DNA from: Wohlfahrtiimonas populi
Lineage (GTDB): Bacteria > Pseudomonadota > Gammaproteobacteria > Cardiobacteriales > Wohlfahrtiimonadaceae
Length of the DNA stretch: 46,124 nt
Assembly: GCF_002006795.1 (NCBI RefSeq)
Contig: NZ_MVDN01000002.1
Span: 59,012 to 105,135, forward strand
Reading direction: 5' to 3'
Part shown: piece by piece, positions 1-46,124 of the stretch
Numbering within the stretch: the stretch's first letter is position 1
Layout: each line of letters begins with the position of its first letter
Translations under genes and position numbers: made by a program
Notes under the pieces: model-generated
Told to the model about the DNA's origin: nothing
Database searches by the model: none
Seen by the model: only the letters and a program-made list of their open reading frames with translations

Positions 1-462
1 TTCCGCGAAGTTATTGCAGCTGCAGATTTATTGAAAGCAGATTGGGGCTTGGATGCTGATCTTTATGGTTGCCCAAGCTTCAATATCCTTGCACGTGATG
101 TACAAGATGTAGAACGTCATAACATGCTTCACCCAACAGACAAACCACGTGTTTCTCATGTTGCTGAATTATTGAATGATTCTACAGCGCCAGTTGTTGC
201 AGCATCTGACTACATTCGTTTATTTGGCGAGCAAATTCGTTCAGCAATCAAAGCACCATATAAAGTATTAGGTACAGATGGTTTTGGTCGCTCAGATACT
301 CGTGGCAAATTGCGTGAGTTCTTTGAAGTGAATCGTTACTACGTAACTGTTGCTGCGTTGAAAGAATTGGCAGATCAAGGTGCAATCGAAGCAAGCGTTG
401 TTGCAGAAGCAATCAACAAATATGGCATCGATGCTCACAAGAAAAACCCAATCTCTCTTTAA
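1..462 (+). CDS. aceE: Pyruvate dehydrogenase E1 component, C-terminal fragment
   Basis: This is the 3' end of a longer gene: the reading frame is open from the first base of the window and stops at 460-462, giving about 153 residues. E1 of the pyruvate dehydrogenase complex decarboxylates pyruvate with thiamine diphosphate and acetylates the lipoyl groups of E2. The visible part matches the C-terminal domain of the homodimeric (AceE) type, with the stretch KVLGTDGFGRSDTR followed by LREFFEVNRYYVTVAAL. The identity is supported by aceF starting 31 bases downstream and lpd after that, the usual operon order. The thiamine-binding and catalytic parts lie outside the window and cannot be checked. 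Confidence 0.95.
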   Translation, partial: FREVIAAADLLKADWGLDADLYGCPSFNILARDVQDVERHNMLHPTDKPRVSHVAELLNDSTAPVVAASDYIRLFGEQIRSAIKAPYKVLGTDGFGRSDTRGKLREFFEVNRYYVTVAALKELADQGAIEASVVAEAINKYGIDAHKKNPISL

Positions 463-493
463 TATTGACCGAATAAGAAAAGGATAAAAGATT

Positions 494-1804
494 ATGGCAA
501 TGATAGATATGAAACTGCCTGATATCGGAAACTTTGATGAAGTTGATGTCATTGAAATTCCTGTTGCTGTGGGTGATACAGTTGCAAAGGATGACACATT
601 ACTGACTTTAGAATCTGATAAAGCATCCATGGATGTTCCTGCTGACGAAGCTGGCGTGATCAAAAAGATCTTAGTCAAAGTTGGTGACAAAGTTAAAGAA
701 GGTGATGTGGTTTTCCGTATTGAAGCGACAGGTGCAGAAGCTGCACCTGCAGCGCCTAAAGCAGAAGAAGCTCCTAAAGCTGAAACTAAGCCTGCGCCTG
801 CTCCACAAGTAGAAGCACCAAAACCTGCACCTGTTGCGGCACCAGTACAAGCTGCTGCTCCAACAGCAAACCAATCTAATCTTGATTTTTCAGGAGTTCA
901 CGCTTCCCCATCTGTGCGTGCATTTGCGCGTGAATTGGGTGCAGACTTGAATCAAGTGAAAGGTTCTGGTCCTAAATTACGCATCATGCGTGAAGATGTT
1001 GTGGCTCATGTTAAATCCATCATGTCAGGCTCTGGCAGTGTTGGTTCTATCGCGACAACGAATGGTGGCGGTTTAAGCTTGTTACCATGGCCAAAAGTTG
1101 ATTTTGCTAAATTTGGTGAAATCACTCGCGAGCCAATGTCACGCATTAAGAAAATTTCTGGTGCTAACTTAGCGCGTAACTGGGCAATGATTCCTCATGT
1201 GACTCAGTTTGATGAAAGTGATGTGACAGATTTAGAAGCATTCCGCGTTATGCTGAATAAAGAAAATGAGAAATCTGGCAAGAAAGTGACAATGCTCGCA
1301 TTCTTGGTGAAAGCTTGTGTGCATGCTTTACAGAAATTCCCAGAATTCAATAGCTCTTTAGATGGCGACGATTTAATCTTGAAAAACTACTTCCATATTG
1401 GTTTCGCAGCAGATACACCAAATGGTTTAGTTGTGCCTGTGATTCGTGATTGTGACAAGAAATCTGTAATTGAGATTGCTGCTGAAATGGGTGAATTGGC
1501 TAAATCAGCCCGTGATGGCAAATTAAAACCAGATCAAATGCAAGGTGGTTGTTTCACAATCTCTTCATTGGGCGGTATTGGTGGTACAGCATTTACACCA
1601 ATCATTAATGCGCCTGAAGTTGCAATTCTAGGTGTTTCTCGCTCTATCATGAAACCAGTTTGGAATGGTAAAGAATTCGAACCACGCTTAATGTTGCCAT
1701 TATCATTGTCATACGATCACCGTGTGATTGATGGTGCTGCTGGCGCGCGCTTCGTTGTTCACTTAAACCAATGCTTAGCAGATATGCGTCGCATTTTAGT
1801 ATAA
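494..1804 (+). CDS. aceF: Dihydrolipoamide acetyltransferase, E2 of pyruvate dehydrogenase
   Basis: E2 core of the pyruvate dehydrogenase complex: it carries acetyl groups on lipoyl-lysine and transfers them to CoA. At 436 residues it has one N-terminal lipoyl domain (about 3-78, lipoylated Lys43 in ESDKASMD), an Ala/Pro-rich swinging linker (about 80-130), a peripheral-subunit-binding domain (about 136-173, ASPSVRAFARELG) and the acyltransferase catalytic domain with the DHRVIDG motif (His409, Asp413). Many gammaproteobacterial E2 proteins have two or three lipoyl domains, so this is the short form; the neighbouring E3 carries two more. It lies 31 bases after aceE and 9 bases before lpd, so the three genes look like one operon. 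The start ATG at 494 follows an AAAGGATAAAAG ribosome binding site. Confidence 0.97.
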   Translation: MAMIDMKLPDIGNFDEVDVIEIPVAVGDTVAKDDTLLTLESDKASMDVPADEAGVIKKILVKVGDKVKEGDVVFRIEATGAEAAPAAPKAEEAPKAETKPAPAPQVEAPKPAPVAAPVQAAAPTANQSNLDFSGVHASPSVRAFARELGADLNQVKGSGPKLRIMREDVVAHVKSIMSGSGSVGSIATTNGGGLSLLPWPKVDFAKFGEITREPMSRIKKISGANLARNWAMIPHVTQFDESDVTDLEAFRVMLNKENEKSGKKVTMLAFLVKACVHALQKFPEFNSSLDGDDLILKNYFHIGFAADTPNGLVVPVIRDCDKKSVIEIAAEMGELAKSARDGKLKPDQMQGGCFTISSLGGIGGTAFTPIINAPEVAILGVSRSIMKPVWNGKEFEPRLMLPLSLSYDHRVIDGAAGARFVVHLNQCLADMRRILV

Positions 1805-1813
1805 GGAACGATT

Positions 1814-3901
1814 ATGGCTATTGAATTAAAAATTCCTAACATCGGCAACTTTGACGCTGTAGATGTCATCGAAGTTCTAATGAATGTTGGCGACGTGATC
1901 GAAATTGATCAAAACATTCTAACACTAGAATCAGATAAAGCTTCTATGGAAGTCCCTTCTGATATTGCAGGCAAAATTACTAAAGTTTTAGTAAAAGTTG
2001 GCGATCAAGTGAAAGAAGGTGATGTCATTGCAATGATCGAAGCAGGCGCAGCAGCACCTGCTGCATCTGAGCCGAAAACTACTGAAGCTAAAGCTGAAAC
2101 AGTGGCGCCTGCACCAAAAGCAGAAGTTGCACCTGTTGCTGCGTCAGCATCACAAGTGATTGACATCAAAATCCCTAACATTGGTAATTTTGACAGTGTT
2201 GATGTCATTGATGTTGCATTTGCTGTGGGCGATACCATCACTAAAGATCAAAACTTATTAACTTTAGAGTCAGATAAAGCTTCGATGGATGTTCCTGCTG
2301 AAGTGGATGGCGTGATTACTGAAGTTCTAGTTAAAGTTGGCGATCAAGTAAAAGAAGGTTCGACAATTGCTCGTGCAACAGTTGATGGATCAGCATCTGC
2401 ACCTAAAGCAGAAGCTAAATCTACTGAAGCACCAAAAGCATCTGAACCTGAAATGCAAGTTGCAGCAGCAACACCTGCACCATCCAATCTTGATTGTGAT
2501 GTTGTTGTGATTGGTGCTGGCCCTGGTGGCTATTCAGCAGCATTCCGTGCAGCTGATCTTGGCTTAAAAGTTGCGATGATTGAAAAATACTCCACTTTAG
2601 GCGGTGTTTGCTTGAACGTAGGCTGTATTCCATCCAAAGCATTATTGCATGTAGTGAAAGCAAAAGAAGAAGCTGAAATCCATTTAAAAAATGCGGGCAT
2701 TTACTTTGATGCGCCTCGCGTTGAATTGGATGAAATCCGCAACTATAAATCATCTGTTGTCAGTAAATTGACAGGTGGTTTGGCTGGCATGGCTAAAATG
2801 CGTAAAGTTGAAGTGATCCAAGGGATTGCATCATTCAAAGATGATCATCACTTAGATATTCAACAAGCAGATGGCACAACTCGCACATTATCATTTGATA
2901 AAGCGATCATTGCAGCAGGTTCACATGCGATTAAATTGCCTTTCATGCCAGAAGATCCTCGCATCATTGATTCAACAGGCGCATTGGAATTACGTGAAAT
3001 TCCTCAGCGCATGCTAGTCATTGGTGGTGGTATCATTGGCTTAGAAATGGCAACTGTTTACTCTAACTTGGGATCCAATGTAGAAATCGTTGAGTTCACA
3101 GAAGGCTTCATCCCTGGTGCTGACCGTGATTTAACAAAAGTCTTTGAGAAGTATAACAAAGATCGTTTCAGCAAATTGATGTTCAAAACTAAAGTTGTGG
3201 GCGCAGAAGCATTACCTGAAGGCATTAAAGTTAGCTTTGAAGGCGAAAATGCACCAAGCGAAGCACAAGTTTATGACTATGTATTAGTTGCGATTGGTCG
3301 TGCACCAAATGGCTTGAAATTAGATGCACAAAATGCAGGTATCAACGTAACAGATCGCGGATTTATCAATGTTGATAAACAAATGCGTACAAATGTTGGT
3401 AATATTTTTGCAATTGGTGACATCGTTGGCCAACCAATGCTCGCGCATAAAGCTGTTCATGAAGCGCATGTTGCCGCAGAAGTTTGCGCTGGCCATAAAC
3501 GCTTCTTTGACATCAAGCAAATTCCATCTGTTGCTTATACTGATCCTGAAATTTCATGGGCGGGTTTAACGGAAACTGAAGCGAAAGCTAAAGGCATCCC
3601 TTATGAAAAATCAGTATTCCCATGGAGTGCAAGTGGTAAAGCATTGGCAAGTTCTCGTGAAGAAGGTTTAACTAAGTTAATCTTTGATCCTGAAACTAAA
3701 ACCATTTTAGGTGGTGCGGTTGTGGGTATCAATGCAGGTGACTTGATTGGAGAAATCGCATTTGCAGTTGAAATGTGTGCAGATGTATTAGACATTGCTC
3801 ATACAATTCACCCTCACCCTACTTTGATCGAATCAGTGGGTATGGCTGCAGAGGTTGCTGAAGGTTCTTGTACAGATCTTCCACCTGCTAAGAAAAAATA
3901 A
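1814..3901 (+). CDS. lpd: Dihydrolipoamide dehydrogenase (E3) with two N-terminal lipoyl domains
   Basis: E3 reoxidises dihydrolipoyl groups of the pyruvate dehydrogenase complex (and usually other 2-oxoacid dehydrogenases) with FAD and NAD+. The protein has 695 residues, about 220 more than the usual 470-480. The extra part is two complete lipoyl domains, residues 2-78 (Lys42 in ESDKASME) and 116-190 (Lys155 in ESDKASMD), separated by Ala/Pro/Lys/Glu-rich linkers. The flavoprotein begins near 228 with the FAD motif GAGPGGY (234-240), followed by the redox disulfide CLNVGC (Cys266, Cys271), a second dinucleotide motif GGGIIGLE, and the C-terminal HPHPTLIE catalytic stretch. One lipoyl domain on E3 is known in some bacteria (for example Neisseria); a tandem pair is less usual. 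The ATG is preceded by AAGGAACG. Confidence 0.97.
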   Translation: MAIELKIPNIGNFDAVDVIEVLMNVGDVIEIDQNILTLESDKASMEVPSDIAGKITKVLVKVGDQVKEGDVIAMIEAGAAAPAASEPKTTEAKAETVAPAPKAEVAPVAASASQVIDIKIPNIGNFDSVDVIDVAFAVGDTITKDQNLLTLESDKASMDVPAEVDGVITEVLVKVGDQVKEGSTIARATVDGSASAPKAEAKSTEAPKASEPEMQVAAATPAPSNLDCDVVVIGAGPGGYSAAFRAADLGLKVAMIEKYSTLGGVCLNVGCIPSKALLHVVKAKEEAEIHLKNAGIYFDAPRVELDEIRNYKSSVVSKLTGGLAGMAKMRKVEVIQGIASFKDDHHLDIQQADGTTRTLSFDKAIIAAGSHAIKLPFMPEDPRIIDSTGALELREIPQRMLVIGGGIIGLEMATVYSNLGSNVEIVEFTEGFIPGADRDLTKVFEKYNKDRFSKLMFKTKVVGAEALPEGIKVSFEGENAPSEAQVYDYVLVAIGRAPNGLKLDAQNAGINVTDRGFINVDKQMRTNVGNIFAIGDIVGQPMLAHKAVHEAHVAAEVCAGHKRFFDIKQIPSVAYTDPEISWAGLTETEAKAKGIPYEKSVFPWSASGKALASSREEGLTKLIFDPETKTILGGAVVGINAGDLIGEIAFAVEMCADVLDIAHTIHPHPTLIESVGMAAEVAEGSCTDLPPAKKK

Positions 3902-3927
3902 TTTTTCTTAGTCAAGATACATCGAAT

Positions 3928-3962
3928 AAACGGCTTTAAAATCTTTTAAAGCCGTTTTTGTT
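3928..3962 (+). terminator. Intrinsic terminator after lpd
   Basis: A perfect 13-bp stem (3928-3940 with 3945-3957, loop ATCT) is followed by a T run. It ends the aceE-aceF-lpd operon. Confidence 0.93.
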
Positions 3963-4133
3963 TATTATTTGTTTTTAAACTCATTATTGTTAATCATTAC
4001 TCAATTTATCCTTAGACTCAATCAACAAAATATGATATAAATTTTACATAAATATTCTATAACTAATTAAATAATAATTATATTTATACTTGTTTAAAAG
4101 ATGTAAACATATCAACAGAAGAGGATGATTCGC

Positions 4134-4538
4134 ATGTTTGAAAAAATTGCCATATCCATTACTACATTTGTCATAGTAATGTTTATTGCCCTTTATTATT
4201 ATCAAAGTGGAACTGATGCACCGAAAGAATGTATTGATTTACATAATGATTATATAAGGCTTTCAAAATTAATTGAATCAGATGAATATAATGAAACAGC
4301 TCGAAAGATTTTCTCTGATGAGCGAATTAGCCATATACATAACATTGAAAAGCATTACCATCGACTGTTGCAAGAACGTTTCCGACGCAGCGGCTTTGAT
4401 GATTTCAAAGCCATCTGTATCAATGCAAAAAGTACAATGAATCTGCCTGAGATTATCCAAGCCCTAGAAATGCAACGCGCCAAAGACTTAGAAGAAGATT
4501 CTAATGAATCTCATCAACAATATGACTTTCTTATTTAG
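4134..4538 (+). CDS. Hypothetical small membrane-anchored protein
   Basis: I do not recognise this family. The preferred start is the ATG at 4134, because the AAGAGG ribosome binding site at 4119-4124 is 9 bases upstream of it, whereas the earlier in-frame ATG at 4125 abuts that site. The 134-residue product begins MFEKIAISITTFVIVMFIAL, a single hydrophobic segment (about residues 5-22), and then continues as a charged, mostly helical domain rich in Glu, Asp, Arg and His. This suggests a single-pass inner-membrane protein with a periplasmic domain. It has two cysteines after the membrane segment (in KECIDL and AICINA), which could pair in the periplasm. It stands alone after the lpd terminator, and its last 8 bases overlap the end of the convergent methyltransferase gene. 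Confidence 0.7.
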   Translation: MFEKIAISITTFVIVMFIALYYYQSGTDAPKECIDLHNDYIRLSKLIESDEYNETARKIFSDERISHIHNIEKHYHRLLQERFRRSGFDDFKAICINAKSTMNLPEIIQALEMQRAKDLEEDSNESHQQYDFLI

Positions 4539-5082
4539 GTTTACATACATACACATAAGCAGGCGGGAAATTTTTAACCACCAGTTTTCTTTCCCATTCA
4601 AAATAACGAGACAAAACTCGTTCCATACGCTGAGTATATTGAAATAGGATAAATGTTCCTTGAGTTTGCTCTAAAATTTGTAAAGTTGCCTTAATGATTC
4701 GCAATGAAATTCTTAAAGGCAACGATAAAAATGGCAAACAAGAAAAAATAACTTGATACGGTTTATCTAACATCTCAGCAGAAACTTTTCTAACAATCAA
4801 TCGAGAATCTTTGATCTCTTCCAATTCGTGAAAGAAAGCAGGATTAATTTCATAAGCTGACAATTGAGCATCTTCTGGCATTGCCTTTAAGATATGGTGA
4901 GTCAAAACACCATCACCTGCGCCCAATTCTGCAACCACTAATGATTTTTGATTCCAATCCACAGATTTGACCATAGCTTCACATAATGCTGATGAAGAAG
5001 GCATTAAGGTACCAAAACTACGTGGTGATTGAATAAAACTATTGATATACTTCAAGTGTTTCTTTAAACGAGGGGGTGCCAT
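4531..5082 (-). CDS. Class I SAM-dependent methyltransferase (phospholipid N-methyltransferase-like)
   Basis: A 183-residue Rossmann-fold methyltransferase. Motif I is VVAELGAGDGVLTHHIL, followed by the acidic loop SAYEINPAFF; the ACLPF-like motif IV position reads FSCLPFLSLPL. This layout resembles phosphatidylethanolamine N-methyltransferases of the PmtA type and the related rRNA adenine dimethylase fold, but the substrate cannot be fixed from sequence. The N-terminal LKYINSFIQSPRSFGTLMPS is typical of the PmtA-like group. The ATG at 5082 is chosen because AGGATA lies about 9 bases upstream; a GTG at 5091 would sit almost on top of it. The gene is convergent with the preceding membrane protein and is not in an operon. 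Confidence 0.75.
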   Translation of the reverse strand: MAPPRLKKHLKYINSFIQSPRSFGTLMPSSSALCEAMVKSVDWNQKSLVVAELGAGDGVLTHHILKAMPEDAQLSAYEINPAFFHELEEIKDSRLIVRKVSAEMLDKPYQVIFSCLPFLSLPLRISLRIIKATLQILEQTQGTFILFQYTQRMERVLSRYFEWERKLVVKNFPPAYVYVCKPK

Positions 5083-5233
5083 CGGCTGCACTATCCTATC
5101 TAGTTATAATGTAAAGCAATTATACCAACAATTTGAATTTGACGATTACAATTCAATTTATTATTAATAATCAGACAATATTGCCAATATCAAAGTATAA
5201 TGTCGCCTTTTACCACCATTTTGTTAGCCGTAT

Positions 5234-7540
5234 ATGAACTTCTCTTTTTCCAACGACGCCAAACCTCTATTTTCCTATAAACCTTATTGGGCAAAACGCT
5301 TTGGCGCAGCACCATTTTTACCCATGAGCCGAGATGAAATGAATATTCTCGGATGGGATAGCTGTGACATCATTTTAGTCACTGGCGATGCCTATGTTGA
5401 CCATCCTAGTTTTGCTATGGCAATTTTAGGTCGCTTATTGGAAGAGCAAGGCTTCCGTGTTGGCATCATCTCTCAGCCTAATTGGCAAAATACAGATGAT
5501 TTCATGAAGCTAGGTAAACCTAATTTATATTTTGGTATTTCGGCCGGTAACATGGATTCCATGGTGAACCATTACACATCTGATCGAAAAATTCGTCACA
5601 ATGATGCTTATACACCTGGTGATGTCTCTGGCAAGCGACCAGATCGCGCATTGCTTGTCTATTCACAGCGTGCGAAAGAAGCTTATAAAGATGTGCCAAT
5701 CATCGTAGGTGGCATTGAAGCCTCGCTCCGTCGTATCGCCCATTATGATTATTGGTCAGAAAAAATCCGCCGCTCTGCTCTACTCGACTCTCGTGCTGAT
5801 ATGTTATTGTTCGGCAACGGTGAGCGCAGTTTGGTAGAAATCTCTCACCGTTTAGCTAAAGGTGAAAAAATCAGTGATATGTTGGATATTCGTGGTTCAG
5901 CTTTAAACTTACCACATCAACGCAATCACTTTGGTTTAACTGAGTTAGATTCAACAACTTTAGATGAAGTGGGAAAAATTGAGCCTTTGATCAATCCTTA
6001 TACCAATCAAGTCATTGGCTCAGAAAATGAGCAAACACCTAACTTTCCTAAAGACTCAAGCTTTAATGCTGCGTTAGATGAACCAGAAATACCAACCTGT
6101 GGCACAGATTTAACCCCAAAAGACCGCAATCAAAAGCGTGAAGAAAAACAGCAAGCACGTAGAACCAATTACATTCGCTTGCCAAGTTTTGATCAAGTTA
6201 AAAATGATAAAGTCTATTATGCGCACACAAGTCGCTTGTTGCATTTAGAAACGAATCCATACAATGCACGCCCATTAGTTCAACAACATGGCGACCGTGA
6301 TGTTTGGGTGAATCCTCCACCATTACCTTTAGAAACAAAAGAAATGGATGGCGTTTATGATTTACCTTATTCACGCGCACCTCACCCTGAATATAAAGGC
6401 GCAAAAATTGCAGCATGGGAAATGATTAAATTCTCAGTCAATATTATGCGTGGTTGTTTTGGTGGTTGTTCATTCTGTTCTATCACAGAGCATGAAGGTC
6501 GAATCATTCAAAATCGCTCACAAGATTCTATTTTGCGTGAAATTGAAGAGATTCGTGATCGCACAGAAGGCTTTACAGGTGTTATTTCAGATTTAGGTGG
6601 CCCAACTGCCAATATGTACCGTTTGGCATGTAAAGACCCACAAATTGAGCATAACTGCCGTCGCTTCTCTTGCGTTTCACCAGATATTTGTAAAAATCTG
6701 GATACAAACCATAAGCCATTAATTGAGCTTTATCGCCAAGCACGTAATGTGAAAGGCGTTAAGAAAATCTTGATTGCTTCTGGCTTACGTTATGATTTGG
6801 CAATTCGTGATGAAGAGTATGTCAAAGAATTAGTGACACATCATGTCGGTGGCTACTTGAAGATTGCACCAGAACATACTGAAGAAGCACCTTTAGCTAA
6901 AATGATGAAACCAAGCATTACAAACTATGACAAGTTCAAAGTTTTGTTTGAAAAATTCAGTAAAGAAGCTGGTAAAAAGCAATACTTAATTCCTTACTTC
7001 ATCGCAGCGCATCCTGGTACATCAGATGAAGATATGATGAATTTGGCATTGTGGTTAAAATGCAATGGCTTCCGTGCAGATCAAGTCCAAGCATTTATCC
7101 CTACGCCAATGTCATTGGCTGGTGCAATGTACCATTCAGAAAAAAATCCATTGAAACCTGTGAAAACAGATTCAGAAGCAGTATTAACGCCAAAAGGCTT
7201 GAAACACCGTCGTTTGCATAAAGCATTCTTGCGCTACCATGATCCAGAAAACTGGCCATTATTGCGTGAAGCATTGAAACAAATGGGCAGAGCTGATTTG
7301 ATTGGTAATAGTAAGAATCATTTGATTCCACTATATCAACCAAAAGGTACAGGTTTTGCAGGTGGCGAAGGCAAACGTCTTGGCAAAAAACATCAGCAAC
7401 AATCGTTTACAACGAAAGGTGTATTCACTCGCCCTAAGGCAGCTAGCACATCGACCTTTGGAAAACCTTCATCTAGCAAGACAACATCTGCGAAGCCTTC
7501 AAGTGCAAGACCTCAAAGAATGGCTAGACAGAAACCATAA
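5234..7540 (+). CDS. YgiQ family radical SAM protein
   Basis: A 768-residue member of the YgiQ (UPF0313) radical SAM family, whose reaction is not established. The radical SAM cluster motif is [10 protein letters not shown] (Cys408, Cys412, Cys415), preceded by an N-terminal B12-binding-like domain (about 40-230, with [10 protein letters not shown] and [17 protein letters not shown]). Downstream motifs include LKIAPEHTE and PYFIAAHPG. The last 60 or so residues form a basic Ser/Lys/Pro/Thr-rich tail, common in this family and probably disordered. It is a single gene, with a terminator just after its stop. The start ATG at 5234 lacks a strong ribosome binding site, but the N-terminal sequence [12 protein letters not shown] fits the family. 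Confidence 0.9.
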
Positions 7541-7553
7541 ACTATAATCAATA

Positions 7554-7592
7554 AAAATCCCCATCTACGTTAAACATAGATGGGGATTTTGC
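7554..7592. terminator. Bidirectional intrinsic terminator between ygiQ-like gene and slyB-like gene
   Basis: A perfect 14-bp stem (7554-7567 with 7577-7590) with a 9-base loop, A-rich on one side and T-rich on the other. It can terminate both convergent genes. Confidence 0.9.
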
Positions 7593-7615
7593 TATCTAGC
7601 CTAATAATCTAATGA

Positions 7616-8086
7616 TTATAAAGGTACTACACGTGCTGTACCACTTGATGTTGTCGTAATGCGAACACGTTGGCCATTGTAGAAAGATGTACCTTTCGCT
7701 TCTTGAACATAAGCACGCGTTTGATTACTATCATCTAAACGAACCATAACTTCAACGCCTTGTGTACGCATTATGCCTTCTTCAGCAGCAGCACCAGCCA
7801 TTACACCTACAGCAGCACCAGCAATTGTTGCCAATGTTTTACCTTTACCACCACCAACTGCACTACCAGCAACACCACCCAAAGCACCACCAGTAACAGC
7901 ACCTAAACCTGATTTCGTACCTTCGATTTGCACTAGACGAGTACCGACAACTGTACCCACTTGTACTGCTTGTGCTTGTCTTGCTTCAGAACGTGAATAG
8001 CTATCGCCTGACAGTGATGATGCACAACCTGACAATAACAATGTGATAGCAGCAGCGATAACAACTATTGAACGATTTCTCTTCAT
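7616..8086 (-). CDS. SlyB-like outer membrane lipoprotein with glycine-zipper domain
   Basis: A 156-residue lipoprotein. The start is the ATG at 8086, 36 bases inside the longest frame, because GAAGGAAATAAT precedes it and the protein then begins with a proper lipoprotein signal, MKRNRSIVVIAAAITLLLSGC, lipidated at Cys21. The middle part is a glycine-zipper 2TM domain with alternating Gly/Ala (GAVTGGALGGVAGSAVGG and AGAAVGVMAGAAAEE), and the C-terminus is a small beta-rich domain (VMVRLDDSNQTR). This is the SlyB/Pcp architecture; SlyB is an outer-membrane lipoprotein linked to envelope stress. The gene has its own position after the terminator of the upstream transporter gene. A weak -10 (TATACT, 8128-8123) lies upstream. 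Confidence 0.88.
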   Translation of the reverse strand: MKRNRSIVVIAAAITLLLSGCASSLSGDSYSRSEARQAQAVQVGTVVGTRLVQIEGTKSGLGAVTGGALGGVAGSAVGGGKGKTLATIAGAAVGVMAGAAAEEGIMRTQGVEVMVRLDDSNQTRAYVQEAKGTSFYNGQRVRITTTSSGTARVVPL

Positions 8087-8142
8087 ATTATTTCCTTCAT
8101 CAAAAATAAGTTGATCACTCACAGTATATTACATTAAAACAA

Positions 8143-8172
8143 AGAAGAGCAATATATCCCTGTTGCTCTTCT
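8143..8172 (-). terminator. Terminator of the YjiH-like transporter gene
   Basis: A 10-bp perfect stem (8143-8152 with 8163-8172) with a 10-base loop. On the minus strand it is followed by TTTGTTTTAAT. Confidence 0.75.
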
Positions 8173-8202
8173 ACTGCATTTATACTGGCTTTCTGCAATG
8201 CA

Positions 8203-9540
8203 TTAACCTAACCAACCCATCGCAATCCCTAAACGGAAAACGAAGCTAGACATTAACAAACATAAGACTGTACGAATGAACCATAATAAAATTAGATGCC
8301 AAATCTTAATACGTACAGATGTTGCCAAAATACATGGAATGCTACCTGAAAAGAATAATACACTACCAACCGTTGTCACTGCTGTGATAAAGCGAATGGA
8401 CAAGTCTGCATCTTTCAATAAAATGGATGGCAAGAACATTTCTGCCAAACCAGATGCCAATGCACCACTATATTGCTGAGCATCTTCAAAGCCTGTCATC
8501 CATAAAAACGGTTTCAAAACAACGCCAAACCATTCAAAGATTGGCGTATATTTAGATAGCACTAAGCCAATAAAACCTATCGCCAATATTGATGGTGCAA
8601 CAACTGAAGACATCGCCAAACCATCTTTTAAATTTGCCCAAATCAATTTCAATACATTCGGATTACGCTCATATTGTTCAATCCCCAATAAAGCAGCATG
8701 TTTGAATTTATCTTTCTTCGGTGGTTCTGGCATAGGATCTTTTGCCACATTATCAAATAAGCTAATTGGCGGTAAATATACAGTGATGGATGTCACTGTA
8801 AATGTCACAAAGAATGTGCTCCAAAAGTAGAAATTCCAATATTCCATCAACCCTAATGTTTTTGCCACAATGATCATGAAAGTTGCTGAAACTGTTGAAA
8901 AGCCTGTCGCTACAATGACAGCTTCACGATGAGAATATTTACCTTGCTTATAAACTCGATCTGTAATTAATAAACCAATAGAGTAACTACCCACAAAAGA
9001 TGCAACTGCATCAATTGCCGAAGCGCCTGGAGTTCTGAATAATGGACGCATCAATTTTTCCATAAAAACTGATACAAATTCCAATAATCCAAAACCAATT
9101 AAGAATGTTAATGCAATCGCCCCCACAGGAATCAATAAACCTACTGATAGTGCCAATTTTTCAAATAAAAATGGCAACATATCTGGCTTCATTGCCCATT
9201 CTGGCGCATAACCTGTTAAATACATGATCCCCAAAATAAAGCCGATAACTTTAAATACAGAGAAAATCATTTCGCTCACTGAGCTTTTATATTTACCAGT
9301 AATGTAAGGTGAAAAAGCACCATAAGCCATAATCAGTAGTATTAATGTAAGTGCCATTGGTCGCAAATCGACAATCACAAAGCTTGCAATATGATCAATT
9401 AAAATTGTTTCTTTACCGCCAATATCGACAGATAAGAAAAACATTACAACACCAATCAAACTCAAGAAAAATATTTTAATCAATGTTAAAGCACTGACAT
9501 TACGTCCTTTGTCTGCCACATTTTTGCAAGTAGCGTCCAT
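8203..9540 (-). CDS. YjiH family nucleoside-recognition (Gate) membrane protein
   Basis: A 445-residue polytopic inner-membrane protein with about ten hydrophobic segments. Motifs match YjiH-type proteins with the nucleoside-recognition Gate domain: SAIDAVASFVGSYSIGLLIT, YKQGKYSHREAVIVATGFS and a second inverted-repeat-like half near the C-terminus (GLAEMFLPSILL, FFSGSIPCILATS). The family is predicted to transport small molecules; the substrate is unknown. The start ATG at 9540 has a strong GGAGGATAAT ribosome binding site. It is a single gene: a terminator follows it, and a long leader region for metA lies divergently upstream. Confidence 0.85.
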   Translation of the reverse strand: MDATCKNVADKGRNVSALTLIKIFFLSLIGVVMFFLSVDIGGKETILIDHIASFVIVDLRPMALTLILLIMAYGAFSPYITGKYKSSVSEMIFSVFKVIGFILGIMYLTGYAPEWAMKPDMLPFLFEKLALSVGLLIPVGAIALTFLIGFGLLEFVSVFMEKLMRPLFRTPGASAIDAVASFVGSYSIGLLITDRVYKQGKYSHREAVIVATGFSTVSATFMIIVAKTLGLMEYWNFYFWSTFFVTFTVTSITVYLPPISLFDNVAKDPMPEPPKKDKFKHAALLGIEQYERNPNVLKLIWANLKDGLAMSSVVAPSILAIGFIGLVLSKYTPIFEWFGVVLKPFLWMTGFEDAQQYSGALASGLAEMFLPSILLKDADLSIRFITAVTTVGSVLFFSGSIPCILATSVRIKIWHLILLWFIRTVLCLLMSSFVFRLGIAMGWLG

Positions 9541-9797
9541 ATTATCCTCCGAAGTACAACAAATTATTGAGATCCTCTAACATGTAATGAATCATTCTGC
9601 TCTTATCTAAATATGGCTTTTATAGATCTGCACTACACATTTCGGATACTATCATACTTAATTCATTTGTCTTCACATTTTTATAAAACATAACACTTTG
9701 TTTTAGATAAATTTTAAAATTATTATTAACATCAAAATATTACATAAAAACTACAATCATCTTTTGTATAGACATACCAACCATCAATACATAATGC
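9541..9797. other. AT-rich gap between the transporter gene and the metA promoter
   Basis: There is no credible coding frame here. It must hold the promoter of the minus-strand transporter gene, but I could not pick one box pair with confidence. No MetJ-type box (AGACGTCT) is visible. Confidence 0.5.
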
Positions 9798-9826
9798 TTG
9801 ACACAATTCTAGTTAAATGATTTGAT
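9798..9826 (+). promoter_or_regulatory. Predicted sigma-70 promoter of the metA leader
   Basis: A perfect -35 TTGACA (9798-9803), a 17-base spacer and a -10 TTTGAT (9821-9826, 4 of 6 consensus bases). The transcript would start near 9833, about 26 bases before the leader reading frame. There is no room for another promoter between the leader terminator (T run ends at 10001) and the metA start codon at 10031. Confidence 0.65.
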
Positions 9827-9858
9827 GTAAAGCACGTTAATTCAAGAACTGAAAAAAC

Positions 9859-9897
9859 ATGAATACAAACCAATTTCAACCAATGATGATGCTTTAG
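9859..9897 (+). CDS. Predicted methionine-rich leader peptide of metA
   Basis: A 12-codon frame encoding MNTNQFQPMMML followed by TAG. Three consecutive Met codons (9883-9891) sit at codons 9-11, just before the stop. The likely Shine-Dalgarno element is weak (AAGAA at 9844-9848, 10 bases upstream). Codon placement fits an attenuation leader. A ribosome waiting with the first Met codon in its A site would cover up to about 9896, one base before the first hairpin strand at 9897. A ribosome at the stop codon would cover up to about 9908, hiding that strand completely. The peptide itself probably has no function. No family match is claimed; the call rests on position, the Met run and the alternating hairpins downstream. 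Confidence 0.8.
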   Translation: MNTNQFQPMMML

Positions 9898-10001
9898 AGG
9901 GTTACTCGCTGAGTGACTCTCGAACCTATGTGAGTCACTCTAAAGCGCACCATTGATTGTAGTTTTAATAAAGCCAGAGTGATAGCCGCTCTGGCTTTTT
10001 T
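9897..10001 (+). promoter_or_regulatory. Predicted transcription attenuator controlling metA
   Basis: Five strands form alternating hairpins. A:B is 9897-9907 with 9911-9921 (11 pairs, two G-U, loop GCT). B:C is 9911-9919 with 9932-9940 (9 perfect pairs). C:D, the antiterminator, is 9934-9941 with 9976-9983 (8 pairs, one G-U). D:E, the terminator, is 9970-9979 with 9989-9998 followed by T to 10001. With enough charged Met-tRNA the ribosome reaches the stop and covers A, so B:C and then the terminator form. When it stalls on the Met codons, A:B forms, C is free to pair with D, and transcription runs into metA. The pairings are read from the sequence; the mechanism is inference by analogy with his, thr and trp leaders. 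Confidence 0.8.
9970..10001 (+). terminator. Intrinsic terminator inside the metA leader
   Basis: A 10-bp perfect stem (9970-9979 with 9989-9998), extendable by two pairs into the loop, followed by six T. It lies 29 bases upstream of the metA ATG, so metA can only be reached by readthrough. Confidence 0.92.
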
Positions 10002-10030
10002 GATGGATATTATATTTTGAGGAGAAAATT

Positions 10031-10954
10031 ATGCCTGTTGTTATTCCAGAAGATTTACCTGCAACCCAGATTTTAAAAGACCACGGGATATTTGTGATGA
10101 ATTCAGAGCGAGCGCAAACGCAAGACATTCGCCCTATTAAGATCTGCATCTTAAACCTCATGCCTGATAAAATCACAGCAGAAACTCAATTACTGAGTAA
10201 ACTCAGCAATGGCACATTACAAGTGGATATCACTTTAATGGCGATCGAAAACCATATTTCTAAAAACACAAAACAAGCTCATTTAGATACTTTCTATAGT
10301 TATTTTGATGATATTAAAGATCAATATTTTGATGGGATGATCATCACAGGCGCACCAATTGAACTCTTAAAATTTGAAGATGTGACATATTGGGATGAAC
10401 TCAGCAAGATCTTTGAATGGAGCCGTGAACACGTTTTTACATCCCTCTATATTTGTTGGGGCAGCCAAGCTGCTTTGAAATATTTTTATGATATTGATAA
10501 ACACACCTTCCCTGAAAAATTAACAGGCGTATTCCCTCACATTAAAGAAAAAGAAGATTCTCAGCTATTAATTGGCATTGATGATGTGTTCTATGTACCA
10601 CAATCACGCAATACAGAAAGTGATCCTGATGCTATTCGTAATCATCCTGATTTAGAAGTCATCGCAAGCTCCAAAGAAGCTGGTATTCATATTGTTTCAA
10701 GCAAAAATGGGCGCCAATTATTCATGAGTGGACATCCTGAATACTATAAAGAGACACTTTTATTAGAATATCAACGGGATTTAGCACAAGGATCAACGGT
10801 TGTGCCTTGTAATTATTTTGTCGATGATAATCCAGAAAAAGCAATACAAACCCGATGGATCAGTGCTTCTAGTATATTTTTCCAAAATTGGCTGAACTAT
10901 TTTGTTTACCAAGAAACGGATTATGACTTTACTTCTCAAAATTCTTCGTCATAA
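10031..10954 (+). CDS. metA: Homoserine O-acyltransferase, predicted acetyl-CoA-specific
   Basis: First committed step of methionine synthesis: acylation of L-homoserine. The 307-residue protein has the MetA-family catalytic residues Cys142 (YICWGSQAA), His235 and Glu237 (SGHPEYYK). Position 111, in GAPIELLKFEDV, is Glu. In this family Glu111 goes with acetyl-CoA use (as in Bacillus cereus MetA) and Gly111 with succinyl-CoA use (as in E. coli), so O-acetylhomoserine is the predicted product despite the metA-type fold. The ribosome binding site GAGGAGA (10019-10025) is strong. The gene lies behind a leader peptide and attenuator, which suggests control by methionine supply. No other methionine gene is nearby. 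Confidence 0.96.
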   Translation: MPVVIPEDLPATQILKDHGIFVMNSERAQTQDIRPIKICILNLMPDKITAETQLLSKLSNGTLQVDITLMAIENHISKNTKQAHLDTFYSYFDDIKDQYFDGMIITGAPIELLKFEDVTYWDELSKIFEWSREHVFTSLYICWGSQAALKYFYDIDKHTFPEKLTGVFPHIKEKEDSQLLIGIDDVFYVPQSRNTESDPDAIRNHPDLEVIASSKEAGIHIVSSKNGRQLFMSGHPEYYKETLLLEYQRDLAQGSTVVPCNYFVDDNPEKAIQTRWISASSIFFQNWLNYFVYQETDYDFTSQNSSS

Positions 10955-10978
10955 TAAATAAAAATATATAAAAACGGT

Positions 10979-11006
10979 ATAGATCAGGAAAGTATTCCTG
11001 ATCTAT
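10979..11006 (+). repeat. Strong hairpin between metA and the NlpC/P60 gene
   Basis: A perfect 12-bp stem (10979-10990 with 10995-11006) with loop AGTA. It has no T run, so it is not a classical terminator; it may protect the metA mRNA 3' end. Its right edge overlaps a TATAAT (11004-11009) that could be the -10 box of the next gene, though no good -35 is seen. Confidence 0.7.
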
Positions 11007-11043
11007 AATGCGAAAATCTCACTCTATTATTGACGATTACTCT

Positions 11044-11553
11044 ATGAAAAAAACATTAGCCATTATGATGTTGACTGTACTTGCGACGGGTTGTGCTTCG
11101 ACAGGTAAAAATGCTTCATCAAAAAACTCTGTAGCACGTCATGCCCAGTTAAGAGATAACTTAGTTGTTACAACAGAACTTAAAAAACAGCTTAAACAAT
11201 GGAAAGGCACACCTTATAGATTAGGTGGCGATTCATTGAATGGTATCGACTGTTCTGCTTTTGTACAACGCACATTCAACGATAAATTTGATATAGCATT
11301 ACCACGCACAACACTTGCCCAAACATCTCAAGGCATTAAAATCCCCAAAGAAAACTTAAAACCGGGTGATTTAGTCTTCTTTAAAACTAATTGGCGCGGT
11401 GGAAGCGGTTTACATGTTGGCATCTATAACGGTAACAACCAATTCATTCATGCATCCACGTCACGCGGAGTCATGACATCATCACTGGATGAGAAATATT
11501 GGAAACAGAGATTCTACCAAGCGCGTAGATTGCAAACACCTGCTGTGACCTAA
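11044..11553 (+). CDS. NlpC/P60 family lipoprotein, predicted peptidoglycan endopeptidase
   Basis: A 169-residue secreted lipoprotein. The ATG at 11044 is chosen because it starts a lipoprotein signal, MKKTLAIMMLTVLATGC, lipidated at Cys17. The C-terminal NlpC/P60 domain has the catalytic Cys70 (GIDCSAFVQ), His124 (GLHVGIY) and a third polar residue His136 (FIHAS). The family cuts peptide stems of peptidoglycan, typically the D-Glu to meso-DAP bond; size and layout resemble the E. coli MepS (Spr)/NlpC lipoproteins. It is a single gene with a terminator directly after it. Which peptidoglycan bond it cuts cannot be told from sequence. Confidence 0.92.
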   Translation: MKKTLAIMMLTVLATGCASTGKNASSKNSVARHAQLRDNLVVTTELKKQLKQWKGTPYRLGGDSLNGIDCSAFVQRTFNDKFDIALPRTTLAQTSQGIKIPKENLKPGDLVFFKTNWRGGSGLHVGIYNGNNQFIHASTSRGVMTSSLDEKYWKQRFYQARRLQTPAVT

Positions 11554-11565
11554 TTTGATACACAA

Positions 11566-11595
11566 TAAAAAAGAGTGGTTAGCCACTCTTTTTTA
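11566..11595. terminator. Bidirectional terminator between convergent genes
   Basis: A 13-bp perfect stem (11566-11578 with 11583-11595), loop TTAG, with A-run and T-run flanks. It serves the NlpC/P60 gene on plus and the nadK pair on minus. Confidence 0.9.
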
Positions 11596-11605
11596 TTACT
11601 TTAAA

Positions 11606-12040
11606 TTATTCTTCATTGATATCAATTTCAACACTAATGAGCTGATATTGATGATTATATTTCATCACAGCGCGATTACGCCATAACAGCTCTAAATCAT
11701 CTGTATACAATTCGATTTTATCTTCATAAACCACAATTGCATCCAATGAAACAAAATCAAATAACTCTTCCAAGACATATTCTGCTTCACCATCATTGAG
11801 CCAATCACGATTTTTAATCTCTAATAATCGCTCCAACCCAGCAATGAATGCATCTTCAAACTCATCACTTTCTAAAAAACTGATTAACTGATTACCTACT
11901 ACTTCGATGTTATCAGCATCTGCCACCAAATTAATCTTCAAAGGCATTTCTGATAACTCAATGCTACCGACATAACCTTTCAATACTTCTTCATAAATTA
12001 AATCACCCAAAACTGGATGCTGAATCACTAATTCACTCAT
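11606..12040 (-). CDS. Hypothetical acidic protein in an operon with nadK
   Basis: I do not recognise this family. The 144-residue product is strongly acidic (many Glu and Asp, few Lys or Arg), has no signal peptide or membrane segment and no cysteine, and looks like a small cytosolic alpha/beta protein. It begins MSELVIQHPVLGDLIYEEVL and ends in YQLISVEIDINEE. It starts 3 bases after the nadK stop codon, so the two genes are almost certainly co-transcribed and probably translationally coupled. The acidity invites a guess of a partner-binding or nucleic-acid-mimic role, but nothing in the sequence demonstrates this. Confidence 0.75.
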   Translation of the reverse strand: MSELVIQHPVLGDLIYEEVLKGYVGSIELSEMPLKINLVADADNIEVVGNQLISFLESDEFEDAFIAGLERLLEIKNRDWLNDGEAEYVLEELFDFVSLDAIVVYEDKIELYTDDLELLWRNRAVMKYNHQYQLISVEIDINEE

Positions 12041-12043
12041 CTA

Positions 12044-12916
12044 TTAACGCTCTCTCTCTGGGTGATGTCCCCAATTTAATTTTGCTCGTAAAATTTCAAA
12101 ATAACTGTAGTTAGATGGATGAATCAACGTAATCTTAGAAGCATTGCTCACTAAATTTAATTCTTCACCTAAATTAAAATCAAAGACCACTTGCCCATCA
12201 CAACTCACACTCACAGCATGTTTTACGCTATCTTTGAGTTTTACTTTAATCTTACGATCCGCTGGTAATACAATCGGGCGATGACTAAAAGTATGTGGCG
12301 AAATTGGCACAATTAAAATTGCTGACAATGTCGGATAAACCAATGGTCCACCTGAAGATAATGCATAAGCTGTAGAGCCTGTTGGTGTTGCAAAAATCAC
12401 ACCATCCGCCCAATAGCTTGTTAAATACTGATCATCCACATAAACATCTAGCTCGATCATACGTGAAATACTACGTTGATGAATCACCACATCATTCAAG
12501 GCAAATGAATCCACTTTATTATCAATGGTAATTCGGATTAATTCTCGCTCTTCTGTTGTGTATTCACCACGCAAAATACATTCTAAACTCTCTTTTAGCT
12601 GCGTTTCACGAATATCTGTTAAAAATCCTAAGCGACCTAAATTGATTCCCACAAAAGGAATATTGAGATGACATGCTTTACGCGCGATACCTAAAAACGT
12701 ACCATCGCCACCAAAAATCACAATCAAATCGCAATCTTTAACAGCTGTTTCTAAAATAGAGCGTGTCTCTTCACTATCATTAGGTGGCAATGCCAATATC
12801 ACCGCTTCACAACCATTACTTTTAAGCACGCTCTCAGCTGCCTTAATCACTGATTCAAATGAAGGATTACTAACATTATTGCGGCTCACCAAAGCAACTT
12901 TTTTAAAATTGATCAT
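12044..12916 (-). CDS. nadK: NAD kinase
   Basis: Phosphorylates NAD+ to NADP+ with ATP in the cytosol. The 290-residue protein has the family motifs: GGDGT at 69-73 (VIFGGDGTFLGIAR), the FALNDVVIH stretch, the TPTGSTAYALSSGGPLV loop that binds NAD, and PISPHTFSHRPIVLP. Length matches the bacterial type (about 290). It is the first gene of a two-gene minus-strand unit and is divergent from selD, with only 69 bases between the two start codons. A second NAD-metabolism gene, nadR, lies about 5 kb away but in a separate unit. Confidence 0.96.
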   Translation of the reverse strand: MINFKKVALVSRNNVSNPSFESVIKAAESVLKSNGCEAVILALPPNDSEETRSILETAVKDCDLIVIFGGDGTFLGIARKACHLNIPFVGINLGRLGFLTDIRETQLKESLECILRGEYTTEERELIRITIDNKVDSFALNDVVIHQRSISRMIELDVYVDDQYLTSYWADGVIFATPTGSTAYALSSGGPLVYPTLSAILIVPISPHTFSHRPIVLPADRKIKVKLKDSVKHAVSVSCDGQVVFDFNLGEELNLVSNASKITLIHPSNYSYFEILRAKLNWGHHPERER

Positions 12917-12985
12917 CTCGGCTTATTTATCTAGGAATAAAGTGCTAAACTTTACCTCATTCTTATTAATTTTAAAAGAGAAGAA

Positions 12986-14026
12986 ATGTCTGAGATCAAA
13001 TTGACACAGTACAGCCACGGCGCTGGATGAGGCTGCAAAATTGATCCCAAGGTTCTTGGGCAGATTTTAGCAGGCAGTGGCATACAAACCTCTGATCCAA
13101 ATTTATGGGTGGGCAACCAGTCTCGAGACGATGCAGCAGTTTATGGCATCGACGAAAAAACTGGGATTATCTCAACCACGGATTTCTTCATGCCAATTGT
13201 AGACGATCCTTTTGATTTCGGACGAATTGCCGCGACTAATTCCATCAGTGATATTTATGCCATGGGCGGCAAACCCATTATGGCAATTGCGATATTAGGC
13301 TGGCCTACGAATGTACTCGCACCAAAAATTGCCCGCACAGTGATTGAAGGTGGCCGAGCAACTTGTGATGCCGCTGGTATTGTTTTAGCAGGTGGGCATT
13401 CTATCGATGCACCAGAGCCTATGTTTGGATTAGCTGTCACTGGCATTGTTGATAAAGCACATCTCAAGCGTAATGATACTGCTCAAGCTGGCGATTATCT
13501 TTTCTTAACCAAACCTTTAGGAATTGGCATTTTAACCACAGCTGAAAAACGTGGTCTATTAAAAGATGAAGATAAATATTCCGCTCGTGACATCATGATT
13601 CAATTGAATAAGGCTGGTGCTGAATTTGCAAAATGTGACTATATTCATGCAATGACGGATATCACAGGTTTTGGCTTAATTGGCCATCTATCCGAAATAG
13701 CAGAAGGTAGTGATGTTTCTGTAGAATTATTTAGTGACGCAATTCCCTTGATTGATAATGTTCGACATTATGAATCACTGGGATCAATGCCAGGTGGAAC
13801 CTTCCGCAATTTAGGTAACTACGGTTACCTTATTGAGCAAAATAGTATATTTGAACAACACAAACATATTCTTGGTGATCCACAAACAAGTGGTGGCTTA
13901 TTAGTTTCTGTATCTCCAAACCATATTGATGAATTTTTATCTTTATCATATGAATTGGGCCTAAAAGATCTAAAAGCTATAGGGCAAATTATTCCTACAA
14001 AAGAATATCGGATTTACCCTAAGTAA
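12986..14026 (+). CDS. selD: Selenophosphate synthase, predicted selenoprotein (UGA at codon 15)
   Basis: Makes selenophosphate from selenide and ATP, the selenium donor for selenocysteine and selenouridine. The frame opens at ATG 12986 (ribosome binding site AAAAGAGAAG) and reads through an in-frame TGA at 13028-13030. The surrounding peptide is YSHGAG-UGA-GCK, the family signature in which E. coli has the catalytic Cys17; the UGA is exactly at that Cys position, so it encodes selenocysteine. With readthrough the protein has 346 residues, the same size as E. coli SelD. A SECIS-like hairpin follows the UGA. Downstream, [10 protein letters not shown] and QTSGGLLVS match the AIR synthase-like fold. 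Conventional gene callers would start late, at a GTG at 13109. selA, selB and selC are not in the window. Confidence 0.95.
13033..13073 (+). promoter_or_regulatory. Bacterial SECIS element in selD
   Basis: A stem-loop just downstream of the in-frame UGA: apical helix 13046-13051 with 13055-13060 (6 perfect pairs, loop GTT within AGGTTCT), supported by lower helices 13037-13041 with 13064-13068 and 13033-13036 with 13070-13073. The apical loop lies about 21 bases after the UGA, close to the spacing in E. coli fdhF, whose loop (AGGTCT) is similar. It would bind SelB. Confidence 0.82.
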
Positions 14027-14042
14027 TCAAAAATATAGTAAC

Positions 14043-14079
14043 AAAAAAGCTGATTAAGTCTCCTTAACCAGCTTTTTTT
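14043..14079. terminator. Bidirectional terminator between selD and pepD
   Basis: A 10-bp stem (14043-14052 with 14069-14078), one mismatch, then 5 more pairs (14054-14058 with 14063-14067) and loop TCTC, with A and T runs on the flanks. Confidence 0.9.
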
Positions 14080-14104
14080 ATTTTACCGAATATGAAAGAT
14101 AAAA

Positions 14105-15553
14105 TTAGTCTTTCAACGCTTTCAATAACTCTTTTGTTAATTCATAAATTTCTGCAACAGCTGGGATATTAACTCTTTCATCTGGTGAATGCGCACCTTT
14201 GATTGTTGGGCCAAAGCTCACCATTTCTAAATCAGGGTACAATTTACCAATCAAACCTGTTTCTAAGCCTGCATGAATCACTTCAACGCCCATTGGCTTA
14301 CCATGTTTTTCTTCATAGATTCTTTGTAATGTTTGTAATGGCTTTGAATCCAAATTAGGTTTCCAAGATGGATAATCATTTTTAGCTTGCCAGAAATAAC
14401 CAGACAATTCGCCTAAGTTTTTAGTTTTAACTTTGATCATTTCAAAACCTTCTTGAGTTAAGAAGCGCGCTAATAAACCAACACTTAAGCCGCCTTTTTC
14501 AGTCACAGAAACTGTACCAATGTTACAGCTTGTTTCCACAACTGGTAAAATTGCTGAACGCTTTAAAACACCTTGTGGTAATAAAGTTAAGAATGACAAC
14601 AAATGATGTGAATCTTGTGATGACATTGATGATGCAGCCTCAGTTTCTTCATAAGACAACTGAACACCTTCATCAATATTTTGCAAACGATTTACTAAAT
14701 GTTTCTGCCAATGTGCAAAATGCTCTTTCAGGAAATCGCCATGAGTTTCATCATAAGCAATCACAGCTGTTGCTTCACGTGTTAACGCATTGCGTAAAGT
14801 TCCACCGACAAATGAAACTAAACGAATTGGCATCTGTTGTGACAAAGAACTCAAGCATTCTGCCAATAAAGCATTCGCACTTTCACGGCCTTTATGAATA
14901 TCAATACCTGAATGACCACCTTTTAAGCCCTTCAATGTTACTTTAACGAATTTACCGTATTGCTCTGCATCGTAATTCAAACTTGCACTGTAGCCAACAT
15001 CCACACCACCCGCACAACCTACAAAGCATTTACCAATTTCTTCACTGTCCAAGTTGATAAGATATTTGCCTTTCATCCAACCTGCTTTCATTGCACGAAC
15101 GCCACCCATTCCAGCTTCTTCATCCACTGTCAGCAAGATCTCTAATGGACCATGTTCAGCTTCTGGATCATCCAAAATCGCCATACCCATTGCAACGCCC
15201 ATACCATTATCTGCGCCCAATGTTGTGCCTTTCGCTTTAACCCATTCGCCATCAATGTACATATCGATAGGATCTTTATCAAAATCATGCTCAGTACCAT
15301 CATTCTTTTGACAAACCATATCTGTATGGCCTTGAATGATCACAGCAGGTGCATTTTCATAGCCTGGTGTTGCAGGTTTACGAATTAAAAGGTTACCAAT
15401 TTCATCTTGTAGAACTTCTAAACCTCTTTTTTCCGCTTCAGCTTTGAAATGCGCCTGAATTCTCTCTTCTTTTTTTGAAGGACGAGGAATTTGGTTCATT
15501 TCATAAAAGTGTTTCCAAACCAATTCTGGTGATAACTTTAAAATTTCTGACAT
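14105..15553 (-). CDS. pepD: Aminoacyl-histidine dipeptidase (peptidase D)
   Basis: Cytosolic M20 metallopeptidase that hydrolyses Xaa-His and other dipeptides. The 482-residue protein has the metal-binding motifs in order: His76 and Asp78 (IQGHTDMV), Asp115 (GADNG) and Glu145-Glu146 (VDEEAGMGG), with the C-terminal FGPTIKGAHSPDERVNI supplying the last His. Length equals E. coli PepD (485). An AAGGAACTTCT ribosome binding site precedes the ATG at 15553. It is a single gene, convergent with selD. Confusion with PepT or other M20 members is unlikely given the length and the N-terminal sequence. Confidence 0.95.
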   Translation of the reverse strand: MSEILKLSPELVWKHFYEMNQIPRPSKKEERIQAHFKAEAEKRGLEVLQDEIGNLLIRKPATPGYENAPAVIIQGHTDMVCQKNDGTEHDFDKDPIDMYIDGEWVKAKGTTLGADNGMGVAMGMAILDDPEAEHGPLEILLTVDEEAGMGGVRAMKAGWMKGKYLINLDSEEIGKCFVGCAGGVDVGYSASLNYDAEQYGKFVKVTLKGLKGGHSGIDIHKGRESANALLAECLSSLSQQMPIRLVSFVGGTLRNALTREATAVIAYDETHGDFLKEHFAHWQKHLVNRLQNIDEGVQLSYEETEAASSMSSQDSHHLLSFLTLLPQGVLKRSAILPVVETSCNIGTVSVTEKGGLSVGLLARFLTQEGFEMIKVKTKNLGELSGYFWQAKNDYPSWKPNLDSKPLQTLQRIYEEKHGKPMGVEVIHAGLETGLIGKLYPDLEMVSFGPTIKGAHSPDERVNIPAVAEIYELTKELLKALKD

Positions 15554-15806
15554 AGAAGTTCCTTTACTCTATTTCAATTAAGGCCAAATCAGCGCAGTGA
15601 CTGATTGATACAAAGGTTTATCATAAAGAATTCCTATAGCTTTCTCAAGGTCATCTATTCCTACATCATGATAAATCCTTAGCTTATATGGGATTTTTAT
15701 CAAAGTCGCCGAATAGACAATGCTATAATTCCTACTTTCGTTCACGAACTTAATCGATTATTCGTAGAAAATATAAATTTGCACACAAAATTATTAGGAG
15801 AAATAA

Positions 15807-17504
15807 ATGCCTCAACGCAATATGCTTGCCAAGCAATTCGCACTATTCTCACTACTCATTACATTATTATGCTCATCTTTGTCATTTGCTGTTGATCCTG
15901 CGGTTGCCGTTGCACCTTCACAAGAAAATGTGACTGATCAGTTGATTACAATTTCAAATGACATTAAAGAACTGCAAGCTAAAAGAACGAGTTTATCTGC
16001 TGAAATTAAAAAAGAAGATGACGAAGCACATAAAAAAGAACTAGAAGATAGCCTTAAACGTGCCAACGCACAATTAAAAGAATACACAGAACTTTTTGAG
16101 AAAATCTCTTTAGGCGGCATTGATACTTCTCGTTTTGATACGCCAGCTAAACAAGCTATCCAACAAGTTGATGATTACAATTGGCAAAAAGAGTTGATTC
16201 AAATCGCTCAGCCAGTCTTTGCTGAGATGAAGAAAATCACGGATGCACCTAGAAAGCGTGATTTATTGCGTTTGGAGCAAAAAGAAATTGACGACCGACT
16301 CGCACAACTCAACAAAGGCTTAGAAACACTTGAACAAATTAAAGTTTCTGAATTACCTGATAATGCCAAGAAAAACTTAAAAGATATTCAAGATACTTGG
16401 AACAATCTCCATAAAGAGCTAGAACGCGAACGTCGCTTAACAGTGATTAAATTAGATGAGTTAACAGTCAAAGAAGACTTCACAACACGTTTAACCAAAG
16501 GTGCTTGGGGCTTTGCAAAAGGCCGAGGATTATTGTTACTCATCACAATCGCTGTTGTTTCTCTCTTATTGTATGGTTTCAATCGACTTTTAGTACTTTT
16601 AGAATCTCGTGAAAAAAACAAGATTTCTATTAGATGGCGCATCTTTATGCTGCTCTATCAAATCATCACAACATTAGTGGTTGTCATCATTACTTTGGCA
16701 ATTCTCTACTCTTCTGGCGATATGGTACTCTTTGGTATTGCGATATTGATCATCTTGGCATTCCTTGTCACATCCCGAAATTCCATTCCAAAGTACTTCA
16801 TTAAAACTCGTATCTTTTTAAACATGGGGCAAGCACGAGAAGGCGAACGCGTGATTTATAATGATTTGCCATGGAAAGTTAGCCGAATCAACCTATACAA
16901 TACATATCTTGTGAATCCTTTATTGGAAAATGGCACAGTTCGTTTAACCATCGATCATTTAAATACAATGATCTCTCGCCCTGTAAAAATGGATGAAACA
17001 TGGTTCCCAACTGTTGTGAATGATGTCGTTTTATTACCTAATGGCACCGCTTATAAAGTCATGCGCCAAACGCCTGAATATGTTTATTTAACAGCATCTG
17101 GCACTGAATTAATCTATCCATCTAAGGATTTCATCAAAGATAAAATTGTGAATATCACTTATGGTTATAGCACTTCAACGGAACTCGCAGTTTGTTATGG
17201 CACGGTGAAAAATAATATTGAACATGCTATTAAAGCGCTTAAAGAAGGCTTAGCTGAATTCATTCAAAGAGAAAACCCTGAAGCATTTAAATCCATGAAA
17301 ACTTTAACTGTGGATTTCAGTCGTGTGAATGAAAGTGGCAGTGCTGTATTTATGATCTCAGCGACCATGGGATCTTATGCAACAGATCACAGATTACCAT
17401 TACTGCGTACAATTCAGCGTGGTTGCATGGGTATTGCAGAACAGAATCATTGGGACATTGTAACGCTCACTAAATACATTATTGAGCAAGAAACACCTAA
17501 ATAA
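15807..17504 (+). CDS. Predicted MscS-like membrane protein with periplasmic coiled coil
   Basis: A 565-residue envelope protein. It begins with a signal peptide (about 1-29, ending SLSFAVDP), followed by a long charged, heptad-like region (about 40-230) likely to form periplasmic coiled coils. Three hydrophobic segments follow (around 245-265, 280-305 and 310-325), then a soluble part with GEGERVIYNDLPWKVSRINL-like sequence and ENGTVRLTIDHLNT that resembles the beta domain of small-conductance mechanosensitive channels. The glycine-rich pore helix of classical MscS is not obvious, so channel activity is only a possibility. The ribosome binding site TAGGAGAAATAA is strong, and a terminator follows the stop, so it is a single gene. 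Confidence 0.6.
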   Translation: MPQRNMLAKQFALFSLLITLLCSSLSFAVDPAVAVAPSQENVTDQLITISNDIKELQAKRTSLSAEIKKEDDEAHKKELEDSLKRANAQLKEYTELFEKISLGGIDTSRFDTPAKQAIQQVDDYNWQKELIQIAQPVFAEMKKITDAPRKRDLLRLEQKEIDDRLAQLNKGLETLEQIKVSELPDNAKKNLKDIQDTWNNLHKELERERRLTVIKLDELTVKEDFTTRLTKGAWGFAKGRGLLLLITIAVVSLLLYGFNRLLVLLESREKNKISIRWRIFMLLYQIITTLVVVIITLAILYSSGDMVLFGIAILIILAFLVTSRNSIPKYFIKTRIFLNMGQAREGERVIYNDLPWKVSRINLYNTYLVNPLLENGTVRLTIDHLNTMISRPVKMDETWFPTVVNDVVLLPNGTAYKVMRQTPEYVYLTASGTELIYPSKDFIKDKIVNITYGYSTSTELAVCYGTVKNNIEHAIKALKEGLAEFIQRENPEAFKSMKTLTVDFSRVNESGSAVFMISATMGSYATDHRLPLLRTIQRGCMGIAEQNHWDIVTLTKYIIEQETPK

Positions 17505-17528
17505 CCCTTCTATTCTCTAAAACCTTCG

Positions 17529-17563
17529 AAAAATCCTAATGTTTCACTGCATTAGGATTTTTT
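17529..17563 (+). terminator. Terminator after the MscS-like gene
   Basis: A perfect 13-bp stem (17529-17541 with 17550-17562) with an 8-base loop and a T run. Confidence 0.9.
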
Positions 17564-17628
17564 ATTGCCCATTTTCTGTTACAATCAGCAGCTTCGCTTC
17601 TCTGCCGCCTCATCGCTTCAAGACCATC

Positions 17629-18051
17629 ATGCAACTAACTCAACAAACTGATTACGCTTTTAAAACCCTTATTTATGCTGCTATTCATTCTGAACGATTG
17701 GTGAATATTTCAGAAATTTCTAGTTACTATAATGTTTCTCGAAGCCATTTAACCAAAGTCATCGCAAAACTCACAAAACAAGGTTATTTAACTAGCATTC
17801 GTGGCAATCAAGGTGGATTAAAGTTAGGCAATGATCCATTCAAAATTAATCTTGGGCAACTCATTCGTGATTTTGAACAACTCTCCATCATTGAATGTCA
17901 TAGCGAAGAAAACCAATGCAATATCTCTGAGCAATGCAGAATTAACTTAATCATGGCAGATGCTTTAAAAAGCTTTCTGCAAGTGCTAGATGGTTACTAT
18001 CTCTCAGATGTTGTGACAAATCCTAATCTGATTAGCATGATTAAATCGTAG
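17629..18051 (+). CDS. Rrf2 family regulator, NsrR-like
   Basis: A 140-residue winged-helix regulator. The start at ATG 17629 gives the canonical Rrf2 N-terminus MQLTQQTDYAFKTLIYAA; the longer upstream frame overlaps the preceding terminator and has no family similarity. The DNA-binding helix is VNISEISSYYNVSRSHLTKV, followed by SIRGNQGGLKL. Three cysteines (Cys90, Cys97, Cys103, in ECHSEENQCNISEQC) sit where NsrR holds its Fe-S cluster (E. coli Cys91, 96, 102). NsrR is a nitric-oxide-sensing repressor, and this protein probably has a similar job, although the first spacing is longer than in E. coli. No NO-detoxification gene is adjacent, so targets are unknown. Confidence 0.85.
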   Translation: MQLTQQTDYAFKTLIYAAIHSERLVNISEISSYYNVSRSHLTKVIAKLTKQGYLTSIRGNQGGLKLGNDPFKINLGQLIRDFEQLSIIECHSEENQCNISEQCRINLIMADALKSFLQVLDGYYLSDVVTNPNLISMIKS

Positions 18052-18077
18052 ATTGATATAAAAATCAGTATTTTATA

Positions 18078-18114
18078 TTAAACAAAGCATGTATAATGCT
18101 TCTCAATTGTTTAA
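18078..18114 (+). promoter_or_regulatory. Inverted repeat around the nadR -10 box, possible operator
   Basis: TTAAACAA (18078-18085) and TTGTTTAA (18107-18114) are perfect inverted copies; inside them AAGCAT (18085-18090) and ATGCTT (18096-18101) form a second pair. A perfect -10 TATAAT lies at 18092-18097. The half sites resemble the TGTTTA/TAAACA halves of the enterobacterial NadR box but in reversed order, so autoregulation by NadR is only a guess. Confidence 0.45.
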
Positions 18115-18127
18115 GGGAGACAGAAGT

Positions 18128-19360
18128 ATGATTAATGTTGCGTACATTAAAAAAGTCATTAAAGATAGAGGATTAACTCTACAAAACGTTGCTGACCATT
18201 GTGATATGACAAAAGGCTATTTAAGCCAATTGCTCAATAATAAGGTTCAGAACCCTAGCGCAACAAAACTGAATGCATTATATCAATATCTCAACATCAA
18301 TCCACAAGAAGAAGAGAAAACTGTTGGGATCATTTTTGGTGCATTCTACCCATTGCATACTGGCCATGTTTATTTGATCCAAAGAGCCATTAGCCAAATG
18401 GATGAATTGCATATCATTCTTCGCCATAATGAAGAACGTGATTATCAAACATTCAAAGATAGTGCAATGAGCCGTCAACCCTCTTTAAAAGATCGTTTAC
18501 GCTGGTTGTTGCAAACTTTCAAATACCAAAAAAACATCCATATTCACTATATTGATGAGGAAAATCTCTCTCAGTCAGAAGAAGATCAAATCTTATGGGC
18601 AAAGAAAGTCGATTACTTCTTGCAATCCCATAACATTAAACCAGATATGATCTACAGCAGTGAAAATAATGACGTGGATTTTTATCTCAAACACTTAAAC
18701 TTACCAACAAAAGTGATTGATCCTGAGCGCACATTCATGAATATTCGCAGTGAAGATATTCGTCGCTCGCCTTTATCACACTGGGAATATATTCCCACAG
18801 AAGTTAAGCCTTTCTTTGTAAAAACCATTGCAATTTTGGGCGGCGATTCTAGTGGCAAAAGCACAATGATCAATAAGCTTGCGAACATGTTTAATACAAC
18901 AAGTGCTTGGGAATATGGCAAAGAGTATATCTTCAGACATTTGGGCGGTGATGAGCGCGCATTACAATTTGATGATTACAATAATATTGCATTAGGACAA
19001 GCTCAGTACATCGATTTTGCCGTTAAACATGCAAATAAAATCGCATTCATTGATACAGCGTTTGTGACAACGCAAGCATTCTGTATTAAATATGAAGGCA
19101 AACCTCATCCTTCTGTGGAAGCTATGTTGAATAACTACTATTTTGACTTAGTCATTTTCTTAGAAAACAACACACCTTGGGTTTCAGATGGCTTGCGCCA
19201 TTTAGGCTCTAATCAAGCACGCAAAGAGTTTCAATCATTACTTAAATTGATTTTAAATAAACACAATATTCCTTATGTTGAAATCAATGCTGAGGAATAC
19301 GATGAACGCTATTTGCAATGCATTGAATTGGTTAAAGGTGTTTTAAAAGCGTCAAGTTAA
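18128..19360 (+). CDS. nadR: Trifunctional NadR: repressor, NMN adenylyltransferase, ribosylnicotinamide kinase
   Basis: A 410-residue protein, the same length as E. coli NadR. The ATG at 18128 is chosen for the AAGGGAGA ribosome binding site 8 bases upstream. Domains in order: an XRE-type helix-turn-helix (about 5-58, LTLQNVADHCDMTKGYLSQL), the nucleotidyltransferase domain with GAFYPLHTGH (71-80), and the kinase domain with Walker A GDSSGKST (239-246). It phosphorylates nicotinamide riboside, can adenylylate NMN, and in enterobacteria represses NAD synthesis genes. The N-terminal HTH suggests that regulation is kept here. It is followed by a terminator. nadK lies about 5 kb upstream, in a separate unit. 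Confidence 0.94.
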   Translation: MINVAYIKKVIKDRGLTLQNVADHCDMTKGYLSQLLNNKVQNPSATKLNALYQYLNINPQEEEKTVGIIFGAFYPLHTGHVYLIQRAISQMDELHIILRHNEERDYQTFKDSAMSRQPSLKDRLRWLLQTFKYQKNIHIHYIDEENLSQSEEDQILWAKKVDYFLQSHNIKPDMIYSSENNDVDFYLKHLNLPTKVIDPERTFMNIRSEDIRRSPLSHWEYIPTEVKPFFVKTIAILGGDSSGKSTMINKLANMFNTTSAWEYGKEYIFRHLGGDERALQFDDYNNIALGQAQYIDFAVKHANKIAFIDTAFVTTQAFCIKYEGKPHPSVEAMLNNYYFDLVIFLENNTPWVSDGLRHLGSNQARKEFQSLLKLILNKHNIPYVEINAEEYDERYLQCIELVKGVLKASS

Positions 19361-19391
19361 GCAATCAAAATATCAGATAATACAAATAATT

Positions 19392-19414
19392 AAAGCCAGC
19401 TGTTGCTGGCTTTT
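19392..19414. terminator. Terminator after nadR
   Basis: A 9-bp perfect stem (19392-19400 with 19405-19413), loop TGTT, with a short T run. Confidence 0.75.
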
Positions 19415-19437
19415 GATTGCTTAAATTTTGAATCATT

Positions 19438-19776
19438 TTACCAATTGGAATGCATTCTGCCTTGTCCGCGATGGTTGTTATTATTGCGATGGTTATTACC
19501 ATTCATATGATAACCATTATTGTTACGATGATTACCGTGATTCATGTAGTTATTCGATCCACGGTTATTATTAGCCTGCTTCATACGAGTATTATGATAA
19601 GTGCCATTATTGTGATATTGAGCACGATCTTTCATCATTTGATTATGTTGCTCTGATGTCATGTTGCGATGATATCCCATGCCACTGCCATCACAATTAT
19701 TATAATTATTTTGCGCCATAGCGGTTGATGATACAAATAAAGCGCCTGCGACTGCTAAAAATAAGATCTTTTTCAT
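19438..19776 (-). CDS. Asn/His-rich secreted protein of unknown function
   Basis: A 112-residue protein with a clear signal peptide (MKKILFLAVAGALFVSSTAMA, predicted cleavage after residue 21). The mature part is extraordinarily rich in Asn, His, Gly, Met and Arg, with repeated N-H-R-N-N-N units in the second half and a single Cys. One short ordinary segment, MTSEQHNQMMKDR, may be helical and recalls the start of CpxP/Spy-type periplasmic helices, but the similarity is too short to name a family. His and Met richness suggests metal binding in the periplasm. The ribosome binding site TAAGGATG is good, which supports a real gene. It is divergent from the LysE exporter gene and convergent with nadR. 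Confidence 0.7.
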   Translation of the reverse strand: MKKILFLAVAGALFVSSTAMAQNNYNNCDGSGMGYHRNMTSEQHNQMMKDRAQYHNNGTYHNTRMKQANNNRGSNNYMNHGNHRNNNGYHMNGNNHRNNNNHRGQGRMHSNW

Positions 19777-19887
19777 AGTTCACATCCTTATTATTTTCAT
19801 TGAATCCTTATGGATTGTTAATATCATAATCCTTAGAATGTAAAAGCAACTCATTGATTGTAAATCATCCGTAAACATTCATAGAAG

Positions 19888-19905
19888 GATTCTCAAGTGA
19901 GAATC
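19888..19905. repeat. Perfect inverted repeat between divergent genes, possible operator
   Basis: GATTCTCA and TGAGAATC (8-bp arms, 2-base centre AG) lie about 60 bases upstream of the LysE-family start codon and 110 bases upstream of the Asn/His-rich gene start. There is no T run, so it looks more like a dimeric regulator site than a terminator. No regulator can be named. Confidence 0.5.
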
Positions 19906-19966
19906 AGGGATTGCTTTTACCTACGAAAACACATATAACTATCGTTCATTTTGATGAAGGATAACC

Positions 19967-20587
19967 ATGAATTTTTTAGAACTCAGCCTTTATATCATCA
20001 CTGTTGTTGTGATGATCGCAACACCTGGCCCTGTTATGATTTTAGTTGCAAGCGCAGGCTTAAAACATGGTTATCGCGCAGCCTTAAAAACAATCTTTGG
20101 CACAAATATCGCATCATTAGTATTAATCGCTTTTTCTATCCTAGTTTTGAAAGGCGTTTTAAGCATCAATGATCTAGTATTTGTCATCATCAAATTACTA
20201 GGCTCACTATATATTGCGTATTTAGGTTATGAAATTTTAAAAGAAGTTTTTACTCATTCCGATGTTGCACCTACGGCTATCAAACCTGTAGATGGTGGAT
20301 TCAAAAAAGGCTTTTTAGTAGGCATTTCTAACCCTAAAGATATCATTTTCTTCTCTTCATTTTTCCCACAATTCATCAATGTACATGACAATATTAATAT
20401 CAGTTTATCCATTTTAGTGATCACATGGATCATCCTTGATTTCCTGACATTATCTATTGTATATGTTGCATTCAATGCATTGTCTCAAAAATCGATCTAC
20501 CACAAAATTTTAGGGGCTTGTGGCGTGCTATTAGTATTGATTGCGATTTATGGCCTAGCAACTTCAATACAAGCACTACTTGCATGA
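19967..20587 (+). CDS. LysE/RhtB family amino acid exporter
   Basis: A 206-residue inner-membrane protein with about six hydrophobic segments. The N-terminal [21 protein letters not shown] is the hallmark of the LysE/RhtB family, and [18 protein letters not shown] matches the conserved loop in the second half. Members export amino acids or related molecules using the proton gradient; the substrate here is not predictable. The ATG follows GAAGGATAACC. Its last 40 bases overlap the end of the convergent SulP gene. The upstream intergenic region contains a perfect inverted repeat that could bind a regulator. Confidence 0.9.
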
Positions 20588-22275
20588 TCTAACTCTTCAA
20601 ATATCTCTTCACGCGATGAATAGAAATCCAATCGACCTTCTATCGGTTGGATTTTAGCACGTGCCAATGTTTTCAAAGGTTGGAATGGAATATTGCAAAT
20701 CATAACTCGCTTGCCTTCATTCAAATCTTCCATAAAACGCGTAAATGCTTGCAATCCACCTACATCTAGTAAAGTCACATGATCCCAATCCAAAATAATT
20801 GTTTGGTAATGATCGCTCAATTCAGATAGTTCACTGAAAATACGCTCCGCCGCTGCGAAAAATAGCGGCCCTTGAATTGTATATAGAATTTCATTCTCAT
20901 CAAATTGCTCACAATCTATCTCTGTCAGCTTGGTTAAATCTGCAATATTTTTCATAAACAATAGCGCAGCCAATACAACACCAATTGAAATCGCAATGAT
21001 CATATCGAAGAATACTGTTAAGAATAAACAAACCAAAAGTACTGCAATATCACCTTTAGGTGCTTTTTGAATAATGTCTTTAATCTTTCTTGCTTCGCTC
21101 ATATTCCACGCAACCATAAATAACAATGCCGCCATCGCAGCCAATGGTAAATATGATAAATAACGCGCAAAGAATAATAATGCAGCCAATACAAACAAAG
21201 AGTGCACAATCGCTGAAACTGGCGATGTCGCACCTGCTTTGAAGTTTACGGCTGAGCGAGCGATTGCTGCAGTTGATGTGATTCCACCAAAGAAAGGTGC
21301 TACAACATTACTTAAACCTTGTCCTAATAATTCACTGTTAGGATTATGCTTTGTGCGTGTCATATTATCTAAAATTACGGCACACAATAATGATTCAATT
21401 GCACCTAAAACCGCCATAGAAAATGCAGCTGGCAACAATGCTGAAATATTCTTCCATGTCCATTCAAAGCTTCCTGTTTCCGCAGGTACATTCCAAGGTA
21501 AAACAAATGATGGCAATACAGGCGGAATGCCTTGCCCTTCATCACCATTGGGTAAAATATAACTAAACTTGCTACCAATCGTTTGAATATCATGACCGAA
21601 CCACTGATAAACCAACATCACAAGTACACCTGCAATAATTGCGGGTAAATGCCCTGGAAAGTTGATTCTGAGTTTTGGCCAAAAGATTAATACAGCTAAA
21701 GTTGTGATACCCACTAAAGTATCACCCCATTGTAGTGTTGAAAGCGAGCTACCAATCATCATGATACGTGTAATAAAATCATCAGATTCCGCTGCTGGTG
21801 TCAAACCAAAAAAATCCACAAATTGCATACTTGCAATTGTAATGGCAATCCCTGCTGTAAAGCCCAATGTGACAGATAATGGGATATATTCGATTACACG
21901 CCCCAAACGCGCTAAGCCCATAATTAATAATATGATGCCAGAAAATAATGTTGCGACTAATAAGCCTTGTAGACCGAATTGCTGAGCGACTGGAAATAAT
22001 ATCACTACAAAAGCCGCAGTTGGCCCTGAAACACTTAGTTTAGAACCGCCCGCCAATGCTGCGATCATTCCTGCAATACCAGCAGTATATAAACCATATT
22101 GAGGCGGCACACCACTCGCGATTGCCAAAGCCATTGCTAATGGAATAGCGATGATTCCAACAGTAATACCTGCAATGATATCTCGCATAAAGCGATTCAA
22201 TGAATATCCATCTCTAAAGCAAGCATTATAAAGCGCAATACCTATGCGAACCCGCGTAATATAGTTTCTTCTCAA
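20548..22275 (-). CDS. SulP family anion transporter with STAS domain
   Basis: A 575-residue SLC26/SulP transporter. The membrane domain starts with [31 protein letters not shown], here given by its ends: RFMRDIIAG and [11 protein letters not shown]. It continues through about 12-14 segments, with [15 protein letters not shown] near the substrate site. The C-terminal STAS domain (about 450-550) has [19 protein letters not shown]. Bacterial members move sulfate, bicarbonate or dicarboxylates; without a linked carbonic anhydrase or cys gene the substrate is open. It is a monocistronic minus-strand gene between the ribosomal operon and the LysE exporter, with which it overlaps by 40 bases tail to tail. 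Confidence 0.93.
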
Positions 22276-22396
22276 TTAAGCTATCCTCATTATTCTTTAT
22301 TTATATTTGATTAAATCTATTTAAATCTTTGACTTTAAAGCTTTAGTCTAATACTAATAAATAAATTTACAAAAACTTTAGCTTATTTATGATAAC

Positions 22397-22424
22397 AAAA
22401 AAGCCCCGCATAAGCGGGGCTTTT
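22397..22424 (-). terminator. Terminator of the rpsF-rpsR-rplI operon
   Basis: An 11-bp stem with six G-C pairs (22399-22409 with 22414-22424, loop of 4), followed by a T run on the minus strand. Confidence 0.92.
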
Positions 22425-22448
22425 CAATGAATTTTGTTTTAGAGCAAA

Positions 22449-22895
22449 TTACTCAGCAACAACGTTCACTTGAATGTTTACGATTACATCTGGGTGCAAT
22501 GTTAAAACAACTGGGTGCTCACCAACGCTACGGATTGAACCATCAGCGATACGAACATCACGTTTTTCTAACTTAACGCCAGCGTTTGTAACAGCTTCAG
22601 CGATATCTTGGCTAGTTACAGCACCGAACAAACGGCCTTCTGTACCTGCTTTAACTGACATAGTGATAACGATGCCATTTAATTTTTCGCCACGTGCAGT
22701 TGCATCAGCTAAAATTTCAGCTTGCTTAGCTTCTAACTCAGCGCGTTGAACTTCTAATTTAGCGATGTTTGCTGGAGTTGCTTCAGTAGCTTTACCTAAT
22801 GGTAATAAGAAGTTACGAGCATAACCAGATTTTACTTCAACTGTATCACCAAGTTTACCCAACTTGTTGATTTTTTCTAATAAAATAACTTGCAT
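22449..22895 (-). CDS. rplI: 50S ribosomal protein L9
   Basis: A 148-residue ribosomal protein that binds 23S rRNA through its N-terminal domain. It begins MQVILLEKINKLGKLGDTV and contains the signature GYARNFLLPLGKA; the long connecting helix (residues about 40-75) and the C-terminal domain (GRLFGAVTSQDIAEAV) are intact. Length matches E. coli L9 (149). It is the last gene of the operon, 15 bases after rpsR, and a strong terminator follows. AGGAGCAATC is the ribosome binding site. Confidence 0.98.
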   Translation of the reverse strand: MQVILLEKINKLGKLGDTVEVKSGYARNFLLPLGKATEATPANIAKLEVQRAELEAKQAEILADATARGEKLNGIVITMSVKAGTEGRLFGAVTSQDIAEAVTNAGVKLEKRDVRIADGSIRSVGEHPVVLTLHPDVIVNIQVNVVAE

Positions 22896-22910
22896 GATTG
22901 CTCCTTAAAA

Positions 22911-23135
22911 TTAATGCTGATCTGAATATGGAAGCAATGCAATGTAACGAGCGCGTTTGATCGCAGTCGCTAATTGACGCTGATAGCGTGCTTGCGTACC
23001 AGTTACACGACTTGGGATGATTTTCCCAGTTTCAGTAATATAGTTTTTTAAGGTATTGATATCTTTGTAATCAATTTCTTTTACGTTTTCTGCTGTGAAA
23101 CGGCAGAATCTTTTACGACGGAAATAACGTGACAT
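22911..23135 (-). CDS. rpsR: 30S ribosomal protein S18
   Basis: A 74-residue, highly basic protein that pairs with S6 on the small subunit platform. The sequence [18 protein letters not shown] and [18 protein letters not shown] is diagnostic, and length equals E. coli S18 (75). It lies 29 bases after rpsF and 15 bases before rplI. The primosome gene priB, which sits between rpsF and rpsR in E. coli, is absent here. Confidence 0.98.
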
Positions 23136-23164
23136 ATTAAAATTCCTTTAGTTAAATGATGTGA

Positions 23165-23539
23165 TTATTCTTCATCTGCAGCGTCTGAAGATTCATCGTT
23201 TGCACGATCTTCACGCTGTGGCTTCATCAATACTGATGGTTCAGTGATAGCTTCTTCTTTCTGAATCGCCATGTGACGTAAAATCGCATCATTGAAACGG
23301 AAAATGCCTTGTAATTCTTCAAGAGCAAGATCATTACATTCAATGTTCATCATTACGTAATGAGCTTTGTGTAATTTTTGAATTGGGTAAGCCAATTGGC
23401 GACGGCCCCAATCTTCTAAACGGTGAATCTGACCACCTTCATTAGTAACAACTGAACGGTAACGCTCAATCATTGCTGGTACTTGTTCGCTTTGATCTGG
23501 GTGAACAAGGAATACAACTTCATAATGACGCATATTCAT
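23165..23539 (-). CDS. rpsF: 30S ribosomal protein S6
   Basis: A 124-residue protein, first gene of the rpsF-rpsR-rplI operon. It begins [21 protein letters not shown] and has the typical [20 protein letters not shown] core. The tail is acidic ([12 protein letters not shown]), as expected for the RimK-modified type in which glutamates are added to the C-terminus; whether RimK is present cannot be seen. The natural start is likely the second Met (MRHYEVVF, 23533), since most S6 proteins begin MRHYE; the ribosome binding site AAGGAATT serves either. Confidence 0.97.
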
Positions 23540-23627
23540 AATTCCTTATGGATTTATTAAACAAATAAAGTCTCCAGAGTAATTCTGTAAGACAAGGAAT
23601 GTATTTCGCTAAAAATACAAGCGCTGA

Positions 23628-23656
23628 ATTATAAGCTTTCTGATTTTAAATTGCAA
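23628..23656 (-). promoter_or_regulatory. Predicted promoter of the rpsF operon
   Basis: On the minus strand, -35 TTGCAA (23656-23651), a 17-base spacer and a perfect -10 TATAAT (23633-23628). It overlaps the last codons of psd and would give a leader of about 80 bases before rpsF. Confidence 0.7.
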
Positions 23657-24474
23657 AGCTTATATAGCGTTTCGCCCATTTTAATGGCAGAGCCTTCTTT
23701 TAAAGCTTCATTCAATGTGATTGAAGCATTCTTTTCCATCAATACAATCGCCGTTGAACCCATGTTAAAGCGCCCCATTTCAGCACCTTTATCTAGTTCA
23801 ATATCACGATCATAAGTTTGATAATCAATTACTCGGCCATAAGGCGGTGTAACATCTCCGCCCCAAACTGTTGCAATACTTGAAACATTAATTGCACCTA
23901 CCAAGATTAAAATCATCTTGCCATATTCAGTTTCAAACACACATACATAACGCTCATTTTCTGCAAACAATGTAGGAATCTGTGCAGCTGTTTTCAATGA
24001 AACACTGTATAACTTACCTGGCACATGAATTGTGCGTAGCAATTTTCCTTGTAAAGGCATGTGCACACGATGATAATCCGCTGGCGATAAATACACTGTT
24101 GCAAAGCTACCATCTTTAAAATCTTGTGCTAATTCAGGATCAGCAATCAAGCTTTCTACTGTAAAGTTATGCCCTTTTGCTTTCACAAAACGTGTATTTT
24201 CCAATTGGCCACATGCTGCAATCTTTCCATCCGCAGGTGAAACTACTGGCGATTCAGCAATTGGCCTTGCATCTGCTTCTAGTTGGCGCGTAAAGAACTC
24301 ATTAAACGTTTTGAAATCATCAGGCGAACTATATTTGCTCTCTTCCCAATTGATTGCATACAACTTAGAAAAGACTTTAATGAATAAATTTTTAAACCAA
24401 ACTGTACGAATTCTTGTGAGCTTACGAATACACCATGAACTCAAACGTTGCGGTAAAAAATACTGAATTGACAT
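23629..24474 (-). CDS. psd: Phosphatidylserine decarboxylase proenzyme
   Basis: Converts phosphatidylserine to phosphatidylethanolamine at the inner membrane. The 281-residue proenzyme cleaves itself within the MGST motif (RFNMGSTAIVL), between Gly239 and Ser240, giving a short alpha chain with a pyruvoyl group at Ser240. Other family motifs are FKTFNEFFTRQL, SPADGKI and YLSPADYHRVHMPL. Many homologs have LGST at the cleavage site; MGST is an accepted variant. It is 23 bases downstream of kdsB and probably co-transcribed with it. The start ATG at 24474 follows AAAGGGCAATTATTT. Confidence 0.96.
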   Translation of the reverse strand: MSIQYFLPQRLSSWCIRKLTRIRTVWFKNLFIKVFSKLYAINWEESKYSSPDDFKTFNEFFTRQLEADARPIAESPVVSPADGKIAACGQLENTRFVKAKGHNFTVESLIADPELAQDFKDGSFATVYLSPADYHRVHMPLQGKLLRTIHVPGKLYSVSLKTAAQIPTLFAENERYVCVFETEYGKMILILVGAINVSSIATVWGGDVTPPYGRVIDYQTYDRDIELDKGAEMGRFNMGSTAIVLMEKNASITLNEALKEGSAIKMGETLYKLCNLKSESL

Positions 24475-24497
24475 AAATAATTGCCCTTTAAATTGAT

Positions 24498-25262
24498 TTA
24501 GTTTTTCTCATTATACCATTTGCGCGCTAGTTCTAACTCAGCTGCTGTATCAATGCCCACTGGTGGAATTGTATCCATATGTTCAATGACTATTGAATAA
24601 CCATTCGATAAAGCACGTAATTGCTCTAAAGATTCAGATTGCTCCAATGGTGATGGTTTTAATTTAGGATATTCTTTCAAAAAGAATGCACGATAACCAT
24701 AAACACCAATATGACGCAATGGTTGTACATTTTCAGGCAACTCTCCTGTGCCTTTTTCAACACCACGAGGAAATGGAATGGGTGCACGAGAAAAATACAA
24801 TGCTTCATCTAAATTACTATGAACAACTTTCACAACGTTTGCATTGAAGAAATCTTCCCAATTATCAATGCGTGTTGCCAATGTACTCATTGCAGCTTTA
24901 GGATGATCTGCTAATTTATTCGCAACTTTCTCAATGAATTCGTAAGGCAAGAACGGCTCATCGCCCTGCCAATTCACAACCATCTCTTCATCATCAAAAC
25001 CACAAATATTTGCCACTTCTGCAAGGCGATCTGTCCCTGTTGGATGATCTTTCGATGTCATTACAACTTCTGCGCCCACAAATTGCATGTGATCAAAAAT
25101 AGATTGATCATCTGTTGCTACAATCACTTTCGTTGCTTTTGCTGACATTGCTTGGCGCCAAGTATGTTCAATCACTGGCTTATCACCAATTAACAACATC
25201 ATTTTGTTTGGTAAACGTGTTGAATTTAATCTTGCTGGAATCACAATCGTAAAATTATTCAT
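24498..25262 (-). CDS. kdsB: 3-deoxy-manno-octulosonate cytidylyltransferase (CMP-Kdo synthetase)
   Basis: Activates Kdo with CTP for lipopolysaccharide inner core synthesis. The 254-residue protein has the N-terminal nucleotide-binding motif IPARLNSTRLPNKMM, the stretch VVATDDQSIFDHM, MTSKDHPTGTDRLAEV and NWQGDEPFLP, all diagnostic of KdsB. Length matches the E. coli enzyme (248). It is the first gene of the kdsB-psd minus-strand pair; kdsA and lpxK are not nearby. Its presence shows that the organism makes Kdo-containing LPS. Confidence 0.97.
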   Translation of the reverse strand: MNNFTIVIPARLNSTRLPNKMMLLIGDKPVIEHTWRQAMSAKATKVIVATDDQSIFDHMQFVGAEVVMTSKDHPTGTDRLAEVANICGFDDEEMVVNWQGDEPFLPYEFIEKVANKLADHPKAAMSTLATRIDNWEDFFNANVVKVVHSNLDEALYFSRAPIPFPRGVEKGTGELPENVQPLRHIGVYGYRAFFLKEYPKLKPSPLEQSESLEQLRALSNGYSIVIEHMDTIPPVGIDTAAELELARKWYNEKN

Positions 25263-25718
25263 AAAGAACCATCATTACAGTTTAAATAATAAAGCTGACA
25301 TTCTATCAGAGCGATATATAAAAACAGTAAATTGATGACAAGAGTGTAAATTATACAGTTTCACACTTGACTTACACGCAACCAATCTATAGATTCGATA
25401 GAAACTGAGGCAATTAAATGTCAATAGTTGTAAACAGCATAAATACTGTAACTAATTGATATGGAAAATTTATATTTTTCTGATCAATTAATGAGCACAC
25501 TATTGACCTCAAATAACCATGCACCTTATGAGATAGATTTTTTGATTATTCACATAGTTATCCACAGTTCTTGTGGAAAGTATTTTGACTAATATTTGAT
25601 CATTAATTGCAGTGTATTAACTATACAAATACAGCATCAAATTGACTATTTTTATAGCATTACCACTTAGTTTAAAAATTCTTATATACAATGACATTTT
25701 TGCAAAAGAACTCTAAAT
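25263..25718. other. Gene-free AT-rich gap with DnaA-box-like sites between kdsB and eda
   Basis: There is no plausible coding frame in these 456 bases. On the plus strand TTATTCACA (25546-25554) and TTATCCACA (25558-25566) both match the DnaA-box consensus TTATNCACA, 12 bases apart start to start. A third, inverted near match, TTGTGGAAA (25571-25579), makes a small inverted repeat with the second (TCCACA/TGTGGA). Further upstream, TGTAAATTATACA (25345-25357) is a near palindrome. The gap must also hold the divergent kdsB and eda promoters, which I could not assign. Confidence 0.6.
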
Positions 25719-26348
25719 ATGAAAAATCTCGCAAACATTTTCCACAATCATCCTGTTGTTCCAATTGCGATGATTGATAACATCCAAAACGGCCTAAAAT
25801 TAGCAACAATTTTAATCCGTGAAGAATTGCCCATTATAGAAGTAACATTCCGCACGAAGGAAGCTTCTGACATTTTGAAAGCCATCAAAGATCATTATCC
25901 TGATTTGATTGTTGGTGCTGGTACTGTATTGAATGCGGAGCAAGCTAAAATCGCCTTCACATCGGACGCTGATTTCTTAGTTGCACCAGGATGCAATCCT
26001 CGTACAATTCAAACAGCACAAGACCTAGGCATGCCTACTTTGCCTGGTGTGAATAATCCAACTTCTATTGAAATGGCTTTGAATTACAACATCACAACCA
26101 TGAAATTCTTCCCAGCAGAAGTTTCTGGTGGCATCCCTATGATCAAAGCATTGATGGCACCTTATCAAGATATCCAGTTGATTCCCACAGGTGGCATAAA
26201 CCATGAAAACTTCCAAAGCTATCTAGCAACAGAGCGCGTGCTTGCGTGCGGAATGAGCTGGATGGTGGATAAGAAATTAGTTGAAGCTGGCAATTGGGAT
26301 GAGATCACTCGCCGTGTTCGTTTGATTAAAGAACTATCAGCAAAGTAA
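25719..26348 (+). CDS. eda: 2-keto-3-deoxy-6-phosphogluconate/4-hydroxy-2-oxoglutarate aldolase
   Basis: Class I aldolase that splits KDPG to pyruvate and glyceraldehyde 3-phosphate (Entner-Doudoroff) and can also act on KHG. The 209-residue protein has Glu41 and Arg45 (EVTFRTKEA), the GAGTVLN loop (67-72), the Schiff-base Lys129 (TMKFFPAE) and the phosphate-binding PTGGI (156-160), which align with E. coli Eda residues Glu45, Arg49 and Lys133. No edd or zwf gene is adjacent, so a sugar-acid or KHG role is as likely as a full Entner-Doudoroff route. It is monocistronic, with a terminator at its end. Confidence 0.95.
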   Translation: MKNLANIFHNHPVVPIAMIDNIQNGLKLATILIREELPIIEVTFRTKEASDILKAIKDHYPDLIVGAGTVLNAEQAKIAFTSDADFLVAPGCNPRTIQTAQDLGMPTLPGVNNPTSIEMALNYNITTMKFFPAEVSGGIPMIKALMAPYQDIQLIPTGGINHENFQSYLATERVLACGMSWMVDKKLVEAGNWDEITRRVRLIKELSAK

Positions 26349-26379
26349 TTTTCTAGAATCAATCTTTATATTTAATGAT

Positions 26380-26410
26380 CACCCGATTCTCATCGGGTGT
26401 TTTAATTTTT
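26380..26410. terminator. Terminator between eda and the alpha/beta hydrolase gene
   Basis: An 8-bp stem (26380-26387 with 26392-26399), loop TCTC, followed by TTTTAATTTTT on the plus strand. Confidence 0.8.
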
Positions 26411-26411
26411 A

Positions 26412-27314
26412 CTAATCGTTATTTTTGGGATAACAGTTTTTACTAGAATCTACCAAAAACTCTATAATCTGACTTGTATATTGATCACCAAAAGCAGGCT
26501 GATAAAGTGCAGTGATGTGATAAGCACCTTCCGCTAGAATCAATCTACGCTTCTCCGCTTGCAACGCATATAATTGCTCACTATGTTGATATGGAATAAC
26601 CTGATCTACTTTCCCATGTAAAAACAATATCGGTAAATCATGCAATCCTGCCAGTGAATTATTAGCGCTATACTCGTTGCCTAATAAAATTCCTGAGCCT
26701 GATAATTTATCATTGGCAATAGCACTGTATGAATAAAATGTTGAATCTATAACAGCCGAACAAATCTTATTTTTCTGCACCAAAGGCATTTTTGCCAAAG
26801 CAGCTAATGCATTGTTTCCACCTAAACTCTGCCCCAATACAAAAATATTACTAGCCTGAATATCTTCTCGATTCAAAGCATAATTCATCACTGCTGTCGT
26901 ATCTTTATATAACCCTTCAATGGTTGGCAATATGGGATCAGATTGACCATAACCTCTATAATCAAATGTCAAAACATTATAACCAGCCTTTGGTAACCAT
27001 GAAATCAAAGACCAATGACTCGTAATATTCGCAGCATTGCCATGAACATGAATCACAGTACCTTTTGCTAATTTAGCATCCTGCATTCGCTCTTCATTAA
27101 TAACAGCTGGAACAAACCAACCATTTAACTGAACACCATCAGAACTTTCAATCGTAACAATTTCAAATTCTAAATCTTGCTGAGCAGGAGATCCGCCATA
27201 ATCCACACTATCAGGATAAAAGAACAAAGATTCTGCTTTGTCCTTCAAAAGAATAGAACAAAATAACAAGACGGCAAGGATTCCACTGATAATTACAATT
27301 TTCTTATAAAACAT
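26412..27314 (-). CDS. Membrane-anchored alpha/beta hydrolase
   Basis: A 300-residue serine hydrolase. An N-terminal hydrophobic segment (about 5-22) anchors it to the inner membrane or acts as a signal. The catalytic triad is Ser163 in GQSLGGNNAL, Asp237 in HGKVDQVIPY and His266 in EGAYHITAL, and the oxyanion region is VIHVHGNAANITSHW. This layout resembles the YfhR/ABHD13-like group of the S33 superfamily, whose substrates are not known. It begins 9 bases after the mepA stop codon, suggesting co-transcription with that peptidoglycan hydrolase and perhaps an envelope role. Confidence 0.85.
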   Translation of the reverse strand: MFYKKIVIISGILAVLLFCSILLKDKAESLFFYPDSVDYGGSPAQQDLEFEIVTIESSDGVQLNGWFVPAVINEERMQDAKLAKGTVIHVHGNAANITSHWSLISWLPKAGYNVLTFDYRGYGQSDPILPTIEGLYKDTTAVMNYALNREDIQASNIFVLGQSLGGNNALAALAKMPLVQKNKICSAVIDSTFYSYSAIANDKLSGSGILLGNEYSANNSLAGLHDLPILFLHGKVDQVIPYQHSEQLYALQAEKRRLILAEGAYHITALYQPAFGDQYTSQIIEFLVDSSKNCYPKNND

Positions 27315-27323
27315 CTTAAACCT

Positions 27324-28157
27324 TTATTGATTCAGAATAGTCCGACACATTGCTGGCATTACTTTTGGCGCAGGCTTACTTTTTGAAACAGTTGGCTTTT
27401 TAATGCCTAATGCTAAATCTGTTTGATCCTTAACCCAATTTTGTAAATCTGCATCACAACCAGATGTTTTTGCAACAGGTGCTTGTGGCTCACAGTCTTT
27501 TTGTCCTTTAGGGCAGACTAAACGCACGTGAAAATGTGAATCATGCCCAAACCAAGGGCGCACTTTATACAACCAACTTTTATCTTTTTCAGTTTCACAT
27601 AAATAAGCTTTAATCACAGGATTCACAAAAATACGTTCTGTTTTAGGATACAAGGCAGCTTGATGAATCAGATCACGATAATATGGTTGCCAATGCTTTG
27701 AAATCACCCCTTTCTTACCATCCACTAAAGATGGTGTTGCTAGATTTTCTCTCTGTTGTTTTGTTAATCCATCTTTCCCAATTGCTTCAAACCAAATATC
27801 AACATCTAAACCAATTTGATGACTGGAATGACCAAAATTCATAGGCCCGCCACGAGGCTGCGATAAATCTCCTAGAATGACAGTTTTATTTTGCATTTTT
27901 GCATATTGCCCCAATGATTCAATGAAGATCAATAAAGATTCATCACCGTAATTACGATTACGGCTTGGGCGCACTTGCTGAAATCCATCCCCATTAATGG
28001 GAATGACTTCACCACCAGAAAAACAGCCATTGGCATAGCTACCATATATTTTAGTCTGCTCCAATGTTGGTTTTTTAACTGTATGCCATGATGATTGTGC
28101 TAATGCTACAGAAGTAAATGTCAGTGATGATACTGCAAGTGTTTGGATGAGTTTCAT
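27324..28157 (-). CDS. mepA: Penicillin-insensitive murein endopeptidase
   Basis: Periplasmic LAS-family metallopeptidase that cuts D-Ala-meso-DAP cross-links in peptidoglycan. The 277-residue protein has a signal peptide (about 1-20, ending VALA) and the zinc ligands His113 and Asp120 in SSHQIGLDVDIWF, with HDSHFHVRLVCP supplying the C-terminal His; positions correspond to E. coli MepA His113, Asp120 and His211. Six cysteines in the mature part are placed as in family members with structural disulfides. A terminator of the upstream gene lies just before its start, so mepA and the hydrolase form their own unit. Confidence 0.95.
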   Translation of the reverse strand: MKLIQTLAVSSLTFTSVALAQSSWHTVKKPTLEQTKIYGSYANGCFSGGEVIPINGDGFQQVRPSRNRNYGDESLLIFIESLGQYAKMQNKTVILGDLSQPRGGPMNFGHSSHQIGLDVDIWFEAIGKDGLTKQQRENLATPSLVDGKKGVISKHWQPYYRDLIHQAALYPKTERIFVNPVIKAYLCETEKDKSWLYKVRPWFGHDSHFHVRLVCPKGQKDCEPQAPVAKTSGCDADLQNWVKDQTDLALGIKKPTVSKSKPAPKVMPAMCRTILNQ

Positions 28158-28170
28158 TATATTTATTCCA

Positions 28171-28198
28171 AAAAAAATCTGCCATGAAATGGCAGATT
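28171..28198 (-). terminator. Terminator of the hemH-ddh unit
   Basis: A 10-bp perfect stem (28176-28185 with 28189-28198), three-base loop. Seven T follow on the minus strand. Confidence 0.88.
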
Positions 28199-28227
28199 AT
28201 CATACTTATGTATTTACTCAATGAAGA

Positions 28228-29124
28228 TTAAACTAATGCTTTAATCCATTCATCGCGCTCACCTTCTAGGAAATCCACCATTGGGATTTCAATCAAAGTA
28301 TAAGCGCCACTTTGCAAACGAGTTGCTGCACGACCACTAGAAACCATCACTTGTGCTGTCAAGGCTGGATTATCGATAGACATCTTAAACATAAAGTTTT
28401 GGTTGCCTGTAGAACCCGAAACACCTTTACGTGTTAATTCCACGCCATGACCAACATCTTTCAATGCATCCACATCATCCACAAAACGAACATGTGTTTC
28501 ATCATTGATGAAGTAAGGATCTGTCTTGATCAAGTTTTCAACCACATCTGCCATTGCACCATCAGCCAATTCAACATAAACCAAACGGCGGTGAACACCT
28601 GCGCCTGTTGGCATTGTCATAGATAATGCATTTTTAACGCCATCAATCGCTTTAACAGCCACTGTATGCCCCATGCTCATGCCTGGACCAAAGTTAGTGT
28701 AAGTCATACCGCGTGGCGCCATTGCAATCAACATTGCACGCACGATTGAATCTGTACCTGGATCCCAACCTGAAGAAACAACGGCTACTGCGTTATATTT
28801 CTTTGCAACTTCTGCCAATTCAGTTTTAACATCCAAAATATTAGAGTGAATATCATAGCTATCCACTGTATGAATACCTTTCGCCAAAAATTCTTTTGCT
28901 TGTTTAGGTACTTCACGCGTTGGGATTGCTAAGAATGCTACGTCGATCTTTTCGCTAAACTCATCTACAGATTTCTTCACTTCTAACTGTGGATATTCTG
29001 CAATTGGTTCACCGCTACGGCGAATTGCACCCACCAAGTTGAAATCATTTGTGTTTAACAAAACATCGATAACTTTTAAACCTACGTTACCAGAGCCGAC
29101 AACAATAGCATTGATTTTATTCAT
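28228..29124 (-). CDS. ddh: meso-Diaminopimelate D-dehydrogenase, short (type II-like) form
   Basis: NADP-dependent enzyme that interconverts meso-diaminopimelate with tetrahydrodipicolinate plus ammonia, a one-step route to the peptidoglycan cross-linking residue and lysine. The 298-residue protein has an N-terminal Rossmann motif (VVGSGNVGLKVIDVL), the family stretch SSGWDPGTDSIVRAM, and FGPGMSMGHTVAVKAIDGV. Its length fits the short group typified by Symbiobacterium (299) rather than Corynebacterium (320). It lies 26 bases after hemH and ends at a terminator. The enzyme is uncommon in gammaproteobacteria, which normally use the succinylase route. A related amino acid dehydrogenase with another substrate cannot be excluded. 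Confidence 0.85.
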   Translation of the reverse strand: MNKINAIVVGSGNVGLKVIDVLLNTNDFNLVGAIRRSGEPIAEYPQLEVKKSVDEFSEKIDVAFLAIPTREVPKQAKEFLAKGIHTVDSYDIHSNILDVKTELAEVAKKYNAVAVVSSGWDPGTDSIVRAMLIAMAPRGMTYTNFGPGMSMGHTVAVKAIDGVKNALSMTMPTGAGVHRRLVYVELADGAMADVVENLIKTDPYFINDETHVRFVDDVDALKDVGHGVELTRKGVSGSTGNQNFMFKMSIDNPALTAQVMVSSGRAATRLQSGAYTLIEIPMVDFLEGERDEWIKALV

Positions 29125-29150
29125 CTAATTATGCTCCTTAAGCAGTAAAA

Positions 29151-30113
29151 CTAATTTGAATCCACAATAATTTGCTTCATCATTTCAATGTGTAGAGATT
29201 CAGTATTTAAACAAGGAATGAACTGATAATATTCACCGCCCTGCTCCATAAAGTAATCTCTATTCTCAACACCCATTTCTTCAATGGTTTCTAAACAATC
29301 CGAACTAAATCCTGGGCAGAATACCGCAACACGCTTAACACCTTGCGATGGTAAACTTGGCAAATATTCAAAAGAGTATGGTTTTAACCATTCAATCTTG
29401 CCGAATTTAGATTGGAAAACTGTTGTAATCTTAATGTCTGAACGACCCAAAGCTTCTGTGATCAAACGTGTTGTTTCCACGCATTGCTCATAATAAGGAT
29501 CACCCAAATCATACGTTCTTTTTGGCATACCATGATAAGACAAAACCAACTCATCAATAGTGGCATTTTCCAATGCTTTTTCTATTTGAACTTTACAAGC
29601 TTCAATGTATAAAGGATTACGGTAATAATCACTCAACATATGAATTTCAGGGAAATATCTACGATCCTTCAAAGTTCTTGCAGCGCAGTCAAATACTGTT
29701 GCTGTCGTTGCTGCACAATATTGTGGATACAAAGGTAAGATCACAATTTTATCGACTTTCTTAGCCAATAACTCATCTAAACCCTTTTGAATGGAAGGAT
29801 TGCCATAACGCATTGCCACAACCACTTCATAATTCTCTGGCAATACTTTTTCCAAAGCTGCCGCTTGATCTTGGGTAATGAAAAGCAATGGCGAACCACG
29901 CTCAGTCCAAACTGTTTCATAATTCTTTGCAGAATCTTTCGGTCTCGTCGTCAATACAAATAAATTTAAGATGAAAAACCAAATATATTTAGGCACTTCG
30001 ATCACACGAGGATCACTCAAAAATTCTCTTAAATATGTTCTAACATCTTTTGTGGTTGGTGATTCTGGCGTGCCTAAATTCACAAGCAATACGCCAATCT
30101 TACGCTGAGACAT
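29151..30113 (-). CDS. hemH: Ferrochelatase
   Basis: Inserts Fe2+ into protoporphyrin IX, the last step of protohaem synthesis, at the inner membrane. The 320-residue protein has the N-terminal GVLLVNLGTPESPT, the catalytic-His segment LSYHGMPKRTYDLGDPYYEQC and the C-terminal FCPGFSSDCLETIEE with the second conserved Glu region. Length matches E. coli HemH (320). It is the first gene of a two-gene unit with ddh. Other haem genes, hemC to hemY, lie about 6 kb away. Confidence 0.97.
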   Translation of the reverse strand: MSQRKIGVLLVNLGTPESPTTKDVRTYLREFLSDPRVIEVPKYIWFFILNLFVLTTRPKDSAKNYETVWTERGSPLLFITQDQAAALEKVLPENYEVVVAMRYGNPSIQKGLDELLAKKVDKIVILPLYPQYCAATTATVFDCAARTLKDRRYFPEIHMLSDYYRNPLYIEACKVQIEKALENATIDELVLSYHGMPKRTYDLGDPYYEQCVETTRLITEALGRSDIKITTVFQSKFGKIEWLKPYSFEYLPSLPSQGVKRVAVFCPGFSSDCLETIEEMGVENRDYFMEQGGEYYQFIPCLNTESLHIEMMKQIIVDSN

Positions 30114-30227
30114 TCCTAATTCCTATGGTTGAATCTAAAGAGAACCATTATGCATAAATAAATGTAAATGTGAAACATTCTCATATCATATTTATCAATT
30201 AGTCTGATTCACAAAATAGATAATAAA

Positions 30228-30290
30228 AAAACCATCATACAATGATGATGGTTTTAATGAAATCAAAAAGTTCAGTCAATTGCTGAACTT
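30228..30290 (-). terminator. Terminator region after aspS
   Basis: Two hairpins follow aspS on the minus strand: first 30268-30275 with 30283-30290 (8 pairs), then 30228-30238 with 30245-30255 (11 pairs), the latter followed by TTATTATC after a T run. The second is the likely intrinsic terminator. Confidence 0.82.
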
Positions 30291-30300
30291 CAACTATTGA

Positions 30301-32094
30301 TTAGCCTTCTTTCTTAGCTTCTGGCAATTTAATTTCCAATGCTAACTCTTTTAATTGCTTAGGATTCGCAACTGATGGTGCATTTGTCATCAGACATGAA
30401 GCTGTTTGTGTTTTAGGGAACGCAATCACTTCACGGATAGATTTAGAATGTGTCATCAACATGATTAAACGATCCAAACCGAATGCTAAACCTGCATGTG
30501 GCGGCGCACCGAATTTCAATGCATCTAACAAGAATGAGAATTTATCTTCTGCTTCTTCTTTAGAAATACCTAACAAGTCAAACACTTGATATTGAACTTC
30601 TGGTTGATAAATACGAACTGAACCACCGCCCAATTCTGTACCATTCAATACCATATCATATGCTTTTGCTACTGCATTTTCAGGATCATTTTTCAATGAC
30701 TCAATGCCGTGTTTGGGTGTTGTGAATGGATGGTGAACCGCAACATAACGCTTTTCATCTTCATCGTATTCAAACATTGGGAAATCAACAACCCACATTG
30801 GTGCCCATTCACAAGTGAACAAGTTCAAATCTTCGCCCAACTTGATGCGCAACGCACCAATTGCATCGTTTACGATCTTAGTTTTATCTGCACCAAAGAA
30901 GATAATATCGTTATCTTTTGCATTCGTTGCTTTGATTAAACCTTCGATTGTTGCATCATCCAAGAACTTAGTGATTGGTGATTGCAAACCTTCGCGACCT
31001 TCAGCCAAGTTGTTCACTTTGATGTAAGCCAAACCACGCGCACCATAACGAGCAACAAAGTTTGTTAATTCATCAATGTCTTTACGAGATAATTTATCTG
31101 CAGCATTTGGTACATTCAATGCAACAACACGGCCTTTTGGCATATTTGCAGCTTCACGAAATACTTTAAATTCAGTGGTCTTCATTACGTCTGTCACATC
31201 AGTAAATTCTAATGGAATACGTAAATCTGGTTTATCTGAACCATATTTGTATGCAGCTTCTGCATAAGTCATCACTGGGAATTCAGCAGCTAAATCAACA
31301 TTGATTGTTTGCTTGAATACTTTACGAATCATATCTTCAGCCATCGCCATGATGTCTGATTCTTCTAAGAATGAAGTTTCGATATCGATCTGTGTGAATT
31401 CAGGCTGACGATCAGCACGTAAATCTTCATCACGGAAACAACGAACGATTTGATAGTACTTATCAAAGCCACTCATCATCAAGATTTGTTTGAACAACTG
31501 TGGGCTTTGTGGCAATGCAAAGAATTCACCAGGATAAGTACGTGATGGTACTAAATAGTCACGTGCGCCTTCTGGCGTTGCTTTTGTCAAGAATGGTGTT
31601 TCGATGTCCAAGAAACCTGCATCATCCATATAATCACGGATTGCACGTGTTACTTTTGAACGCAACATCAAGTTACGTTGCATTTTTTGTCCACGTAAAT
31701 CTAAGTAGCGATATTTCAAACGAACTTCTTCAGAAGTTGCTTCATCATCGATTTGGAATGGCAACGCTTCAGATTTATTCAAAATTGTTAAACCTGTTGC
31801 TGCAACTTCAATCTTGCCTGATACCAATTTTTCATTGAACATATCAGCAGGACGCATACGAACTTTGCCCACAACTTGAATCACGAACTCATTACGAATA
31901 CGCTCAGCTTCTTTAAATTGATCAGCAGGTGTAAATTCAGGATCGATAACGATTTGAACGATGCCCTCACGATCACGAAGATCGATAAAGATCACACCGC
32001 CATGATCACGGCGACGATGAACCCAGCCCGTTAAAGTTACAGTTTGATCTAAAAGAGCTTCTGATACCAAGCCCGCATAATGAGAACGCATCAT
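30301..32094 (-). CDS. aspS: Aspartyl-tRNA synthetase
   Basis: Class IIb synthetase that charges tRNA-Asp. The 597-residue protein has an N-terminal OB-fold anticodon-binding domain (about 1-110, [19 protein letters not shown]), the flipping-loop and motif 2 region ([11 protein letters not shown] and [18 protein letters not shown]), the bacterial insertion domain, and motif 3 ([13 protein letters not shown]). Length matches E. coli AspS (590). The tail [18 protein letters not shown] is also typical. It lies downstream of fmdB on the minus strand, an arrangement also common in Pseudomonas. Whether it is discriminating or acts on tRNA-Asn too cannot be decided here. Confidence 0.97.
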
Positions 32095-32162
32095 AATTAA
32101 GATTACCTTTAAACGTTTTTTAAATTAAATGAGTATTTCTAGAAATAGGCACACAGCAAAGA

Positions 32163-32387
32163 TTAAGACGAACTTGAATCTTTATTGGCTAAATTCTTTT
32201 GGTTACTGGTTTTGAAATCAGTTTCATACCAACCTGAGCCCTTCAATCTAAAATTAGGTGCTGTCACTTGTTTAACCAAACGTGGTTCCTTGCATTCAGG
32301 ACATTCAGTTAACGGTTCAGCAGAAATTTTCTGTAATGCTTCTAATTCGTGACCACAGCTTTCACATTGATATTGATAAATTGGCAT
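32163..32387 (-). CDS. FmdB family zinc-ribbon protein
   Basis: A 74-residue protein with a CxxC...CxxC zinc ribbon: Cys8, Cys11, Cys29 and Cys32 (MPIYQYQCESCGHELE and LTECPECKEP). The start at 32387 gives the family-standard N-terminus MPIYQYQC and has GAGGAAAAC as ribosome binding site; a longer frame adds seven unconserved residues. FmdB-type proteins are putative regulators without proven function. The gene is upstream of aspS with 68 bases between them and is probably co-transcribed, as in many proteobacteria. The tail is Ser/Asn-rich. Confidence 0.9.
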   Translation of the reverse strand: MPIYQYQCESCGHELEALQKISAEPLTECPECKEPRLVKQVTAPNFRLKGSGWYETDFKTSNQKNLANKDSSSS

Positions 32388-32568
32388 GTTTTCCTCAAAC
32401 AAACTCACAACACAACAAAATCCGATAATTATACTGAATTTTTCAGTTCTTTTCAGTGAAATTATCAGATCTTTTTAATGCACTAATATTCAAAAATCCA
32501 TTCTGAACTTTCTCAAAAAATTTTACAATCTTATTATTCCAAAACTTGGGAAACAGAACACAAAAAAA

Positions 32569-32595
32569 CCCCAAAGGTTAGATCAACATTTGGGG
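32569..32595 (-). terminator. Terminator after ihfB
   Basis: A 7-bp stem (32569-32575 with 32589-32595) with a 13-base loop and seven T on the minus strand. Confidence 0.7.
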
Positions 32596-32618
32596 CTTAT
32601 CATTCGTCTAAATTGAAA

Positions 32619-32921
32619 TTAGTGAATTTTAAACTTGTTACGGCTATCGTTCACTTGTTCTCTTAACAATTTACCTGGTTTGAAATGAGTAGCGTATTTA
32701 CCGCTCAATTCAACTGCATCACCAGTTTTTGGGTTACGACCAATTTTAGGATCGCGATAACGCAAAGAGAAGCTACCAAAGCCACGAATCTCAATACGAT
32801 TGTTCGCAACTAAAGTATCACTCATGTGTTCTAAGATAAGCTTAACACCCTTTTCGATTTCCCCCGCTGGAATACGTGGGTATTTTGCGCTTAACTTTTC
32901 AATTAATTCCGACTTAGTCAT
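32619..32921 (-). CDS. ihfB: Integration host factor subunit beta
   Basis: DNA-bending nucleoid protein, acting as a heterodimer with IhfA. The 100-residue protein begins [18 protein letters not shown] and carries the DNA-contacting arm [26 protein letters not shown] (here noted by its core [18 protein letters not shown]), with Pro in the intercalating position. The beta rather than alpha subunit is supported by position: it follows rpsA, as in E. coli and many other proteobacteria. There are 238 bases between it and rpsA, including a terminator, so it probably also has its own promoter. Confidence 0.95.
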
Positions 32922-33101
32922 TCAATAAACCTCTTTTATACACTGACCCATTAATCTTAGTACAGAAATCAAGATTATTAGCTGATGTTTCAATAAATAA
33001 CAAGATAAAATATTTTATCATTATCAAAAATTTAAACAACAAAACAATCATCTTAATCCTAAAACATATTACACAAAATAATATATAAATTCGAGCAAAG
33101 A

Positions 33102-33133
33102 AAAAAGCCATTATTTAAAAATAATGGCTTTTT
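33102..33133. terminator. Strong terminator after rpsA
   Basis: A perfect 15-bp stem (33102-33116 with 33119-33133) with a two-base centre. T run on the minus strand; it separates rpsA from ihfB. Confidence 0.9.
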
Positions 33134-33159
33134 AATCAATTAGCTATATAAATTGATGA

Positions 33160-34830
33160 TTACTTATTCATTTCTGCTTTCAACAAATCACCCAAAGTAC
33201 CGCCTACAGCGCTCTTAGATGATGAGTTAGAGTAATCAGCGATTGCTTTAGCATCTTCAGCGTGATCTTTTGCTTTCACAGACAATACGATTGTACGATT
33301 TTTCTTGTCTACGTTTACAAATTTAGCTTCTACTGAATCACCAACGTTATATACGTTACGAACATCTTCTACTTTCTCGTTAGAAACGTCAGCTGCACGT
33401 AAAGAACCTTCTACGCCTTCGCCCAAATCAACTGTTGCTGATTTAGCGTCAACTGCAGTTACAGTACCAGTTACGATGCTGCCTTTTTCGTTAGCTGCTA
33501 AGAAGTTAGAGAATGGGTCTTGATCCAATTGCTTGATACCCAAAGAGATACGCTCACGTTCTGCATCAACTGCTAATACAACAGCTTCAACTTCATCGCC
33601 ACGCTTGAAGTTACGAACAGCTTCTTCACCTGTTTCGTTCCAAGAAATGTCAGACAAGTGAACCAAACCATCAATACCGCCATCTAAACCGATGAAGATA
33701 CCGAAATCAGTGATTGACTTGATTTGACCTGTAACGCGATCACCTTTGTTGTATTTGTCAGCAAATTCGATCCAAGGGTTAGTTGTTACTTGTTTCATAC
33801 CTAAAGAGATACGACGACGTTCTTCGTCGATTTCCAAGATTACAACTTCAACTTCTTCGCCGATTGTTACAACTTTAGCTGGGTTAACGTTTTTGTTAGT
33901 CCAATCCATTTCTGAAACGTGAACTAAACCTTCGATGCCATCTTCGATTTCTACGAAGCAACCGTAATCAGTAATGTTGCTTACAGCACCTTTAGTTTTC
34001 GCGCCCGCAGGGAAACGAACTGATAATTCGTGCCATGGATCGTTACCCAATTGTTTCAAGCCTAATGAAACACGGTTACGTTCACGGTCGAATTTCAACA
34101 ATACAACTTCGATTTCTTGACCGATTTCAACGATTTCAGAAGGATGACGAACACGTTTCCAAGCCATATCTGTGATGTGTAACAAACCATCGATACCGCC
34201 TAAGTCTAAGAACGCACCATAATCAGTTAAGTTCTTAACAACACCTTTAACTTTGTCGCCTTCTTTCAAGTTAGCCAACAATTCTTCGCGCTCTGCTGAG
34301 TATTCTTTCTCAACAACTGCTTTACGAGATACAACGATGTTGTTGCGCTTAGGATCTAACTTGATTAATTTAAGTTCTAATTCTTTGCCTTCTAAGTAAG
34401 AAGCATCACGAACTGGGCGAACATCTACTAAAGAACCTGGCAAGAATGCTTTGATTTCGCCGATATCAACAGTGAAGCCACCTTTAACTTTACCAGAAAT
34501 GATACCTTTAATGATTTCATCAGCTTCAAGAGACTTCTCAAGACGTCCCCAAATTTCTGCTTTCTTAGCTTTTTCGCGTGATAGACGAGTTTCACCCATA
34601 CCATCATCAACAGATTCAAGAACTACTTTAACTTTATCACCAACTTGTACTTCTACTTCACCATTTTCATTTTGAAATTGTTCTGTAGGAATACGGCCTT
34701 CACTTTTCAAGCCTGCGTCAACGATTACGAATTCTTTACCAATAGCAACTACTGCTACTTCGATGATTTCGCCAACTTCTGGTTTTTCTTGAACTGATTG
34801 TGCAAATAACTCAGCAAAACTTACTGTCAT
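33160..34830 (-). CDS. rpsA: 30S ribosomal protein S1
   Basis: A 556-residue RNA-binding protein that brings mRNA to the ribosome. It contains six S1 (OB-fold) repeats, visible as repeated GxVxxxTDYGxFVDLGGxxGLxH-type blocks, for example [20 protein letters not shown] and [20 protein letters not shown]; repeats 1 and 2 at the N-terminus bind the ribosome, repeats 3-6 bind RNA. Length equals E. coli S1 (557). It is 111 bases downstream of cmk, the conserved cmk-rpsA order. A strong terminator follows. Confidence 0.98.
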
Positions 34831-34941
34831 AATATGTACTCTGTAAATGATCGCCTCGAAATACTTACTAAAATTCGGTATTCAATTTGATCGGGTTAAA
34901 TTGAAAAAACAAAAGGCAATAACAATAGTTATCACCACCAA

Positions 34942-35622
34942 TTATGCTTTAATTAGTTCTCTATCAATGACCAACTGCCAAACTTGGTTAAAAACCTCAT
35001 CACGCGTTGAGTCAGATGTATCAATAATTACAGCATCATGAGCAGGTACTAAAGGAGAAACTGATCGATTCTGATCACGCTCATCTCGCATTTGTATCTC
35101 GCCCAAAATCTGCGCAATATTAACAGATTCTCCCGCACAAATCAACTCTTTATATCGTCTTTCGGCACGAACTTCTGCACTTGCTGTTAAGAATATTTTC
35201 AAAGATGCTTCAGGAAAAACTACCGTTCCCATATCACGCCCATCAGCTATTAATCCTGGTGAAACAGCTCGATCTCTTTGGTAATGAAATAGTGCCTCAC
35301 GAATTTTTGGATGTTTAGCAATAATGGATGCACTACTGCCAGTAATTTCTAAACGTAAACGCGATGTTACATTCTCATTGCATACATATATTTGTACTTT
35401 TTCAGCTTCAATATTTACAGTCATTGAAAATTCAGGGATCTTAGCAACTAATAAATCTTCATTTTCTAAGTCTAATTCTTGATTTAAAGCAAAGATTGCA
35501 TACGCACGATAAATCGCCCCTGAATCCAATAAATGCCAACCCAATTTTTGTGATAATTTCAATGCAAGTGTGCCTTTGCCAACACCACCAGGTCCGTCAA
35601 TTGTTACGACAGGAACAACCAT
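34942..35622 (-). CDS. cmk: Cytidylate kinase
   Basis: Phosphorylates CMP and dCMP with ATP in the cytosol. The 226-residue protein starts with the P-loop VTIDGPGGVGKGTLALKL, and contains LLDSGAIYRAYA, ISRDMGT-like DGRDMGTVVFPEA and RAERRYKEL, all family features. Length matches E. coli Cmk (227). The ribosome binding site TTAAGGAGTAGTGA is strong. It lies 20 bases downstream of a small lipoprotein gene and upstream of rpsA, so the four genes lipoprotein-cmk-rpsA-ihfB may share transcription. Confidence 0.96.
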   Translation of the reverse strand: MVVPVVTIDGPGGVGKGTLALKLSQKLGWHLLDSGAIYRAYAIFALNQELDLENEDLLVAKIPEFSMTVNIEAEKVQIYVCNENVTSRLRLEITGSSASIIAKHPKIREALFHYQRDRAVSPGLIADGRDMGTVVFPEASLKIFLTASAEVRAERRYKELICAGESVNIAQILGEIQMRDERDQNRSVSPLVPAHDAVIIDTSDSTRDEVFNQVWQLVIDRELIKA

Positions 35623-35642
35623 TCACTACTCCTTAACTATTA

Positions 35643-35828
35643 TTAAAATGAAACGCCTGTGCGAATGCTGCCATAAACTTCAGGGCCATCTCCCATATTG
35701 GAAATGCCAACTCTGCTGCCATTGTCGCCACGAGACATTTCAGCTTCACCCACTGCTTTTGCAGAACTGCATCCTGCAACAAACATCATCGTTACGAATA
35801 AAAAGATATATTTTGTATAATTTTTCAT
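35643..35828 (-). CDS. Small lipoprotein of unknown function upstream of cmk
   Basis: A 61-residue protein with a lipoprotein signal: MKNYTKYIFLFVTMMFVAGC, with Cys20 as the lipidation site (VAGC lipobox). The mature part has only about 40 residues, rich in Gly, Ser and Met, with no recognised domain. A GGAG ribosome binding site and the 20-base gap to cmk support a real gene. Ser residues at +2 and +3 after the Cys suggest outer-membrane sorting rather than inner-membrane retention (no Asp at +2). I do not recognise the family. It is divergent from hemC. Confidence 0.75.
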   Translation of the reverse strand: MKNYTKYIFLFVTMMFVAGCSSAKAVGEAEMSRGDNGSRVGISNMGDGPEVYGSIRTGVSF

Positions 35829-35947
35829 AATTATTCTCCATTCAAGCTAACTAATATACGGGCCATTATATAACCAAGGCTATAAGTTTTGCTCTAATTA
35901 TTGTATTCTATTCAGGTTATACAATTTTTATATGATGAGAATGTGAG

Positions 35948-36889
35948 ATGTCCCTAAAAACCTTAACGATTGCAACTCGAGAAAGCCCACTTGCTTTATG
36001 GCAGGCTGAACATGTGAAAAGTAAAATTCTTAAATTTTATCCTTATCTGGAAGTTAAACTTCTAGGTATGACCACAAAGGGAGATCAGCTTTTATCCTCT
36101 CCTTTAAGTAAAATTGGGGGCAAAGGCTTATTCATTAAAGAATTGGAAGTTGCAATCTTAGATGGTCGCGCTGACATTGCTGTACATTCAATGAAAGATG
36201 TACCAATGGCAAAAGAATTACCTGAAGATTTGATTGTACCTGTTGTGATGGATCGTGAAGATCCACGTGATGCGTTAGTAAGCAATCACAACTACACAAT
36301 TAAAACGTTGCCGAAAAATGCTGTTGTGGGTTCTTGCTCATTACGCCGTCGTGTTCAATTGATGGCAATCCGCCCTGATCTCCAATTAAAAGATCTACGT
36401 GGTAACGTGAATACTCGTTTAGCTAAATTAGATGCAGGCGAATTTGATGCAATCATTTTGGCAACAGCAGGCTTGAAGCGTTTAGGCTTTGATCACCGTA
36501 TTTCTGAAGAAATCTCTCAAGATATTTCCTTACCAGCAGTTGGTCAAGGCGCAATTGGTATCGAATGCCATCGCAATAATGAAGAAGTTCGTAAAATTAT
36601 TGCATCATTGAATGATGAAGAAACTGCAATTCGTGTATCTGCTGAGCGTGCATTCAATGCAACATTGAATGGTGGCTGCCAAGCCCCTATTGCAGGTTAT
36701 GCTGAATTAACCGAACAAGGTTTATGGATGCGTGGTCTCGTTGGCAACATTGAAACCAATGAAATTCTATTTGCTGAAATTGTAGGTGATCCATTGGATG
36801 CACAAAATATTGGTCAAAGACTTGCACAAGATTTACTTAATAAAGGCGCAGATGTCTTTTTAAGGAGTATTTATGGCGAAAAAGTCTAG
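35948..36889 (+). CDS. hemC: Porphobilinogen deaminase (hydroxymethylbilane synthase)
   Basis: Joins four porphobilinogen units to hydroxymethylbilane in haem synthesis. The 313-residue protein has Cys244 (LNGGCQAPIAGYA), which carries the dipyrromethane cofactor and matches E. coli Cys242, plus TIATRESPLALWQAEHV, DIAVHSMKDVP and SLRRRVQL. Length equals E. coli HemC (313). It is the first gene of hemC-hemDX-hemY; its end overlaps the next gene by 17 bases, which indicates translational coupling. Confidence 0.97.
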   Translation: MSLKTLTIATRESPLALWQAEHVKSKILKFYPYLEVKLLGMTTKGDQLLSSPLSKIGGKGLFIKELEVAILDGRADIAVHSMKDVPMAKELPEDLIVPVVMDREDPRDALVSNHNYTIKTLPKNAVVGSCSLRRRVQLMAIRPDLQLKDLRGNVNTRLAKLDAGEFDAIILATAGLKRLGFDHRISEEISQDISLPAVGQGAIGIECHRNNEEVRKIIASLNDEETAIRVSAERAFNATLNGGCQAPIAGYAELTEQGLWMRGLVGNIETNEILFAEIVGDPLDAQNIGQRLAQDLLNKGADVFLRSIYGEKV

Positions 36890-39137
36890 AAAATATCATG
36901 GCTCTAAAAACAATTCAGTGAATGATAAAACTAACATCGACTTTCAAAAAGTTGGTGTTATCATCACCCGCCCTAAAGAACAATCAGCATTTCTAATTCA
37001 ATCCATTCAGCGTAACAATGGCACAGCATTTTCTGTGCCTTGTTTAGAAATTCATGATCCATTGGATATTGAAACAGCTCAAAAGGAATGCACAGAATTA
37101 GCAGCCGAAGCAGATTACTGGGCTTTCACAAGCCCAAATGCTGTTGAATATGCACAAAAATTCGGTTTAGACTTTGGTTTGAACAAACCTTGTATTTCTA
37201 TTGGTTCTGGCACGACAAAATTATTGCAACAGCTGACAACTGCTGATGTAATTCAAGGTGAAAAGCCTTATACAACCGAAAAATTATTAGAAGCGCTCTC
37301 ACAATATTCCTTGGCTGATCAGAAAATTTCTATTTTCAGTGGCGAAGGTGGTCGACGCTTATTAGAAAACGCCATCAATGATATGGGGGCAAATGCTCAT
37401 TACGTAGATGTTTATCGCCGTATTCAAGCAGAAAATATTGATGTGACTGAAGTGGTTGAATACAGCCAATCTCACCCCATTGTTATCTTAGTCTCAAGTC
37501 AAGAAGCGTTTGAAGCTTATCATCGTGTGCTCATTGCTTTGGACTCAAATTTTGCAAAACATACTTTAATTGTTGCCAGCAATCGTCTAGCACAATATGT
37601 TAAAACATTAGGCTACCAAAACATTTTTGTGGCTGATTCTGCTGTTAGCAAAGATTTATGGCAAAAGCTCGTAGAAGTTGCGCCAACGTTATCCTTATCC
37701 ACCACAGATTCAATTACTGAGGATTCATCCATGACCCAAATGAACGACAAAGATCATCCTGTGACACTTGAAGAATCATCATCAGCTACTGCCGTTGAAC
37801 ATCAAGCTGAATCTGCACGCCAAAACGTAGAACAACCAAACATTGCTCCGTCACAAAAACCTAATCACTCATTATCTTATATTGCCATTGCATTGGGCAT
37901 TTTAGGTATTGGTGCTGGCGCATTTTCTTTCCTACAATCTTCACAGGAAGGCGCTAATGCACAAGCAATTAAACAATCATTAGAATCTCAAATCACACAA
38001 CAAAAATCACAAATTGATACTTTAACCCAATCATTATCAATGTTAAAAACAACAGTTGATGCTGAACGTGGTCAATCTGCTGATTTTACAGATTTAGCGA
38101 ATGCACAAACTCAGCACCAGCAAAATCTGCAAACATTGCAACAACGTTTATCCACATTGGATGCAGCAATCACAAACTTGCAAGCAGATAATGGCACATC
38201 ATTAACACGTTACAACCAACTCAAAGATCACATCAATGAATTTGAGAAGCTTGTGACTAACTTAGATCAATCCATCAATCAAATTGGCAAAACAGCTAAT
38301 GATCTACAAAATGATGCTGTTAAAACGCAAAATCGTTTAACTTCACAATTAGTGGAAATTAACAGCAAAATTGCTTCATTGAATACATTGGAAGCACGTT
38401 TAGCTGCTGCAACAGATATTGATTTATTGAACCTTAGCCAAGCGAAATACTTATTAAGATTGGCAAACTTTAAATTAATGTTTGAAGATGACCCTTCTGA
38501 ATCTATCACTATCTTGAATGAAGCAAGTGAGCGCTTAATGGCAACTGCGAATGCTAAATTCAGCGAAACGAATAACTTGATCCAAAGTGAAATCGTGAAG
38601 TTGAAAGATATTCAAACAATTGATCGTGAAGAATATGCAACACGCATTCAAAAAATTTCTGAAATTATTCCATCCATTGATACAAAATCAGATGATATTT
38701 TAGGCGGATTGCGTAACACATTCCAAACAGAAGCTGCCAATAGCGATTCTGCGAATGAAGCTGATTCAAAACCTTGGTATCAAAAAGCATTGGATAAAAT
38801 GACGCCAGTATTTGTTGTGACACAAGAACGTACACCAGCACCTGAATTAATGTCCATCACTGATGAAACGTTACTAAAACAAAATATTCAATTGCAATTA
38901 ACAACAGCGCGCTTGGCTCTATTACAAAACCAAGCACAAACTTATCAAGAATCATTGAAAGTGGCTCGCTCATTATTAACGAACTACTTCAGCCCGAATG
39001 ATGAAAAATTCCATCAAGTATTGGCTGCCATCAATGAATTGTTAAATGTGAATGTTGCTGCAGAAACATTAGATATCACACCTATCCTTAAATCATTCGA
39101 TGCATCCATGTTGAATTATAGAGGAGAAGGATTATGA
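36873..39137 (+). CDS. hemDX: Uroporphyrinogen-III synthase fused to HemX
   Basis: A 754-residue fusion. Residues about 28-280 are HemD (GVIITRPKEQSAFLI, YWAFTSPNAVEYA, VYRRIQ), which closes hydroxymethylbilane to uroporphyrinogen III. Residues about 287-754 match HemX: an acidic N-terminus, one membrane segment (about 333-354, SYIAIALGILGIGAGAF), then a long periplasmic coiled coil and the family C-terminus (ERTPAPELMS). In E. coli these are two genes. An internal in-frame ATG at 37731 with TGAGGA 7 bases upstream begins MTQMNDKDHPVTLEE, like a free HemX start, so a separate HemX may also be made. The start at 36873 has AAGGAG upstream and overlaps hemC by 17 bases. Confidence 0.9.
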   Translation: MAKKSRKYHGSKNNSVNDKTNIDFQKVGVIITRPKEQSAFLIQSIQRNNGTAFSVPCLEIHDPLDIETAQKECTELAAEADYWAFTSPNAVEYAQKFGLDFGLNKPCISIGSGTTKLLQQLTTADVIQGEKPYTTEKLLEALSQYSLADQKISIFSGEGGRRLLENAINDMGANAHYVDVYRRIQAENIDVTEVVEYSQSHPIVILVSSQEAFEAYHRVLIALDSNFAKHTLIVASNRLAQYVKTLGYQNIFVADSAVSKDLWQKLVEVAPTLSLSTTDSITEDSSMTQMNDKDHPVTLEESSSATAVEHQAESARQNVEQPNIAPSQKPNHSLSYIAIALGILGIGAGAFSFLQSSQEGANAQAIKQSLESQITQQKSQIDTLTQSLSMLKTTVDAERGQSADFTDLANAQTQHQQNLQTLQQRLSTLDAAITNLQADNGTSLTRYNQLKDHINEFEKLVTNLDQSINQIGKTANDLQNDAVKTQNRLTSQLVEINSKIASLNTLEARLAAATDIDLLNLSQAKYLLRLANFKLMFEDDPSESITILNEASERLMATANAKFSETNNLIQSEIVKLKDIQTIDREEYATRIQKISEIIPSIDTKSDDILGGLRNTFQTEAANSDSANEADSKPWYQKALDKMTPVFVVTQERTPAPELMSITDETLLKQNIQLQLTTARLALLQNQAQTYQESLKVARSLLTNYFSPNDEKFHQVLAAINELLNVNVAAETLDITPILKSFDASMLNYRGEGL

Positions 39138-40444
39138 TTCGATTCTTCAAAGCATCTGGCTATTTCCTATTACTTTTTGCCATTCCATTATTCTTATACT
39201 TCTTAGTAAAAGATGATCCTGGCATGGTGATCATTACTGGTCAAAACATTCTGACACAAAAGAATTTCACATTGATGATGACATTATCTGGCTTCATCTT
39301 TGGTGGATTACTCTTTTTTGTGGTGGCTTATGGTATTTTACGTTTCCTATTCAAATTATTGGGTTTACCACAATTTTTGAAACGCTCAGCAGAAGCTCGC
39401 AGTGAAAAAAGTGCAAGTCGTAAAGTTGCACGTGCTGAATTGGCATTATTGGAAAATAAACCTGAATTGGCAGAAGCATTGCATTTATCTGCTGTAAAAA
39501 ATAGTGCAAACCCAAGTTTTAGCTACATTGGCGCAGCGCGCGCTGCTCACATGCAAGGCAAAACTGCATTGCGTGATCAATATCTTCGTGCTGTAGAAAC
39601 AACTCAAGATCATCATAACCGCCTACATTCAGGCATTATGATTGGTGAATTGTTGAATCAATGGGGCGAACACGATAAAGCACGCACAGTATTGGAGCGC
39701 ACTCGTAAAGAGAAAGGCGATCATCACCGCGTATTGACTGCTTTGGCAAAATCTTATGAGAAACAAGGCTTATATGATGATTTATTAAAAATCATGCCTG
39801 CTTTGCATAAATCATTGCCAAAAGAAGAGCGCTTGGAAATTGAACCTGAATTATATGTGACTTTGATTGATCACATTGGCGCTAAAAATGAAGGCCATGA
39901 ATTGAAAGCTTTATGGTCACACATTCCTAACAACATCAAAGTTGTACCAAGTGTTGTGGTGAATTATGCTGAAAAATTACTGTATGCAGGCGAAGTTTCT
40001 GATGCGGAAGAAGCATTGCGCTCATCTTTGAAGAAAGATTGGAATGATTTAGTGATCACAGCTTATGGTCATTTATATAAAGGTGATTTCAATAGCTACA
40101 TTAAAACTGCGAAAGGCTTTGCAAATCAACATCCTGAAAGTGCTTATGCTGCATTGGCTGTGGCGCGTTTGTATTATCAAACTAAGCGCATGGAAGATGC
40201 TTTAGAATACTTGCAAAAAGCATTACAAATTGATAACCAAATCCCTGAAATTCACCACTTATTGGCTGAAATTTTGTTAGAAAAAGGGGAGTTTGAAAAA
40301 TCAGCTTTAACATTTAAAGAAGCAGGTAAATTATCTTATGCAAAACCATCTGCTGAGTTATTACAAGTGGAAGGCGAAGTGGTTGATCACACTCACGAAG
40401 CTTTACCAGAAACAGTTGTGAATGCAGATGAACAAACCAAGTAA
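39134..40444 (+). CDS. hemY: HemY, haem biosynthesis-associated TPR membrane protein
   Basis: A 436-residue inner-membrane protein with two N-terminal hydrophobic segments (about 8-25 and 42-65) and a C-terminal tetratricopeptide region (for example AALAVARLYYQTKRMEDALE). This is the HemY_N plus TPR layout of the proteobacterial hemY at the end of hemCDXY; it is not the protoporphyrinogen oxidase also called HemY in Bacillus. Its exact role is unproven, although it is linked to protohaem biosynthesis. It overlaps hemDX by 4 bases (ATGA), so the two are translationally coupled. Confidence 0.93.
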   Translation: MIRFFKASGYFLLLFAIPLFLYFLVKDDPGMVIITGQNILTQKNFTLMMTLSGFIFGGLLFFVVAYGILRFLFKLLGLPQFLKRSAEARSEKSASRKVARAELALLENKPELAEALHLSAVKNSANPSFSYIGAARAAHMQGKTALRDQYLRAVETTQDHHNRLHSGIMIGELLNQWGEHDKARTVLERTRKEKGDHHRVLTALAKSYEKQGLYDDLLKIMPALHKSLPKEERLEIEPELYVTLIDHIGAKNEGHELKALWSHIPNNIKVVPSVVVNYAEKLLYAGEVSDAEEALRSSLKKDWNDLVITAYGHLYKGDFNSYIKTAKGFANQHPESAYAALAVARLYYQTKRMEDALEYLQKALQIDNQIPEIHHLLAEILLEKGEFEKSALTFKEAGKLSYAKPSAELLQVEGEVVDHTHEALPETVVNADEQTK

Positions 40445-40465
40445 TGATTAATATGGATGTAGAGC

Positions 40466-40501
40466 AACCTTCTATGACATTCATAGAAGGTTCTCTTTTT
40501 T
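40466..40501 (+). terminator. Terminator-like hairpin between hemY and folP
   Basis: A perfect 12-bp stem (40466-40477 with 40481-40492), loop CAT, then CTCTTTTTT. The U tract is interrupted at its start, so readthrough is possible. It ends only 7 bases before the folP start codon. Confidence 0.75.
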
Positions 40502-40507
40502 GAGATT

Positions 40508-41335
40508 ATGAATAAACCAACTTTACAGCAATTATTGATCAAAGATGCACCAATCATCATGGGCATTTTGAATGCAACACCCAATTCATTTTCCGATGGC
40601 GGTGATTTTTTTGATCCTAAAACAGCCATTGAACGTGCGCATCAAATGGTACAAGAAGGCGCAACGATCATTGATATTGGCGCAGAATCTTCTAATCCAA
40701 AAGCGAATTTAATCACAGCTGAAGAGGAAATCGCACGATTAATTCCTGTGGTTAAACCTTTAGTGAAAGATCTACCAGCTTTGATTTCCATTGATACTTA
40801 TCATCCTGAAACCATGAAAGCTATGGTGGATTTAGGTGTAGATATCATCAATGACATTAATGGCTTCCGTAATCCTGCTTCCATTGATGCAGTTAAAGAT
40901 AGCGATGTTGCTTTAGTTGTAATGCACTTGGATAATCCGATTGAAAGCATGCATGTAGAAACTCAGCATGATGATATCACGCATAGCATTGCACAATTTT
41001 TTTTAGATCAAGTTGAACATTTATCTGATCACAACATTCATCCTAATCGAATTTTATTAGATCCTGGCTTTGGCTTTGGTAAAACAACTGAAGAACAGAT
41101 CGAACTGCTTCAACAATTAGAGCGCTTAACTGCTCTGCCTTACCCTATTTTTATTGGCTTATCTCGTAAACGCTTAATTGGGCATTTAACCCATGTGGAT
41201 GTTGCTAAAGAACGTACAATTGGCAATGTTGCATCCGCACTTTGGTGTTTGCAGAAAGGCGCAAAAATTTTCCGTGTTCATGATGTGAAAGCAACTCATG
41301 AAGCTTTCCAGCTATGGCAACAACTATCGATTTAA
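40508..41335 (+). CDS. folP: Dihydropteroate synthase
   Basis: Condenses p-aminobenzoate with hydroxymethyl-dihydropterin pyrophosphate in folate synthesis; the target of sulfonamides. The 275-residue protein has the two signatures MGILNATPNSFSDGG and IDIGAESSNPKA, plus LLDPGFGFGKTTEEQ and FIGLSRKRLIG near the pterin and phosphate sites. The second signature has ESSNP where most have ESTRPG, a small local deviation in the substrate loop. It starts 63 bases after hemY, directly behind a terminator-like hairpin and with a poor ribosome binding site, and ends 9 bases before the ABC-F gene. glmM and ftsH, its usual neighbours, are absent. Confidence 0.95.
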   Translation: MNKPTLQQLLIKDAPIIMGILNATPNSFSDGGDFFDPKTAIERAHQMVQEGATIIDIGAESSNPKANLITAEEEIARLIPVVKPLVKDLPALISIDTYHPETMKAMVDLGVDIINDINGFRNPASIDAVKDSDVALVVMHLDNPIESMHVETQHDDITHSIAQFFLDQVEHLSDHNIHPNRILLDPGFGFGKTTEEQIELLQQLERLTALPYPIFIGLSRKRLIGHLTHVDVAKERTIGNVASALWCLQKGAKIFRVHDVKATHEAFQLWQQLSI

Positions 41336-41344
41336 AAATTTATT

Positions 41345-43267
41345 ATGATTGAATTTAACCAAATTACTCTTCGCGTTGGTACAAAAGTCTTAATTGAAGA
41401 CTTTTCAGCTCAAATCCAAAACAAAATGCATGTGGGTTTAGTGGGAAAAAATGGCACAGGCAAAACCTCTCTATTCAATATGGTTTTGGGCCATTATGAA
41501 TCTGATAAAGGCTCATTGCATATCCAGCCACATCTACAAATTGCTCATGTTGAGCAAGAAATTACTAATACCGAATTATCTGCTTTTGATTATGTATTAT
41601 CTGGCGATGCTGAACTCATTGCATTGCGTAAAGCTGAAGAAAAAGCTTTAGAAGAAAATGATGGATTTGAAATCAGCCGAATTCATCAAGAATTAGATCG
41701 CATTGATGGTTATCGTGCAGATAGTAAGGCTTCTGCACTATTGATGGGTTTAGGCTTTGAATATTATGAAATTACTAAAGCCGTGAAGCACTTCTCAGGT
41801 GGTTGGCGCATGCGCTTAAACATCGCTAAAGCCTTAATGTGCCGCTCTGATATTTTGTTACTGGATGAACCCACAAACCACTTGGACTTTGAAACAGTTG
41901 TTTGGCTAGAAAACTGGCTCAAAAGCTACCAAGGTATTTTAGTCATCATTTCCCATGATAAAGAGTTCTTGGATCATACTTGTAATCACATTTTGCATTT
42001 AGACAATCAGAAAGCAACACTGTATAAAGGCAACTATGCTGATTTCCAACGCTTAAGAGCTGAAAAATTAGCACTGCAGCAAGCAATGTATGAAAAGAAT
42101 GAGAAAACTAAAGCTCATTTAGAAAACTTCATCCGTCGTTTTGGTGCAAAAGCAACTAAAGCAAAACAAGCACAAAGCCGTGTGAAAGCTTTATCGAAAT
42201 TAGCAGACATCGCGCCAGTTGTGGCAACAAATGAATTCCATTTCTCATTTTTAAAACCTGATCGTATTCCTGATCCATTATTAACGTTTGATAATGTCAG
42301 CATTGGCTATGAGCCGAGCAAACCTATTTTAGAAAAAGTAGAATTGACGTTAACGCCAGATTCTCGCCTAGGTTTACTCGGGAAAAATGGTGAAGGTAAA
42401 TCTACTTTAATCAAAGCAATCGCAGGCGAACTTAATATTGAGAAAGGTGAATACGTTGCCTCTGAATTTTTAAAGATCGGTTACTTTGCACAGCATCAAT
42501 TGGAATATCTGTCCATTACAGAATCGCCAATGTGGCACATTCAATCTTTAGATCCATTGATTGGCACACAAGATATTCGTAACTTCTTAGGTCGTTTTGA
42601 TTTCCATGGTGAAAAAGCATTAGAAAGCATTGAGCGTTTTTCTGGTGGTGAAAAAGCACGTTTAGCTTTGGCAATGATTGTGTATCAAAAACCAAATCTA
42701 TTGCTACTCGATGAACCAACAAACCATTTGGATTTAGAAATGCGTGAAGCCATTGCAATGGCATTGCAAGAATTTGAAGGTGGCGTTGTCATCGTATCCC
42801 ACGATGCTTCATTACTGGAAATGTGTTGTGATCAATTCGCCATTGTGAGCAATCATCGCTTTGAGTTATATGATGGTGATTTAGAAAACTACCGCTCTTT
42901 AGTTTCAGATGCTCGCTCAGGTAAAACATCCTCAAAAACTGCCACATCTACAACCGTAGTAGAAACTGTTTCTGATAATGTGCCAAAACTGGATTTCAAT
43001 GAACGCAAAAACTTGAATTCTAAATTGAAAAAGTTAGAACGCGATGTGGAAAAATTTGAAAAAGAGATTCCGAAGATTGAAGATAAAATTGCAAAATTGG
43101 ATGAAATCTTAGGTCATAGTGATACTTATACTTCTAAGTCCCACGATGAAATCCAAAAAATGAATGATGAAAAAGATCAACTCAACCAAAAGCTTGCTGA
43201 TATGGAAGAATCTTGGTTAATGAATAATGATGAAATAGAAATCATTCGCGAACAACTTTCACAATAA
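41345..43267 (+). CDS. YheS-like ABC-F family ATPase
   Basis: A soluble 640-residue protein with two ABC ATPase domains and no membrane segment. The first has Walker A GLVGKNGTGKTS, signature FSGGWRMRLN and Walker B ILLLDEPTNHLD; the second has GLLGKNGEGKST, FSGGEKARLA and LLLLDEPTNHLD. The linker between them carries the ABC-F arm (FIRRFGAKATKAKQAQSR), and the last 90 residues form a charged coiled coil. Length and N-terminus (MIEFNQITLRVG) match E. coli YheS (637) better than Uup or EttA. ABC-F proteins act on the ribosome. It starts 9 bases after folP. Confidence 0.92.
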   Translation: MIEFNQITLRVGTKVLIEDFSAQIQNKMHVGLVGKNGTGKTSLFNMVLGHYESDKGSLHIQPHLQIAHVEQEITNTELSAFDYVLSGDAELIALRKAEEKALEENDGFEISRIHQELDRIDGYRADSKASALLMGLGFEYYEITKAVKHFSGGWRMRLNIAKALMCRSDILLLDEPTNHLDFETVVWLENWLKSYQGILVIISHDKEFLDHTCNHILHLDNQKATLYKGNYADFQRLRAEKLALQQAMYEKNEKTKAHLENFIRRFGAKATKAKQAQSRVKALSKLADIAPVVATNEFHFSFLKPDRIPDPLLTFDNVSIGYEPSKPILEKVELTLTPDSRLGLLGKNGEGKSTLIKAIAGELNIEKGEYVASEFLKIGYFAQHQLEYLSITESPMWHIQSLDPLIGTQDIRNFLGRFDFHGEKALESIERFSGGEKARLALAMIVYQKPNLLLLDEPTNHLDLEMREAIAMALQEFEGGVVIVSHDASLLEMCCDQFAIVSNHRFELYDGDLENYRSLVSDARSGKTSSKTATSTTVVETVSDNVPKLDFNERKNLNSKLKKLERDVEKFEKEIPKIEDKIAKLDEILGHSDTYTSKSHDEIQKMNDEKDQLNQKLADMEESWLMNNDEIEIIREQLSQ

Positions 43268-43276
43268 GGCATTACT

Positions 43277-43666
43277 ATGTTTAAGAACAAACCTTTTTTT
43301 GCACGACTTTTCCGTTTATTAGGCGCAGCATTAGTGCTAAGCGCTGGCTATTTTGTTTATATGGATACAGAGCTGAAATATGTGAATGCAGAGATCATCA
43401 GCTATGATCAGCAAAATCCCGTGGTACGTTTTGCTGTATCCCCAAGCCAACAAATCACATTCAAGATGACGGAAACTTTTGATGAAGCCAAATATCCTGT
43501 TGGCTCACCATTACAAGTTCGCTACCCGAATGAAGATTATGGAAAATTAGAATATGTATCCCCATTATTACAATGGGCATTTTATATAGTATTATTCATA
43601 GGATTAATCATTTTCTTCATTGGCGCAGTGCTCACAATGCAAGTGCGCAAGCAATTAAAAAAATAA
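43277..43666 (+). CDS. DUF3592-like small membrane protein
   Basis: A 129-residue protein with two hydrophobic segments (about 10-28 and 98-122) flanking a soluble beta-rich domain (about 35-95, AEIISYDQQNPVVRF and YPVGSPLQVRYPNED). This is the layout of DUF3592 proteins, which have no known function; the family call is by pattern only. Placement 9 bases after the ABC-F gene and 12 bases before telA suggests that it belongs to the same transcription unit and might work with TelA at the membrane. Confidence 0.65.
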   Translation: MFKNKPFFARLFRLLGAALVLSAGYFVYMDTELKYVNAEIISYDQQNPVVRFAVSPSQQITFKMTETFDEAKYPVGSPLQVRYPNEDYGKLEYVSPLLQWAFYIVLFIGLIIFFIGAVLTMQVRKQLKK

Positions 43667-43678
43667 CTAGGAGCTGTT

Positions 43679-44779
43679 ATGAGTGAATTAAAACAAGATC
43701 AAGCAATCATTGTTGCAGAAGAAAAAATGTTGGCGGAAATTGTACCCGATGAAGCACGCATCCAAGAAATAGCAACAACTATCCAAATCAATGATCCTAC
43801 ATCATTTTTGGCTTATGGCTCCAAACCAATGTCTGAAATCGCAAAATTTTCAGATACATTATTAAACCGCATCAAAACAAAAGATGCAGGTGAAGTTGGC
43901 GGACAATTATCAGATTTAGTTTTGAAAATCCGCGAATATAACCCAATGAGCACAGAAGAAAAAGCTTCTGGCTTTTTGGCAAATATCCCATTGATTGGTG
44001 GTTTATTTAGACAAGTTGAAAAAGCTAAAATTGATCACACAACATTAACATCGCAAGTGGATATCATTGCAAGCCATTTAGATAATTCTATGGTGAATTT
44101 GCTGCGTGATAACGAGCAATTGTCTCAGTTATACGATAAAAACTTGGATTACTATCGTGAATTGAATCTTTACATTAATGCCGGTAAACAATTTCTAGAC
44201 AATATCCGTACTGTAGAATTGCCTGCTTTAGAAGCAAAAGCAAATGAAACTAAAGACATGCTTGATGCGCAAAATGTGAAAGATATGCTTGAAAATATCA
44301 ATCGCTTTGAGCGCCGCATACATGATTTAGAATTGTCTAAAATGATTGCAATGCAAACAGCACCACAGATTCGTATCATTCAAAGCAATAACCAACAATT
44401 GGCTGAGAAAATTCAAGGCAGCATCTTCTCTACTTTGCCAATTTGGAAAAGCCAAATCGTGCTTTCTTTATCTTTACAAGAGCAAGAAAAAGCAGCAAAG
44501 CTTCAAAAAGATGTTTCAGATACTACAAACGAATTATTGCGTAAAAATGCTGAAATGCTTCAACAAAACAGCATTGCAACAGCACATGAAGTTGAACGCT
44601 CTATCGTGGATATTGAAACTGTGCGCGAAGTGCAGAATCGCTTAGTGAACACCATTGAAGAAACAATGAAGATCGCAACTGAAGCTCGTGAGAAACGTAA
44701 AGCTGTTGAAATTGAATTGTCTCAAATGGAAAACAACTTGCGTGAACGCATCACAGAAGCTGTTGCGAAAAATCAATAA
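43679..44779 (+). CDS. telA: TelA/KlaA family toxic anion resistance protein
   Basis: A 366-residue, mostly helical soluble protein of the TelA/KlaA/YaaN family, first described for tellurite resistance; members also affect antimicrobial resistance and membrane stress, and their mechanism is unknown. Features are an N-terminal region with NDPTSFLAYGSKPMSEIAKF, the family segment IPLIGGLFRQVEKAK, LNLYINAGKQFLDNIR, and a C-terminal tail rich in Glu and Arg. The next gene encodes an XpaC-like protein, a pairing also seen in Firmicutes (xpaC-yaaN). The ribosome binding site AGGAGCTGTT is strong. Confidence 0.9.
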   Translation: MSELKQDQAIIVAEEKMLAEIVPDEARIQEIATTIQINDPTSFLAYGSKPMSEIAKFSDTLLNRIKTKDAGEVGGQLSDLVLKIREYNPMSTEEKASGFLANIPLIGGLFRQVEKAKIDHTTLTSQVDIIASHLDNSMVNLLRDNEQLSQLYDKNLDYYRELNLYINAGKQFLDNIRTVELPALEAKANETKDMLDAQNVKDMLENINRFERRIHDLELSKMIAMQTAPQIRIIQSNNQQLAEKIQGSIFSTLPIWKSQIVLSLSLQEQEKAAKLQKDVSDTTNELLRKNAEMLQQNSIATAHEVERSIVDIETVREVQNRLVNTIEETMKIATEAREKRKAVEIELSQMENNLRERITEAVAKNQ

Positions 44780-44796
44780 AAAGGCAAAACGATTTT

Positions 44797-45912
44797 ATGG
44801 ATTACAACGAAAAGACTTTACCCTTTCAGAAGCCTGCATCTCATACAGTGATTGATAATGTTGATGAAATTAAGGTTACTAACATTCGCCAAGAAGAAGT
44901 GGATTTTAGCAATGCTTTCATTAAAGGTGCAAAAACTACCGCAAAGCGCATGATTTTTCATTTCAAAGCGATTGCGGGTGGTTTAACTGCTCAAATTCTG
45001 AAATGGTTTGTGCCAAGTAGTATTGATCCATTTTATGGTGCAACTTTTTTATGCTCATACATTGGCATTGTGATGCTATTTCCACTACGTAAAAACCATT
45101 TAGCAACAGGTTTAGGTTTGATTACAGCCATTCTTGTTGCTTTAACTGGTATGTGGCCGATTGCATTGTTATTCGGTGGCATGATGACAATGTTATTGGA
45201 TTTGATTGAGCAGAAAACTGATAACACAGGTTTTTGGTTCACAATTCCTTTGTCATTATTAGCACTGTTCTATGCCAATATAAAAATGCCAGAATCTATT
45301 TTTGTATCCATGCCAATTTGGGCTTATGGTGCAATGGTAGCTATTTTTGCAGCAGGTTTATTGAAGCCAAAAGTATTGAAGCATTTAGCTAATATCACTT
45401 TAATGTCTGAAGCTGATAAAAAAGCTTATTTAGAAAATATTGAAGCACAAAAAGCTTTAGCCATCGCAAAACAACAAGCAGCCAAAGAAGAACAATCTTT
45501 TGCTTTGTTTGCTCGCCATATTGAAGTATTGCGTTTAATTGAAGATGAAAATAAGAATTTACCACCACAATTAGCCATGATCGTGGAAAAAATTGGTACG
45601 CAATCCATTGATATTTTAAAGATCATGAAAGCTGATCCCCGTGATGTTTTACCAGGCGGACAATTTTTAAATCGTTATTTGCCATTGATTCATCAATCAG
45701 TTGTACGTTATACCACAATTAAATCTTTGCACAGCGAAGAGAATATTCAAGAAAATATTGATGAAAAAACATTGATTGCTTTAAATGGCATGCAACAAGC
45801 CTTTACACAAATCCGCCAGCAATTGGCAGACAATGATGTGGATGATTTACGTGTAGATTTAAAAGTGATGGATCAATTGATCCGAAGCCAAGGCTTTGAG
45901 ATTAAGGATTAA
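44797..45912 (+). CDS. XpaC-like membrane protein, partner of TelA
   Basis: A 371-residue protein with an N-terminal soluble part, four to five hydrophobic segments between about 80 and 190, and a cytosolic C-terminal domain. That last part (about 235-371: IVEKIGTQSIDILKIMK, GGQFLNRYLPLIHQSVVRY and an end in LKVMDQLIRSQGFE) fits the XpaC family (PF10112), described as 5-bromo-4-chloroindolyl phosphate hydrolysis proteins; true activity is not established. It lies 17 bases after telA and ends in a terminator. The family call is from pattern memory and the link to TelA. Confidence 0.72.
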   Translation: MDYNEKTLPFQKPASHTVIDNVDEIKVTNIRQEEVDFSNAFIKGAKTTAKRMIFHFKAIAGGLTAQILKWFVPSSIDPFYGATFLCSYIGIVMLFPLRKNHLATGLGLITAILVALTGMWPIALLFGGMMTMLLDLIEQKTDNTGFWFTIPLSLLALFYANIKMPESIFVSMPIWAYGAMVAIFAAGLLKPKVLKHLANITLMSEADKKAYLENIEAQKALAIAKQQAAKEEQSFALFARHIEVLRLIEDENKNLPPQLAMIVEKIGTQSIDILKIMKADPRDVLPGGQFLNRYLPLIHQSVVRYTTIKSLHSEENIQENIDEKTLIALNGMQQAFTQIRQQLADNDVDDLRVDLKVMDQLIRSQGFEIKD

Positions 45913-45924
45913 AACTTCACATAT

Positions 45925-45949
45925 AAAAGGCGCTGATTCAGCGCCTTTT
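45925..45949 (+). terminator. Terminator after the telA operon
   Basis: A 9-bp stem with six G-C pairs (45925-45933 with 45941-45949) and a 7-base loop. The T run is short. Confidence 0.75.
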
Positions 45950-46012
45950 GCCTATCCAAATGATCATACAATCCATAAGAAAAAATTGGTTATTAAATAG
46001 AAAGGAATAAGC

Positions 46013-46124
46013 ATGCACAATCCCAAGATCCGATTTAATCATAAGCGCTTATTTGCTTGCTACACAATATGGCTTTTCATCAGCTTTATAATGGGCTTTT
46101 TATTTCGAGAATATCTTGATACAG
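46013..46124 (+). CDS. Start of a truncated gene, membrane protein
   Basis: A frame opens at ATG 46013 with AAAGGAATAAGC as ribosome binding site and runs off the end of the window. The 37 visible residues begin MHNPKIRFNHKRLFACYTIW and continue into a hydrophobic segment (about 16-30), so a membrane or secreted protein is likely. Too little is present to name it. It is too short to have been called as a full gene, but the ribosome binding site and the preceding terminator support it. Confidence 0.6.
   Translation, partial: MHNPKIRFNHKRLFACYTIWLFISFIMGFLFREYLDT

Follow-up and report, generated by a model that had tools for sequence, protein, structure and literature searches.

A Candidate Methionine Leader-Peptide Attenuator Upstream of metA and metY in Wohlfahrtiimonas

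Leader-peptide attenuation is a textbook mechanism for the his, trp, leu, ilv, thr, and phe genes; control of methionine synthesis has been described through MetJ, MetR, SahR, SamR, SAM/SAH riboswitches, and T-boxes. In Wohlfahrtiimonas populi, metA is preceded by a short frame ending in a run of methionine codons and then by a terminator, which raises the question of whether a ribosome reading those codons decides if metA is transcribed. The locus was analysed within a window of 46,124 nt (contig NZ_MVDN01000002.1; positions are counted from the first letter of the window). Our analysis indicates that the leader is very probably a ribosome-mediated transcription attenuator that senses the charging of elongator tRNA-Met. 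A first-pass annotation had proposed a methionine leader-peptide attenuator here, and that reading is supported by conservation of the leader in 12 of 12 copies from six genomes and by the presence of a second copy before metY.

Leader Frame and Likely Promoter

The leader frame (9859–9897, + strand) runs from ATG at 9859 to TAG at 9897 and translates as MNTNQFQPMMML-stop, bearing out the earlier description of a 12-codon frame that closes with Met-Met-Met-Leu-stop. It sits between metA and a divergent membrane-protein gene. No other of the 1,570 window frames of 6–30 codons (696 on one strand, 874 on the other) has Met-Met-Met within its last five codons. The elements of the locus are the following.

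9798–9826, + strand: likely promoter; TTGACA (9798–9803), 17-nt spacer, TTTGAT (9821–9826) with TG before it (extended −10)
9859–9897, + strand: leader peptide frame; MMML then TAG in 11 of 12 homologous leaders, TGG instead of TAG in one
9883–9891, + strand: regulatory codons ATG ATG ATG, invariant in 12 of 12 leaders
9891–9899, + strand: 5′ side of a closing stem, able to pair with 9938–9946 in the ribosome-free leader; part of the computed fold
9897–9907, + strand: strand A; A:B is 100% paired in 12 sequences
9911–9921, + strand: strand B; partner of A, or of C (96.3% of cells paired; 26–44% when slid)
9932–9946, + strand: strand C (9932–9941) with an extension (9942–9946) that belongs to the closing stem, from pairing counts
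9970–9983, + strand: strand D, the 5′ arm of the terminator and the 3′ side of the antiterminator C:D, from C:D and D:E pairing
9987–10001, + strand: strand E and T run, completing an intrinsic terminator, from sequence, terminator scan, and pairing counts
10020–10024, + strand: Shine-Dalgarno site of metA (AGGAG), from sequence
10031–10954, + strand: metA, homoserine O-acyltransferase, probably O-acetyltransferase (PF04204, 410.4 bits)

The MetA protein is 93% identical to that of W. larvae. Its best NCBIfam model is MetA_acetyl (424.6 bits, below the cut-off of 460.5), and the product is probably a homoserine O-acetyltransferase.

By inspection, TTGACA is present in all six Wohlfahrtiimonas metA upstream regions and TTTGAT in five, with TTTTAT in its place in W. 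larvae. A consensus scan omits the proposed promoter because it requires an A at the second position of the second hexamer; the same scan finds no + strand promoter-like site between the terminator and metA, a weak negative since the proposed promoter is missed as well. By inspection, the leader frames have weak Shine-Dalgarno sites; two metY leader frames also stay open further upstream, so their starts were set by homology.

Conservation of the Leader

The leader lies upstream of metA in all six Wohlfahrtiimonas genomes examined and always ends MMML; the metA leader peptides are MNTNQFQPMMML, MNTLTFQPMMML, MNTTNLQPMMML, MNTTNLQLMMML, and MTHPSALMMML (twice). Each genome has a second copy upstream of metY (O-acetylhomoserine sulfhydrylase; above the TIGR01326 cut-off), with the peptide MKFLFVVEMMML in two genomes, MNLFVIEMMML in two, and MNLLFVIEMMML in one; W. 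chitiniclastica DSM 18708 has the same peptide, which runs on because TAG is replaced by TGG. Linkage to metY is seen in five of the six genomes only, since G002 has the leader and metY on separate contigs. A search with the core DNA pattern ATGATGATGCTTTAGAG, allowing at most one mismatch, gave 13 matches in the six genomes, all within two elements per genome (two of the 13 are the opposite strands of one element in one genome); the reversed pattern, used as a control, gave none in the same six.

The sequence ATGATGATGCTTT is invariant across the 12 leaders, and the Met codons match the product of the pathway to which metA and metY belong. In contrast, the codons preceding the Met run vary (MNTNQFQP, MTHPSAL, MKFLFVVE, MNLFVIE) and differ between metA and metY leaders. 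All four gaps inside the frame in the 12-leader alignment are 3 nt long. Base pairing does not account for the Met run, because in the untranslated fold it faces bases that vary among leaders. The Met-run frames that the first-pass annotation proposed to look for upstream of metA in relatives are therefore there, in 12 of 12 leaders, and on these sequence comparisons such conservation makes the observation a strong one.

Two metY loci show further peculiarities. In W. chitiniclastica DSM 18708 (L099, G001:C1:901380–901536, minus strand), the frame that has lost its stop by the TAG to TGG change crosses the terminator and ends 27 nt before metY; the sister genome G9077 retains the stop of its metY leader. 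In G002, which is metagenome-assembled, the contig stops shortly past the metY attenuator (L103, end of G002:C78) and metY opens another contig (L136, start of G002:C19) with different upstream sequence; a mobile element may lie between the two.

Alternative Hairpins and Terminator

Four hairpins had been described as mutually exclusive. All four pairings are found where they were placed: A:B (9897–9907:9911–9921; 11 pairs including G-U), B:C (9911–9919:9932–9940; nine Watson-Crick pairs), C:D (9934–9941:9976–9983), and D:E (9970–9979:9989–9998, followed by T at 9996–10001), the terminator, which ends about 30 nt upstream of metA. Only neighbours exclude each other, however; A:B is compatible with C:D and also with D:E. 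An additional conserved pairing, of 9891–9899 with 9938–9946, overlaps the end of the leader frame and closes the ribosome-free leader. By inspection this closing stem is perfectly complementary in 9 of 12 leaders; two metA leaders show one mismatch, and the metY leader without a stop has a single G-U pair. In the alignment, 88.1% of cells are paired, an undercount because two leaders are shifted by 2 nt. Computational folding of the leader, which the first-pass annotation had suggested as a check, gave a z-score of −7.1 against dinucleotide shuffles, with none of 200 shuffles as good.

The first-pass annotation had proposed looking for compensatory changes in the four stems; the stems themselves are kept in 12 of 12 leaders, and double changes occur in A:B and D:E, with none in B:C or C:D. 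In A:B, all 132 cells are paired and there is one C-G to U-A change; in the D:E terminator, 89.2% are paired, with outer A-U pairs lost in some leaders and two A-U to G-C double changes, bringing the pairs changed on both sides to three for the two stems combined. In percentage paired and in covariation score, A:B and D:E exceed all 500 column shuffles, although the number of doubly changed pairs is not above the shuffles (226 of 500). B:C and C:D do not beat column shuffles with 12 leaders. Their support comes from conservation against slid controls (96.3% of cells paired versus 26–44% when slid for B:C, 97.6% versus 30–55% for C:D) and from the dual use of each strand.

Folding with a Ribosome on the Leader

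Each of the 12 leaders was folded with the RNA under the ribosome removed and the 3′ arm of the terminator not yet made. With the first Met codon in the A site, A:B (0.79–1.00) and C:D (0.78–0.99) form in all 12; in the window metA leader, C:D appears only from a stall at this codon and is 0.00 from one at the second. With the ribosome at the stop codon, C:D is at most 0.05 in 10 leaders; the other two, at 0.29 and 0.31, are the metY leaders from G005 and G002, both with an A-C mismatch in B:C. The prediction that a starved ribosome frees strand A and a ribosome at the stop codon hides it is thus reproduced in silico, in 12 of 12 leaders when stalled and cleanly at the stop in 10. Without a ribosome, C:D is at most 0.01 in eight leaders and 0.27, 0.46, 0.99, and 0.99 in four metA leaders.

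A wider measure, the pairing of the 5′ arm of the terminator with anything upstream, was compared between the first Met codon and the stop codon and set against 200 shuffles. In 10 of 12 leaders this contrast is larger than in 194 or more of the 200 shuffles. It is weak in two metA leaders, those from G9077 and W. chitiniclastica, where the measure falls at the stop from 0.99 only as far as 0.74 and 0.71, and where 12 and 7 of the shuffles, respectively, do equally well. When full-length RNA is folded at equilibrium, the terminator dominates whatever the ribosome state, so the switch must be kinetic, acting during transcription. The proven his and thr leaders of E. coli behave alike: as full-length RNA they give a terminator probability of 0.96–0.97 both at the stall and at the stop.

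Proposed Mechanism and Alternatives

We propose that RNA polymerase would start near 9833 and that a ribosome would translate the 12-codon leader. When Met-tRNA is ample, the ribosome would reach the stop codon and cover strand A; B would then pair with C, leaving D free, so that the D:E terminator could form and transcription would end before metA. When Met-tRNA is scarce, the ribosome would pause once the first internal Met codon occupies the A site, its front edge just before strand A; A:B would form, the released C would pair with D before E exists, and polymerase would enter metA. The same leader before metY would place both steps from homoserine to homocysteine under one signal.

It is improbable, in our estimate, that the conserved peptide acts through nascent-chain arrest, the C-terminal MMML holding the ribosome at the stop codon under abundant methionine or SAM and so setting termination, a hold comparable to that of TnaC with tryptophan. 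Such an arrest would be in keeping with the invariance of the last four residues (12 of 12) and with the folding, in which holding the ribosome at the stop shifts pairing towards B:C and the terminator. However, residues deeper in the exit tunnel vary between leaders, 11 of 12 peptides have only 11–12 residues, and uncharged tRNA at the Met codons accounts for the position without a special peptide; conservation of only the last four residues makes arrest the less likely account.

A little less probable still is a leader that senses translation initiation, in which starvation would lower fMet initiation and the untranslated leader would decide termination. Met-tRNA does serve both initiation and elongation, the conserved closing stem is available to an untranslated leader, and untranslated C:D values of 0.27, 0.46, 0.99, and 0.99 in four metA leaders go in the right direction. 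Against this, three extra Met codons at a fixed place would be needless, and the near absence of C:D in the other eight untranslated leaders means termination, the wrong direction for a biosynthetic gene.

The attenuator reading itself, taken with the fact that methionine both elongates and initiates, suggests a tentative refinement. Because methionine initiates every protein, severe starvation should also cut initiation on the leader. The leader could thus behave as a band-pass sensor: mild starvation would stall the ribosome at the first internal Met codon and switch metA and metY on, and severe starvation would stop leader initiation, allowing the untranslated leader to fold shut by its conserved closing stem and to terminate. 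The eight leaders in which C:D is at most 0.01 without a ribosome fit this behaviour and the four metA leaders do not; we consider it possible, with the odds against it.

There is only a slim chance, lower again than that of initiation sensing, that the RNA is a riboswitch binding SAM or another metabolite directly, with an incidental small frame. In alpha-proteobacteria, SAM-II targets include metA and metY (PMC4239095), and SAM-I riboswitches occur in three of the six genomes of the genus. Yet Rfam has no family that matches anywhere in the window (gathering scores) or on the metY leaders of L101 and L102 (E up to 1), which makes a riboswitch less likely; moreover, the Met codons never change, even though their opposing bases in the untranslated fold vary from leader to leader. 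(A Phe_leader match in L102, with 28 bits against a cut-off of 55, lies away from the leader and was rejected.) Least probable of all is a plain terminator with a chance frame and no regulation: a triple ATG is a simple repeat, short frames are common, and one out-of-frame Met-triplet frame does stand before a terminator by chance (in L165), but retention in 12 of 12 leaders in two gene contexts, the rarity of such a frame in the window, and the want of any Met-Met-Met frame in 24 metA and 24 metY regions outside the genus or 57 distant metA regions make this very unlikely.

Distribution outside the Genus

An RNA model of the leader (R1) gives two matches of 126–152 bits in each of the six Wohlfahrtiimonas genomes, and the best other score within the order is 37.4 bits. 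Running the model over overlapping samples of the order (32 genomes), the class (369), and the phylum (398), with stricter filters for class and phylum, turned up no homologue outside Wohlfahrtiimonas. Upstream regions outside the genus were also read for a Met-Met-Met frame. None occurs in those of 24 metA loci (loci existed for 30 of 34 metA places), of 24 metY loci (for 30 of 42 places; one of the genes is truncated), or of 57 distant metA genes, a number of which have far less than 400 nt of upstream sequence. Frames with Met-Met arise by chance, as in L010 and L144.

The weak matches were rejected as leaders. One terminator downstream of a transporter gene accounts for both L164 (36.8 bits) and L165 (37.4 bits), which come from two genomes; in L164 it faces a gene on the opposite strand, and in L165 the Met-triplet frame is out of frame in the coding end of the transporter, where there is nothing for it to regulate. 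Other gene ends, free of a Met triplet, gave L166 (30.0 bits), L193 (39.3 bits), and L194 (38.1 bits), L193 containing a frame that ends VLMMSI. Twenty further weak loci of the order (L110–L129) have no short frame with Met-Met near its end.

In two genera of the same family (g3 and g4, which we take to be probably Ignatzschineria), metY stands directly before metA in all 11 genomes, and a different conserved element lies upstream (L144:1334–1485, L147:1334–1485, and L158:1331–1482; on the minus strand, L146:2773–2924, L155:2773–2924, and L157:2776–2927; also L150 and L153). It forms a hairpin whose stem varies and co-changes and whose loop, TTTCTAATTTTTTGG, is invariant in the eight aligned copies; CCAATAAAATTTAGGAG, which overlies the Shine-Dalgarno site and is likewise invariant, could base-pair with that loop as an H-type pseudoknot. 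From its sequence, the element is perhaps an unnamed translational riboswitch like SAM-II. It has no Rfam match at E up to 1 (L144, L145, L147, and L158), and the second metY copies L161 and L162 lack it.

Other Methionine Genes and Their Control

MetJ (PF01340) was found in none of 57 genomes, comprising the window genome, its genus, family, and order, and a sample of the class; the E. coli control was positive. SAM-I riboswitches are present in 14 of 32 genomes of the order, including three of the six Wohlfahrtiimonas, and precede metH and metF in the window genome. With metA and metY reading the charging of Met-tRNA and metH and metF reading SAM, the pathway would be split between two sensors at homocysteine.

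Genes for metH occur in four and for metF in two of the six Wohlfahrtiimonas genomes. Neither was found in two genomes of the W. chitiniclastica group (G001 and G003, each rated 100% complete), which keep metA, metY, and both Met leaders all the same. A MetE-like PF01717 protein of about 346 aa is encoded in all six genomes (partial in G004), in open frames of 346–360 aa in G001 and G003; no Met-run leader that would make it a third attenuated gene was found in the 250 nt before it in any of the six.

Elsewhere in the window, a selD frame (12986–14026) has an in-frame TGA at 13028–13030, presumably the position of Cys or Sec in other SelD proteins; from its sequence it appears to be a selenoprotein gene.

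Comparison with Known Systems

The first-pass annotation knew of no well-characterised methionine attenuator, and our search agrees: no description of a methionine leader-peptide attenuator was found among the matches listed in the open-access literature, nor in Rfam. A survey of methionine control in Proteobacteria covers MetJ, MetR, SahR, SamR, riboswitches, and the metXZ element, with leader peptides unmentioned in its main text (PMC4239095). Passages on methionine in an actinobacterial study report no conserved RNA structures upstream of methionine operons and name the S-box for methionine elsewhere (PMC1262725).

With a conserved leader for methionine, the amino acids served by leader-peptide attenuation would come to include the one that initiates every protein. 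This raises the question of how such a leader copes when the starved amino acid is itself required for initiation on the leader frame. The findings further suggest that the pathway is divided, its early steps responding to Met-tRNA and its late steps to SAM, and that copying of a single attenuator gave rise to a two-gene regulon.

Among known RNA devices, the beta-proteobacterial metXZ element is described as a pseudoknot with six conserved regions, a terminator, and a proposed antiterminator (Leyn et al. 2014; PMC4239095). Like the Wohlfahrtiimonas leader, it serves a two-gene set for converting homoserine to homocysteine and combines a terminator with a proposed antiterminator; it is set apart, as far as its description goes, by the pseudoknot and by a main text in which "leader peptide" and "attenuat" have no occurrences (PMC4239095).

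The regulators that act on a small molecule or a tRNA differ in what they read. T-box leaders respond to uncharged tRNA and act on amino acid genes through antitermination, reading the tRNA directly, without a ribosome or a leader frame; T-boxes have no Rfam match in the window. The SAM-I riboswitch (RF00162) controls methionine genes by termination, and in the window genome it precedes metH and metF, with no match at metA or at the two metY leaders scanned; it senses SAM, whereas the Wohlfahrtiimonas leader is proposed to sense Met-tRNA.

The closest likeness is to the his and thr attenuators of E. coli. Like the Wohlfahrtiimonas leader, they carry regulatory codons in a short frame, follow it with alternative hairpins that end in a terminator ahead of the first gene, and show antiterminator pairing when a ribosome stands at those codons, computed by the same treatment with a different arm measure (thr and his: 0.56–0.58 of the arm at the stall, 0.00 and 0.21 at the stop). 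The order of strands A to E resembles that of the E. coli his leader in particular. What differs here is the amino acid, methionine, which is read at three codons in a 12-codon frame, and the placing of the device before two unlinked genes.
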